DNA of 48,129 bases from an uncultured Anaeromyxobacter sp. GTDB taxonomy: Bacteria > Myxococcota > Myxococcia > Myxococcales > Anaeromyxobacteraceae. This document shows positions 1 to 48,129 of the stretch, piece after piece (within the stretch, counting starts at the first letter, position 1; every line of letters starts with the position of its first letter). Location: positions 1-48,129 of the forward strand of contig CAIVAR010000033.1 of the NCBI GenBank assembly GCA_903904005.1. The letters are read 5' to 3'. Position numbers and translations under genes: made by a program. The notes under the pieces were generated by a model, which worked only from the letters and a program-made list of their open reading frames with translations, was not told the origin of the DNA and did no database searches.

Positions 1-3000
1 ACCGCTCGATTCGCTTCCCCAGCCGATCTACCCCGGCCGACAGCCTCCGCGTCCCCATGGCCCGTCCTCCCGTCCCTCGACAGGTCCGGACCCTACCCCG
101 GTGCCGCCCCCCGACTCACGCACGCTTGCCGAAGGGACACGGTGAACCCGCCCAACCTGCCCATGTTCAAGGGCGGGACCAAGCCGTTCTTCGGCGACTA
201 CATCGACGTCCAGGGCCCCGCCTTCGTGAAGAAGAACGGGAAGTGGGTCTTCAACACCGACTTCACCCCGGCGCCGATCTTCCACGCGGTGTGGACCAGC
301 AACGAGGACGTGAAGGCGCCCGCCGACGGGAAGTGGGACCGCTACGCGCCCATCAACGTGAACGGGAAGAGCCTCTTCGATCCCCTGGCGACCGTCGAGG
401 CCTGCACCGAGTCGACGGCGATGTACGCGGCCTCCCGCAACCAGAACATCTACACCGCCCGGATCACCGAGGGGCTCCTGGTCTCGACGCCGCAGAACAC
501 CAAGCCGCTCAGCGCCTCCTTCGTCCGCTCCTTCGTGATCGCGGCCACCAACGCCACGGGCGCGCCGAAGAAGGTCACCTTCTCCTTCGCGGCGCCCAAC
601 GGCGTGTCGGCCTCGTTCCAGGCCCTGCCCGGGGAGACGCTGGCCAACCTCCCGACCGTGACCGCCGACATCGCGCCGCACTCCACCGTGTCCCGCTCGC
701 TCTTCGTGAAGTCGTCCAGCGCCACGGCGACCCTCACGGCCACCGTGACGGAGGTGGGCGGCGCGCTCGCGTCCGGGTTCGTCCTGCTCAACCCGCCGGG
801 GACGATCCCCGGCCTGGTCGCGCCGGACGGTAGCGCGGCCATCGGCACCAGCGAGACCTACACCCCGATCCAGGTGGCGGCGAACCTGTCCAACGCGAAC
901 CTCTCGAACGCGAACCTCTCGAACGCGAACCTGTCCAACGCGAACCTGAGCAACGCCAACCTGTCGAACGCGAACCTGAGCAACGCGAACCTCTCGAACG
1001 CCAACCTCTCCAACGCCGCGCTCGCCAACCTGTCCAACGCGAACCTGTCGAACGCGAACCTCTCGAACGCCAACCTGTCGAACGCGAACCTGAGCAACGC
1101 CAACCTCTCGAACGCGAACCTCTCCAACGCCAACCTCTCCAACGCCAGCCTCTCCGACCTGAACTACGAGTTCCAGAACACCGGCAACACCAGCACCTCG
1201 TACGCGATCAAGATCGTGGGAGCGAAGCCCGCGCCCGGCGAGGTCCTCCAGCTCATCCTGGCGAGGACCTACACCACGCCCACCGCCGTCGGCTGCGAGA
1301 TCAAGGAGGAGCCGCACAACCACATCCTGGCCTCCATCGACGACGTGAGCCAGGCGGTGGTGCCCGACACCGATCCCGTGAACCCCGGCGTGGGCGACCC
1401 GTCGGTGGCCAACGCGACGCTCATCCTCGCCCCCGGCGAGAAGGCCCAGATCACCCTCCGCGGCAACGTCACGCTGCAGCGCATGGCCGAGATCGGGACC
1501 ACGCTGACGCCGTTCCCCCTCCCGCAGCGGACCCCCATCGGCGGCGCCCTGGGGAACACGCGGTACAACAACTTCAAGCGGACGATCTTCACCTGGACGA
1601 CGATCGACTACGACCCCGCGACGGGCGCCTTCAGCGCGAACGTCTGGGACGACTACACGGGCGTGACCGCCGGCTCGGTGACCTTCGTCGCCAACGGGAC
1701 GATCATGCTCGGCACCCTGCCGGTCGACTCCAGCGGGGCCACCTCGTCCTTCATCCCCAGCGGGCTGCCCTCCGGTGCGACCGTGGTGGCGTTCTACTCG
1801 GGCGCCTTCGACTGGCTGCCGAGCTCGGCCACCGCCACCTCTCCGGCCGTCGCCCTCGCCATCGACCCGCCGTCGGTGACGCTGCCCTACGGCGGATTCC
1901 AGCGCTTCCACGCCACCGTCACCGGCACCACCGACGATCGGGTGACCTGGTCGGTGGACGAGACCGGCGGCGGCAACATCGGCAACGACGGCGACGGGTT
2001 CTACACCGCGCCGTCCCAGGCGGGGACGTACACGGTCCGGGCCCGGTCGCGGTTCGACCTCACCCGGACGGCCACCGCCACGGTGACCGTCACCGCCCCC
2101 GCGCCGGTGATCACCGTCACCCTCACGGCGCCCACGCCGGCCATCGTCAACGGCCAGCAGGGGGTCCTCACGGTCGCCGTCGGCGGAACGACCAACAAGG
2201 CGGTTACCTGGACGGTGACGGCCGGTGCGGTCGGGGCGACGGTCACGTCGGCCACCCCCGCTTCCACGTCCGCGACCTTCCTGGCCCGGGACGTCGGTAG
2301 CTACACGGTCCGTGCAACCTCGAACCAGGACGCCAACGTCTTCGCCGAGACGACCTTCTCCGTGGGAGACGCAGGCACACCCGTGCAGCCGACCCTGGGC
2401 ACGAGCGGCGTCTACCAGGTCGGGGTGGTGGCCAACCAGCGTATCGCCCAGGTCGTCGCCGGGTGGTACGGCGGGACCTTCCAGGGTATCCGGGTGCCGA
2501 TGGCCTGTGCCGCCGGAACCCAGCTGACCGTCGAGGTCCAGGAGGTCACGAACGGCGTGCCGAACGGGATGGTCCGGGCCGGAGGCCGGAAGGTGATCGC
2601 CAACGCCCAGCCGCTGCTGCCCGACTTCCACGCCACGATCGACGGATTCCAGGCGATCTACTTCGACGCCTCGGTCGCGGCATGGCCGCCCTTCGCGGTC
2701 GTCTTCTCGGCGGTTGCCGGGACCCCCGGTAACGCCTGCGGCATCGTCGCCGGTCCGCCGGGGAACGCCTACGCGGGTGGCGACGCGTTCTACGACGACG
2801 TCACGGCGACGCACTGGATGCCGGTCGGCGCGGGCGTCTTCGACATCCCCTTCGAGGTGATGATGTCGGCCCCCGGCCTGACCGTCATCGGCGGTGACCT
2901 CTCGGGGTCGTTCCAGAACGTCGACGTCTACTACAACGGGGTTCCGCAGTCGGAGGGCGTCACCATCCGTGTGAGCGATGCCTCGGCCCCGGGCACCAAC

Positions 3001-3504
3001 TACGTCGATCTCGGCCTGGCGGGCAACGGCTACTACAACGGCGCCCTGCCCACCACCGTTCCCCCCGGTGGAACCATCGTCATGTCGGTCTCGCGGGGAT
3101 TCGAGCACGTGGTGGGAACGGCGATCGTTCCCGGCCAGCCCTCGGCCATCAGCCCGAACAACGACACCCTGCAGGTCTCGCTGCTCGATCCGATCCGCGT
3201 CACCTGGATCAGCGCCACCAACCCGCACGCCTTCAAGGTCTCGGCGCAGTGGAACGAGCTCATCGGCGGGGTCCCCGCTGGCTACGGACGCTTCGCGTAC
3301 GTTCCCGGCGGAATCGCCACCCGTGAGTACGTCATCCCGGCGGGAACCTACGGGTACATCGGGGCCTCGAACTGGGAAGCGCGTGTCTACAACTACAACT
3401 ACGGCTCCTTCACCGGGCCCTGCAACGGCTGCACGATGCCGCTCCGCGCCAGCGCCCCCGTCGAGATCAACCTGATCAACGTGGTGCCGCCGCCCGTCCC
3501 CTGA
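1..3504 (+). CDS. Large secreted protein: sialidase-like remnant, ANLSN pentapeptide repeats and Ig-like domains (5' partial)
   Basis: The reading frame is open from base 1, so the gene begins upstream of the window; the first GTG at 142 is probably internal. About 1167 residues are visible. The first 110 read like the end of a BNR/sialidase-type propeller (GDYIDV, then AVWTSNEDV). Residues 294-386 are ANLSN pentapeptides. Two bacterial Ig-like modules follow (about 621-701 and 703-790), rich in Thr and Val with TYTVRA and SYTVRA strand signatures, then a beta-rich C-terminal region of about 375 residues ending in VPPPVP. No membrane segment is visible, which fits export and a surface or extracellular location. 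Function is not known; a carbohydrate- or protein-binding surface role is inference. The long antisense open frame is a shadow of GC-rich codon use. Confidence 0.72.
880..1158 (+). repeat. ANLSN pentapeptide repeat block (15-bp units)
   Basis: Nine consecutive ANLSN units (880-1014), a 3-residue interruption AAL (1015-1023), eight more ANLSN units (1024-1143) and a final variant ASLSD. Protein repeats are exact but the DNA is not: Leu alternates CTG/CTC, Ser alternates TCC/TCG/AGC and Ala alternates GCG/GCC. This matches the pentapeptide-repeat consensus A(D/N)LXX, which in known families folds as a right-handed quadrilateral beta-helix; that fold is inferred here. Confidence 0.9.
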
Positions 3505-3527
3505 CGGGCCACGGCAACCGATGGCCT

Positions 3528-3557
3528 GCGGCCCGGGGACTCCGGTCTCCGGGCCGC
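3528..3557 (+). terminator. Probable hairpin terminator after the repeat protein
   Basis: GCGGCCCGG (3528-3536) and CCGGGCCGC (3549-3557) form a perfect 9-bp GC stem with a 12-base loop, 24 bases after the stop codon of the upstream gene. Only a short TT follows, so it is a weak intrinsic terminator or a 3' protective hairpin. Confidence 0.5.
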
Positions 3558-3634
3558 TTCACGTCCGGACGCGGCCATGGCCGCGCCTCACCCGGACGTG
3601 ATAGACCGGATCATCCGCACGCGACGGGGGAATC

Positions 3635-5236
3635 CTGACCGCCTCGACCGAAGCCGCTCCCGGAGCGCACACCCCGCCGAAGCCAACCCTGGTCCTGATC
3701 GGCGGATCCGGCTTCCTGGGGCGCCACATCATCGCGGCGCTCCGGGACCGCTACGACATCCACGTGCTCGCCCGCCGGACCGAACTGGCGGTGGGCGTCG
3801 AGCCGCACCGCGACGTCCACTGGACCCAGGTGGACATCGCCGATCGACCCTGGCTCGCCCACGCCTTCGAGAAGCTGCGGAACCTGCCCCGCCCGGTCCA
3901 CGTGGTGCACCTCGCCGCCCACTACGACTTCACCGGGCAGAACCACCCCGAGTACCAGCGCACCAACGTCGACGGCCTGCGGAACGTCCTCGACCTCTGC
4001 AAGGAGCTCCGCCCCGACACCTTCGTCTTCGCGAGCTCGCTCGCGGCCTGCGCCTTCCCGCCCCCGGGCAAGCCGCTCACCGAGGACAGCCCGCCCGACG
4101 GCGATCACCTCTACGCCGCCACGAAGCGCATCGGCGAGGCGATGGTGAAGGAGTACGAGCGGTGGTTCCCGGTGGTCATCGTGCGCATGGCGGCGCTCTT
4201 CTCCGACTGGTGCGAGTACCCGCCGCTCTACTTCTTCCTGCGCACCTGGCTCTCGAAGGCCTGGAACGGGCGCGTGCTGGGCGGGCACGGCGAGTCGGCC
4301 ATCCCGTACCTCCACGTCCGCTGCGCGGCCCGCTTCTACGAGCGGATCCTCGAGGTGGCCCCGCGCCTCGCCCCCGGGGAGGTCGTCATCTGCTCCCCCG
4401 ACGGCTCGGTCTCCCACCTGCAGACCTTCGAGGCCGCCACCAGGGCCTGGTTCGGCCGCGCGCTCCACCCGCTCGGGACCGCCAAGGTGATCGCGCGGCT
4501 CGGGCTCTGGGTCATGGAGCAGGCGGGGCGCTTCCGCGCCGACCCCCCCTTCGAGCGCTCCTGGATGGGGCGCTACATCGACCTCAAGCTCGACACCGAC
4601 GGCCGCCGCACCCGGGAACGGATCGGCTGGGAACCCAACCCGCGCCTCTTCCTCCTGAAGCGCATCCCCTTCCTGCTCGAGAACCTCCGCGCCAACCCGC
4701 TCGAGTGGCACGCCCGCAACCTGGCGGCCATCGACTCGATGCGCGTCGAGCCCAACCTGGCGCTCTACCACCTGCTGCAGGAGCACGACGAGGAGATGCT
4801 CCGGGTCTCCACCGAGCGCTTCCTCGATCCCAAGGACGGCGCCATCCTCCGCCACTACCGGGAGATGGACCGGGAGGAGCTCCGCTGGGCCAAGCGGCAG
4901 CTCTTCCTCCAGTTCCGAAACTCCATCCGCACCGCCGACCGCACCGTCTTCCGCTCCTACTGCCGGGAGCTGGCCGCGCGCCGCCACGGGCAGGGCTTCA
5001 CCTGCGACGAGGTCTGCGCCGCCATGGCGCTGGAGCGCCACGTCGTGCTCTCCACCCTGCGGAAGGACCCGCGCACCGCGAAGCTCGTCCGCGACGTCGA
5101 CGAGCGGGTGGCCTCCACCTTCGCGGCCGGGGTCGACGAGATCCAGGACGTCTTCGAGGAGTTCGACGGGTTCCGACCCGCAGGGGTCAGCGACGGGGCG
5201 CCGGCCTCGCCAGCCACGCCGCCGCCATCCCCATGA
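3635..5236 (+). CDS. Extended SDR family NAD-dependent epimerase/dehydratase with helical C-terminal extension
   Basis: Nucleotide-sugar or sterol-type short-chain dehydrogenase. The Rossmann motif GGSGFLGRH is encoded at about 3701-3730, the catalytic Ser lies in FASSLAA and the YxxxK pair in YAATKRIGEA. Family members usually end near residue 330; here about 200 further, charged, helical residues follow (to PPPSP) that I do not recognise. Start is uncertain: the frame opens after a stop at 3602, and no ATG, GTG or TTG precedes the Rossmann motif. CTG at 3635, close behind a G-rich run, is used as the best guess; the first standard codon, GTG at 3764, would remove the NAD-binding loop. The 3' end overlaps the convergent membrane-protein gene by 50 bases. 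Confidence 0.75.
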   Translation: MTASTEAAPGAHTPPKPTLVLIGGSGFLGRHIIAALRDRYDIHVLARRTELAVGVEPHRDVHWTQVDIADRPWLAHAFEKLRNLPRPVHVVHLAAHYDFTGQNHPEYQRTNVDGLRNVLDLCKELRPDTFVFASSLAACAFPPPGKPLTEDSPPDGDHLYAATKRIGEAMVKEYERWFPVVIVRMAALFSDWCEYPPLYFFLRTWLSKAWNGRVLGGHGESAIPYLHVRCAARFYERILEVAPRLAPGEVVICSPDGSVSHLQTFEAATRAWFGRALHPLGTAKVIARLGLWVMEQAGRFRADPPFERSWMGRYIDLKLDTDGRRTRERIGWEPNPRLFLLKRIPFLLENLRANPLEWHARNLAAIDSMRVEPNLALYHLLQEHDEEMLRVSTERFLDPKDGAILRHYREMDREELRWAKRQLFLQFRNSIRTADRTVFRSYCRELAARRHGQGFTCDEVCAAMALERHVVLSTLRKDPRTAKLVRDVDERVASTFAAGVDEIQDVFEEFDGFRPAGVSDGAPASPATPPPSP

Positions 5237-5522
5237 GGGCATCGCCGGCCGCCGAGAGGGGGACCGACCAGCCCGGCACCCCGGCGAGCCAGGAGGCGGC
5301 GAGGAAGACCGCCGCGATCGTCTTGGCGGTGACGAGCAGCGCCACGCCGCCGCGCCGCGCCTCGAGCAGGTAGCCCGCCGCCAGCACCAGGTGGAAGACG
5401 CCGGCCTGGCGCGCGAAGAAGATCGGGCGCACCGGACCGAACCCGGCGAAGGCGGTGGTCCACTCCGGGAAGGCGGCGAGCGCGATCCCCACCGCCGCGC
5501 TGTGCGCGGCGACGAGGATCAC
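5187..5522 (-). CDS. Small multi-pass membrane protein at the 3' end of the hydrogenase operon
   Basis: A 111-residue hydrophobic protein with about four membrane segments, beginning 32 bases after the hydrogenase large subunit stop in the same direction, so probably co-transcribed. Visible features are an N-terminal helix (VILVAAHSAAVGIALAAF), FARQAGVFHLVLAAGYLLEARR and a C-terminal helix before ARPAPRR. It resembles small DoxX/DUF4345-like membrane proteins only loosely and I do not assign a function. In E. coli the gene at this place is the maturation protease hybD, which this clearly is not. The GTG at 5522 is chosen because it precedes the first helix; no good ribosome binding site is seen, so coupling to the upstream gene is likely. 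Confidence 0.6.
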   Translation of the reverse strand: MILVAAHSAAVGIALAAFPEWTTAFAGFGPVRPIFFARQAGVFHLVLAAGYLLEARRGGVALLVTAKTIAAVFLAASWLAGVPGWSVPLSAAGDALMGMAAAWLARPAPRR

Positions 5523-5554
5523 GACCAGCCGGAGGAGCGGTGGGAGCGGGGCGC

Positions 5555-7255
5555 TCAGAGCGCCTTGACCTTCGCGACCTCGTTCCCGCTGGCGTCGTGG
5601 ACGTGGACGGCGCAGGCGAGGCACGGGTCGAAGGAGTGGATGGTGCGCAGCGCCTCGAGGGGCTTCTCGGGCTGGGCGATGGGATTGCCCACCAGCGAGG
5701 CCTCGTAGGGGCCGGCCTGGTCCTTGGCGTCGCGGGGGCCGGCGTTCCAGGTGGAGGGAACCACCGCCTGGTAGTTCTTGATCTTGCCGTTCTCGATGAC
5801 CACCCAGTGGGAGAGCACGCCGCGCGGCGCCTCGTGGACGCCGTAGCCGCGGATGGTCCCGGACGGGAACTTGGGCTCGACGTAGACCGCCGTGTCGCCC
5901 TTGCCGATGTTGGCGGCGAGCAGACCCCAGTGCTTGACCGCGATCTCGGAGAGCGCCGCGGCCCGGATGGCCCGGGCGGCGATGCGCCCCAGCGTGGAGT
6001 GGAGCACCACCGGGGAGAGCTTGGCCCCGGCCACCTTGCCGGCGATCTCCAGGCACTTGTTGGACCAGCGCTGGATGCGCTCGTCCCCCAGCGCGTAGCC
6101 GACCAGCACCTGGGCGAGCGGCCCCACCTGCATGGGCTTGCCGTCGAAGCGCGGCGCCTTCACCCACGAGTACTTCTTGTCCGGGTCCCAGGCGTTGAAC
6201 TTGGGATCGGTGGTCTCCTCGTAGGGGTGCTTCTGCCAGTCGCCGTCGTACCAGGAGCGCGCGATGCTCTCGGTGACGTTCTTCTCGAAGTACTCGTCCT
6301 TCCAGGACTTGATGGCCTTCACGGTCGAGAGGTCACCGTTCATGATGGTGCCGCCGGGCAGGTCGAACTGGGTCGCCGCCGCGTCGGTGGGCAGGTCGGG
6401 CACCGCCAGGTAGTTCTTCACGCCGGCGCCGTATCCCAGCCACTCCGCGTACATGCCGCCGATGGCGGCCACGTCCGGGAAGTAGACCTGCTGGACGAAG
6501 CGAACCACGCTCTCGAGCTGCTCCTTGATCTCGAAGAGCTTGTTCATGTTGAGCGGCGAGGCGGCGTCGAGGTTGATGGCGTTGGCCACGCCGCCCACCG
6601 CCAGGTTCTGGATGTTGGGCGTCTTCGATCCCAGGATGGCCACGGCCTTGAGCGCGAAGCGCTGGAAGTCGAGGGCCTGGAGGTAGTGCGCCACCGCGAG
6701 CAGGTTCACCTCCGGCGAGAGCTTCATGGCCGGGTGGCCCCAGTAGCCGTTCGCGAAGATGCCCATCTGGCCGCGGGACACGAACTGCTTGAGCCGCTCC
6801 TGCACGGCCCGGAACTCCTGCACGCTGTTGCCCGGCCACTCGGAGAGCGACTGGGCGATGGCCGCCGACTTGGCCGGGTCGGCCTTGAGCGCCGACACCA
6901 CGTCCACCCAGTCGAGGGCGCACAGCTGGTAGAAGTGGACGATGTGGTCGTGCAGCGCGTGGGCCACGATGATCAGGTTTCGGATGAGCTGGGCGTTGAG
7001 CGGGATCTGGAGGTTCAGCGCGTTCTCCACCGCGCGCACCGACGCCACCGAGTGGACGGTGGTGCAGACGCCGCAGATGCGCTGGGTGAAGATCCAGGCC
7101 TCGCGGGGGTCGCGCCCCTGGAGGATGGTCTCGATGCCGCGCCACATGGTCCCGCTGGACCAGGCCTTGCCGATCTTGCCGCCGTCGACCTCGAAGTCGA
7201 CGCGGAGGTGCCCCTCGATGCGGGTGACGGGGTCGATGGTGATTCGCTTGCTCAT
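5555..7255 (-). CDS. hybC: [NiFe]-hydrogenase large subunit (group 1, HybC-like)
   Basis: Catalytic subunit of a membrane-bound uptake hydrogenase, 566 residues, the usual length. The N-terminus carries DPVTRIEGHLR and the first nickel motif RICGVCTTVH; the second motif, DPCLACAVH, lies near the C-terminus. The 15 residues after that histidine (VHDASGNEVAKVKAL) are the peptide removed by the maturation endopeptidase in this family. All four nickel-ligand cysteines are present. It is the fourth gene of a hybO-A-B-C order, with 9 bases after the hybB-like gene. It has no signal peptide and is expected to ride through Tat with the small subunit. Maturation genes (hyp, hybD) are not in the window. 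Confidence 0.97.
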   Translation of the reverse strand: MSKRITIDPVTRIEGHLRVDFEVDGGKIGKAWSSGTMWRGIETILQGRDPREAWIFTQRICGVCTTVHSVASVRAVENALNLQIPLNAQLIRNLIIVAHALHDHIVHFYQLCALDWVDVVSALKADPAKSAAIAQSLSEWPGNSVQEFRAVQERLKQFVSRGQMGIFANGYWGHPAMKLSPEVNLLAVAHYLQALDFQRFALKAVAILGSKTPNIQNLAVGGVANAINLDAASPLNMNKLFEIKEQLESVVRFVQQVYFPDVAAIGGMYAEWLGYGAGVKNYLAVPDLPTDAAATQFDLPGGTIMNGDLSTVKAIKSWKDEYFEKNVTESIARSWYDGDWQKHPYEETTDPKFNAWDPDKKYSWVKAPRFDGKPMQVGPLAQVLVGYALGDERIQRWSNKCLEIAGKVAGAKLSPVVLHSTLGRIAARAIRAAALSEIAVKHWGLLAANIGKGDTAVYVEPKFPSGTIRGYGVHEAPRGVLSHWVVIENGKIKNYQAVVPSTWNAGPRDAKDQAGPYEASLVGNPIAQPEKPLEALRTIHSFDPCLACAVHVHDASGNEVAKVKAL

Positions 7256-7264
7256 GGGAGACCT

Positions 7265-8449
7265 CTAGCGGCTTTCGGCCGGGGTGGCGCTGGAGAGGAC
7301 GGGGAACCGCCGAACGATCCACAGGTAGATCATCACCTCGGCAGCCACGAAGCCGGCCGTGATGAGGATCTCGAGCGCGGACGGGAAGTAGCTCCAGCCC
7401 GAGCCCGGGTCGTAGGCGAGGATGTAGGTGTCGAAGCGGTAGAGGATGCCGCCCGCCAGCATGGAGAGCGCCGCGCCGAACTGGGTCGAGGCGCGCTCCC
7501 GGGCGTTCCGGCCCAGGAGCACCACGGCGGGCGCGAGGAGGAGCAGCGTCTCCAGCCAGAACCAGGCGGCGTACTTGCCCGCCACGAAGGCGGCCGGGAG
7601 GCTTCCGCGCAGCGCGAGGTCGCCGAAGCGGAGCACGACGAAGAGGATCAGCACCCAGGCCATGGTCGGGGCGAGCGCGCCCAGCAGCCGGGTCTCCCGG
7701 CGGGTGCCCAGGCCGGTGGAGGAGAGCGTCGACTCGGCCACCACCATGGCGTAGCCGAGGAAGAGGCAGTTCACCAGGAAGAGCAGCGGGAGCAGCGGCG
7801 AGAACCAGAGCGCGTGCATCTTCGAGAACGGCAGCATCATCACCGTGCCCAGCGACGACTGGTGCATGGTGGGGAGCAGGAGGCCGAGCGCGATGATCCA
7901 GGGCAGCGCCCGGTCGAGCCGGGGTCCGGCCGATTCGGCGAAGGAGCGCTGGCCGGGCGTCCCGGAGGCGCGCCAGCGCTCGAGGATCGAGGGCGAGAAC
8001 TCGATCCAGAGCACCATCACGTAGGTCATCACGCAGAGTGCAACCTCGAGCAGCGCCGAGTCGAAGTTCCACCAGGCCACGTAGGTGGGGATCTTCCAGA
8101 TGCCCCAGTACCGACCCACGTCCACGATGATGGAGGTGGCCGCGAAGGTGTAGCCGAGTGCGCCGGTGAGCATGGCCGGGCGCACCAGCGGGTGGTACTT
8201 CCCGCGGTTGGCCAGGTAGACCAGGAGCGCCATGGCGTAGCCGCCGCAGCCGAGCGCCGTGCCCACCACCACGTCGAGGGCGATCCAGATGCCCCAGGCG
8301 TAGCCGTCGGTCATGCCGGTGGCCGCGCCCAGTCCCTGGGCGAAGCGGACCACCAGCGCGGCCGCGCCGGCCAGCGCCACCAGGGCCATGAAGTTGAAGA
8401 ACGGGGTGGTGAGCTTGCCGCCCACCGGGGTCGCCGGGGCGTGGCTCAT
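7265..8449 (-). CDS. hybB: HybB/NrfD-family integral membrane hydrogenase subunit
   Basis: 394-residue membrane protein with about ten predicted transmembrane helices, matching HybB-type quinone-reactive subunits, which pass electrons between the HybA ferredoxin and the quinone pool. It starts with MSHAPATPVGGKL, then a first helix FFNFMALVALAGAAALV; later blocks include GYAWGIWIALDVVVGTALGC and a C-terminal helix before RRFPVLSS. The ATG at 8449 overlaps the upstream hybA-like stop in an ATGA junction, which fixes the start and implies coupled translation. In E. coli the equivalent complex links H2 oxidation to menaquinone reduction; direction of flow here is inference. Confidence 0.93.
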   Translation of the reverse strand: MSHAPATPVGGKLTTPFFNFMALVALAGAAALVVRFAQGLGAATGMTDGYAWGIWIALDVVVGTALGCGGYAMALLVYLANRGKYHPLVRPAMLTGALGYTFAATSIIVDVGRYWGIWKIPTYVAWWNFDSALLEVALCVMTYVMVLWIEFSPSILERWRASGTPGQRSFAESAGPRLDRALPWIIALGLLLPTMHQSSLGTVMMLPFSKMHALWFSPLLPLLFLVNCLFLGYAMVVAESTLSSTGLGTRRETRLLGALAPTMAWVLILFVVLRFGDLALRGSLPAAFVAGKYAAWFWLETLLLLAPAVVLLGRNARERASTQFGAALSMLAGGILYRFDTYILAYDPGSGWSYFPSALEILITAGFVAAEVMIYLWIVRRFPVLSSATPAESR

Positions 8450-9333
8450 GGCTTCTTCTCCTCGTCGCCCTTGCGGGTGTTGCGCCAGACGGCGAGGCCG
8501 ATGGCGGCGTAGAGGGCCACCGGCGCGATCATCCCCTTGTAGACGCCGTGCTGGATGGAGGTGGAGAGGTGCGGCTGGGGCGTCCCGTCGACCTTCGGGA
8601 GCCCGAGCGTCTCGAAGGGCACGTCGGCGGCGGTGAGGTAGAGGCACTGGGTGCCGCCGACCTCGTGCTCGCCGTAGATGCGGGCCAGGTACTTGCCCGG
8701 CGAGGCGGCCTGGCGCCGCTTCGCCTCGGCGAGCAGGTCGGGCACCTTGCCGAAGACGACCGCCTGGCGCGGGCAGACCTCCGAGCAGGCCGGCCCCTCC
8801 TTGCGGTGGCGGCACATCTCGCACTTCACCATCACCGGGACGGCCTTCGACCACTGGAACTTGGGGACGTTGAAGGGGCAGGCGATCTGGCAGTACCGGT
8901 CGCCCAGGCAGCGGCTCTGGTCGTAGCCGATGACGCCGTCCGGCCCCTTCTGGTAGGCCTTGATCATGCAGGCGCTGACGCAGGCCGGGTCGAGGCACTG
9001 CATGCACTGCCGCTTCACGAAGGCGAAGCGATCCCCCTGGGCGGCCACCTGGATGACGGTCTTGGTGGTGGCGTTCAGGTCGTCGGGGGCGTCGTAGGGG
9101 ACGCCGTTGATGTTCATGGCGTCGACGGGGAGGTTGTTGGCGCTCTTGCACTTGGTGACGCAGGCGCGGCAGCCGATGCAGAGCGTGGAGTCGTAGAGGA
9201 GGCCGACGTCGCCCGGCTGGCGGGCGCGCGCGGAAGCGGCCTCGGCGACCGACGGGACGGCCACGGCAGCGGCACCGGCGGCGCCGGCGACGGCCGCGCC
9301 CTGGAGCAGCTGGCGGCGGGTGAGGGTGGTCAT
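8446..9333 (-). CDS. hybA: HybA-like hydrogenase electron-transfer subunit, Tat-exported, four [4Fe-4S] clusters
   Basis: 295 residues. The N-terminus has a twin-arginine signal (LTRRQLLQG) with a hydrophobic stretch to SVAEA. Four cysteine groups follow: CIGCRACVTKC, CMQCLDPACVSAC, CLGDRYCQIAC and CEMCRHRKEGPACSEVC, the arrangement of the DmsB/HybA family. A C-terminal helix (about MIAPVALYAAIGLAVW) anchors it to the membrane, as in HybA. It would carry electrons from the small subunit to HybB on the outer face of the membrane. The ATG at 9333 lies 2 bases after the small subunit stop and has GGAGGAG upstream; the 3' end overlaps hybB by 4 bases. Confidence 0.95.
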   Translation of the reverse strand: MTTLTRRQLLQGAAVAGAAGAAAVAVPSVAEAASARARQPGDVGLLYDSTLCIGCRACVTKCKSANNLPVDAMNINGVPYDAPDDLNATTKTVIQVAAQGDRFAFVKRQCMQCLDPACVSACMIKAYQKGPDGVIGYDQSRCLGDRYCQIACPFNVPKFQWSKAVPVMVKCEMCRHRKEGPACSEVCPRQAVVFGKVPDLLAEAKRRQAASPGKYLARIYGEHEVGGTQCLYLTAADVPFETLGLPKVDGTPQPHLSTSIQHGVYKGMIAPVALYAAIGLAVWRNTRKGDEEKKP

Positions 9334-9335
9334 CG

Positions 9336-10475
9336 TCACTCCTCCTCCCCGCCGTCCTTCTCCGCGGGCTCCTGGCCGAGCTTGCGGGTCATGGCGATGC
9401 CCGCGCCCACCGCTGCGCCCACCGCCACGCCGGCCAGGCCGGTGGCGAGAGGGCTCACCTCGCCGTGCTTGGCATTCACCGACGGATACATGCCGGGGGG
9501 GCTGAGCTGCTCCGGCTCGACCGTCTGGAAGAGCGGCACGCGGAAGGCGAGCTCCTTCTCGGTGCAGCCGAAGCACTGGGCGCCGATGCCGATGGGCCAG
9601 GCGCCGATCACCTCTCCGAAGTTGAGCAGCGAGCAGTTGGCGTGGGTGCGCGGGCCCTTGCAGCCCATCTTGTAGAGGCACCAGCCCTGGCGGGAACCCT
9701 CGTCGCCGTAGCGCTGCGCGAACCGGCCGGCGTCGAAGTGGGCGCGGCGCGGGCAGTCGTCGTGGATGACGCGGCCGTAGGCGAACTTGGGGCGGAGCTT
9801 GGCGTCGAGCTCGGGAAGCGTCCCGAAGGTGGCGTACTGCAGCACCACGCCGAGCAGGTTGTAGGGGTTGGCCGGGCAGCCGGGGATGGTGACGAGGGGC
9901 TTGCCCTTCACGATGTCGGGGACGCCGGTGGCGCCGGTGGGATTCGGATCCGCCGACGGGATGCCGCCCCAGGAGGCGCAGGACCCGATGGCGATCACCG
10001 CGCCGGCGTGGCTCGCCACGTCCTTCAGCATGTCGAGGGCGGTGCGGTCGCCGATCTTGCAGTAGATGCCGCCGTCCTTCACCGGGATGGCGCCCTCGAC
10101 GACCAGGACGAACTTGCCGTCGTTCTCCTTCACGGCCTCGGCGAGCGACGCCTCGGCCTGGTGCCCGGCGGCCGCCATCAGGGTCTCGCTGTAGTCGAGC
10201 GAGATGAGGTCGAGGATGAGCTCGGCCGCGCCGGGGTGGCTCGTGCGGAGCAGCGACTCCGTGCAGCCCGTGCACTCCTGGAACTGGAGCCAGATGACCG
10301 AGGGCTTCTTCGGCAGGGCCACCCGCGCCGCCATCTTCTCGGCGGCCGAGGCCGGGAGCCCGACGGCGGCGGCAGCCAGCGAGCAGATCTTCAGGAAGTC
10401 GCGACGGCCGACTCCCGACGCGATCGCGGCAGCGGCGCCGGTGAGGTTGGAGACTTGAAGGGCATCGCGGTCCAT
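9336..10475 (-). CDS. hybO: [NiFe]-hydrogenase small subunit (HybO-like), Tat-exported
   Basis: 379 residues. Tat signal GRRDFLKICSLAAAAVGLP; proximal cluster motif ECTGCTE, then GSCASWGG and PGCPANPYN; distal and medial cluster ligands in HDDCP, WCLYKMGC, HANCSLLNF and QCFGCTEKEL. A hydrophobic C-terminal helix (GLAGVAVGAAVGAGIAM) precedes an acidic tail and anchors the protein in the membrane. The ATG at 10475 is chosen over longer frames because GGAGG sits 7 bases upstream. First gene of the operon; it receives electrons from the Ni-Fe site and passes them to the HybA-like subunit. The conserved cysteines typical of the standard enzyme are present; no extra cysteines of the O2-tolerant kind were recognised. 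Confidence 0.95.
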   Translation of the reverse strand: MDRDALQVSNLTGAAAAIASGVGRRDFLKICSLAAAAVGLPASAAEKMAARVALPKKPSVIWLQFQECTGCTESLLRTSHPGAAELILDLISLDYSETLMAAAGHQAEASLAEAVKENDGKFVLVVEGAIPVKDGGIYCKIGDRTALDMLKDVASHAGAVIAIGSCASWGGIPSADPNPTGATGVPDIVKGKPLVTIPGCPANPYNLLGVVLQYATFGTLPELDAKLRPKFAYGRVIHDDCPRRAHFDAGRFAQRYGDEGSRQGWCLYKMGCKGPRTHANCSLLNFGEVIGAWPIGIGAQCFGCTEKELAFRVPLFQTVEPEQLSPPGMYPSVNAKHGEVSPLATGLAGVAVGAAVGAGIAMTRKLGQEPAEKDGGEEE

Positions 10476-10573
10476 GTGGACACCTCCAGAAGGGTGCCCC
10501 AGGGTGCGGGATACGCGACCCCGATTTCCTTGCGCCCGGTCACTTATCCGAAAAAAGTGCGCGCAAACGATGC

Positions 10574-10596
10574 AAAAAAGCCCCTTGGGGGGTGCC
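10574..10596 (-). terminator. Possible attenuator terminator in the hydrogenase leader
   Basis: On the minus strand a CCCC/GGGG stem with a short loop is followed by C and six T, about 100 bases before the small-subunit start. The stem is short, so read-through is likely; it would make sense as a regulated attenuator. Confidence 0.3.
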
Positions 10597-10647
10597 ACTT
10601 GCGCTTCGCGCCGGGGAGGCACATGCTCCTCTTGTAGGGCTCACCGT

Positions 10648-10750
10648 GGTACCCACCATGAGGAGGCTGAGATAGCGGAACCGTCGAACCAGACGACAGA
10701 TTCGCAGTCTCCACCGGCGTGAGCCGGACAGGTGCCCGCCCAAGGGTACC
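10648..10750. ncRNA. Candidate structured RNA element, copy 1 (shares a 53-base core with 13950-14002)
   Basis: Bounded by GGTACCC (10648-10654) and GGGTACC (10744-10750), which can pair. Inside are a CGTC/GACG hairpin (about 10682-10696), a CCGGC-GTGA-GCCGG hairpin (10714-10727), and an alternative GGCT (10665) / AGCC (10722) pairing that excludes the latter. The core 10675-10727 aligns without gaps to 13950-14002, with strong conservation in GNTTCNNAGTCTCCACCGG and compensating changes in the stems. Strand is unknown: minus would place it in the hydrogenase leader, plus upstream of the lipoprotein gene. It does not match the c-di-GMP, cobalamin, glycine, SAM or TPP riboswitch consensus that I know. 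Confidence 0.4.
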
Positions 10751-10768
10751 GAACAGCAGCGAAGGAAC

Positions 10769-10792
10769 GAAGAGGCCCCGAGGGGCCTCTTC
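10769..10792. terminator. Perfect inverted repeat between divergent genes
   Basis: GAAGAGGCCCC (10769-10779) and GGGGCCTCTTC (10782-10792) are exact complements separated by two bases. No T-run follows on either strand, so it may act as a hairpin at the start of the minus leader or as an operator for the plus gene rather than as a classical terminator. Confidence 0.4.
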
Positions 10793-10816
10793 CCAATTCT
10801 CGCCTACAATCCCCCG

Positions 10817-11374
10817 ATGCCCAGGCTCCTGGCCCTCGCCGCCCTCTCCGCGACCCTCCTCGGTTGCGCCACGATCGTGAAGCCGGCGCCGACGCCCTTG
10901 CCCATGACCCCGCCCCCGGCGGGGGGTCCGGCCGAGTTCAGCCCGAAGGGGGAGGTCACCTGGACCGACCTCACCGGGGTGAGCCCGCCGCGCCGGGCCA
11001 CCTTCGACGACTGGCGCGTGAGAGGACCCACCGTGTCGATCACCCGGGCCTCCGAGAGCCGGTGGGTCGGGCGTGCGCGCGGGCTCGACGTGGTGCTCAC
11101 CACCTCCCCCGGGAAGATCGCCGGCGGCGACGTCGACCTCGCGCTCACCGTCGACGACGCCGGTGCGGTCTTCGTCGAGGGGCTCTGGGGCGGGAAGCGC
11201 GTCAAGCTCACGCTCACGAAGACCAAGGTCAGCGGCTCCATCCCCGGTGGTCCCGTCGACCTCACCGACATGGGGACGGGGATGTTCAACAGCTACCAGG
11301 GGCTGCTCCAGATCTCCGGCCCGTCGGACATGCCGCAGGTCGTGATCGCCCTGCTCGACGCCATGGTGCCCTGA
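10817..11374 (+). CDS. Predicted outer-membrane lipoprotein of unknown function
   Basis: 185 residues. The N-terminus is a lipoprotein signal with lipobox LLGC (cysteine at about residue 16), followed by a Pro/Thr-rich linker. The mature part is short beta-strand-rich sequence (GEVTWTDL, LDVVLTTSPGKIAGGDVDLAL, KVSGSIPGGPVDLTD), suggesting a small beta-sandwich; no family is recognised. ATG at 10817 has no Shine-Dalgarno sequence; a TACAAT hexamer (10805-10810) lies 6 bases before it, so the mRNA may be leaderless. The next gene begins 4 bases after its stop, so the two are likely co-transcribed. Confidence 0.75.
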   Translation: MPRLLALAALSATLLGCATIVKPAPTPLPMTPPPAGGPAEFSPKGEVTWTDLTGVSPPRRATFDDWRVRGPTVSITRASESRWVGRARGLDVVLTTSPGKIAGGDVDLALTVDDAGAVFVEGLWGGKRVKLTLTKTKVSGSIPGGPVDLTDMGTGMFNSYQGLLQISGPSDMPQVVIALLDAMVP

Positions 11375-11378
11375 CCGG

Positions 11379-12023
11379 ATGAGCCCGCCCCGCTCCATCG
11401 CCCGCGCCGCGGCACGGGGCCGCCCCGCCACCGATCCCGGCTGCGCCGGGTGCGCCCACCTCGTCACGCTCCGCGCGCTGCGCCGGGCCGGCGTCGAGGT
11501 GCAGGGCGGGCTGGGCTGCGAGGAGGGCGCGGTCGCGCGCTTCGATCCCTCCCATGGCCGCTGGGCCGCCGTGACCGGGGTGGAGCGGCTCCGGCGGCGC
11601 GGCGCGGGGGAACTCCTCGCCGAGGCCTCCCGGGCTGGGGCGGCGCTCGTCGTCGTGGCCGACCGGGTCGCGCCGGTGCGGTCGCTGCGGATGGAGGAGG
11701 AGCTGGCCCGGGCCGGCGCCACCTTCGACTGGCTCGACCTGGATGACGCGGCCGGAGCCGAGGCCCGGGTCCGCGACGCCCTCGAGCGGCCCGGCACGGT
11801 GCTGCTCGCGCTGGCGCGCTGCGTGAACGGGACGCCGCACCAGGCGCCCTACGCGGTCGATGGGGCGCTCTGCAACCGCTGCGGTTCCTGCCTGACCCTC
11901 GCCTGCCCGGCCCTCCACGACGCCGGGGACGCGAGCGCGGTGGACCCCACCACCTGCACCGGGTGCGGACGCTGCGCGCCGCTCTGCCGGTCGGGCGCGA
12001 TCGTGCGCGCCGGTCCGGTGTAG
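11379..12023 (+). CDS. Shortened IorA-like protein with C-terminal ferredoxin domain
   Basis: 214 residues. The C-terminal third has two 4Fe-4S groups, [15 protein letters not shown] and [11 protein letters not shown], arranged as at the end of indolepyruvate:ferredoxin oxidoreductase alpha (IorA). The N-terminal part ([20 protein letters not shown], then GGLGCEEG) also resembles the CxGCpH-GDIGC segment of the IorA thiamine-diphosphate domain, but IorA is about 600 residues and the pyrimidine-binding half, the GDG metal motif and most of the TPP domain are absent. The final cluster has CRSGA where CP would be expected. It may be a decayed or re-purposed electron carrier; enzymatic oxidoreductase activity alone is unlikely. 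ATG at 11379, 4 bases after the lipoprotein gene. Confidence 0.7.
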
Positions 12024-12034
12024 TCTCGCCGGCC

Positions 12035-12649
12035 ATGCCCTTGCCCGCGCGCCCCCGCTTCGCCGCCTTCACCGACGGCTCCTCGCTCGTGAACCCGGGC
12101 GGTCCGGGGGGCACCGGCTTCGTGGTCCTCGACCGGGAAGCGCTGGCGGTCCGGTTCGGCGGCACGCGCTGGGTCGACGACGGACCGGCGGGCGTGACCA
12201 ACAACCGCATGGAGCTCCGCTCGGTCCTCGACGCCCTCCACGGGATCCCGGGAGGCGAGACGGTCGAGGTCACCTCCGATTCACGGTACGTGATCGACGC
12301 GCAGACCCGCTGGATCGCCGGCTGGCGCCGCAAGGGCTGGCGAACCTCCACCGGCGGCCCGGTCCTGAACCGGGACCTCATCGAGGAGATCTCGGCCCGG
12401 GAGGCGGAACTTCGAGTTTGCTGGTCCTGGGTCCGGGGGCACGTGGGCCACCCGGTGAACGAGATCTGCGACGCGCTGGCCTCCGCGGCGGCACGCCGGA
12501 CGGACGGCCCCGCCGCGGCCGACGTGGTCGGGGCGCTGCGGGCACAGGGGCTCCTCGGGGCAGGGGACGAGCCGCGGGTGGTCGCCGGCGGCTTCGAGGC
12601 GCCGCGCCCGGCCGGGCAGCGCCGGGGTCAGCTGTCGCTGGATCTCTGA
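12035..12649 (+). CDS. rnhA: Ribonuclease HI
   Basis: 204 residues. It cuts the RNA strand of RNA:DNA hybrids. The four acidic catalytic positions are visible: Asp in AAFTDGSS, Glu in NNRMELRSV, Asp in VTSDSRYVI and Asp in NEICDALA, with the substrate handle around RKGW and the histidine of [10 protein letters not shown]. The RNase H fold covers about residues 5-150; an extra tail of 50 residues rich in Ala, Gly and Arg ends in LSLDL, as in some longer bacterial forms. ATG at 12035 is preceded by TAGTCT 8 bases upstream and no ribosome binding site, so a leaderless transcript is possible. Its 3' end overlaps the convergent thioesterase gene by 22 bases. Confidence 0.92.
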
Positions 12650-13128
12650 CCGGCCTGGCTCCAGCTGGCCGGGACCTCCACCGCGACCACCTCGGCGCGC
12701 ACCACCTCGCGACCGCCCGAGCGGACCGTGCAATCCACGATGCGCTTGCGCCCGTGCGTCTCGCGCACCCGGGCCCGCAGTTCCATGGGGAGGTCGATGG
12801 GGGTGGGGGCGAGGTAGTCGACCTTGAGCGAGGCGGTCACGCACCAGCGGTGCGGTTCGGTCCCGATGGCCTGCCCGGCGGCGCGGTAGGCGTCGGCGAT
12901 GGCGGTGCAGACCGTGTGGCAGTCGACGACCGCCGCGATGATCCCGCCGTAGAGGACGTGGGTGGGCCCGGCCATGTGGTCGGGCGAGGGCTGGAACGTG
13001 CAGACCGCCTCGTCCCCCTCCACGTGGCTCTTGATCCGGAGCCCCCGCGGGTTGAGCGTCCCGCAGCCCCAGCAGTGGTTGTGCGGGATCTGGTCCTGGA
13101 TCGCGATCGACGAGTCCGAGTCCGCCAT
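12628..13128 (-). CDS. PaaI-type hotdog-fold thioesterase
   Basis: 166 residues, the normal size for a single hotdog domain of the PaaI/4HBT group, which hydrolyse acyl-CoA thioesters. The N-terminal [17 protein letters not shown] is the signature of the YigI/PaaI-like subgroup; the active-site helix is [20 protein letters not shown], with the acidic residue in AVVD. The second half ([25 protein letters not shown]) gives the usual beta-strands. Substrate cannot be told from sequence. It is a lone gene on the minus strand, converging with rnhA and sharing 22 bases with it. Confidence 0.85.
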
Positions 13129-13207
13129 GTCCGCCGGGAGTCTACTTCACTCCCGGACGGGTAACGGGGTTCGCTCGCGACGCCGTGGGAGGATAGTCTC
13201 CCGTCCC

Positions 13208-13882
13208 ATGGGACTCGACGGATTCCTGAAGGGCATCGGCCTCACCCGCCGCGAGCCTCACGCCACGGCCTCCTTCTCCCAGGAGGGGGAGGACATGATC
13301 CTGCGCCGGGTGTTCCGGGGCCGGAAGCAGGGTTTCTACGTCGACGTCGGCGCCCACGCCCCCCGGCGCTTCTCCAACACCTACCTCTTCTACAGACGGG
13401 GCTGGAGCGGCCTGAACGTCGACGCGATGCCCGGGAGCATGGTGGCGTTCGACCGGGAGCGCCCCCGGGACGTCAACGTGGAGGCCGCCATCGCGCCGGA
13501 GGAGGGGGAGCTCACCTACTTCATGTTCAACGAGCCGGCGCTGAACACGCTCGACGAGGCGATGGCACGGGAGCGGGCGGTGGGGGAGTACCGGGTCGTC
13601 GAGCGGCGCAAGGTGAGGGCGAGGCCGCTCCGCGACGTCCTCCGGGAGCACCTTCCCCGGGGGCAGGCCATCGACTTCCTGTCCATCGACGTGGAGGGGC
13701 TCGACCTCCAGGTGGCCCGGTCGAACGACTGGGACGCCTACCGGCCCGAGGTCGTGCTCGCCGAGTCGAGCGCCACGACCCTCGCCGAGGAACTCGACTC
13801 CGAGCTCTGCCGCTTCCTGCGGGGCGCGGGCTACGAGCCCTTTGCGCGTACGGTGAAGACCCTGCTCCTCCGCAGGCGGTAG
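13208..13882 (+). CDS. FkbM-family SAM-dependent methyltransferase
   Basis: 224 residues. The SAM-binding core starts with GFYVDVGAHAPRRFSNTYLF, the typical FkbM motif I (DVGAxxP), with the second strand in GLNVDAMP. The family signature DFLSIDVEGLDLQVARS lies at about residues 157-173. FkbM enzymes O-methylate sugars, polyketides or other natural products; substrate is unknown. The N-terminal SFSQEGEDMILRRVF is typical of the group linked to glycan genes. ATG at 13208 follows TAGTCT by 8 bases with no ribosome binding site, a leaderless pattern also seen at rnhA. Confidence 0.85.
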   Translation: MGLDGFLKGIGLTRREPHATASFSQEGEDMILRRVFRGRKQGFYVDVGAHAPRRFSNTYLFYRRGWSGLNVDAMPGSMVAFDRERPRDVNVEAAIAPEEGELTYFMFNEPALNTLDEAMARERAVGEYRVVERRKVRARPLRDVLREHLPRGQAIDFLSIDVEGLDLQVARSNDWDAYRPEVVLAESSATTLAEELDSELCRFLRGAGYEPFARTVKTLLLRRR

Positions 13883-13922
13883 CTGGTCCGGCGCGATGGG
13901 TAGAATCGTGGAGTGAACGGGT

Positions 13923-14002
13923 CGAGTTCAGCCCTCTCCGGGGGTCGTTGCGGTTCCCGCCGGACGGTGAGACGGTTCAAAGTCTCCACCGGGGTCAACT
14001 CG
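13923..14002. ncRNA. Candidate structured RNA element, copy 2
   Basis: Between the FkbM gene and the sensor kinase. CGAGTT (13923-13928) can pair with AACTCG (13997-14002), the last base lying in the kinase start codon. The core 13950-14002 matches copy 1 with the same spacing, AGTCTCCACCGG being identical, and a hairpin at the same internal place with different bases. If read on the plus strand, the outer stem would cover the kinase start. Confidence 0.4.
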
Positions 14003-16398
14003 TGAAATCCACCGCCGCCAGCGCCCCCTCCTCGACACCCGTCGGGGGTAGACCCTACGCGATCGCGGTGGGGGTAGCCCTGGTCGCCGCGTTGCTGACG
14101 CTGGGGATCGAGAACCGCTTCGGATCCACCTACGCCTTCTTCTATCCCGCCGTGGCGATCGCCGCGGGGGTGGGCGGACTGTGGCCCGGAGCACTGGCGA
14201 CCGCGCTCTCCGCCTTGCTGGCGCTGGCCTGGGTCCTGCCGGCGACGTCCGCGACCCCCGGCATCTCCCTCGACCAGGCGGCCCGGACCGCGCTCTTCGT
14301 GGGAATCGGTGTGCTCGTCAGCGTCGGGGGGGAAATGTTCCGCCGGGCGGTCCGGCGCCAGGCCCATCTGGAGCGCGACCGGCACCTGCGGGAAGTCCTC
14401 GACACCGCCCAGGACGGGTTCTGGATGCTGGACGGCCGGGGGCGGTTCGTAGACGCCAACCCGGCCGCCTGCGCGATGACCGGGTATTCCCGCGACGAGC
14501 TCCTCACCATGAACATCGCCGATCTGAAGGTCGACCGGGAGGAGACCGGCGAGCGGATCCGCAGGATCCAGGAGAGCGGAGCCGATCGCTTCGACTCGAG
14601 GCTCCGGCGGAAGGACGGAAGCGTCCTGCTCGTCTCGGCCAGCGCGAGCCGGACGGGCCTGCCGGGTGGCCTCATGGTGAGCTTCCTGCGCGACGTCACC
14701 CGGCGCCGGGAGGTGGAGGACGATCTCCAGCGGGCGCGCCGCACGCTGCTCGTGATCAACCGGTGCGACGAGGCGATCCTCAGGGCAACGGGCGAGGAGG
14801 AACTGTTCGCCGAGGTCTGCCGGGTGATCGTGGAGACCGGTGGTTACCGGATGTGCTGGGTCGGGATCCCCGAGCACGACGGGAGGCGCACCATCCGGCC
14901 GGTCGCCCACGCCGGCCACGAGGACGGCTACCTCGCCACGGTGGACGCCGTCTGGGCCGACGAGCCCAGGGGACGCGGGCCGACGGGGGTCGCAGTCCGG
15001 GAGGGGCGGATCGTGGTCGGACCGGACTTCGCGAGCGACCCGACGCTGGCGCCCTGGAAGGGCGAGGCCCTGCGGCGGGGCTACGCATCGGCGACCGCGG
15101 TGCCCATCGCCCACGGCGGGCAGAAGGTGGGGGTCCTCGTCATGTACTCGGCCGACGTCGCGGCCTTCAGCGAGGAGGAGCTTCGCCTCCTGGGCCAGCT
15201 GGCCGACGACCTGGCCTTCGGGGTGCACGCGCTGCGGGAACGGGCGGCACGGGCCCGGGCCGACGCCTCCCGCGAGGCGGCGCTCCTCGCCCTCTCCGCA
15301 GAGCAGGATCGGTTCCGGGCCCTCATCGAGCGGTCGAGCGACCTCACCCTCATCCTGGACGACGGGGGGGTCGTCACGTTCGCGAGTCCGGCGTCGGTCG
15401 ACGTGCTGGGCATCGAGCCGCACCAGGGCCTGGGGAGGCCGGTCATGGACTTCGTCCACCCGGACGACCTGGCCCGGGCGACCGAGGCCTTCGAAGCCGT
15501 CCGGAGCGACCCGACGACGACCCAGCGGATGGAGGTCCGGGTCCGCCACGCGGGCGGCACCTTCGCGCTCATCGAGGTCGAGGGGCGAAGCCTGGTGGAC
15601 GTGCCCGGCGTCCGCGGCATCGTGGTGAACGGCCGCGACATCACCGAGCGCAACCGCCTTCGCGACCAGCTTCACCAGGCGCAGAAGCTGGACGGCATCG
15701 GGCGGCTCGCCGGAGGGGTGGCCCACGACTTCAACAACCTGCTCACCGTCATGCTGTCCTGCGGGGAGGACCTGCGTCTGGCGGTTGCGGAGGGTGCGCC
15801 GCCGGCCCGGGAGACGGTCGACGACCTGCTCGGCGCCGGGCAGCGGGCGCGCGAGCTCACCCGGCAGCTCCTCGCGTTCGCCCGCCGCCAGCCCATCGCC
15901 CCGGTGCCCCTCGACCTGAACGGCGCGGTCCGGGACGGCGCCAGCCTCCTCCGCCGGGCCATCGGGGAGCACGTCGAGATGGCGGAGGACCTCGCGCCGG
16001 AGGCCTGGCCGGTCCGCTGCGATCCCGGGCTGCTCGGCCAGGTCCTCATGAACCTCGCGCTGAACGCGCGCGACGCCATGCCCGGGGGAGGGACGCTCGT
16101 CCTGTCGACCCGGAACGTCACCCTGGAGCCGGGGACCGCCCCGCCCATCGCGGGGATCCCGCCCGGCGACTACGTGAGGCTCGGCGTGGCGGATTCCGGC
16201 ACCGGGATGGATCCCGAGGCGCTCGTGCACCTCTTCGAGCCCTTCTTCACCACCAAGCCACCGGGCGCCGGTACCGGGCTCGGGCTTTCCACGGTCTACG
16301 GGATCGTGAAGCAGAGCGGCGCCTGGATCGGCGTCGCGTCCACCCCGGGTGAGGGCACCGCGTTCGGGATCTGGTTCCCGCGCAACCTCGGGGCGTGA
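14002..16398 (+). CDS. Membrane sensor histidine kinase: DUF4118-like, PAS, GAF, PAS, HisKA, HATPase
   Basis: 798 residues from GTG 14002; a TTG at 13948 would add 18. Four membrane helices at about residues 15-95 with FFYPAVAIAAGVGGLWPGAL resemble the DUF4118 region of KdpD-type kinases. A PAS domain (about 130-245, DGFWMLDGRGRFVDANPAA), a GAF domain (about 263-410, GYRMCWVGIPEHDG) and a second PAS (about 437-550) follow. The phosphoacceptor box is GGVAHDFNNLL (His near residue 574), and the ATPase domain has the N box (NLALNARDAMPGGG), G1 (DSGTGMD) and G2 (GTGLGLS) boxes. No receiver domain or adjacent response regulator gene is present, so it is an orphan kinase. Signals sensed are unknown. 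Confidence 0.9.
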   Translation: MKSTAASAPSSTPVGGRPYAIAVGVALVAALLTLGIENRFGSTYAFFYPAVAIAAGVGGLWPGALATALSALLALAWVLPATSATPGISLDQAARTALFVGIGVLVSVGGEMFRRAVRRQAHLERDRHLREVLDTAQDGFWMLDGRGRFVDANPAACAMTGYSRDELLTMNIADLKVDREETGERIRRIQESGADRFDSRLRRKDGSVLLVSASASRTGLPGGLMVSFLRDVTRRREVEDDLQRARRTLLVINRCDEAILRATGEEELFAEVCRVIVETGGYRMCWVGIPEHDGRRTIRPVAHAGHEDGYLATVDAVWADEPRGRGPTGVAVREGRIVVGPDFASDPTLAPWKGEALRRGYASATAVPIAHGGQKVGVLVMYSADVAAFSEEELRLLGQLADDLAFGVHALRERAARARADASREAALLALSAEQDRFRALIERSSDLTLILDDGGVVTFASPASVDVLGIEPHQGLGRPVMDFVHPDDLARATEAFEAVRSDPTTTQRMEVRVRHAGGTFALIEVEGRSLVDVPGVRGIVVNGRDITERNRLRDQLHQAQKLDGIGRLAGGVAHDFNNLLTVMLSCGEDLRLAVAEGAPPARETVDDLLGAGQRARELTRQLLAFARRQPIAPVPLDLNGAVRDGASLLRRAIGEHVEMAEDLAPEAWPVRCDPGLLGQVLMNLALNARDAMPGGGTLVLSTRNVTLEPGTAPPIAGIPPGDYVRLGVADSGTGMDPEALVHLFEPFFTTKPPGAGTGLGLSTVYGIVKQSGAWIGVASTPGEGTAFGIWFPRNLGA

Positions 16399-16418
16399 GG
16401 TCGTCCCGCGGCGGGGCG

Positions 16419-17768
16419 CTACCGGTCCTGCCCCAGGATCTCCAGCATGGCCGTCACGTCGACGACCTTGTCGCGCGGCGCGCCGCGCCGGGCGCCGCGG
16501 GCCACCTCCACGTCGTCGAGCTTCTTCCAGTCGTCGAAGGAGACCAGCTGGACGCCACGCTCGCGCAGCAGCGCGGCGACGGCGTCGCGGTGGGGCAGGG
16601 GGCGCTCGTCGAGCCCCGCGCCATCGGCGACCATGTGCGCGACCACCTGCGCCGACGCCTTCTTGTGCTCGCCGATGAGCCCCTGCGGTCCGCTGCGCGC
16701 CCAGCCCACCACGTACTCGTTCGGGATCACGCTCCGGGTGGTGGAGTCGACGACGCGGCCATCGGCGTTGGCCACGATGCGCGCCTTCTCGTCGAAGGGG
16801 ACGCCCGGGATGGGCCGGGCGGCGAAGCCCACCGCGGGGAGGACCATCCCCACGTCGAGGAGCTCCGACTCGCCGGTGGCGCGGGCGACGAGCGTCCCGT
16901 CGGACCGGGGCTCGAGCCGGTTCCGCTCCAGGCGGAGGCCGCCCACCTGGCCGGACGCGTCGGCCACCACCTCGGTGGGCGATCGCAGGAACCGCAGGTG
17001 GAGCTTTCGCGCATCCGGCCTCGGCGGGCGCGCCGCGTAGGCGCGCAGGAGCTCGAGGGTCCCCTTGCGGGCCTCCTCGCCGACGAGCGCGCCCTCGGCC
17101 AGGTCGGCCGGATCGACCACGGGATCGGCCGCCTCCAGCTCGCCCAGCTCCTCCAGTTCACCTGCCGTGAATGAGGCCTGGGCCGGTCCGCGGCGCCCCA
17201 GGACGAAGACCTCGCGCACCCGGCTCGCCACCAGCGCCTCGAGCGCGTGCGCTGCGATGTCGGTCTTCTCCAGCTCGGCGCGGGTGCGCAGCAGGATGCG
17301 GGCGGTGTCGAGGGCGACGTTGCCGTTCCCCACCACCGCGACGCGCGGGACAGAGAGGTCGATCTTCGCGTTCCGGTAGTCCGGGTGGCCGTTGTACCAG
17401 CCGACGAAGACCGACGCGGGCGTGCAGCGCCCCATGCCCTCGCCCGGGATGCCCAGGCGGCGATCGCCCTCGTTCCCGGTGGCGTAGACGATCTGGTGGT
17501 AGTGGCGCCGCAGCTCCTCCACGGTGACGTCCCGTCCGAGCTGAACGTTCCCGAGGAACCGGAAGCTGGGGCGCGCCGCCGTGGCCGCGAAGACCCGCGC
17601 GACCGACTTGATCTTCTGGTGGTCGGGCGCGACGCCGCCCCGGACCAGCCCGTAGGGCGTGGGAAGCCGGTCGAAGACGTCGACCTCCACCGCCGTGTCG
17701 GTGCGCTTGAGGAGTGCCTCCGCAGCGTAGAAGCCGGCGGGGCCGGAGCCGATGATCGCGATTCGCAT
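16419..17768 (-). CDS. fprA: Ferredoxin/adrenodoxin-NADP+ reductase (FprA type)
   Basis: 449 residues, the normal length. It moves electrons between NADPH and ferredoxin. The FAD-binding motif is IIGSGPAGFYAAEAL at the N-terminus; PYGLVRGGVAPDH and GNGNVALDTARILL (NADP-binding region) are diagnostic of the adrenodoxin reductase family, and the C-terminal GWARSGPQGLIGEHK completes the FAD and NADP contacts. ATG at 17768 gives the expected start. It has its own promoter in the 76-base gap behind the histidine kinase gene and converges with the kinase at 14002-16398, leaving 20 bases. Its redox partner is unknown; ferredoxin-like proteins of the window are possible but unproved. Confidence 0.95.
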   Translation of the reverse strand: MRIAIIGSGPAGFYAAEALLKRTDTAVEVDVFDRLPTPYGLVRGGVAPDHQKIKSVARVFAATAARPSFRFLGNVQLGRDVTVEELRRHYHQIVYATGNEGDRRLGIPGEGMGRCTPASVFVGWYNGHPDYRNAKIDLSVPRVAVVGNGNVALDTARILLRTRAELEKTDIAAHALEALVASRVREVFVLGRRGPAQASFTAGELEELGELEAADPVVDPADLAEGALVGEEARKGTLELLRAYAARPPRPDARKLHLRFLRSPTEVVADASGQVGGLRLERNRLEPRSDGTLVARATGESELLDVGMVLPAVGFAARPIPGVPFDEKARIVANADGRVVDSTTRSVIPNEYVVGWARSGPQGLIGEHKKASAQVVAHMVADGAGLDERPLPHRDAVAALLRERGVQLVSFDDWKKLDDVEVARGARRGAPRDKVVDVTAMLEILGQDR

Positions 17769-17803
17769 GAGAGAATTCCAAGCTGGAGTGGGGAGCAGCG
17801 AGG

Positions 17804-17832
17804 ATTGTAACGGCTCTGCTGCGCCGCGTCAG
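17804..17832 (-). promoter_or_regulatory. Sigma-70-like promoter for the FprA gene
   Basis: On the minus strand CTGACG (17832-17827) and TACAAT (17809-17804) are separated by exactly 17 bases, about 35 bases before the FprA ATG. Each hexamer departs from the consensus at one or two places. It implies that the reductase is transcribed apart from the upstream kinase. Confidence 0.6.
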
Positions 17833-17844
17833 CGTCCCGGCCGT

Positions 17845-19515
17845 TCAGGCGACGGGGAGCTCCATGCGAAACGTCGCGCCCTCTCCGACCACGCTTCGCG
17901 CGCTCATCGTCCCGCCGTGCGCGGTCACGATGGCATGGCCGATGGCGAGGCCGAGACCCATCGCCCTGCCGGCGCCGACGGCGTTGGTGGTGAAGAAGGG
18001 CTCGAAGATCCGATCCAGGACCGCGGGCGCGATCCCGGTGCCGTGATCGATGACCTCCAGGCGGGCCATCCCCGGCTGCCCGGGGCCGACCCGGACGATG
18101 ATCGTGTCCCGCTGCCCCTCGAGGGTGGCCCGGGCCGCGTTCGTGACCAGGTTCACCACCACCTGCTCGATCTGGCCCGAGGAGCCCACCACGTCGGGGG
18201 CGCCACCGTCCTGGACCTGGATGGTGGCGGTCCGTGCGACCGCGGCCGGAAGCCAGCGCAGGGCGCCGTTCACCACGTCGATCATCCGGAGGCGGTCGCG
18301 CCGCGAGTCCGGCCGTCCGAATATCGAGAGATCCTTGACGATGCGTGAAATGCGCTGGCCGCTGCCCTGGGCATCCTCGAGGGCCTCCACCGCTCCGCCG
18401 AGCAGCAGCGCCTCCGCCTTCCGGTCGAGCGCGGCGTCGCCGTCCAGGTGGGTCCGGACCTCCCGGACGACCTCCAGCGCCAGCCCCTGGTCGGCCATCG
18501 CGGCCGCGAGGGGGTTGTTGATCTCGTGGGCCACCCCCGTGACCAGCGTCCCCATCGCCGCGAGGCGCGACGCCAGCGCCAGCTGGGCCTGGAGGGCGCG
18601 CGACTCGGTGGTGTCCGTGAGCGCACCGACGTAGCCCGCCACCGCCCCGGCCCCGTCCAGGAAGGGCCTTCCGAACATGCGGACCCAGTTCACCCTGCCG
18701 TCGCTCAGCTGGTGGCGGTACTCGGCGGTGACGGGCGAGCCCGACGACACCGCTTCCTCCCACTGCCGGACCGTCCGCTCCCGATCGTCCGGGTGGATGG
18801 CCATCTTCCAGTCCGGACCGTAGGCCTCCTTCTCGGAGAGCCCGGTCATGGCCAGGTAGGTCTGGTTCACGAACAGGACCTGCCCCCGCGCGCCGGTCTG
18901 GAAGATCCCGATGGCCGTGACGTTGGCGAGCAGGCGGAAGCGATCCTCGCTCTCCCGGAGGGCCTCCTCGGCGTGCTTCCGCCGGCTGATGTCGGTGAGC
19001 GCGACGCGCGTCGCCCCGCTGTTCCCGGCGCCGCCGGCGCGTCGACAGGAGACGTCGCCCGCGAAGACCGCCGTGCCCCGCAGGAGGGCCAGGTCGCAGG
19101 AGTGGGACTCGTCGTCCGCCTGGGCGTCCGACTGGAGGCGTCCCCAGTTCCCCAGGCTCTCCGGGACGACGAGCCCCGCGAACCGGCTCCCGCGCAGGCG
19201 CGTCCGGTCGACGCCGAGGAGCGACGCAGCGGTCAGGTTGGCGTCCTCGATCAGCCCGGCGTGGGTGACGGTGAGGTACCCGACCGGCGCGAAGTCGTAG
19301 AGGTCCAGGTACCGATCGCGGGACGTCTCCAGGGCGACCTGGGCCAGGCGCAGCTCCTCGTTCTGCATCTCCAGCTCGATCTGGTGGACCTGGAGCTCGT
19401 GCAGGAGCGACGACGCCGGTTCGCCCGGTGCCGGGGGAGGTGGGGCGCGTGCGAAGCGGGCCTCCGCCTCCGCCCGCAATCCCGGGCGGCCCGTCGTGGG
19501 GGTCCTCTCGGTCAA
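17845..19515 (-). CDS. PAS-domain sensor histidine kinase coupled to CheB-CheR protein
   Basis: 556 residues from a TTG start at 19515. The N-terminus has a coiled coil (HELQVHQIELEMQNEELRLA), then a PAS-like domain (about 60-175, DLYDFAPVGYLTVTHAG), a second PAS with PAC (about 185-305), the phosphoacceptor box GVAHEINNPLAAA (His near residue 325) and an ATPase domain with NLVTNAARATLEG, IDHGTGIAP and a G2 box. No membrane segment is seen. The TTG overlaps the stop of the CheB-CheR gene by 4 bases, and GGAGG lies 10 bases upstream, so the two are coupled and probably act together. No response regulator is encoded nearby. Confidence 0.9.
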   Translation of the reverse strand: MTERTPTTGRPGLRAEAEARFARAPPPPAPGEPASSLLHELQVHQIELEMQNEELRLAQVALETSRDRYLDLYDFAPVGYLTVTHAGLIEDANLTAASLLGVDRTRLRGSRFAGLVVPESLGNWGRLQSDAQADDESHSCDLALLRGTAVFAGDVSCRRAGGAGNSGATRVALTDISRRKHAEEALRESEDRFRLLANVTAIGIFQTGARGQVLFVNQTYLAMTGLSEKEAYGPDWKMAIHPDDRERTVRQWEEAVSSGSPVTAEYRHQLSDGRVNWVRMFGRPFLDGAGAVAGYVGALTDTTESRALQAQLALASRLAAMGTLVTGVAHEINNPLAAAMADQGLALEVVREVRTHLDGDAALDRKAEALLLGGAVEALEDAQGSGQRISRIVKDLSIFGRPDSRRDRLRMIDVVNGALRWLPAAVARTATIQVQDGGAPDVVGSSGQIEQVVVNLVTNAARATLEGQRDTIIVRVGPGQPGMARLEVIDHGTGIAPAVLDRIFEPFFTTNAVGAGRAMGLGLAIGHAIVTAHGGTMSARSVVGEGATFRMELPVA

Positions 19516-22454
19516 CTGGCCCTTTCCTCCTCCATGGCGAGGAGGACCATGCGGGTCTTCCCGTCCTTTCCCGGAACCCGCCGGGCGTTCAAGATCAGGC
19601 TGCGCCGACCGATGCGGGGGAAGTCGTGCTCGATCCGGTAGCCATCGAACGCCTGGTCGCGGGCCAGCACGGTCTCCAGCAGTTCCCGCAGCGCCGGGAC
19701 GTCCCACTGCCGGTCGCCCAGGGCGTAGATCGGACGGCCGATGGTCTCCTCCGGCGACACCTGGAAGTACCGGTAGAAGGAGCGGCTCGCCGACGTGAGG
19801 GTCAGCTTCCCGTCGAGCAGCACCAGCGGCTCGCGCACCGTGTCCACGATGCTCTCGGCCAGGTCGCGCGCCTCCTGCACCGCGACTTCCGCCATTGCAC
19901 GAGCAGTGATGTCGGTGAAGGTCATGACCGCGCCGTCGATCACGTTCTCCAGCGTCCGGTAGGGCTGGATGCGGACCAGGTACGAGCCTCCTCCCAGGGA
20001 CCGGACCTCCTGCTCCCAGGGCAGGAGCGTGTCGACGACGCCGCGGGCCGCGAGGAGGAGGTCGACCCCCCCGAGGTCGGTCTTGATGTCCGCCAGCGGT
20101 CGACCGAGATCGGTGGGGATCAGCCGGAAGACCTTGGTCGCCTCGCGCGTGAAGCGCCGGACGGCCAGCTTCGTGTCCAGGAAGATCGTCCCGACGTTGA
20201 CGTTGTCGAGCAGGTTGCGCATGTCGCTCTGCATCCCGGCCAGCTGCTCGATCTTGGCCTCGAGCTCGGCGTTGACCGTGACCAGTTCCTCGTTCACCGA
20301 CTGCAGCTCCTCCTTCGAGGTCTCCAGCTCCTCGTTGGTGGACTGGAGCTCCTCGTTGGTGGACTGGAGCTCCTCGTTCATCGATTTCTGCTCCTCCGCC
20401 GAGGCCTGCTGCTCCTCGGCGGTGGTGCGGAGGAGCTCCCGGGAGGCGGCGAGCGCGCGCTCCATCTCCGCGAGCTTCCCCTGATCCACGGGGCCGGACG
20501 CGCGCCTGCCCCGCGCACCCGGCACCGGCGGTAGCGCGGAGACCTCCTGGAAGCTGACGAGGAGGAGCCTCCTGGCGGTGCCCTCGCGCCCCAGCGGGCG
20601 GACGCCCAGCAGGACGCCCTGAGGCTTGCCGTCGACCTTCAGCGAGATGGCGCGGGCCGGGTCCGGCGCGTCCCCGGCGACCGCCCGGTGGAAGGCGGAA
20701 CGAAGCTCGGACTGGAGCCCGGGTCGCGCCAGCTCGATCACGTTCAGGGTGGCGTGGCCAGGAGCGGGGCGCAGGTACCGTCCCGTGTCGCCGTGGACGT
20801 ACAGGATGTCCCCCGCCATGTCGGTCACCACCGCCGGCGGGGCGAAGGACTGTGCGAGCGCCCGCCCGGTGATCTCGGCCAGGTCGGCTTTCCGGGTCTT
20901 CGGCGACGGGACGGTCCCGGTCGCAGGGTCATCGACCTCGGCTCGGCGGAGAGTGCTGGGCGCTCCGGTCCGGATCGATCCCGGGGAGGAGACGACCCGG
21001 AAGAGCTTCCACTTCCGGTCGATGGGGCGGAAGCGGTCCATGTCCTGCCCGATGCCCTCCGATGGCGACAGGAAGAGGACGCCGCCGGGGCGAAGGGCGT
21101 ACTGGAAGCTCGCGACGAGCCGCTCCTGGAGCTCGGGCTCCAGGTAGATCATGAGGTTCCGGCAGGAGAGCAGGTCGAGCCGCGTGAAGGGCGGGTCCTT
21201 GATCACGTCCTGGATGGCGAAGACCACCATCTCCCGGATCTCCTTCTTCACGCGGTAGCCCGCCTCCTCCTTCACGAAGAACCGGCGCAGCCGTTCCGGG
21301 GTCACGTCCTGGACGATGCTCTGCGAGAAGGTGCCTGCGCGGGCCGTGCCGATGGCGTCGTCGTCGAGGTCGGTGGCGTAGATCTGTGCCTTGAAGTCGA
21401 GGTGCCCCTCGTCCATCGTCTCGCGCAGCATCATGGCGATGGAGTAGGCCTCCTCGCCCGTGGCGCAGCCGGCGATCCAGGCCCGGAACACCCACCCCTC
21501 GGGCTTCCCGGCCAGGAGTCCGGGGAGGATGGTCCTGCGAAGGCACTCGAACGCCTCCGGATCCCGGAAGAAGCTGGTGACGTTGATGAGCAGCTCCTTG
21601 AAGAGGAACTGCACCTCGGCGGGGTGCTCCTTCAGGTACCGGGCGTAGACGCCTGTCTCCTGGATGTCGTGCTGCGACATGCGCCGTTCGACACGGCGGA
21701 CGACCGTGCTCTTCTTGTACTGGGAGAAGTCGTGGCCGGTGCGCGCGCGCAGGGTGGCGAGGATCTGGATCAGCCCCTGCGACGTGGCGGCGGCCGGTGG
21801 TGCGCCCGGCCTGGGCAGCGGGCTCAGGGCCGACGTCCGGAACGCCTCCGGCATCTTCTCGACCGGGAGGACATGGGTCGCGAAGCCCGACCGGATCGCG
21901 CTCGCCGGCATCCCGTCGTACTTGGCCGTGGCAGGCTCCTGGACGAAGGTGACGCCACCCGCACCCAGGATGGCGCGAAGCCCCAGGGTGCCGTCGGCGC
22001 CGGTGCCGGAGAGGACCACGCCCATGGCCCGCTCTCCCCTGTCCTCGGCCAGGGATCGGAAGAAGGCGTCGATGGGCATCCGCTGCCCGCGTGGCATCTC
22101 CGGCACGCCGAGCTGGAGGACCCCGTGGAAGATGCTCATGTCCCGGTTGGGCGGGATCACGTAGACGTGGTCGGGCTTCACCGCCACCTGGTCACGCGCC
22201 TCCACCACGGGCAGGGCGGTGGCGCGCTGCAGGATCTCGGTGAGGATGCTCTCGTGGCTGGGGTCGAGGTGGGAGACCAGCACGAAGGCCATGCCGAGGT
22301 CGGGCGGGATGGCGCGGAAGAGCTGCTCGAAGGCCTCCAGGCCACCTGCCGACGCACCGACGCCGACGATGGGGAAGTCGGGCCTGGGGACGGTCTTTGC
22401 CGGGACCTTCGCGGGCACCTTGGTCGGGGAGCGACCCTTGCGCTTGGCGGGCAT
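19512..22454 (-). CDS. CheB-CheR fusion protein with coiled coil and PAS domains
   Basis: 980 residues. Methylesterase CheB domain at about 25-210 with the Ser-His-Asp set in VGASAGGLEAF, SHLDPSHES and SGTGADGTLG; CheR methyltransferase domain at about 245-480 with FFRDPEAFE, AGCATGEEAYSIA, YATDLDDDAI and LLSCRNLMIYL. A helical stretch (about 640-730) rich in EELQSTNEELQ repeats follows, then two PAS modules to the end. Hybrids of this kind often continue into a kinase; here the kinase is a separate overlapping gene. There is no CheB receiver domain. ATG 22454 (MPAKRKGRS) is chosen; an ATG at 22514 would add 20 residues. Partners would be chemoreceptors or other methyl-accepting proteins, none of which is in the window. 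Confidence 0.93.
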   Translation of the reverse strand: MPAKRKGRSPTKVPAKVPAKTVPRPDFPIVGVGASAGGLEAFEQLFRAIPPDLGMAFVLVSHLDPSHESILTEILQRATALPVVEARDQVAVKPDHVYVIPPNRDMSIFHGVLQLGVPEMPRGQRMPIDAFFRSLAEDRGERAMGVVLSGTGADGTLGLRAILGAGGVTFVQEPATAKYDGMPASAIRSGFATHVLPVEKMPEAFRTSALSPLPRPGAPPAAATSQGLIQILATLRARTGHDFSQYKKSTVVRRVERRMSQHDIQETGVYARYLKEHPAEVQFLFKELLINVTSFFRDPEAFECLRRTILPGLLAGKPEGWVFRAWIAGCATGEEAYSIAMMLRETMDEGHLDFKAQIYATDLDDDAIGTARAGTFSQSIVQDVTPERLRRFFVKEEAGYRVKKEIREMVVFAIQDVIKDPPFTRLDLLSCRNLMIYLEPELQERLVASFQYALRPGGVLFLSPSEGIGQDMDRFRPIDRKWKLFRVVSSPGSIRTGAPSTLRRAEVDDPATGTVPSPKTRKADLAEITGRALAQSFAPPAVVTDMAGDILYVHGDTGRYLRPAPGHATLNVIELARPGLQSELRSAFHRAVAGDAPDPARAISLKVDGKPQGVLLGVRPLGREGTARRLLLVSFQEVSALPPVPGARGRRASGPVDQGKLAEMERALAASRELLRTTAEEQQASAEEQKSMNEELQSTNEELQSTNEELETSKEELQSVNEELVTVNAELEAKIEQLAGMQSDMRNLLDNVNVGTIFLDTKLAVRRFTREATKVFRLIPTDLGRPLADIKTDLGGVDLLLAARGVVDTLLPWEQEVRSLGGGSYLVRIQPYRTLENVIDGAVMTFTDITARAMAEVAVQEARDLAESIVDTVREPLVLLDGKLTLTSASRSFYRYFQVSPEETIGRPIYALGDRQWDVPALRELLETVLARDQAFDGYRIEHDFPRIGRRSLILNARRVPGKDGKTRMVLLAMEEERAS

Positions 22455-22563
22455 GCCGGATGCTCGCACGTTGGCGCGAGAAGGGACACCCAGGATGGCC
22501 GGGCGGGGGCCCATTCCTACGCCGGTGCGGCCGCACGGGCGTCGTCCCCGACGTCCACCACGA

Positions 22564-22677
22564 AGAGCGTGCTCGACTCGCCCGGATCCGGCGGCTCACG
22601 GTGGCCTTTCCGATGCCGAGGTCCACGCCAGCCGCCGTGAAGCTCTTCCGAGTCCCGACGGCCGCGATGTGAAGATC
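22564..22677 (-). pseudogene. Remnant of a LysR-type regulator helix-turn-helix
   Basis: The minus strand encodes 38 residues, from DLHIAAVG through KSFTAAGVDLGIGKATVSRR, that match the first helix-turn-helix of LysR-type regulators (SFTAAA-LG-TVSRRI). There is no start codon directly before it and the frame loses similarity after RASRARS. It lies in the 313-base space between the CheB-CheR gene and the small secreted proteins, where I see no other gene. Confidence 0.45.
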
Positions 22678-22767
22678 CCAGGCTCCGCTACCGTCCGGTC
22701 GGGGGTGTAGCCTGTCCGGAGGAGACGGCCCGTCGAACGGGGCGGGGAACGGAAAGGAACAAGGAAC

Positions 22768-23157
22768 ATGGACGCGGGAAGAGCAGCGGGAGGGGCCGGC
22801 ATGGTGTTGCTCGCATGCGCGGCCCTGGCAGCGACGCCGCCACCGGCGGTGAAGGCGATCGAGGTGAAGATCCTGGACCACAGGACGGGGAAGCCGCTGC
22901 CGCGCCTGCCCGTCGAGGTGACGTGCAGCATCCCGATTCCGTGCCTTCGCCCGCCCTGTCCGCCGTCCGACCAGACGCGGTGGCAGGGGAGCACCGACGA
23001 CCAGGGCGTGCTCGCCTATCCCGCGAGCCTCGACGTGGAGGGGGCGGTGGTCTACGTCCACGCCGTGGGATCCGACTTCGCCGCCGACGTCCACGGGGCG
23101 GGAAAGCGCGACGCGCGAAAGCGCCCCATCCTGCTGCTGGAGCCGCCCGGGGAGTGA
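22768..23157 (+). CDS. Small secreted protein of unknown function, carboxypeptidase-regulatory-like
   Basis: 129 residues. A signal peptide is visible (GGAGMVLLACAALAATPPP). The mature part begins KAIEVKILDHRTGKPLPRLPVEV and ends with DDQGVLAYPASL and VYVHAVGSDF, a pattern of small Ig-like or carboxypeptidase-regulatory-like folds in which a GKPL turn is followed by conversion of ligands to strands; that is only a structural guess. Four cysteines near CSIPIPCLRPPC are unusual and may form disulfides. A good ribosome binding site (AAGGAA) precedes ATG 22768. First of three small secreted-protein genes in the same direction. Confidence 0.65.
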   Translation: MDAGRAAGGAGMVLLACAALAATPPPAVKAIEVKILDHRTGKPLPRLPVEVTCSIPIPCLRPPCPPSDQTRWQGSTDDQGVLAYPASLDVEGAVVYVHAVGSDFAADVHGAGKRDARKRPILLLEPPGE

Positions 23158-23218
23158 GCAGGCGCCCCACCGGCTGGCCGGATCGACAAGTCGCCCTCCC
23201 TTCGAGCAGTATGACCGC

Positions 23219-23449
23219 ATGAAGAGCGTTCGACTCGTGCTGCTTCTCGGCGGCGTCGCCACCGGGGCCCTCTCCGGCACGGCCTCGGCGGCGCCCGGCA
23301 AGAAGACCCCGGTTCCCTGGGTCGTCACCACCGGAACCCTCCGCTACACCGGCGGTGCCCCGATGGTCGTCACCACCGGCACCCTTCGCTACACCGGCGG
23401 CGCCCCCATGGTCATCACCACCGGCACCCTTCGCTACACTGGCCGTTGA
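23219..23449 (+). CDS. Small secreted protein built of 15-residue TTGTLRYTGGAPM repeats
   Basis: 76 residues: a clear signal peptide (to about TASAAPG), a short linker (KKTPVPW), and two complete and one partial copy of a 15-residue unit, V(V/I)TTGTLRYTGGAPM, ending the protein at LRYTGR. Each unit has two short beta-strands separated by Gly, so it may stack as a beta-sheet or be an adhesion or surface motif; I recognise no family. ATG 23219 comes after GCAGT with no strong ribosome binding site. It sits 15 bases before the next secreted-protein gene, so they are probably co-transcribed. Confidence 0.65.
   Translation: MKSVRLVLLLGGVATGALSGTASAAPGKKTPVPWVVTTGTLRYTGGAPMVVTTGTLRYTGGAPMVITTGTLRYTGR
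23321..23446 (+). repeat. Tandem 45-bp repeat inside the small secreted protein gene
   Basis: Units 23321-23365, 23366-23410 and a 36-base partial unit 23411-23446. They are almost identical at DNA level, differing by a few third-position changes, unlike the codon-scrambled block at 880-1158, so this expansion is probably recent. Confidence 0.9.
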
Positions 23450-23464
23450 TCGGAGACGACCCAC

Positions 23465-23947
23465 GTGAACCTCCAGCGCTTCCTGCTGATCGCCGCCCTG
23501 CTCGTCCTGCCCGCGTCCCTCGCCACCGCGCAGGTGACCGATCTCCAGCTCAAGCCATTGCCGGTACCCGACCTCGCGGGCGCCGTCGTCAGCGGCGCCG
23601 CCGGTGGGGCGTCGAGCCTCACCCTCAAGGTCCCCGTGGAGCTCACCCACATCCCCGCCGGGGTCCGGCAGGCGGTCGTCCAGTGCGGCGTCGGGGTGGG
23701 CGCCGTCTCCGGAGGAGCCACCTGGAGCCGGGAGACCAGCGTCGGCGGCGGGAGCAGCACCATCACGCTCCCCACCTCCGCGAAGGTCCGGAACCACCGA
23801 GGGACGGTGAGCGTGGAGATCGCGGTGACCAACCCGGGTCGCACGATGAAGGAGGCGACCCACTACAGTTGCCGTCTGACCAGTGTCGCGGGACAGCCGG
23901 CGATCGCGGGAGATGCCGCCGTCACCGGCGCGATCCGCAAGCCGTAG
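23465..23947 (+). CDS. Secreted protein of unknown function
   Basis: 160 residues. Signal peptide RFLLIAALLVLPASLATAQ. The mature part is rich in Val, Thr and Ser with beta-strand character (SSLTLKVPVELTHIPAGV, STITLPTSAKV, GTVSVEIAVTNPG), and contains two cysteines (QCGVGV and SCRLTS) that may form a disulfide. No domain is recognised. GTG 23465 is used because GGAGA lies 8 bases upstream. It follows the repeat protein by 15 bases, and the pair may work together at the cell surface. Confidence 0.65.
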   Translation: MNLQRFLLIAALLVLPASLATAQVTDLQLKPLPVPDLAGAVVSGAAGGASSLTLKVPVELTHIPAGVRQAVVQCGVGVGAVSGGATWSRETSVGGGSSTITLPTSAKVRNHRGTVSVEIAVTNPGRTMKEATHYSCRLTSVAGQPAIAGDAAVTGAIRKP

Positions 23948-23961
23948 CGATCGGGGCCTCC

Positions 23962-23990
23962 TTGACGATGTAGTCCCTGGTGACTACATT
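23962..23990 (+). promoter_or_regulatory. Promoter and palindromic operator of the toxin-antitoxin pair
   Basis: TTGACG (23962-23967) and TACATT (23985-23990) are 17 bases apart. Inside lies a perfect inverted repeat, ATGTAGTC (23968-23975) and GACTACAT (23982-23989), 6 bases apart, well placed to block RNA polymerase, as expected of an autorepressed antitoxin operator. The predicted transcript start coincides with the ATG at 23997, so the mRNA is probably leaderless. Confidence 0.7.
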
Positions 23991-23996
23991 TGTTTC

Positions 23997-24293
23997 ATGA
24001 AGACCGCCGGGATCCGGGACCTCAAGGCCCACCTGAGCGCCTACCTCAGGGACGTGGCGCGCGGCGATGTCGTGCTCGTCACCGACCGGGGAGAGGTGGT
24101 CGCGGAGCTGCGGCCGCCCGGCACCGGCGAGAGAAGCCTCCCGCCCGCGGAGCCCCGGTACTGGCGGCTCGTCGAGCGGGGCCTCCTGCGTCCGGCGGCG
24201 GCCCCGTCCTCCGTCGACTGGAGCGCGGCACCGCGCGTCCGGCTCCGCGGCGGGACGTCGCAGGAGTTGCTCGACGCGGAGCGTGGCGAGTGA
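23997..24293 (+). CDS. Phd/YefM-family antitoxin
   Basis: 98 residues. The N-terminus (KTAGIRDLKAHLSAYLRDV) and the following DVVLVTDRGEVVAEL match the DNA-binding domain of the Phd/YefM family, which represses its own operon and neutralises the partner toxin. The C-terminal part (from PPGTGERS) is the expected toxin-binding tail. ATG 23997 has no ribosome binding site and lies at the predicted transcript start. It overlaps the toxin gene in GTGA. Pairing of a Phd-type antitoxin with a PIN toxin is well known. Confidence 0.88.
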   Translation: MKTAGIRDLKAHLSAYLRDVARGDVVLVTDRGEVVAELRPPGTGERSLPPAEPRYWRLVERGLLRPAAAPSSVDWSAAPRVRLRGGTSQELLDAERGE

Positions 24294-24712
24294 GGCGGCG
24301 GTACGTGGAGACGAGCGCGCTCCTGCGGGTGCTGCTCGACGGGGACGAGGCGCTGCAGCCCGGGCTGTCCGGCGAAGGTCTCGTCACGTCGGCCCTGACC
24401 TTCGTCGAGGCCGCGAGGGCCATCTCGCGTGCCCGGCGCGAGGAGCGGCTCGATGCCCGGGAGGCCCGTGAAGCGGAGCGGCAGCTGGCCGCCTTCGAGC
24501 GATCCTGCGACGTCGTCTCCCTGGGCGAAGAGGTGCTTCGGCGCGCGCGCGAGGACTTCCCCGTGGAGCCCGTCCGCTCGCTCGACGCGATCCACCTGGC
24601 TTCGATCTGCGTGCTCGACGACGAACTCGGCGCCCTGGACGTCGCGAGCACGGACGACCGGATCCGCGGCAATGCGGCGGCGCTGGGGTTCGTGGTGATC
24701 CCGACGATGTGA
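24290..24712 (+). CDS. vapC: PIN-domain ribonuclease toxin (VapC-like)
   Basis: 140 residues. PIN domain with the first acidic residue in YVETSALLRVLL (Glu instead of the more common Asp), the second in TFVEAARAI, and the last pair in RSLDAIHLASI and STDDRI. These acidic residues bind Mg or Mn and cut RNA, usually tRNA or rRNA, in VapC toxins. GTG 24290 overlaps the antitoxin stop. Target not predictable. The helical arrangement and length are normal for VapC. Confidence 0.88.
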   Translation: MRRRYVETSALLRVLLDGDEALQPGLSGEGLVTSALTFVEAARAISRARREERLDAREAREAERQLAAFERSCDVVSLGEEVLRRAREDFPVEPVRSLDAIHLASICVLDDELGALDVASTDDRIRGNAAALGFVVIPTM

Positions 24713-24798
24713 AGTTCTTGGGGCGCGGGCCGCGCTCCCTGTTGGGTCACGCCTCCGTCACCCTGCGGCAAGGCCCGGCATCTCGATTACCCTTCGAG

Positions 24799-25302
24799 AT
24801 GGACGCGCCCATGGATGACGGCCGCATACTGGAGATGAACACCGTCGTGCTCCAGGCCGCGGCCCGCGTGGAGTCCGCTGCGCAGGGTCTCTACACGGAC
24901 CTGGCCGGGCATTTTTCCTTCGACCCCCACCTGCGAAGGCTCTTCCTTCGCCTCGCGGCGGAGGAGGGGCAGCACGCGCTGCACGTCGAGTCGCTGGTCC
25001 GGCACTATCCCCGCTCCCTCTGGTCGAAGGATCTCGTGGGTCGGTACCTCAAGATCCTGGATGCGATGACCGACGAGATCGAGGCCAACCGGATGGCATT
25101 CCGGGAAAGTGCCGACTGCCGCCGTCCCGGGAGCGTGCTCCGGCAACTCTCGGACATGGAGACCCGCTTCAACCGGTTTCACGAGGTGGAACTGGCCAGG
25201 AGCGTCGAACCCAACGTGAACCGGTTCTTCGCGTCGCTCGCCCTGCAGGATGCGACCCACCGGGAGCTGCTCCAGATGGCACGGACGCGAATGGGGGCGT
25301 AG
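24799..25302 (+). CDS. Ferritin-like/rubrerythrin-type four-helix protein
   Basis: 167 residues, predicted all-helical. Metal-ligand candidates lie in ARVESAAQGLY, LAAEEGQHALHVESL, TDEIEANRMAF and DMETRFNRFHEVELA, with the EExxH pattern of rubrerythrin and ferritin-like diiron proteins. No rubredoxin domain or signal peptide is seen. The chosen ATG is at 24799. It may handle iron or peroxide, but neither is shown here. A perfect 8-bp inverted repeat lies 44 bases downstream. Confidence 0.65.
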   Translation: MDAPMDDGRILEMNTVVLQAAARVESAAQGLYTDLAGHFSFDPHLRRLFLRLAAEEGQHALHVESLVRHYPRSLWSKDLVGRYLKILDAMTDEIEANRMAFRESADCRRPGSVLRQLSDMETRFNRFHEVELARSVEPNVNRFFASLALQDATHRELLQMARTRMGA

Positions 25303-25345
25303 CTCTCGGCTACGCCCCAGAAGCACGAAACACGAAATAGAAGAG

Positions 25346-25382
25346 TTCCTTCGGCCAGACCTTTCGACCGTCCTCGAAGGAA
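25346..25382 (+). terminator. Inverted repeat after the ferritin-like gene
   Basis: TTCCTTCG (25346-25353) and CGAAGGAA (25375-25382) are perfect complements with a 21-base loop, which itself contains TTCGA/TCGAA. No T-run follows. The rest of 25303-25562 has a small GTCTC/GAGAC hairpin near 25500 and no gene that I can support. Confidence 0.35.
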
Positions 25383-25562
25383 GGGTCGTGGACACTGCGG
25401 GTGACAAACGCATCGGCGACGGTTCGCGTCAGTCGATCGAGAAGGAGAGGGGAGATTGGCCTCACCCATATAGAGACGCTTCACGGCGCGTGACCTGACG
25501 TCTCGAAGGGGCTGAGACCCAAGATACCGCCGAGCAACACGGTAGCCGCCCCCCGCCGTCGA

Positions 25563-25793
25563 CTACGCGGCTCGAAGTCCCTGGGCACGCTGGTCGGCGA
25601 ACCGCTGCACCTGCACCCTGCACTCCGGGCACGCGCGGAACCGTCGGTAGGCCGTGTCGCTCGCGGCGACCGCGTGGCCGCAGATCAGGACGTCGAAGTT
25701 CCGGGAACCCTGTCGCTCGCTCAGCTTGACGATCCGACGCCAGGCTTCGGGCACCGAGAACTCGCTGCGGCTGATCTTGCCCCTGCTCGCCAT
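25563..25793 (-). CDS. Small protein with CPEC-type zinc-ribbon-like cysteines
   Basis: 76 residues from ATG 25793 (MASRGKISRSEF). It contains VLICGHAVAASD and FRACPECRVQVQRF; the cysteines and histidine in CGH and CPEC could bind one zinc ion. Otherwise basic and unremarkable; no family is recognised. It could be a short regulatory or RNA-binding protein. The frame upstream is open but has no good start. Confidence 0.45.
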   Translation of the reverse strand: MASRGKISRSEFSVPEAWRRIVKLSERQGSRNFDVLICGHAVAASDTAYRRFRACPECRVQVQRFADQRAQGLRAA

Positions 25794-25925
25794 CTGTTCG
25801 TGTGCTCCTGGTTCGGGTTGGCGGTCCCCATCTATCCGGGAGGCGACCCGGAATCCAGGGAGGTTGCCACCCGAGGCCACGCACGCAGCAAGGCCAGCCC
25901 GTTGCGGGGCTGGCCTCGAACTCCA

Positions 25926-26295
25926 TCGGGCCGCTGGCCCGCAGTGAACTTCCCGTCTACGCCTTCGTCGCCTGGGCAGCGGCCTTCCGGGCCGGGGTCT
26001 CGGCGAGGACGCCTACCGCAGCGCCAGCCACCGCGCCGCCGACCGCGAAGAGGGCGCCGACGCCGGTGACGCCCATCACCATCCCGAAGATGATCAGGGC
26101 CTGGACCGCGAAGGTCGGGGCCACCGGCGTTCCGAAGATCCCACCGGCCAGCATGACGCCCGCGTAGCCACCGTAGAGCAGCGCAGGGAGCAGGGCGATG
26201 GCGAGGAAGAGGGCCAGTCCGACTGCGGCGCCGACGATGCTGGGGGTCTTGCGGTTCATGGTGTTCTCCTGGGTTCCGTCGAGGTTGGTAGACGG
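25926..26295. repeat. Duplicated segment, intact copy
   Basis: About 370 bases matching 28975-29226 at over 90 percent outside two deletions. It contains the whole 100-residue membrane protein gene, its ribosome binding site and about 35 bases of upstream sequence. Confidence 0.9.
25957..26259 (-). CDS. Small membrane protein (two or three helices), intact copy
   Basis: 100 residues. It starts MNRKTPSIVGAAVGLALFL and has hydrophobic helices with GGYAGVMLAGGIFG, APTFAVQALIIFGMVMGV and a Gly/Ala-rich helix GAVAGAAVGVLAE, ending in a basic, Ala-rich tail. A strong GGAGAA ribosome binding site precedes ATG 26259. Not recognised; the Gly-zipper-like helices could oligomerise. A second, damaged copy lies at 28827-29189, where the two deletions remove the second helix and shift the frame. 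Confidence 0.7.
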   Translation of the reverse strand: MNRKTPSIVGAAVGLALFLAIALLPALLYGGYAGVMLAGGIFGTPVAPTFAVQALIIFGMVMGVTGVGALFAVGGAVAGAAVGVLAETPARKAAAQATKA

Positions 26296-26505
26296 GAGGA
26301 GGTAGTGCAGGGGGCTTGCCAAGATCCCGACCCTGGAGTTCCGGGGGGTTGGCGGGGCGGGTGTCTGGAATCCCAGACGGAATGCCGGGGACTCCAGACC
26401 CGGGATGTGGGGCGCTGCGGGTCCGGGACCTACTTCGCCGCGCGCCCTCCGGCGTCGTCATTGCCCCGTGGAAATGCAGCCCCAGTGCTCGGATCCCCTT
26501 CATCC

Positions 26506-26634
26506 ATGATCGCGAGGGTGGAGCGAGGGTCCGACCGGCGCACCCCGCGATGGGACGTTCTGCGGCGGGTAGGCCTGGCCCTGGGCGGGCAGCTGGCGCT
26601 CGAGTTCGTCTCGTCCAGATCGACGGCGCGGTGA
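26506..26634 (+). pseudogene. Fragment of an XRE-family regulator
   Basis: 42 residues, MIARVERGSDRRTPRWDVLRR and then VGLALGGQLALEFV, closely match the second half of the XRE helix-turn-helix domain (..MIARIERG..PSWDTLRRLAEALG). The first half of the domain is missing, and the frame upstream has no similarity. It lies in the 376 bases between the intact duplicated gene and the next gene, which otherwise hold nothing that I recognise. Confidence 0.5.
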
Positions 26635-26671
26635 CGCCCGTGACGGCCGCCGCTTCGCCCCGGTTGCGCGG

Positions 26672-27037
26672 TCACTGCGCGGCGGGAGTCGCTCCGGGCT
26701 TCGGGCAGCGGTAGGCGACGCCGGTGTAGCAGTACGAGTACGGTCCGCAGTGCTCGAGCGACTCGGTGACCAGGTGCGTGGCCCCCTTCTTTCCGGCCGT
26801 CTTGACGGCATCGGCCTGGACCCGCTCGGTGTTCGGAGACGTCGCCATGAAGCGTTCCTCGAAGATCTCGCCGAGCGACTCGCAGCCCGACGGGAGGCCG
26901 GTCTTGTCGCCGAGGACAACTGGCGGCTCGGACCGGTCGTCGGCCCCGGCACGGCTCGACAGAGCCGCCGTCGAAAGCGTCACGACCGCAACCATGCACC
27001 GCGCCAGCATCCCACCTCGAACGTCACGAATGGTCAT
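26672..27037 (-). CDS. Secreted Cys-rich protein, RcsF/DUF4156-like
   Basis: 121 residues from ATG 27037. Signal peptide MLARCMVAVVTLSTAALSSRAGA. The mature part has GCESLGEIFEERF, then NTERVQADAVKTAGKKGATHLVTES and four cysteines in HCGPYSYCYTGVAYRC. The pattern Cys-x-x-Leu-Gly, an Ala-rich helix and Gly-Ala-Thr-His resembles small envelope proteins of the RcsF/DUF4156 type, which respond to envelope stress; this is a weak match and no lipobox is seen. The upstream LuxR-type gene ends 20 bases before it, so the three may form one unit. Confidence 0.6.
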   Translation of the reverse strand: MTIRDVRGGMLARCMVAVVTLSTAALSSRAGADDRSEPPVVLGDKTGLPSGCESLGEIFEERFMATSPNTERVQADAVKTAGKKGATHLVTESLEHCGPYSYCYTGVAYRCPKPGATPAAQ

Positions 27038-27056
27038 TGCAGTTCTCCCCCCGCGG

Positions 27057-28175
27057 TCACCCGGCCCGGCTGTTCCGGGACCTCGTCGCTGTCGGCCGCG
27101 ACGATGGAAGGGTACGGGGTGCCAGCGAGGAGGTCCCGTGGGCATCGAGCCGGGCGATTGGATCGGGAACCGCCAGCATCTCGATGGCCTCGCGCCGGGA
27201 GGAGAGCCCCAGCTTTCGCAGCGCCGATTCCAGCCGGGTGGAGACGGTGCTCGTGGCGAGGCCGAGCAGGTAGGCCGTGTACTTGTTGGAATGGCCCCGC
27301 GCGACGCAGGCGAGCACGTCCCGTTCTCCCTGGGTCACCGCAATGGGGTCGCGCGCCCCCGGGGCATTGCGGCGGGCCAGCAGGAATCGGCGCCCGTCGG
27401 ACTCGACGTGCTCCACCACCGACCAGCGCCCGTCGAAGAGGGCGAGCCAGATGTCCAGCGCCTCCTCCGGGTCGGCGTGGCGGAGGCGCCCGCGGGCGCG
27501 CTCCACGCGCCGCACGATGGCGCCCAGGCTGGATCGCGCGTCCCTGGACTCCGCCACTCCCTTCGCGTCGTGGACCTTGCCCGCGGGGTCGAGAACCGCC
27601 TCGACGTCCGGAGCGAGCCCGTCCGGCCGCGGCGGATCGACCGACGCCCTCCGGCGCAGCCGGATCGCCGCGCAGAGGTGGGCCGTGGCCCGGGCGAGTT
27701 GCCACCGGGTTCGTGGAGGTATCGTGACGTCCTTCCGGTACGGGACGGAGACGAGGAGGCTCGGTCCCACCGGTTCGGCCGACAGCACGCCCAGGCAATC
27801 CTTGAAGAGGGGCCATTCCCGGAACAGCGCCCGGATGGGTTCGAGAGCGCTGGCCGGGATGCAGGAGCCGCGTTCGCTCGACCAGCAGACCACCGACGGA
27901 TTCGGGGAAAGGATGGCCCGCAGCGCCGCGGGATGGTGCTCCCCCAGGTAGGCGTACATGGCTTGCCAGGCCGCGGGAAGCCAGTCGGGTATCTCGTCGC
28001 GACCCACCCAGTTCCCGACCGTGGCGCCCGCCTCCTCGAAGTCGACGATCCCCGCCATGGCGCCCATGTCGCGCGCCAGCGGCCCGAAGGCCTCCACGAT
28101 CGGTGAGAGCCACTGCTCGTCGCTCGAGGCAGGGGCGTATCCGGCCTCGATGATGCGGATCGCGTCCACCTTCAT
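27057..28175 (-). CDS. LuxR-type transcriptional regulator, long form
   Basis: 372 residues from ATG 28175. The C-terminal helix-turn-helix of the LuxR/FixJ family is clear: VTQGERDVLACVARGHSNKYTA followed by LATSTVSTRLESALRKLG. The N-terminal 280 residues (from KVDAIRIIEAGY) have no domain that I can name; no receiver phosphorylation motif is seen, so it is probably ligand- or partner-controlled. ATG 28175 overlaps the upstream LuxR-type stop in ATGA, which argues for this start rather than MDMGDAMK at 28193. Confidence 0.75.
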   Translation of the reverse strand: MKVDAIRIIEAGYAPASSDEQWLSPIVEAFGPLARDMGAMAGIVDFEEAGATVGNWVGRDEIPDWLPAAWQAMYAYLGEHHPAALRAILSPNPSVVCWSSERGSCIPASALEPIRALFREWPLFKDCLGVLSAEPVGPSLLVSVPYRKDVTIPPRTRWQLARATAHLCAAIRLRRRASVDPPRPDGLAPDVEAVLDPAGKVHDAKGVAESRDARSSLGAIVRRVERARGRLRHADPEEALDIWLALFDGRWSVVEHVESDGRRFLLARRNAPGARDPIAVTQGERDVLACVARGHSNKYTAYLLGLATSTVSTRLESALRKLGLSSRREAIEMLAVPDPIARLDAHGTSSLAPRTLPSSRPTATRSRNSRAG

Positions 28176-28594
28176 GGCGTCCCCCATGTCCATCCTTCGC
28201 GCGTGGCGAGCGCGATCAGTTCGGCGCGCGACCCCACCCGGAAGCGCCGGAAGAGGCTGTCCACCTGGTGCGCCACGGTCCGCTCCGACCGCCGGCGTCG
28301 CCAGGCGATCTCGGTGTTGGAGAGACCCCGGAGGAGCAACTCGAGCACCTCCCGCTGCGCGGGTGCACCTGGAGGGACCGGATCGGAGGTGCCCGGCCCC
28401 GATGCCGCCGCCGGTCGCCCCCGAGGCCATTCCAGCAAGGCGAAGGTCTCGCCGCCCTCGTCGAACGTGTCGACGACGAGGCCGGCAGGCGGACGGAGCG
28501 TCGGATGGGGCGGGATCGCGGCCGCGCCAGGTCTCGTCGCACTGCCTGTCGGCACGGCCGTCGCTGCCGGGATTCCGTTCGCTGTCCGGACCAT
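28172..28594 (-). CDS. LuxR-type transcriptional regulator, short form
   Basis: 140 residues from ATG 28594, chosen because GGGAGG lies 5 bases upstream; an ATG at 28633 is possible. It holds a C-terminal LuxR-type helix-turn-helix (REVLELLLRGLSNTEIAWRR, then VAHQVDSLFRRFRVGSRAEL) after a Pro/Ala/Gly-rich N-terminus without a receiver domain. It is translationally coupled to the following, longer LuxR-type gene. The short N-terminal part suggests it was cut from a longer regulator or works as a DNA-binding partner. Confidence 0.7.
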   Translation of the reverse strand: MVRTANGIPAATAVPTGSATRPGAAAIPPHPTLRPPAGLVVDTFDEGGETFALLEWPRGRPAAASGPGTSDPVPPGAPAQREVLELLLRGLSNTEIAWRRRRSERTVAHQVDSLFRRFRVGSRAELIALATREGWTWGTP

Positions 28595-28974
28595 CCGCGC
28601 CTCCCCCCTCGGGGCTTCACGCGCCGAGGCCATGGAGCCGCCGGGATCCCGGGACGAGGACGGTGTCGGCGCGAGGGGAGTGTCGGTCGCCCGGGATGTC
28701 GGGCGGGCTTCCAGTTCACGAACTGTGCGCCGTCGCGCGAATGGGTGTCAAGGGCGCCGCCAAGAGGACAGGCCGGAACCCCTTCGGTTTCCCGAGAGAT
28801 TCCGGCCTCATTAAACTGTAAGGCAACTACTCCAACCTGGCGACGGCACGCTGCTTTTCTCCTGAAACACCAGTCAGCCAGGGCTTCGGTCGTGCCAAGT
28901 CACTCTCCGTGAGATCCGACGAGGTACCAGGAAGTCCCGCTGGGAATGGCACGCAGGAGGCACGGGGAGGCAGC
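28595..28974. other. Intergenic region with a palindrome, no gene seen
   Basis: No frame with coding character. A perfect inverted repeat AGGCCGGAA (28770-28778) and TTCCGGCCT (28800-28808), 21 bases apart, is followed by TCATTAAACTGT, an AT-rich patch that stands out from the surrounding GC. It could be a terminator for plus transcription or a regulatory palindrome upstream of the LuxR-type genes. Confidence 0.4.
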
Positions 28975-29189
28975 TCGGGCCTCTGGCCCGCAGTGAACTT
29001 CTCGGCTACGCCTTCGTCGCCTGGGCAGCAGCCTTCCGGGCCGGGGACGCCCATCACCATCCCGAAGATCCCACCGGCCAGCATGACGCCCGCGTAGCCA
29101 CCGTAGAGCAGCGCGGGGAGCAGGGCGATGGCGAGGAAGAGGGCCAGTCCGACTGAGGCGCCGACGATGCTGGGGGTCTTGCGGTTCAT
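28827..29189 (-). pseudogene. Damaged second copy of the small membrane protein
   Basis: Identical to the first 42 residues of the gene at 25957-26259 apart from A12S (MNRKTPSIVGASVGLALFL), then two deletions remove TPVAPTFAVQALIIFG, in frame, and most of the C-terminal helix, with a frame change, after MVMGV. The shifted frame continues to 28827 with unrelated sequence (120 residues in all). The first deletion lies between short GATCTTCGG-like direct repeats. The ribosome binding site and start are intact, so a truncated product may still be made. Confidence 0.75.
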
Positions 29190-29226
29190 GGTGTTCTCCT
29201 GGGTTCCGTCGAAGGTTGGTAGACGG
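28975..29226. repeat. Duplicated segment, second copy with two deletions
   Basis: Copy of 25926-26295, shortened to about 252 bases by two internal deletions of 48 and about 70 bases. Outside them only a few substitutions are seen, including one extra A in the upstream region (GAAGGTTGGTAGACGG). Confidence 0.9.
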
Positions 29227-29460
29227 ACCGCCGGGGAGTCCAGACCGGTCCCAGTGTGCTCCCGAAAGCCACCTGTCCGCTGGCACTGGAGATGTGCCCG
29301 GGAGCGCCAGGTGAAGGCCCCTGATGGGTGTGAGCAGCCCCTCCCCACCTGGCAATCTGTCTGCAGCGTTCGGCGAGTGCCAAGCGATAGGGCGATGCGG
29401 ACGAGGGTTCAGTTGGACGGGCCCGCGCGCGCCGCAGGGCGGGTGGCTCCCGGGGAGCCA

Positions 29461-29670
29461 GGAATCTCCTCCTGGATCACCCGTGCGGTTCTCCTCGAGC
29501 TGGAGTCGCGCGGCGTCTCCGCCGCCCCCTTCCTCATCACCTGGGTTCGCGCAGCCATCGTGCACGTCGGGTTCTTCCGGCTCCACCATCCGTACGGTGG
29601 CGCTGCGGGAGTCCGCCGTGGCGATGCTGGTGGCCAAGGACATGACGGTGGCAGACGTTGCCCTTCACGG
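29461..29670 (+). pseudogene. Possible decayed AraC-type regulator fragments
   Basis: Two adjoining pieces in different frames. The first (29461-29544) reads GISSWITRAVLLELESRGVS, like the opening of AraC regulators with a PF12625-type N-terminal domain; the second (about 29597-29670) reads ALRESAVAMLVAKDMTVADV, like the first helix-turn-helix of AraC proteins (..VRRERAxxLLxxxxLsVaeVA). The middle of such a gene is missing. The rest of 29227-29798 shows no gene. Confidence 0.3.
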
Positions 29671-29798
29671 AATGCCGAGGGGCCAGGTCCTCGCGTGCGG
29701 GTCCGCGCCGGGGCCTGCAGTCCCCGGCGGGTCTGCACGGAAATGACTGCCCTTGGCGGATTTGGATGCTGGTAGGGTGAAAGGGATTGGAGAACCCC

Positions 29799-30434
29799 TT
29801 GCGAAACCTGCTCCTCACGACCGCCGTCCTCTTGACCCTCGCCGCGCCCGCCGCCGCGCAGACCCCGTCACCGGAGCCCGGCAGGCTGTTCCAGGCCGCG
29901 CCTCCGGCACCGACCTGGAACAACGTGGCCAGGGTGAACCTGGGCGTCGGGTTCTACAATTCCGGTTGGTACAACTGCTACACGGTCTGGGGCTACGCCT
30001 GCACGAGCGGTACCTACTCCAGTTACATCCCGTTCCTCGTGGGCCCGCAGGTCGACTTCCATCTGGGCGGCATGCACAACGTCAGCGTGGGGCTCACGGT
30101 GGGCATCGGTACCGCCACGCTCACCTATTACGATCAGTTCAACGCGCTCCTGACGCAGACCGCCAACGCGACCCTCTGGGAGCCGACGGTCGACTACGTC
30201 GCCAAGTTCGGATCGCCGACCAACGATGTGGTGAGCCGTTTTCGCGTGGGTGGGGCCATGTACATCGGTCCCAACTCCCGGCTGGGTGGTGCGGGCCGTA
30301 TCGGCGCAGGGGCGTCGCTGCTCAACACGAGGCGCCTCGGGGTGGGGCTCGACCTGGTGTTCGAGGGGGGCGGCTACGACGGACGGTGGATCGGAGGGCT
30401 ACAGCTCCTGGTCTCCCCCGAGATCCACTTCTAG
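29799..30434 (+). CDS. Predicted outer-membrane beta-barrel protein
   Basis: 211 residues from TTG 29799, picked for GGAG 6 bases upstream; an alternative TTG at 29787 adds 4. Signal peptide RNLLLTTAVLLTLAAPAAAQ. The mature part is made of alternating strands with aromatic girdles (RVNLGVGFYNSGWYNCYTVW, PQVDFHLGGMHNVSVGL, LGVGLDLVFEGGGYDG) and ends with the terminal aromatic signal PEIHF, typical of outer-membrane proteins inserted by BamA. About eight strands are likely. Function unknown. It converges with the acid-resistance operon and overlaps its last gene by 4 bases. Confidence 0.75.
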   Translation: MRNLLLTTAVLLTLAAPAAAQTPSPEPGRLFQAAPPAPTWNNVARVNLGVGFYNSGWYNCYTVWGYACTSGTYSSYIPFLVGPQVDFHLGGMHNVSVGLTVGIGTATLTYYDQFNALLTQTANATLWEPTVDYVAKFGSPTNDVVSRFRVGGAMYIGPNSRLGGAGRIGAGASLLNTRRLGVGLDLVFEGGGYDGRWIGGLQLLVSPEIHF

Positions 30435-31462
30435 GCGACCGGCCAGGCGTCGATCTCGGCCAGGACCTCGGCGGCCAGCGCGACCAGGGAGGGTTCGTAG
30501 CGCCTGCGCAGCGGGACGAAGTCGGCCCAGGCCCGATCCCGGTCCGGGGACACCTTGGCCCCCGCGGCGGCCAGCCGGTCGAGCGCGACGTCGAACTGGG
30601 CTCGGCTGACGAGACACCCCGGAGCAGTGCCCACCTGCACCCTCATCGACGAGGCCACCGCCGCGAGCGCCCGCTCCCCGGTCTCCAGGCAGATCAGCGC
30701 ATGTCCCCGCGGAGGGGCCCCGAGCGCGGCAATCGCCAGTGCGGCGGTGTCGAGGACCACGGCGCTGGCGTTCACCCAGGACTCGCCTGGCCAGTAGGAA
30801 GGGGCAATGGTCAGGCCGGGCGAGAGCGACTGGGCGGCGCCGAGGGTGCGAAACCATGCCTCCCAGTCGTACCAGTGCTCGCCGAGTGCCTCGGGCCGCC
30901 CGGATCGCAGGTACCATTCGAGCAGCGCGACCCCCGTGGCCGGATGCCCCGTCCGAACGTAGACGGCGTCCACCCGGTCCGTTCGCGCCTGGATGATGCC
31001 CAGGTAGCCCGGCACGAAGGACAGGATGTAGACGATCACGAAGAGCCCCATGCCTCCCTCGGCGATGGAGATCACCTGTCCGATGGTGCCCGGGGGCGTC
31101 TTGTAGCCGAGCGTGCTGAGCGCCGAACCGCTCGTGAGGAGGGCGTCCAGCCACGTGGATGAGGCGCCGGCGGCGCGGTAGAGGAACGCGAACGCCAGGA
31201 TCCCGTGCAGGTACCAGGCCCCCATCAGTACGAAGAGGGAGACCGGCCAGAACCAGAGGAGCCGACGGTCGAACTGGCCAGGGCTCCGGCCGCGTCCCAG
31301 GAAGTTGCGGAACAGGAACCAGGTCGACCGGGCCGTGAAGTCCCGGATCGGGTCCCGGCGGTGCCGCTCGAGCAGGGTCACCGTGATGAGCGAGCGGAAG
31401 AGGAGCACGAGAAGCCAGAGGCCGACCAGCACCTCGAGGATCTGAACGATCCGCGCGCTCAA
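30431..31462 (-). CDS. Two-TM ion-channel-like membrane protein
   Basis: 343 residues from TTG 31462. Hydrophobic N-terminal segments lead to a pore-like element: ALLTSGSALSTLGYKTP, whose TLGY resembles the TVGYGD filter of K+ channels, followed by a helix GMGLFVIVYILSFVPGYLGI. Charged cytoplasmic sequence fills the rest. It lacks the full GYGD filter, so ion selectivity is uncertain. The TTG overlaps the previous stop by 4 bases. As last gene of the glutamate acid-resistance operon it could adjust membrane potential in acid; that is inference. Confidence 0.6.
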   Translation of the reverse strand: MSARIVQILEVLVGLWLLVLLFRSLITVTLLERHRRDPIRDFTARSTWFLFRNFLGRGRSPGQFDRRLLWFWPVSLFVLMGAWYLHGILAFAFLYRAAGASSTWLDALLTSGSALSTLGYKTPPGTIGQVISIAEGGMGLFVIVYILSFVPGYLGIIQARTDRVDAVYVRTGHPATGVALLEWYLRSGRPEALGEHWYDWEAWFRTLGAAQSLSPGLTIAPSYWPGESWVNASAVVLDTAALAIAALGAPPRGHALICLETGERALAAVASSMRVQVGTAPGCLVSRAQFDVALDRLAAAGAKVSPDRDRAWADFVPLRRRYEPSLVALAAEVLAEIDAWPVA

Positions 31463-31701
31463 GGCGTCGCCTTCCCCGCGACCCGGGTCGCCTCGAACTC
31501 CCCGCACCACCAGTCCGGGAGCACCCGCGGCCACGCCACCCCGCCCGCGCTCCAGGTGTCGGGATCGACGCTCGAGGCCCCCAGCAGGGCCGGGGGATTG
31601 CGGCGGCAGGCACCGGCTCTACCGGCGGCGCCAGCGAAGAAGCGGCATTCGCCGCAGCGGGAGGCGAGGTCGGGCACCGGGGCTCCCGTCCGGCTGATCA
31701 A
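31459..31701 (-). CDS. Small Cys-rich protein of the acid-resistance operon
   Basis: 80 residues from TTG 31701. The cysteine pattern is CGECRFF, CRRNPP and WWCGEF, with conserved Trp-Pro between, resembling small zinc-ribbon-like or redox proteins found with varied metabolic genes; I cannot assign a function. The TTG overlaps the glutaminase stop by 4 bases and its own stop overlaps the next gene by 4, so it is tightly coupled to both. Confidence 0.6.
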
Positions 31702-32639
31702 GCCTTGCGAGCGAAGAGGTTCAGGCCGAACTGCTCGGAGAGCGCCTGTGCCGCCAGCTGGCCGCGCACGCTGTTCCCGAACTCGTCGAGCGGTGGGGAG
31801 TAGGCGCCGATGGCCAGCTTCCCGGGGACCACGGCCAGGATTCCCCCGCCGACGCCGCTCTTGCCCGGCAGGCCGACCTTGTACATCCAGTCGCCGGTCG
31901 AGTCGTAGAGCCCGCTCATGCACATCTCGGCCAGGATCTTCGGCACGTTGCTCGACTGCACGACCTGCTTTCCGGTTCGCGGGTTGACCCCGCCGTTGGC
32001 GAGCGTCGCGCCCATCGTCGCCAGGTCTGCAGCGGTGATGTTGACCGAGCACTGCCGGGTGTAGACGTCGGTTGCCTCCATCGGGTCGGAGTACATGTAG
32101 CCGTAGCTCTGCAGCAGCCAGGCGATGCCCCGGTTGTGCTGGTTCGTGTCGGCTTCGGACTTGTAGATCACCTCGTTCACGGTCAGCGGCCGCCCTGCGA
32201 AATCGCCGTACGTGGAGATGATCTGGGCCCACCGGTCGTCCTTCGACTTCGCGGCGACGAGGCTGGTCGTGGCGATGGCCCCGGCGTTCACGAAGGGGTT
32301 CTGCGGCTTCCCCTTGTGCAACTCGATGGCCATCACCGAGTTGAACGGCTCCCCGGTCGGATCGGCCCCGATCTTCTGGCGAAGGGCGGCGGGCCCGATC
32401 TGGTCGAGGACACGCGCCAGCGTGAAGACCTTGCTGATCGACTCGATGGCGAACTCCTGCCGGGAGTCACCCGCCTCGATCACGGTGCCGTCCGCGAGCA
32501 CCACCGCCAGCCCGAAGAGCCGGGAAGGTACCTGGGCAAGCGCCGGGATGTAGTCCGCGTTCTTGCCGTCCTTCACGCCGGAGAAGCTGGCGATGGTGGC
32601 GTTCACGGCCTTCTGGAGGGAATCCTTGTCGATGGTCAT
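31698..32639 (-). CDS. glsA: Glutaminase (Ser/Lys beta-lactamase-like type)
   Basis: 313 residues, standard for the glutaminase A/YbaS family, which hydrolyses glutamine to glutamate and ammonia. Catalytic Ser-x-x-Lys is in [10 protein letters not shown], with [31 protein letters not shown] and [12 protein letters not shown] completing the active site, the last containing a KSGVGGGI motif. In E. coli YbaS ammonia release supports acid resistance; the same role is inferred from its position between the antiporter and the channel. ATG 32639 follows the antiporter by 33 bases and has GAGGAGACGAG upstream. Confidence 0.95.
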
Positions 32640-32672
32640 CTCGTCTCCTCGTGGGCAATCGTGGCGGACATC

Positions 32673-34232
32673 TCAGGTCTTCGCGGCGACACCCGCAGCC
32701 GGGGGCGACTTGGCCGCCGCGCTGGCTGCGGCCTCGGCATCCAGGTCCTGCAGCGCCGCCGAATAGCGATCCGACTCCTGCTTGGGCACGATCTGCCAGG
32801 AAGGCTTCCGGAAGTGGAAGAAGAGGAAGGCCGGCGCCGCCGTGACCACCAGGCCCGCCACCAGCATCCCGACGTAGATGGCCGGCGGCAGCATCTTGAA
32901 CTGGGACGGCGGCAGGAATCCGAGCAGGAGCGCCAGCACCGACGAAAGGATTCCCAGGATCGACCAGAAGTGGATGGCGGGCGCGCGGTAGCCGCGCTTC
33001 ACGTTCGGCTGCGTCTTGCGGAGCTTCATCGCGGCCGCGAACATGAAGACGTAGACGATGAGGTACATCTGGACGGCGAGCGCGCCCAGCATCCAGAAGG
33101 CGCCGGAGACGTCCGGGACGACCACGTAGAGAAGCGCGAGCAACGAGACCAGCACGGCCTGGAGCACCAGGATGTTGGCCTGGATTCCCTGCTTGTTGGT
33201 CTTCTGGAACCACGGGGGGAGCGACCCGGCCTTGCCCACGAAGAGGAGGCCCACCGAGGGGCCGGCGGTCCAGGCGAGCACGCCGCCCAGGGCACCGAAG
33301 ACGAGCAGCAGGGCCATGATCTTGATGGCCCAGCTCATGTGGAAGGCCTGGAAGAAGTCAGCGTAGGCCTGCATCACGCCGGCGGTGAGGCTGGTGGAGT
33401 CGGCTGGCACGACGAAGGAGATGGCCAGGGTCGGCGGGACGAAGATGAGGACGATGAGGATCGCCGCCACGAGGAGGCTCCTCGGCACGTCCCTCTGTGG
33501 GTTCTTGAGCTCGCGGACGTGGACGGCGTTCATCTCGATGCCGGCGAAGGCCAGGAAGTTGCCGACCACGAGCACGAGGCCGGCCGCGCCGCCCTCGAAT
33601 CGCTGCCAGAAGTCGAGATGGAGCTTCTGGCTCCCGGCCGTGACCACGGCCGTCGAGCTGAAGACATCGGGGATGAGCGCCGAGAGCGTCATGGGCTGCG
33701 CCGACTTGCGCCCCACCGCGAGCCAGACCACCCCGAGGACGATGAGCAGGGCGGCCGGGAAGAGGGTCCCCAGGATCATGAACCACGAGCTGAGCTTGGA
33801 GACCGCGTTCATCCCCTTCAGTGCCACGAAGGTGGAGATCCAGTAGAGGACCACGATGACCACGGCGGTGAAGACGCCGCTCTTCGCGAGTTCCGGGTGG
33901 AACATGTACGCCAAGGTGCTGGCTGCGAAGGCGAGCGCGGTGGGGTACCAGGTCACCACCTCGAGCCACAGGAACCACATGACGAAGAAGCCCCACTTCT
34001 CGCCGTAGGCCTGCTTCACCCAGCCGTAGATGCCACCGTTCCAGCCGGTGCCCAGCTCCGCCGCGACCAGCGAGACCGGGATGAAGAACACCAGCGCCGG
34101 GACGAGGTACAGGAACACGCTGCCGAGCCCGTAGACCGCCATGCCGGGGAGGGAGCGAACGCTCGCCACCGCGGCCACCATCAGGAAGGCCAGCGTCAGC
34201 CAGCTCATCGCCTTGTTCTGGTTCGTGCTCAT
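32673..34232 (-). CDS. gadC: APC-family glutamate/GABA-type antiporter (GadC-like)
   Basis: 519 residues with 12 predicted helices. It begins MSTNQNKAMSWLTLAFLMVA; FFIPVSLVAAELGTGWNGGIYGW is the TM2 segment typical of amino-acid antiporters, GNFLAFAGIEMNAVHVREL lies in the TM6 region (substrate-binding Gly-rich and Glu-Met-Asn). The C-terminal 55 residues are soluble, as in GadC, where this tail plugs the channel at neutral pH. It follows gadB by 18 bases. Glutamate-for-GABA exchange is inferred from the family and from the flanking genes. Confidence 0.88.
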   Translation of the reverse strand: MSTNQNKAMSWLTLAFLMVAAVASVRSLPGMAVYGLGSVFLYLVPALVFFIPVSLVAAELGTGWNGGIYGWVKQAYGEKWGFFVMWFLWLEVVTWYPTALAFAASTLAYMFHPELAKSGVFTAVVIVVLYWISTFVALKGMNAVSKLSSWFMILGTLFPAALLIVLGVVWLAVGRKSAQPMTLSALIPDVFSSTAVVTAGSQKLHLDFWQRFEGGAAGLVLVVGNFLAFAGIEMNAVHVRELKNPQRDVPRSLLVAAILIVLIFVPPTLAISFVVPADSTSLTAGVMQAYADFFQAFHMSWAIKIMALLLVFGALGGVLAWTAGPSVGLLFVGKAGSLPPWFQKTNKQGIQANILVLQAVLVSLLALLYVVVPDVSGAFWMLGALAVQMYLIVYVFMFAAAMKLRKTQPNVKRGYRAPAIHFWSILGILSSVLALLLGFLPPSQFKMLPPAIYVGMLVAGLVVTAAPAFLFFHFRKPSWQIVPKQESDRYSAALQDLDAEAAASAAAKSPPAAGVAAKT

Positions 34233-34250
34233 GGATCGTTGCCCTCGGGG

Positions 34251-35654
34251 CTAGCCGTGGTGGAAGCCGGTGCTGGTGGATGCGGGTGCCGTCCCGGCAA
34301 CCCCGGCCTTGAGCTCGTCGAGCGCCATGCGGAAGTCCCGGACGAGGAGGGACGCGAAGTCCATCTCGAAGCCCCGCCGGCACATGACGCGCATCACCGT
34401 GATGTCGGAGGCTGCGTCGGTCAGGGCGAAGGCGGGGACCTGCCAGCCGCGCAGGCGGAGCCGCTCCGACAGCTGGTAGAGCGTGTACCCCGGACTCACT
34501 CCATCCCGGATCTTGAAGGTGACCGCGGGAATGCCGACCCGGGGATTCCCGTCGTGCAGGAACTCGAAGGGGCCGAGCGGCGCGAGCTGCCCGTGGAGCC
34601 ACTGGGCAACCTGGTAGATGGCCGTCTGGACCTTCGTGTAGCCGTCCCGGCCCAGGCGGAGGAATTCATAGTACTGCGAGATCACCTGCCCGGCCGGGCG
34701 GGAGAAGTTGATGGCCATCGTCCCGACCTGGCCGCCCAGGTAGTCGACCTTGAAGATCAGGTCCTCGGGCAGGTCGGCGGCCTCGCGCCACACGACCCAG
34801 CCGCAGCCCAGCGGGGCGAGACCGTACTTGTGCCCGGAGGCGCTGATCGACTTCACGCGCGGGAGCCGGAAGTCCCAGAGCAGGTCCGGCGTCATGAACG
34901 GTGCGAGGAAGCCGCCGCTCGCGCCGTCGACGTGCATGTCGATGTCGAGCCCCTTCGCCTTCTGCAGCTTGTCCAGCGCTTCCTGCATCGGGAGCGGGAA
35001 CTCGTAGTTGCCGGTGTAGGTCACGCCGAGCGTGGGAACGACGCCGATCGTGTTCTCGTCGCAGGCCTCGATCATCCGCTTCGGGTCCATGAAGTAGCGC
35101 CCGTGCTCCATGGGGATCTGCCGGATCTCCACGTCCCAGTACCGGGCGAACTTGAGCCAGCAGACCTGAACCGGGCCGCAGACGAAATTGGGCTTGTCCA
35201 CCGACTTTCGCAGCGCCTTTCGCTTCGCGCGCCAGCGCCACTTCATGGCCATCCCACCCAGCATGCAGGCCTCGCTGGAGCCGATGGTGTTGGTGCCGGT
35301 CGCCTGGCCACCCTTCTGGCGTGGGGCGTTCCAGAGGTCCGCCATCATGTTGACGCACTTCATGTCGATCGCGGCCGACTGGGGATACTCCTCCTTGTCG
35401 ATCCAGTTCTTGTCGATGCAGACGTCCATGAGCTTCCGGACGTTCGGCTCGTCCCAGGTCTGGGTGAAGGTCGCCAGGTTCTGGCGGGCGTTTCCGTCGA
35501 GGAGAAGCTCGTCGAAGACGATCTGGTAGGCGACGTCCTCTCGCATCTCGTCGGCGGGGAAGTGGTGGGCCGGCGCGATCCGGGACATGGCCGCCGAGCC
35601 AAACCGCGAGTCGAGGATGGAGGGGACGAGCTTGCTCTGCTTGCGCTTGGCCAT
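34251..35654 (-). CDS. gadB: Glutamate decarboxylase
   Basis: 467 residues, one more than E. coli GadB. Pyridoxal-phosphate enzyme that turns glutamate into GABA while consuming a proton. The N-terminus has [18 protein letters not shown]; the PLP lysine is in [13 protein letters not shown], and [12 protein letters not shown] and [13 protein letters not shown] complete the active site. The tail ends with GFHHG, aligning with the FKHT end of E. coli GadB, whose penultimate histidine closes the active site at neutral pH, so similar pH control is likely. ATG 35654 is preceded by GGGAG. It forms an operon with the antiporter and glutaminase. Confidence 0.97.
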
Positions 35655-35676
35655 TTGGGACTCCCTGGGTTGGAGG

Positions 35677-37167
35677 TCAGAAGTTGAATTGCACGTTGGT
35701 CTGGCCGCGCCAGGCATCACCGGTGGAGGCGTCGACGGCCTTGCGGAAGCCGTAGAGTCCTTCCACGCCGACGAGCAGCCGGCTCCACGGACGCCAGGCC
35801 AGGTTCAGCGAGGCGTACTGCGTCTGCTGGAATCCCGTGCTTCCCAGCGAGGCCTGGTAGGAGGAGTCGTTCATGGTCAGGAAACCGTAGCTGGCCGTGG
35901 ACGACCACTCCGGTGCCCACCGGTGGGTGTAGCCGGCGAAGACGCCGAGGATGGGCAGCGCGGTGAGCGCCCCGCCTGCGGCGATCGCGGCATCGAGCCC
36001 TCCGCCTCCCGTGTCGTTGAAGTAGGCCGCTACTCCCTGGCCGCCCGCCACGCCGGCGGAGAGGAAGTCGCCCCCCCAGAGGTTCAGCCCGGCGGTGAGG
36101 TTCAACCCCCAACCGAAGACCGTCTGGGTGGAGCCATCGGTCGCGCTCTGGATGCCGATCCCCCGGAGGATGGTCGCCAGCTGGACGTGGCCGTGCTTTC
36201 CCTCGAGCCGCAGCTGCGCGCCCACGTCGGGCGAAACGTTGCGGGGAACCAGCGCCGCCGGAGAGACCTGGGCGCTGGGGAACTCGACCGAGACCTTGAA
36301 GAAGACCTGACGGTCCTCGTCGCGGTGCAGGAGGAGCCCGTACGACACCATGGCGTGCCGGTAGAAGGGAAGGGCGTTCGGGCCCTCGTAGTCGAGCGTC
36401 GCCGGGAACGAGTCGACGTCGGTGAAGAGCGAGTCGGAGAAGCCCACGAGCAGGTTCCCGGCCTGCGCGTAGAAGTAGCGAAGGTGGTAGTTGAAGGTGG
36501 CCTGCGGCTGGGAGAAGTCGTTGTTGTAGACGATGCGCAGCTGTCCGAGCGGGCTCGGCATGCGGAACTGGAAGTTGATGTCCGACTCGTTCGCGGTGAA
36601 GGCTACCTGGGCTTGGCTGTCGTAGAAGGGCTGCCCGCTCACCGGGATCGCCGCGGTCACCATCCAGGTCGGCGAGAAGGCCTTGGAGCTGACGGTGAGA
36701 ACCGTCGAGGCGCTGCCGCCCATCTCGAAGTCGACTTCGGTTCCCTGGAAGCGGACGTACCCCTTCTCGACCGGCGTGATGGGGACGTTGTCGATGCGCG
36801 GCGTGAGCTTCTGGGCCGGGGAACGGGAGTTGCGGTTCACCACGAAGGACGGTTGGGTCGGGGTCGTCGGGGCGGCCTCGGCACCCGGCCTGGCGCCTTC
36901 GCCCTTCGCCAGCTCCTGATCCACGGTCGCGGCGTTCTTCTTCTCGAGCGCCGAGATCTTCGCGCTCTGCTCGGCCGTGGCCTTCTGGAGCGACTCGACC
37001 TGGGCCTTGAGCTGGGCGACATCGTCGCCGGGGGACTGGGCGCGAGAGGCGAGGGGCGAGGCGAGGACCAGGGCCGCCAGGAACGCCGAGCAAAAAGGTC
37101 GGTTCCAGCGGAAGGTCACACGGAGTGAGGTGTCTCGGGTTGGCGGCGTCCGTGGAATGAAGTTCAA
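35677..37167 (-). CDS. DcaP-like outer-membrane channel protein
   Basis: 496 residues from TTG 37167, chosen for GGGAG 5 bases upstream; ATG 37191 adds 8 and GTG 37119 would give a shorter signal peptide. After the signal ([19 protein letters not shown]) comes a coiled coil ([20 protein letters not shown]), as in trimeric DcaP porins, then beta-strands ([15 protein letters not shown] and others) ending with the outer-membrane signature VQFNF. DcaP-type channels take up dicarboxylates and other small acids. Its place upstream of gadB suggests entry of glutamate or glutamine through the outer membrane; this is inference. Confidence 0.8.
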
Positions 37168-37224
37168 TTCGTCTCCCTGGCTGGAGGTCATCCTTCACGG
37201 ATGGTCAAATCGGTAGGCATTCTA

Positions 37225-37269
37225 CGCATGCAATCCGCGACCGCCCCGTTTCCCATTGGGGTGCATGCG
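37225..37269. promoter_or_regulatory. Long palindrome in the acid-resistance leader region
   Basis: CGCATGCA (37225-37232) and TGCATGCG (37262-37269) are exact complements, enclosing a CCCC/GGGG stem (37244-37247 with 37258-37261). It lies in the 320-base gap between the divergent porin and phospholipase genes, about 60 bases before the porin start. It could be an operator or a hairpin in the leader mRNA. No other clear signal is seen in this gap. Confidence 0.45.
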
Positions 37270-37487
37270 CGGTTGACGCGGCAGGGCGAAGAGCCCCAGA
37301 CCGATAGACATTACGACCGGTTGTCGGGGGTCGCGCCGCCCGATGGGCCTCGGCGTCCACCCCAACAGGGACGGTCCATGGCGCGTTCGGTGACACGGGA
37401 TGGCGTGATCGGACAATCGAGGCATCGGAGCTGCGACATACCCGCTCGGGCGCCTCCGCACGGACGTCGAGATGCTACGGTGCGCCC

Positions 37488-39218
37488 ATGCTCATCGGTG
37501 CCGAAGCGGCCGTCCTTGGGCGAGAGGAAGGTCGCGCTGGCCGCTTCCTTGGCCGCTCGTGGATCGCGGTCCTGTCGGCGATCCTCGCTGCGCAGGTGGC
37601 CCGGGCGGACGCGGTCCCGCCCACCGCCTTCGATTCCCCCGACTTCCTGCCGAACGACTCCCGGCTCAATCCGTGGGTGAGCCCGCTTCGTTCGTGCGGG
37701 GGCCCTCCGGGCGGATGCAACGTCACCGTGCACATGGGCTTCATCAACACGGACTACGCGTGTACCATCACCCCGAGTTCCGGCGCCGTGGCGGAGCGGG
37801 ACCAGACGCTCACGCCCGCGACCGACGTGACCCGGAACGTCCTGGGGTGGATCGACGGCGCCGCGTCCCCCGCCTCGGTGAGGATCCTGTTCGGCGGCGG
37901 CCGCGACTCGGAGGCGTCGATCCGGGACCTGCTCCCGAACACCACGGGGATCGCCGAGGTCGAGAAGGGGAAGCACGGGAAGCGCTGGCGCAACCCCAGG
38001 ACCCACGCCAAGGTCCTGCAGGTGGACGATGGCGGGGGCCGCTTCGTCACGACCCACGGGTCGCTCAACCTCCAGACGGTCGGGCTCACCTGCAAGGCCA
38101 ACGACACGCTCCGATTCGTCGAGCGCGCGCCGAACCTCTACGCCTACTTCCTCGCGCTGGCCGAGGCGGCCGGTTCCGGAAGCGGGAAGGGTCGGTTCCC
38201 GGGGCGGAGCGGGACCAAGGACTCGAGCGGGACCGGCCTCCCGCCCGTGCGGATCGGCGGCTATCGGGTCTGGTTCTATGCCGGGAGGGGAAACGAATTC
38301 GTCGGTGGCGTCGGGGGGGCCGACCAGGAGGCCTGGCCGACCTACCTGAACCCGCCCTTGCCCGGGCAGCATGCGCCCGGCTCCGTCAACTGGTTCGACG
38401 CCGTCATCGTCGACGCCGCCCGGCAACTCCGGCAGGGGCGAACCGTCCGGCTGTCGGTCGCCATGTTCGAGATCGGCCAGGAGGCTGCGTTCGTCGACAA
38501 CCTCTGGAAGTTCGTCGGCGAGGGGTTCGCCGGGATGGTCACCGAGGACCGCACGTCCGACGCCCGGGTCGCCTCGCCCTTCCCGGGGAACCTGGACGTC
38601 CGGTTTCTCTGGCAGTTCCAGTCCCTGCGGGACGAGGGATCGACGACCTGGGCCAACCTGAACCGGACGCCCAGCCTGGCGCGGAGCGACCCGGCCACGG
38701 GCGCCACCTATCGCCTCGCGTCGGCGGGGATCTGGACCCCTCGCGACGGCTCGGGAAACCCCGTCCACCCGACCACGCCCCAGGACATGCACGTGAAGTT
38801 CATGCTGATGGACGTGGTGGGGCACGAGTCGGAACGGCGCATCTACGTGACCTCGTCGAATCTCGACACGCCCGAGCTGGGCAGCGGCAAGCTCTGGCAG
38901 GTGGGGACGGTGGTCGGGGAGTACCCCGGCACGGGCACCTGGAGCGGCACCCGCGCCAGCGGCCCCAGCCTGTGGCAGGCCTACCAGAAGTACTTCGACA
39001 TGCTCTGGACGGGGCGGGATGGCCAGCCCGCCGCCGGTCAAGTCGCGTTCTTCGAACGGATCCGGGCCGAGCACCTGCGCGGCGGCATGAACTGGATCGA
39101 GACCCTCCCGTCCGGAAACGCGCGTGACCCCTCCATCGCCGGTGAGGGAATCGACGCCTTCTTCTTCCCGGTGCCCCTGACGGCAACGCCGGCTGCCGGG
39201 GGAGGTCCGGCGAGATGA
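37488..39218 (+). CDS. Secreted phospholipase D-superfamily protein
   Basis: 576 residues. A signal peptide (IAVLSAILAAQVARA) follows a long N-region. Two HKD sites are present: the first has HAKVLQVDD followed by THGSLNLQT, the second has MHVKFMLMD followed by TSSNLD, as in the HxKxxxxD-GSxN pattern of the PLD superfamily, which includes phospholipases, nucleases and related phosphodiesterases. The first site keeps His and Lys but has DD a little early. Substrate is unknown. ATG 37488 has no ribosome binding site and TACGGT lies 6 bases before it, suggesting a leaderless mRNA. It overlaps the next gene by 4 bases (ATGA). Confidence 0.8.
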   Translation: MLIGAEAAVLGREEGRAGRFLGRSWIAVLSAILAAQVARADAVPPTAFDSPDFLPNDSRLNPWVSPLRSCGGPPGGCNVTVHMGFINTDYACTITPSSGAVAERDQTLTPATDVTRNVLGWIDGAASPASVRILFGGGRDSEASIRDLLPNTTGIAEVEKGKHGKRWRNPRTHAKVLQVDDGGGRFVTTHGSLNLQTVGLTCKANDTLRFVERAPNLYAYFLALAEAAGSGSGKGRFPGRSGTKDSSGTGLPPVRIGGYRVWFYAGRGNEFVGGVGGADQEAWPTYLNPPLPGQHAPGSVNWFDAVIVDAARQLRQGRTVRLSVAMFEIGQEAAFVDNLWKFVGEGFAGMVTEDRTSDARVASPFPGNLDVRFLWQFQSLRDEGSTTWANLNRTPSLARSDPATGATYRLASAGIWTPRDGSGNPVHPTTPQDMHVKFMLMDVVGHESERRIYVTSSNLDTPELGSGKLWQVGTVVGEYPGTGTWSGTRASGPSLWQAYQKYFDMLWTGRDGQPAAGQVAFFERIRAEHLRGGMNWIETLPSGNARDPSIAGEGIDAFFFPVPLTATPAAGGGPAR

Positions 39219-39757
39219 GGTTCCACCTGCTGGCCTCGAGGTCGTCGGCCGGGCTGCACTACGCCGTCCGGATCCTCATGGGATGGCTGGCGCTCTGGCT
39301 CATCCTCCAGGTTCTGTTCCAGCAGAATCCGCTCTGGGCAGTCACCTCGATGGTCGCCGTGACGGAGCCCCAGATCGGAACGGCGCGTGCCGCCTTCTGG
39401 GGCCGGGTCGTCAACACCACCATCGGCGGCGTCGTGGGGCTCGTCTGCCTCGTCATCGGCGGTCCTCGGGACTGGACGCTCGCGGTGGCCCTGGTGGTGA
39501 CGGTGCTCGCGTCCGCCTACGTCATCCGCGTCCCCAGCAACTGGAAGCTCGCCCCGATCACGGCCGCCCTCGTCATCGCCGCCAGCCTGACGACCCACTC
39601 CAGGACGAGCGGGGAGATCGCCGGGATCCGGCGACTTTCCGAGGTCCTCCTCGGGAGTGCCATGGCGCTCCTCATCACCTACGTGTTCTCGGTCGTCTGG
39701 CCGCAGCCCGTGCCGGAAGGAGGCAAGGATAGCCATGCCGTCCCGCTCGGCCTCTGA
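39215..39757 (+). CDS. FUSC/aromatic-acid-exporter-like membrane protein
   Basis: 180 residues with about five to six helices (from AVRILMGWLALWLILQVLF). WAVTSMVAVTEPQIGTARAA followed by WGRVVNTTIGGVVG is the signature region of the FUSC/ArAE family (the GxxRxxxGTxxG region). It is much shorter than FusB-type proteins, having only one membrane half and no cytoplasmic domain, so it could form oligomers. ATG overlaps the phospholipase gene by 4 bases, so the two are co-translated. Substrate unknown. Confidence 0.75.
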   Translation: MRFHLLASRSSAGLHYAVRILMGWLALWLILQVLFQQNPLWAVTSMVAVTEPQIGTARAAFWGRVVNTTIGGVVGLVCLVIGGPRDWTLAVALVVTVLASAYVIRVPSNWKLAPITAALVIAASLTTHSRTSGEIAGIRRLSEVLLGSAMALLITYVFSVVWPQPVPEGGKDSHAVPLGL

Positions 39758-39764
39758 GGCCATC

Positions 39765-41222
39765 TCAACTCGAGCCGCGCCTCCGTCGTTCGATGTAGGC
39801 GAGGGGAAGCACGAGCAGCACGAACATCGTACCGACGATGAAGGCCCAGTACCGAAGGGTCGCGTCGAACCCGGCCGCGCGGACCGCGGCGGACGGGACG
39901 AAGCCGGCGCCGATCCCCACCAGGCAGGAGAGCGTGCCGATGCCGCCGACGATCCAGGCGCCCACGATTCCGCCCGGAACCGTGTAGGCCGTCGGCGATG
40001 GCCGGTCGCGCCGCTTGAGCCGGAGGAATGTCGCGAACTCCATCATGTACAGGACGAGCCGCATCTGGGTGGTGACGCTCAGCGAGAGGAAGAAGGCCGA
40101 TCCCACGGTGGGCAGGAAGAGGACGGGAAGGGCCAGGAGCGAGGCGAGCACCGCCTGGACGAGGAGGGCTCCCGTCGGAACGTCCCTGGCGTTGGTGCGT
40201 CCGAACACTTCCGGGATCAGCTGGAGGCGCGCCATGGCCATCATCGCCCGTGCCGTGGACAGGGTCCAGACGACGCCCACGCTGAGCGCGCCGATGCAGA
40301 GGGCCGCGGCCAGCAGCTTGGCGACCCAGGGGACACCCAGCGCGCCGAAGCCGCGCTGGAAGGCCATGAGCGTGCCCGCCACGAGCGCGTTCTCGCCGGA
40401 AGGCAGGAGGACCGCGACCGAGAGCGAACTCGCAACGTAGAGGATGGTGACCAGGACGGCGGTGATCAGCACGCCACGGGGGAAGGTCCGCTCCGGCCGA
40501 TCGACGTGTCGGACCAGCGGGGCGGTCACGTCCACGCCCATCAGCGAGAGCATGACCGCGGCGAGGATCATGAGCTGGTCCAGCGAACGGTCGGGGAGGA
40601 GGGAGCGCGGATTCCAGGGCACCCCGGACGGCATCCCGCGCGCCAGCCACCACGCCGCGAGCCCCACGAGCACCGCGGCGGGGAGCAGGTTTCCGACCAC
40701 GAAGGTGACGGTGGTGAACCGCGACGAGTTGCGGACGCCTCCGAAGTTCGCGAGGGTGGTCAGCCAGATCCAGGCCAGGATGTTCGCGAAGATCCACCAC
40801 CGCGACTCGGCCAGGGGAGGGTGGAAGATGTAGGCGAGCGCAGATCCCATGAAGGCGAACAGGTAGGGCAGGAAGGGGAGGTTGGAGGCCCACTGCGCAA
40901 ACTGGGCGACCGCACCCAGTCGGGGGCCGAAGGCCTCGTCGACCCAGGCGAAGACCCCACCGTCCTTGTTCACGCGGGAGCCCAGCTCCGCCGCCACCAG
41001 CGCGGTCGGGACGAGGAAGAGCAGGCTGCCCAGCAGGAGGTAGGTGACGAGCGCCAGGCCGTCGGTCGCGAGGGAGGCGGTGTTGACGACGCTGAAGACC
41101 CCCGCGCTCGTCAGGAGGACGAGGGTCGACAGTCCGATCCGGTAAGGAGCTCCTGGCAATCGTCCTCCCGCCGGCGAGGTTGTCACGAACGCCGGCGCGG
41201 TGGCCAGTCCGCCAATGGCCAC
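39765..41222 (-). CDS. APC-family amino-acid antiporter, second copy in the window
   Basis: 485 residues with 12 predicted helices. The TM1-TM2 region is SAGVFSVVNTASLATDGLAL, FLVPTALVAAELGSRVNKDG and GGVFAWVDEAFG; it belongs to the amino-acid/polyamine antiporter branch near GadC, AdiC and CadB. It differs clearly from the gadC-like gene and has a short C-terminus without the plug. GTG 41222 is used; GTG 41186 is a possible shorter start. It stands alone on the minus strand, converging with the FUSC-like gene and divergent from the export operon. Confidence 0.85.
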   Translation of the reverse strand: MAIGGLATAPAFVTTSPAGGRLPGAPYRIGLSTLVLLTSAGVFSVVNTASLATDGLALVTYLLLGSLLFLVPTALVAAELGSRVNKDGGVFAWVDEAFGPRLGAVAQFAQWASNLPFLPYLFAFMGSALAYIFHPPLAESRWWIFANILAWIWLTTLANFGGVRNSSRFTTVTFVVGNLLPAAVLVGLAAWWLARGMPSGVPWNPRSLLPDRSLDQLMILAAVMLSLMGVDVTAPLVRHVDRPERTFPRGVLITAVLVTILYVASSLSVAVLLPSGENALVAGTLMAFQRGFGALGVPWVAKLLAAALCIGALSVGVVWTLSTARAMMAMARLQLIPEVFGRTNARDVPTGALLVQAVLASLLALPVLFLPTVGSAFFLSLSVTTQMRLVLYMMEFATFLRLKRRDRPSPTAYTVPGGIVGAWIVGGIGTLSCLVGIGAGFVPSAAVRAAGFDATLRYWAFIVGTMFVLLVLPLAYIERRRRGSS

Positions 41223-41276
41223 GCCCCTTGTGGTTCACGACCAGTGGAGCGGGGCAGTGCTACGGTGGCCGACGGT

Positions 41277-42647
41277 ATGCGCATGCGATCGGTGGTCTTC
41301 CTGATGCTGATGATGGCCGCCCCCTCCGCCCTGGCGGACGGCGCGGGACTCTCTTTCGACGCCGCTCGTGCCCAGATGCGGTCCCGCTCCGACCAGCTCC
41401 GGGGTGCATCCGCGGCGGTCGAGTTCGCCCAGCAGGAGTCGAACGCGCTCTCCGGCCTCGACTACCCGCGGGTGGTCCTGAACCTCGGCCAGGTGATCGG
41501 CCAGAAGCGGGTGGACCTTCCCGTGGTGCTGCCCGGTGTGGACGTCGGCCCGATCCACACGCAGCCGATCAACCTGGGCAACGTCCCGATCGGCGAGAGC
41601 ATCAACGGCCCGCGCGCGTCGATCATGGGAAGCTACGTCATCTACGCCGGGGGGCGGATCGCAGCGAAGCAGGCGGCGGCCGCCGCGGTGGTGGACGAGG
41701 CCCGTGCCGGCGCCGAGGCCGAGGCCGACCTGCTCGACGACGAGCTGGCCCGGCTCTATTTCGGCGTCCAGCTCGCGCGTTCGGTCGACCAGCTCCAGGC
41801 GAAGATGCTGGCCCAGCAGGACGAGGAGCTGGCCCGCGCCGTGGGGTTCGAGAAGCAGGGAATGATCTCCCAGCTCGAGCGGCTCGCGGTCCAGGTGGCG
41901 CGGGACGCGGCGGCCCGGGCGCAGGTCAAGGCCCAGGCCGACGTCCGCATCGCCGAGCTCAGGCTCTCCCGCATGCTCCGCCAGGAGAAGCTGCCTCCCC
42001 TCACCACGCCACTCTTCGTGGTCACGCGCCCGCTGGCGCCTCTCGCCGAGTGGCAGGGGGCGGCCCTCCAGGCGAATCCGATCTTCGCCATCATCAAGGC
42101 GAAGCAGACCCAGGCCGAGCAGGCGAAGAGGGCGAGCGTGGGGGCCTGGCTCCCCGATGTCTTCGCCTTCGGCCAGTACAATTTCGTGAAATCCTACCTC
42201 GCGCTGCCCGAGCCCGACTGGCTCGTCGGGATCGGCATCAACTTCACGCTGGTCGACAACATCGACCGACCGTCGGGGATGGCGGCTGCCGACGCGCTGG
42301 TGGCCCGGGTCGACGCGGTCCGCGCCGACGCCACGAACCGCGTCGCGACCGGCATCGAGGTGGCCTGGCGCCTGAGCCAGGAGGCGGCGGAGCAGTACCG
42401 GCTCACCGCCTCCGGCGTGTCGCTCGCCAAGGAGAACCTTCGGCTCAGGGAGAAGAGCTTCGCCGAGGGGCTCTCCACCGCGGTGGACGTCAACGAGGCC
42501 CGCACCATGCTGATGCTGGCGGAGACCGGGCGGCGGCTCGCCGCCTTCGAGTTCGACCTGGCCTACGCAGCTCTCCACGCGGCCTCGGGTCGCATGAACG
42601 AATTCGCCGCGCAGGCGCGCGGCCCTGACGTGGCGGTGGAACCGTGA
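41277..42647 (+). CDS. TolC-family outer-membrane efflux protein
   Basis: 456 residues from ATG 41277. Signal peptide MRMRSVVFLMLMMAAPSALA. Two repeats of long helices with alternating Ala, Glu and Gln (about LDDELARLYFGVQLARSVDQLQ and QEAAEQYRLTASGVSLAKE) are typical of TolC, with NEARTMLMLAETGRR near the end. It would form the outer-membrane tunnel for the export system of the next genes. ATG follows TACGGT by 10 bases. It overlaps the HlyD-like gene by 4 bases in GTGA. Confidence 0.88.
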   Translation: MRMRSVVFLMLMMAAPSALADGAGLSFDAARAQMRSRSDQLRGASAAVEFAQQESNALSGLDYPRVVLNLGQVIGQKRVDLPVVLPGVDVGPIHTQPINLGNVPIGESINGPRASIMGSYVIYAGGRIAAKQAAAAAVVDEARAGAEAEADLLDDELARLYFGVQLARSVDQLQAKMLAQQDEELARAVGFEKQGMISQLERLAVQVARDAAARAQVKAQADVRIAELRLSRMLRQEKLPPLTTPLFVVTRPLAPLAEWQGAALQANPIFAIIKAKQTQAEQAKRASVGAWLPDVFAFGQYNFVKSYLALPEPDWLVGIGINFTLVDNIDRPSGMAAADALVARVDAVRADATNRVATGIEVAWRLSQEAAEQYRLTASGVSLAKENLRLREKSFAEGLSTAVDVNEARTMLMLAETGRRLAAFEFDLAYAALHAASGRMNEFAAQARGPDVAVEP

Positions 42648-43642
42648 CGACTCCCGAGGCGAAGAAGACGAAGGTCCTGGCAACCGTCGGCGTCGTCGCA
42701 GGCGTGGTGGCGATCGCCCTGGTGGGCTGGGGACTGTGGCGCGCGGCCCATCCGCCCCGTCCTCCGCTCCAGGGGCAGATGGAGGCCCACACCATCGACG
42801 TATCGTCCAAGGTTCCCGGACGGGTGGTGAAGCAGCTGGTCCAGGAAGGGGATTCGGTCCAGGCCGGCGCCGTCCTTCTCGAGCTTTCCCTCCCGGAGAT
42901 CGACGCCAAGCTGGGCCAGGTGGAGTCCCTTCGCACGGCCGCCCAGGCCCGCCAGAGCATGGTCGACGAGGGGGCGCGCCCCGAGGAGATCGCCGCCGCC
43001 ACGGCGAACTGGGAGCGCGCCGAGGCCGGAGCGGTCCTCGCCAGGAAGACCTGGGAGCGGGTGGAGGCGCTGTACAAGGACGGGCTCGTCTCCCTGCAGC
43101 GCCACGACGAGGCGCTGGCGAACTGGCAGGCGTCGGCCGAGCTGGCGCGGGCGGCCAGGGCGCTCGCCGACATGGCGAAGAAGGGGGCACGGCCCGGCGA
43201 GAAGAAGGCGGCGGCGGCGCTTGCCGCGGTTGCCAATGATGGTGTCACCGAGGTTTCCTCGCTCGCCTCCGAGCGGCTGGTGCGATCGCCCATCGCCGCC
43301 CAGGTCGACCGGATCGTGCTCCGGCCCGGGGAGCTCGCGCCGGCGGGGTTCCCGCTGGTGTCGCTCGTCGATCTCTCCGATCGATGGGCCACGTTCAACA
43401 TCCGGGAGGACAGCCTTCCCGGCATCGAGATCGGCAAGGTCCTCGAGGGCAGGGTCCCGGCGCTGGGCGATCGGAAGATCGCCTTCAAGGTCTACTACAT
43501 CAGCCCGCGGGCCGATTACGCGACGTGGCGCTCCACGCGCCAGTCCTCCGGTTACGACATGAAGACCTTCGAGGTGCGTGCACGACCTGCCGCGGACGAT
43601 GCCGCGCTCCGCCCCGGGATGACGGTGCTCGTCGACCGTTGA
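42644..43642 (+). CDS. HlyD/EmrA-family membrane fusion protein
   Basis: 332 residues from GTG 42644. One N-terminal helix (VLATVGVVAGVVAIALVGWGLW) holds it in the inner membrane; the periplasmic part has the lipoyl-like motif SKVPGRVVKQLVQEGDSVQAGA, a coiled-coil hairpin (LGQVESLRTAAQARQSM to ALADMAKKG) and the returning half RLVRSPIAAQVDRIVLRPGE. It would connect the ABC-2 permeases with the TolC-like tunnel. Both ends overlap neighbours by 4 and 1 bases, so expression is coupled. Confidence 0.92.
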   Translation: MTTPEAKKTKVLATVGVVAGVVAIALVGWGLWRAAHPPRPPLQGQMEAHTIDVSSKVPGRVVKQLVQEGDSVQAGAVLLELSLPEIDAKLGQVESLRTAAQARQSMVDEGARPEEIAAATANWERAEAGAVLARKTWERVEALYKDGLVSLQRHDEALANWQASAELARAARALADMAKKGARPGEKKAAAALAAVANDGVTEVSSLASERLVRSPIAAQVDRIVLRPGELAPAGFPLVSLVDLSDRWATFNIREDSLPGIEIGKVLEGRVPALGDRKIAFKVYYISPRADYATWRSTRQSSGYDMKTFEVRARPAADDAALRPGMTVLVDR

Positions 43643-44811
43643 TGCGCGCCTGGGCGGCCATCCGCGCGAGCGCCGCTCGCGAGCTCTCCGCCGTCGCGGC
43701 GCGTCCGTGGGAGATCTTCGCCGTGGTGGTGGCCCCGCTGCTCTGGATGGGGATCACCTGGGCCCTGCTCGGGAACGGGCAGCAGACGGCGCTTCCGGTG
43801 GCGCTGGTCGACGACGACGCCAGCGGGGCGTCGCGCGAGATCGTCCGGGTGATCTCCTCGACCCGATCGCCGGACCTCCGGGCCTACGCGTCGATGTCGG
43901 AGGCCCAGCTGGCGCTCCGGAGCAACGAGGTCTTCGCCGTGCTGCATGTGCCCGCCGGGTACGAGCGGGAGCAACGGCGCGGAGCCCAGCTCCCCGTTGT
44001 GCTCTTCCTGAACGAGCAGTACTTCGCCGCGGCGGGTGATCTCGAGGGCGACCTCCGGACGGCCGTGGCGGCAGCCAGCGAGGCACGGGCCGTCCAGATG
44101 GCCGCCCTCGCGGGTGGCGGCTTCCGGGGGGGCACCCTGAAGGTGGAGATCCTGCAGCCCGCCTTCGTCGTCCTGGGCAACCCGGCCATGAGCTACCAGG
44201 CATACCTGGGAAGCGCGCTCCTGCCGGGAATGCTGCAGCTCTTCGCGGTGATGGCCTTCCTCGGCGCCATCGCCCGGGAGACCCGGGAGCGGACGGTGGG
44301 CGCCTGGCTGGCGACGTCCGGTGGCCGGTTCTGGCCGGCGCTCGTGGGAAAGCTCGCCCCGTTCGTCGGCTACTACCTGCTCCTCGCCGCCGCCTACGTG
44401 GGCTGGGTGGGGGGGTGGAACGAATGGGCCCCGTCCGGCAGCCTCGTCACCTGGCTCGCGGGCGCCTTCCTCCTCGTCCTGGCGATGCTGGGCTTCGCGA
44501 TCCTCTTCTCCGCCGTGGCGCCCGACTGGCGCTTCGCGCTCACCCTGGGTTCGCTCTTCGTGGCTCCGACGCTGCCCTTCACCGGGTTTTCCCTTCCGCA
44601 GGCCTCCATGGGGGAGGCGGCGCGGATCTACGGCTACACGGTGCCGCTCACCTGGTACCTGAAGGTCCAGAGCGAGCAGTGGACGCTGGCCTCCTCGTTC
44701 GCCGACTCGTTGCCGGCGCTCTCGATCCTGGCCGCCTTCGCGCTCGTGCCGTGGCTCCTGGCCGGGCCGCTCCTGGCCCGCCGGATGCGCCGGGCAGCGG
44801 TGGTCGCATGA
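43642..44811 (+). CDS. ABC-2-type permease, first of two
   Basis: 389 residues from ATG 43642. N-terminal helix (WEIFAVVVAPLLWMGITWAL), a large periplasmic loop (about 35-185) with QTALPVALVDDDASGASREI and, at about 190, GNPAMSYQAYLGSALLPGML before five more helices. This layout matches the YhhJ/YbhR type of ABC-2 exporters. The ATG shares one base with the preceding stop. It needs an ATPase, but none is in the operon. Confidence 0.9.
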   Translation: MRAWAAIRASAARELSAVAARPWEIFAVVVAPLLWMGITWALLGNGQQTALPVALVDDDASGASREIVRVISSTRSPDLRAYASMSEAQLALRSNEVFAVLHVPAGYEREQRRGAQLPVVLFLNEQYFAAAGDLEGDLRTAVAAASEARAVQMAALAGGGFRGGTLKVEILQPAFVVLGNPAMSYQAYLGSALLPGMLQLFAVMAFLGAIARETRERTVGAWLATSGGRFWPALVGKLAPFVGYYLLLAAAYVGWVGGWNEWAPSGSLVTWLAGAFLLVLAMLGFAILFSAVAPDWRFALTLGSLFVAPTLPFTGFSLPQASMGEAARIYGYTVPLTWYLKVQSEQWTLASSFADSLPALSILAAFALVPWLLAGPLLARRMRRAAVVA

Positions 44812-45983
44812 GGAACTGGGTGCGCCTCGTCGCCTCGCTGGCTCGCGCCTCGCTGGGCAACCTCGACGCGATGCTTCTCTTCGTCGGCGCCATCGCCTTC
44901 TACTCGTTCTTCTACCCCTGGCCCTATGGAAACCAGCTCGTCGAGAACGTCCCGGTGGTCGTGGCCGATCTCGACGGGAGCGCGACGTCGCGGCGGATCA
45001 TCCAGTCCCTCCGGGGAACGCCCTCGGTGCGGATCGTGGGCGTGACCCGGGATCAGGCGGAGGGCGAGGCCGTCCTGAAGGTGGAGGATGCGTCCGTGAT
45101 GCTCGTCGTCCCGGCTGGCTTCGAGCACGACCTGCTCGCCGGGCGCCGGACCGTCCTGGGCGCGATCGGCACCGGTGCCTATCCGGTACAGGCCAAGGTG
45201 GCGATGGCCGGTTCGCTCGGCCCGCTGATCGAGGAGGCCACGAAGGCGAGCGCCCGGCAGCTGGCGGTCTCGGGCATCCCCTTGTCGGCGCTGGCCCGGG
45301 CTTCCCTCCAGGGTCCGGCCATCGTGGTCCAGCCGATGTTCAACGTGGTGCCCGGCTACGCGAGCTACGTGGTCCCCATCGTGGGCATCGTCATCCTTCA
45401 GTCCATCCTGCTCATGGCCATCACCCTGGCCATGGGAGGCTGGCTGGCCTCGGAGGTCCGACCCCAGCACCTCGAGAAGGCGCTGGCCTCCCGAGCGGGG
45501 CTCACGGCGCTCGTGTCGGCCTTCGCGCTCATCGCGCTCTTCTGGCTGCTGTACCTTCAGGGCCTCGCCTTCTGGTTGCACGACTTTCCCACCCTGCTGA
45601 ACGTGACGGGCGTCCTCGTCGTGGCGGTGCCGCTCTGTCTCGCCATCGGGTCGCTCGGGGTGGCGCTCTCGCTGGCGCTCGGCAGCGACGCCTACGCGAT
45701 GCAGGTCGTCGTCGTCACCTCGATCCCGGCGGTGTTCCTCTCCGGTGCCATCTACCCTTGGTCGAACATGCCGGCCTGGACGCGGGGTGTGGCCGATCTG
45801 TTCCCCTCCACGCCAGGGATCCAGGGTCTGCTTGCGGCCTCGCAGATGGGAGGACCGACCTCGGCCGTCCTCGGGCACGCGCTGCACCTGTGCCTCCTCG
45901 CCGCCGGGTACTTCGGATTGGCGACGTGGCTCTCGCGCCGGAAGGGGCAGGGGGGCGCGTCGAAGGGTCCCGAGGCAGCCTGA
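44808..45983 (+). CDS. ABC-2-type permease, second of two
   Basis: 391 residues from ATG 44808, overlapping the first permease by 4 bases. It has the same plan: N-terminal helix with LLFVGAIAFYSFFYPWPY, a periplasmic loop (NVPVVVADLDGSATSRRI), then MFNVVPGYASYVVPIVGIVI and helices with LAIGSLGVALSLALGSDAYA and GAIYPWSNMP. The two permeases probably form a heterodimer. The substrate could be a drug, lipid or other hydrophobic molecule; nothing in the sequence decides. Confidence 0.9.
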   Translation: MRNWVRLVASLARASLGNLDAMLLFVGAIAFYSFFYPWPYGNQLVENVPVVVADLDGSATSRRIIQSLRGTPSVRIVGVTRDQAEGEAVLKVEDASVMLVVPAGFEHDLLAGRRTVLGAIGTGAYPVQAKVAMAGSLGPLIEEATKASARQLAVSGIPLSALARASLQGPAIVVQPMFNVVPGYASYVVPIVGIVILQSILLMAITLAMGGWLASEVRPQHLEKALASRAGLTALVSAFALIALFWLLYLQGLAFWLHDFPTLLNVTGVLVVAVPLCLAIGSLGVALSLALGSDAYAMQVVVVTSIPAVFLSGAIYPWSNMPAWTRGVADLFPSTPGIQGLLAASQMGGPTSAVLGHALHLCLLAAGYFGLATWLSRRKGQGGASKGPEAA

Positions 45984-46076
45984 CCCCGACAGGCCGGAGG
46001 GAAGGCCCTTCACCCACCCGAGAGCCCGCGCGCTCCGGGCACCGCCACCAGTGCTGTCACTGCATCAAGGAAAGCC

Positions 46077-46676
46077 TCAGGCGACATGCCCCTGCCACCG
46101 CCGAAACAGATCGTGGCGAATGGCGAACTGGTCGAGGATCTTGCCGATCGTCTGGTCAACGATGTCCATGATCGTCTGGGGAGCGTGGTAGAACGACGGG
46201 GCCGGAGGCAGGATGATCCCCCCCATCTCGGCGATCGCCGTCATGTGCCGAAGGTGCCCCAGGTGCAGCGGGGTCTCGCGTGGCACGATCACCAGTTTCC
46301 GGCGCTCCTTCAGCGTGACGTCCGCCGCCCGGGTCAGCAAGTTGTCGTTCAGCGACAAAGCAATCTGGGCCAGGCTCTTCATCGAGCAGGGCACGACGAC
46401 CATCCCCAGGACCGGAAACGACCCGCTGGAAACGGCAGCGGCCAGGTTGCCCGGGTCGTGCGTGTAACTCGCCAGCTTGACCACATCATCGACGCTGAAG
46501 TTCGTCTCCAGCTTCAGCGTGATCTCGGCCCCCTTGCTCAGGATGAGGTGGGTCTCGATCTCGGGATGGTCCTTGAGCACCTGGAGCAAACGGATGCCGT
46601 ACAGCGTCCCACTCGCTCCGGATATGCCGACGACGAGTCTGTCGACGATCGTCCCCTCAGCCAATTGGTCCGGCAC
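46077..46676 (-). CDS. ubiX: UbiX/Pad1-family flavin prenyltransferase
   Basis: 199 residues from GTG 46676. It makes prenylated FMN, the cofactor of UbiD decarboxylases. The FMN-binding start is VDRLVVGISGASGTLYGIRLL; SGSFPVLGMVVVPCSMKSLAQIA and RKLVIVPRETPLHLGHLRHM contain the conserved serines, Arg and Glu of the family, and GGIILPPAPSFYHAPQTI matches the C-terminal region. It lies 22 bases after ubiD. Codons here use more A/T in third position than the rest of the window. Confidence 0.95.
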   Translation of the reverse strand: MPDQLAEGTIVDRLVVGISGASGTLYGIRLLQVLKDHPEIETHLILSKGAEITLKLETNFSVDDVVKLASYTHDPGNLAAAVSSGSFPVLGMVVVPCSMKSLAQIALSLNDNLLTRAADVTLKERRKLVIVPRETPLHLGHLRHMTAIAEMGGIILPPAPSFYHAPQTIMDIVDQTIGKILDQFAIRHDLFRRWQGHVA

Positions 46677-46698
46677 GAAGCCTCTCAGTCCCTTGCTG

Positions 46699-48075
46699 TC
46701 ACTTCTTGCCTTCGACGAAGCACGAATCCGACAACGTGTATGGATAGGTCGGACGGTCGTCGGCCATCCGACCAAGCCGGTGCCGCAAGCGCCCGAAGGC
46801 CCGGTAAACCAGCGGATAGGGCTGCCCGCTGAACCTGGTGAGAATTTCCAGCCAGGATCGCGGCGCTTCCTTGATGAAGCTCTCCATGCTCGTCGCGATG
46901 TCGTCCTCGCTCATCCCTGCGATCCCCGACGGTGCGCCGCCAAGCGGAGGCGTGACCTTGCAGGCCGCGAAGGACAGGACGTCGAAACCGCCGACCAGTG
47001 GGATCGTGCAGTCGAAACCGATCTTCGAGAGGTTCACCGGCGGCTTGTTTGCATTGCACATCGGCTCGAGCGGCAGGACGTTCTGGCCAGGCAGGATCAA
47101 CGTGTCCCGGCCCGGATCGAATCGCCATGCGAACGCCCACATGACGCGATCTGGATCGAAGATGTCGACGTCCTCGTCGAACACGTAAGCGATCTTCGGC
47201 AGCCACTGTCGGGAACAGGTGAGCATGATCCCCAGCGCCTGCTTGGCGTCGCCGCCGCCGACAGTCTTGATCCGGGCATAAGCAACATTGGTCGAGCCGT
47301 TGCCCGGAATGTAGACATCCAGCACCTGAATCCCAGCGCTTTTCAGCGCGGAGAAGATGTCGGCTTCGATGGTCGAATTCCAGACCGCCATGTCGGTACG
47401 ACCGGGGTGCAGCCCACCGATCGTCGCGTGCTGGTAGATTCCGCCCTTGCGGTACGTGATGCAATCGACCTTGAGGCGGCAGTTGCAGGGTAGACCGCCG
47501 CCGTAGGTGCCGGTGAACTCGCCGTAGGGCCCTTCGTCGAAGACCCAGCCTTCGGTGGTCATGATCCGACCCTCGATCACGATCTCCGCGTTGGCCGGCA
47601 CGGTGAGGTCGCTGGTCTCGCACTTGACCACCTTCGCCGGGGCCCCGTAGAAGCCGCCCAGCACGTCCCAGTCGTCGGTGTTCTGGACCGTGAACATCGA
47701 GGCAATCTTGTCGAGTGCGGGCCCGCCGATGACCACCGCCACCGGCATGTCGATCCCGCGAGCCTGGTATTTCCGGGCGTGGATCCGCGCCTTGTGGCTG
47801 TCATTGCGCATGTCGACGTTGGTCTCGTCCTTCGACCGGAACATCAGCCGGTAGATGCCCCAGTTGATCAGTCCGGTGTCCGGATCGCGCGACACCACGC
47901 TCGTGTCCTGGATGTAGGCATTGCCGTCGTGCTCGTGGTGCAGGAACAGCGGCAGCTTGGTCAGGTCGACGTCGCTGCCCTTCAGGATCTGAGCGATCCC
48001 CTCATTTCGTGAGGGCAAGTTGTTGAAATCCGGGCGGGAGGGGATCACGCTGCGACCCCGTGAGAACCCAACCAC
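46699..48075 (-). CDS. ubiD: UbiD-family decarboxylase, N-terminally short or frameshifted
   Basis: 458 residues from the first GTG (48075) after an in-frame stop; GTG 48048 is another possible start. It is related to aromatic or unsaturated acid decarboxylases that use prenylated FMN: SVVSRDPDTGLINWGIYRL, MPVAVVIGG, and the catalytic-region EGPYGEFTGTYGG with its acidic residues. Family members are usually about 490-500 residues with an N-terminal domain of about 100 before this region; here it is largely absent. A one-base change in the CCCC at 48056-48059 would join it to the open frame at 48045-48128. Substrate is not known. Confidence 0.88.
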   Translation of the reverse strand: MVGFSRGRSVIPSRPDFNNLPSRNEGIAQILKGSDVDLTKLPLFLHHEHDGNAYIQDTSVVSRDPDTGLINWGIYRLMFRSKDETNVDMRNDSHKARIHARKYQARGIDMPVAVVIGGPALDKIASMFTVQNTDDWDVLGGFYGAPAKVVKCETSDLTVPANAEIVIEGRIMTTEGWVFDEGPYGEFTGTYGGGLPCNCRLKVDCITYRKGGIYQHATIGGLHPGRTDMAVWNSTIEADIFSALKSAGIQVLDVYIPGNGSTNVAYARIKTVGGGDAKQALGIMLTCSRQWLPKIAYVFDEDVDIFDPDRVMWAFAWRFDPGRDTLILPGQNVLPLEPMCNANKPPVNLSKIGFDCTIPLVGGFDVLSFAACKVTPPLGGAPSGIAGMSEDDIATSMESFIKEAPRSWLEILTRFSGQPYPLVYRAFGRLRHRLGRMADDRPTYPYTLSDSCFVEGKK

Positions 48076-48128
48076 TCGACCGCGACCGGATCACGAAGCT
48101 CGTCTCCACCATCTTCTCCGAGGACCTG
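48045..48128 (-). other. C-terminal end of an upstream open frame, possibly the missing part of ubiD
   Basis: 27 codons (QVLGEDGGDELRDPVAVEWL to the stop) enter from beyond the window. The stop overlaps GTG 48048 of ubiD by GTGA. Either it is a separate coupled gene or, after a frameshift, the N-terminal part of UbiD. No similarity is certain at this length. Confidence 0.35.
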
Positions 48129-48129
48129 C

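Follow-up and report, generated by a model that had tools for sequence, protein, structure and literature searches.

The repeat gene described here lies in a window of 48,129 nucleotides, the whole stretch of DNA that was analysed, and is an open reading frame of 76 codons that runs from an ATG start to a TGA stop (Table 1). Its product is laid out as a probable signal peptide, assigned by eye without a predictor, followed by ten non-repeated residues (APGKKTPVPW), two copies of the unit VVTTGTLRYTGGAPM and a final copy, VITTGTLRYTGR. Start, stop, frame and signal peptide are all intact, and GC contents of 0.61, 0.65 and 0.86 at the three codon positions fit coding in the frame of the ORF. No lipobox cysteine was seen by eye at the signal peptide, and the protein as a whole contains no cysteine. 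Assuming cleavage after ASA, the array takes up 42 of about 52 mature residues, so the preliminary description, in which the repeats made up the whole mature protein, was right for most of its length but left out the ten residues that precede the array. The protein matches no family of Pfam, NCBIfam or PADLOC at E up to 1, and among PHROGs the only match is a family of unknown function (E 0.22). A literature text search with strings from the repeat units returned nothing relevant, with one unrelated Chlamydomonas match.

Table 1. Coordinates of the repeat gene, its parts and the partner gene in the window
Feature	Position	Strand	Basis
Exported repeat protein, 76 aa	23219..23449	+	ORF; paralogous array at G000:C164
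Sec-type signal peptide MKSVRLVLLLGGVATGALSGTASA (probable)	23219..23290	+	By eye: basic start, hydrophobic core, A-x-A
Repeat unit 1, VVTTGTLRYTGGAPM	23321..23365	+	TRF; codon-shuffle test
Repeat unit 2, VVTTGTLRYTGGAPM	23366..23410	+	TRF; codon-shuffle test; 4 synonymous, 0 non-synonymous differences vs unit 1
Repeat unit 3, partial (12 residues), VITTGTLRYTGR	23411..23446	+	TRF; codon-shuffle test
Exported partner protein, 160 aa	23465..23947	+	ORF; C164 homologue; predicted Ig-like beta-sandwich

The existence of a small secreted protein built of 2.8 copies of a 15-residue repeat, as first described, is borne out by the ORF, by TRF, which reports a 45-base period at 23320-23443 (2.8 copies, 92% matches, score 206), and by codon shuffling, in which the best period identity of 0.92 compares with a maximum of 0.61 in 2000 shuffles of the repeat ORF. 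The claim that the array grew recently fared differently. Units 1 and 2 encode the same 15 residues but differ at 4 of 45 bases. All four changes are synonymous, falling on 13.3 synonymous sites, whereas the 31.7 non-synonymous sites carry none; on this small number of sites the divergence is suggestive only and does not amount to a significance test. Units 2 and 3, compared up to the last glycine, are separated by one synonymous and one non-synonymous change (V to I), and are closer to each other than units 1 and 2. Because units 1 and 2 carry four synonymous differences behind an identical protein, recent growth alone does not explain the array, and the pattern suggests constraint or selection on the protein, or an older duplication. 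By eye, the side chains of VVTTGTLRYTG alternate in a way compatible with a strand, and G-G-A-P with a turn after it.

The second secreted gene that the preliminary description had placed 15 bases later is confirmed, the gap being 23450-23464. This partner gene is codirectional with the repeat gene, has a GTG start preceded by GGAG, and shows gene-like GC contents of 0.69, 0.56 and 0.91 at codon positions 1, 2 and 3; its product has a probable signal peptide and two cysteines, C74 and C136.

A search of the same genome with the window repeat protein gave one other match above noise, at G000:C164:36220-36387 (E 1e-6; hereafter C164), and in a single BLASTP comparison the two arrays align at E 5e-11 with 48% identity over 44 residues. 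The C164 repeat protein, of 195 residues, has a probable signal peptide, then an N-terminal domain of the CC_3452 family (NF047636, 48.1 bits against a cut-off of 40; residues 28-114 on model positions 9-91 of 92), and then an array of four 15-residue units, GPVEFTTATVRYVGH, with small changes. The window unit VVTTGTLRYTGGAPM lies over the C164 unit EFTTATVRYVGHGPV in register, with no rotation, and their BLOSUM62 score of 37 is equalled by only 5 of 20000 shuffles of one unit. Both arrays follow the pattern x-(hydrophobic)-T-T-(G/A)-T-(L/V)-R-Y-x-G-x-x-P-(M/V), and the ending RYxGR is common to them. The window repeat protein itself stays below the curated 40-bit cut-off of NF047636, with no family at E up to 1. 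That no family could be recognised, as first stated, is accordingly correct for the ORF against Pfam, NCBIfam and PADLOC, but not for its paralogue.

Directly 3′ of the C164 repeat gene lies a gene for an exported protein of 137 residues, whose start overlaps the stop of the repeat gene in the junction CCATGA. The window partner matches this protein at E 2.2e-27 (45% identity over 109 residues), with nothing else in the genome below E 0.06, and an array gene stands directly upstream in both of the partner loci found, a pairing observed at two loci of one genome. The module is therefore present twice: the window version has the array by itself, and in the C164 version a CC_3452-family domain is joined to it. 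The neighbours of the two versions differ. C164 has a PAS histidine-kinase-like gene and an AraC-type gene, both identified by eye, and the window pair lies between a CheB/CheR fusion and a Phd/PIN pair. Since the pair recurs in the same genome among different neighbours, we regard the repeat gene and its partner as very probably a two-gene unit and not a chance neighbourhood. It could be argued that these are merely adjacent small ORFs, carried along in one segmental duplication that says nothing about joint function, as two loci in a single genome would allow; however, identities of 45% between the partners and 48% between the arrays make the duplication look old, with an adjacency that outlasted it, the other neighbours differ, and start and stop overlap at C164, so that we consider chance adjacency quite unlikely. 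The repeated pairing, the start-stop overlap at C164 and the export signals on both proteins suggest that the products act together outside the cytoplasm, with export and co-translation both likely from these sequence features. As for the earlier proposal of a new surface system, the recurrence of the pair beside other neighbours speaks for a system, but export is all that is indicated, and not a place on the surface.

The partner is probably immunoglobulin-like, its predicted structure resembling a beta-sandwich of that kind. An AlphaFold2 model from a two-row alignment has six strands and a mean pLDDT of 65.1, with about 70-85 for most of residues 51-150, 56 at residues 81-90 and low confidence in the N-terminal part. 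Foldseek against the PDB gave GH2 enzymes at a best E of 3.9e-3, and a second fold comparison gave 6quc_A as its best match (Z 7.9, rmsd 3.0, 107 residues), although a Z under 8 is middling by the tool and may reflect a common arrangement only. The partner resembles the Ig-like beta-sandwich of GH2 enzymes in its predicted six-strand sandwich (Z about 6 to 8 over some 100 residues) but differs in having neither a family-level sequence match nor an attached enzyme domain, and the likeness may be just that of a common arrangement. Among Ig family models, the window partner matches no Pfam family, and the C164 partner reaches PF00047 at E 0.26 (12.1 bits, below the cut-off of 21.8). In the alignment of the two partners, C, W and Y-x-C are kept, by eye, in Ig-like order; the two cysteines are conserved between both and are the only ones in either mature protein, which would fit one disulfide outside the cytoplasm.

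Beyond this genome the module was hard to find. A partner profile was matched in one of 195 genomes of the phylum, namely this one, and in none of the 194 others. An array profile was matched in 12 of 195 genomes at E 0.05 or better, and only the two loci of this genome were strong (1.3e-27 and 4.7e-24). The 12 matches in other genomes (E 0.003 to 0.0485) were rejected as relatives, since no 15-residue array was present in the 11 inspected at the match, the stretch inspected for the twelfth (L055) differing from the place of the match; matches in other genomes from a sequence search with the repeat protein were likewise rejected as weak (best E 0.00365). Absence of the unit from relatives, which the preliminary description named as a refutation, applies by half: the unit is conserved in the same-genome paralogue but is not convincingly found in the 194 other genomes of the phylum. 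Searches outside the phylum were either pattern-based, reaching close relatives only, or confined to plasmid and phage sets. In genome contigs, 539 stretches fitted the repeat-protein pattern and 106 the partner-alignment pattern, with none confirmed in either scan. Viral contigs held no relative of the partner or array alignments, phages none of the window partner, and plasmids none of either C164 protein, of another CC_3452 protein or of the array or partner of the window; three Rhodococcus recombinase matches in one plasmid search (E 5 to 10) were taken as chance.

In nucleotide comparisons, the CheB/CheR gene and the Phd/PIN pair that flank the window module both have matches among the family genomes, and the stretch between them, which has an own-genome nucleotide match to C164, finds only pieces of about 65 bases or less in the other 23 family genomes. 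Similarly, the kinase adjoining C164 has an 81% match in one genome of the genus; there the kinase is followed by a different gene and the pair is missing. Flanks that are matched where the pair is absent indicate that the modules were either gained in this lineage or lost from its relatives. This restriction, together with a C164 protein that combines domain and array and a window protein that has the signal peptide and array only, would also suit a history in which the window protein is the leftover tail of a CC_3452-type protein, drifting after loss of its domain, while the partner works alone. A drifting remnant would hardly be expected to keep units 1 and 2 identical in protein across four synonymous changes, nor to retain an intact signal peptide, start, stop and frame with gene-like codon-position GC, and we hold this explanation to be unlikely.

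The module is not a requirement of the CC_3452 family in general, because this genome has three more proteins with the domain, and they lack both array and partner. At E 0.01 or better, such domains occur in 3 of 193 genomes. This genome has four, three of which exceed the cut-off; a second genome of the genus has one that also exceeds it, and another genome has a weak one. Among 14 control genomes, Caulobacter vibrioides alone has one. Four cysteine columns are invariant in all five aligned CC_3452-domain proteins, including the C164 paralogue. The link to the module is that the domain precedes the same kind of 15-residue array in that paralogue; on the other hand, the window protein lacks the domain, the 92-position model does not cover the array, and four other proteins inspected in the genus are without one. 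Two of the family, L036 1459-2448 (+) and L040 1459-2571 (+), carry a long C-terminal domain in which they are 76% identical, and which in one of them has a faint CARDB resemblance (E 0.17). Homology between the partner and this C-terminal domain, a possible fusion link, was rejected at an hhalign probability of 0.1.

According to Table 1 of PMC3751524, the family namesake, Caulobacter CC_3452, is raised 2.52-fold when iron is low and 2.51-fold when fur is mutated; CCNA_03566 occurs in PMC3951458. This low-iron response is the one functional lead from the literature, and it concerns the CC_3452 domain, which the window protein lacks. It raises the idea of a periplasmic accessory of the iron or redox-stress response, and rubrerythrin-like genes do follow the window pair, at about 0.8 kb (window 24709-25302, +), and, immediately, a CC_3452-domain gene at G000:C56 (L042 4345-4815, -). 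However, the genome has 10 rubrerythrin-like matches, and hence their proximity to the pair may be chance; the nearest listed to C164 is some 8 kb away, the proximity was noticed post hoc, and the fold change of CC_3452 is small. Such a role for the pair seems to us decidedly improbable.

What the two products might do together can be put as follows. The first gene would supply a small exported protein made up, once mature, mostly of 15-residue units, and the gene directly downstream an exported single-domain Ig-like protein. Each unit would form a beta-strand-and-turn motif and dock, outside the cytoplasm, onto a single Ig-like partner. An array of three or four units would in this way gather several partners, and the CC_3452 domain of the C164 version would serve as an extra binding or anchoring part. 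One strand-like unit binding one Ig-like partner is the most economical inference. Taken as a whole, the reading of a two-gene exported module whose beta-strand repeats bind an Ig-like partner is a tentative proposal, which we place somewhat short of probable; docking is its least certain step and, on its own, doubtful. When the C164 repeat protein was folded by itself, without an alignment, the model had a mean pLDDT of 41.9 and unstructured repeats, and it lends no support to the beta-strand idea. A more specific form of the proposal would be a new kind of small exported docking system, in which a short strand-motif array of variable copy number, bare or grafted onto a CC_3452 domain, takes one Ig-like subunit per unit, perhaps by strand donation to the sandwich, from genes that are adjacent and probably coupled; this form, too, we think rather unlikely.

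Curli-type (CsgA) amyloid proteins are likewise small, exported and made almost entirely of short strand-like repeats. The array here differs in its 15-residue unit with T-T-x-T-x-R-Y, and neither the window protein nor the C164 paralogue matches curlin, ice-nucleation, antifreeze or other repeat families in Pfam at E up to 1. The spruce budworm antifreeze protein has a 15-residue coil. The period of 15 residues, with T-x-T in every window unit and in three of the four C164 units, could mark a small beta-solenoid whose TxT face binds water, ice or another regular surface, leaving the partner incidental or accessory, and PMC9418140 describes 16-residue ice-nucleation repeats as forming a beta-solenoid. 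Yet such a solenoid would have no more than 3 to 4 coils, Pfam gives no match to ice-nucleation or antifreeze families at E up to 1, the C164 protein model, of low confidence, is not a solenoid, and the pairing with the partner would go unexplained. A solenoid of this kind is very improbable.

If the array docks the partner, its copy number would set the count of Ig-like subunits gathered outside the cytoplasm, and a protein of about 52 residues would make a simple scaffold. The C164 duplicate offers a ready comparison, its CC_3452 domain being the first functional handle on an otherwise nameless pair. Should docking prove false, the pair would still be a clean example of lineage-specific exported genes.

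Several features near the pair were also recorded. An exported 129-aa protein with no Pfam match is encoded 61 bases upstream of the repeat gene (window 22768-23157, +), and has only two weak matches among the 194 other phylum genomes (E 7.6e-5 and 4.9e-4); its membership in the module is unsupported, for tblastn against L043 finds nothing corresponding at C164 (best E 0.52). Downstream, window 23997-24712 (+) encodes a Phd/YefM-like antitoxin (29.0 bits, just below the 29.8 cut-off) and a PIN-domain protein with overlapping ends, a pair with 79%, 78% and 72% DNA identity in three family genomes. Further away, an ORF of 1120 codons (142-3504, +) contains, at window 880-1145 and flanked by other segments, an extended series of NLSNA pentapeptide-type repeats in about 18 copies of a 15-base unit.

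Follow-up and report, generated by a model that had tools for sequence, protein, structure and literature searches.

Here, we found that the genome of an uncultured Anaeromyxobacter sp. (GCA_903904005.1, a 4.56-Mb assembly) carries a set of six co-oriented genes that looks like a genuine, enlarged version of the known glutamine/glutamate system and is headed by the gene of a DcaP-type outer-membrane porin. The set occupies positions 30431-37167, on the minus strand, of contig CAIVAR010000033.1, which was analysed at its entire length of 48,129 nt (the window). We consider it likely that these genes form a horizontally acquired acid-resistance operon of the AR2 plus AR2_Q type with its own way in through the outer membrane. 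Comparison with the sequences of other genomes gives good support to the porin part, which appears to reach past glutamate and to be wider than an earlier, sequence-only reading of this DNA had claimed.

The core of the set is, as judged from family profiles and solved relatives, a sound glutamine/glutamate system made up of a GadB-type decarboxylase, a GadC-like antiporter and a YbaS-type glutaminase, in agreement with what had been read from the letters. The decarboxylase (34251-35654, minus strand, 467 aa) passes the TIGR01788 equivalog cut-off with 634 bits against 380, shows about 72% identity with E. coli GadB over 448 aa and 52-56% identity with GadB of Myxococcaceae, and keeps the catalytic motif SASGHK with K276 as the PLP lysine. 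The C-terminal histidine to which a role in blocking the active site had been ascribed is indeed present: H466 aligns with E. coli H465, and the histidine is invariant in all six GadBs aligned, so that the same role is predicted here. The acidic N-terminal residues D2, D8 and E12 of E. coli GadB are replaced in the alignment by A, K and S, and acid-driven membrane recruitment in the E. coli manner may thus be missing. The predicted glutamate(glutamine)/GABA antiporter (32673-34232, minus strand, 519 aa) has NF053662 as its best NCBIfam family and misses both GadC equivalog cut-offs (589 < 640 for NF053662 and 463 < 650 for TIGR03813), for which reason we call it GadC-like; a search for solved relatives yielded E. 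coli GadC alone (4DJI/4DJK, E 2e-48). The glutaminase A of the acid (YbaS) type (31698-32639, minus strand, 313 aa) passes the NF009020 cut-off with 499 bits against 395 and has YbaS (1U60, E 4e-115) as its best solved relative. A second GadC-like APC permease (39765-41222, minus strand, NF053662 275 bits), possibly a member of the same island, lies 2.6 kb upstream of the operon with two divergent genes in between; apart from this permease and the operon antiporter, no AA_permease_2 protein turned up anywhere in the assembly.

All six open frames were confirmed, and the short gaps and overlaps described earlier are borne out. The porin and gadB genes are separated by 22 nt, gadB and gadC by 18 nt, gadC and glsA by 33 nt, and glsA and the following gene for a Cys-rich protein by 20 nt, whereas the Cys-rich gene and the last, channel-like gene overlap by 4 nt (TTGA), the TTG start of the latter at 31462 overlapping the stop codon of the former. 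A ribosome-site-like GGGAG, GAGG or GAGGAG precedes the porin gene (TTG at 37167), gadB, gadC, glsA and the Cys-rich gene (GTG at 31677). Scans for promoters and terminators, each a weak test, found no promoter-like site between the six genes and no terminator-like site better than chance, which lends weak support to a single transcript; together with the spacing, this makes co-transcription of the six genes a plausible prediction. An Rfam search of the window returned no RNA. Elsewhere in the window, we noted a divergent secreted-looking protein at 37488-39218 whose two HxK...D-like motifs (HAKVLQVDD, HVKFMLMDV) recall phospholipase D proteins, though it has no Pfam match, and two small neighbouring genes at 23997-24712 that, judged by eye alone, have the look of an antitoxin and a PIN-type toxin. 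A 162-nt repeat, 96% identical between its copies at 26121-26282 and 29051-29212, covers the start of a small hydrophobic minus-strand protein and has related copies in most genomes of the family.

The leading gene (35677-37167, minus strand) had been taken for a DcaP-like porin, and profile and fold comparisons lead us to the same identification. The protein just misses the gathering cut-off of the Pfam family DcaP (PF19577; E 3.8e-6, 26.6 bits against 27) and is therefore named DcaP-type. A profile built from 51 of its relatives matches the solved DcaP structure (PDB 6EUS) at E 3e-33. In the AF2 model of the monomer (mean pLDDT 83.6), a long, coiled-coil-like N-terminal helix, predicted at residues 46-88, is followed by a beta barrel, and this model aligns with 6EUS at Z 38.8 over 341 residues and 2.0 A, with about 17% identity on the structural alignment, compared to Z 25.1 for the next best fold, the general porins. 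DcaP porins form trimers with an N-terminal coiled coil and prefer anionic or carboxylic solutes (PMC12338516). The window porin thus resembles Acinetobacter DcaP in its predicted fold of N-terminal helix and C-terminal barrel, but is tied to amino-acid decarboxylase and deamidase genes instead of dicarboxylate catabolism. In a quick tree, it groups with gad-linked porins of Myxococcaceae (99% SH-aLRT), and partner types largely track the clades, on long branches and with deep joins that are unsure. A query with the porin against viral contigs and one with GadC against genome contigs returned no match.

Is the tie between a DcaP-type porin and amino-acid genes peculiar to this contig? A scan with a porin alignment, seeded with gad-linked porins only and applied to one genome per species, yielded a list of 80 named loci, ordered approximately by how similar their porins are to that of the window. 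Representative partner genes were named by NCBIfam and Pfam, and the others were assigned by tblastn to those representatives. Same-strand decarboxylase, antiporter or deamidase genes lie within 3.5 kb of the porin gene in 45 of the 62 first-listed loci (L095-L156), which come from many phyla, compared to 3 of the 18 last-listed ones (Fisher 3e-5, in a sample ordered by likeness to the window porin and uncorrected for kinship). Likewise, 97 of 296 genes within 3.5 kb of a porin match a partner class, against 25 of 245 genes farther away, again uncorrected for kinship. Among the 62 loci, the classes, which overlap, are represented by glsA (19 loci), gadC (11), gadB (6), a decarboxylase or antiporter of arginine/ornithine/lysine type (19) and aspartate/asparagine genes (10), with AdiA/AdiC/PotE, AspT/AspD, asparaginase II, aspartase and Dcu as partner families (NCBIfam, Pfam). 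Because the seed porins were all gad-linked, the choice of seed does not account for the arginine and aspartate links.

The sequence-only reading had made its case depend on the added genes recurring beside gadB elsewhere, and the porin does recur beside gad genes, in Myxococcaceae, Chitinophaga and Aureibacter. In Myxococcaceae, porins of about 43-44% identity lie directly ahead of gadC and glsA in rows of the order gadB-APC-porin-gadC-glsA or APC-porin-gadC-glsA, gadB thus being part of the same row in some; Chitinophaga has a row gadB-gadC-porin-glsA (L137, L141), and in Aureibacter the porin and gadB genes are 45 nt apart. DcaP-type porins were also seen in Kiritimatiellae and Verrucomicrobia MAGs (L099, L100, L103, L113), in rows of aspartate 4-decarboxylase, AspT and asparaginase or of Dcu, aspartase and asparaginase. 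A second DcaP-type gene of the window genome (L209, contig G000:C20, about 40.3-41.1 kb) stands in a row aspartase-asparaginase II-porin, adjoined by AspT on the opposite strand. Within the genus, glsA adjoins a DcaP-type porin in two sister genomes (L210, L212), and a short asparaginase match adjoins the porin in a third. No such partner genes occur within the 12 kb read around the nearest porin relative (L216, 51% identity), and the DcaP gene of Bacteroides finegoldii has no gad neighbours. The loci of GadC relatives in Legionella and Sphingomonadales and the loci in Plesiomonas and Parabacteroides, the last of which carries the published pair of gadC and a K+ channel, have no adjoining porin annotated as DcaP; the porin link is thus not universal. 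Taking these results together, we lean, if only somewhat, towards the view that DcaP-type porins are a dedicated outer-membrane part of decarboxylase/antiporter and glutaminase/asparaginase modules of glutamate, arginine and aspartate types in many phyla, each porin being tuned to its amino acid.

The two genes at the 3' end fare differently. The Cys-rich protein (31459-31677, minus strand), previously given as 80 residues, is corrected to 72 aa from the GTG start with its ribosome site; a length of 80 aa results only from a TTG that overlaps the glsA stop. Its four cysteines lie in the motif CGEC...ACRR...WWCGEF, it reaches no family at cut-off in Pfam (HIPIP, E 0.07), and, as 195 phylum genomes gave just two marginal matches and plasmids and phages no relative, it is an orphan within the data searched. 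The filter of K+ channels is TxGYG. The putative ion-channel-like membrane protein (30431-31462, minus strand) has the pore motif SALSTLGYKTP and a C-terminal tail of about 200 aa, so that the TLGY motif and the tight 3' placement noticed earlier stand; its identity as a channel is weak, with a match to Ion_trans_2 below the Pfam cut-off (E 0.003, 17.9 bits against 22.5) and a filter that reads T-L-G-Y-K, not T-x-G-Y-G. No relative was found in the 195 phylum genomes or in plasmids, no solved relative by sequence and, in a tblastn comparison with a Parabacteroides channel family, no similarity; the single-sequence AF2 model is unusable (pLDDT 44.7).

Do these two genes belong to the system? 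There is about an even chance that the functional unit consists of porin, gadB, gadC and glsA alone and that the last two genes are mere local passengers, which is compatible with the operon serving acid resistance. Neither gene has a relative beside gad genes in the data searched, nor a convincing one in the 195 phylum genomes, and their G+C content is higher (76% and 70.5%) than that of the first four genes (66-67.5%). Their tight spacing and the TTGA overlap argue against mere passengers, as do the K+-channel genes published beside gad or gls genes in Bacteroidetes and Yersinia ruckeri (PMC6250119, PMC8082179). By the same papers, a channel joined to gad genes is not the novelty for which it had been taken. 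The expanded operon proposed earlier thus stands in its operon reading and its porin part, but not in its last two genes, which are candidate members of the system.

Compared to the AR2 and AR2_Q systems of E. coli (gadBC and ybaS), the window operon shares GadB, the antiporter type and the YbaS/GlsA-type glutaminase, but has an antiporter under the GadC equivalog cut-off, is headed by the porin gene and ends with the Cys-rich orphan and the channel-like protein. The order gadB-gadC-glsA is also that of Brucella microti (gadB-gadC-glsA-hdeA; PMC6250119), although no hdeA was seen in the window operon. The Bacteroides GAD system (gadB, glsA, gadC and a K+ channel; PMC8082179, PMC6250119) likewise unites decarboxylase, glutaminase, antiporter and a channel-type membrane protein; it differs in gene order, no porin has been reported in it, and the channel-like protein of the window has the filter TLGYK. 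A further likeness is to the directly adjoining genes of the Myxococcus gadB-APC-porin-gadC-glsA clusters (L098, L151; porin 44%, GadC about 40% and GlsA 63% identical), which, unlike the window operon, contain an extra APC permease, have gadB upstream or elsewhere and show no channel or Cys-rich gene. What the window presents is thus, by sequence, a complete glutamine/glutamate gene set with its own porin gene at the head in a relative of Myxococcus, with acid resistance as its presumed function. Our search of the open-licence literature, which is not proof of novelty, found no paper linking DcaP porins with glutamate decarboxylase or amino-acid-dependent acid resistance; this points to the porin link as the apparently unreported part, next to a K+ channel that is already known beside gad genes.

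How might such an operon work? We propose that glutamate and glutamine would pass the outer membrane via the DcaP-type porin and be carried across the inner membrane by the GadC-like antiporter in exchange for GABA. The glutaminase would free NH3, which would bind H+, and GadB would decarboxylate glutamate and consume one further H+ in doing so, while GABA would leave via the antiporter and possibly also via the same porin. Movement of K+ through the channel-like protein may keep the charge in balance, a role already suggested for the K+ channels linked to gad genes in Bacteroidetes, and a part for the Cys-rich protein is conceivable as well. If the operon serves acid survival, as we presume, it would be expected to be induced by acid.

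The same genes could also form a nutritional operon for uptake and breakdown of glutamine and glutamate, with energy gained by decarboxylation, GABA as end product and acid survival as a side effect or none at all, a reading that we regard as rather unlikely. It would fit the occurrence of the same porin kind with aspartase, Dcu and asparaginase II (L103, L111, L209, L221), as in amino-acid feeding, and the service of known DcaP porins in growth on carboxylic acids (PMC12338516). Indeed, as many linked porins lie in nutritional-looking aspartate/asparagine or aspartase-Dcu clusters, the porin link alone is no proof of acid resistance. However, the combination of GadB with a GadC-like antiporter and a YbaS-type glutaminase is known from acid resistance (PMC6250119), the autoinhibitory histidine of GadB is retained, and the other frequent porin partners are of AdiA/AdiC type, likewise an acid-resistance set. 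The YbaS-type glutaminase and the C-terminal histidine are the acid-type marks of the operon itself, and acid resistance is its likeliest role, with the nutritional role as the main rival.

The operon looks acquired by horizontal transfer, because none of the 23 other genomes of the family has a gadB that passes the cut-off in a family search and the operon, glsA excepted, has no substantial DNA match there, while its flank is of the same genus. In the order, gadB over the cut-off was found in 16 genomes of one other family (Myxococcaceae, e.g. Myxococcus and Citreicoccus). The unequal identities of the operon genes suggest more than one source. That the contig or operon is a contaminant or an assembly artefact of the genome bin, as the missing gadB and DNA matches in the family might indicate, is highly improbable given that a genome of the same genus matches the left part of the contig at 86% identity over 9.5 kb, that DNA matches of 71-74% to the gene directly beside the operon (29787-30434) occur within the genus and that the operon does not stand out from its surroundings in codon GC3. 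The contig ends in an exact 141-nt repeat (47990-48129) that is also present on two further contigs of the assembly and is probably the reason why it stops there.

Work on amino-acid-dependent acid resistance mostly treats the decarboxylase and the inner-membrane antiporter. The recurrent porin suggests that crossing the outer membrane can be a step of its own, dedicated and open to selection; if this is true, classical acid-resistance models that begin at the inner membrane would miss the first step. It also suggests that acidic, amide and basic amino acids are likely substrates of a porin family that has been known chiefly as a carboxylate channel in Acinetobacter, and the neighbouring genes may provide a genomic rule for guessing the substrate of each porin.
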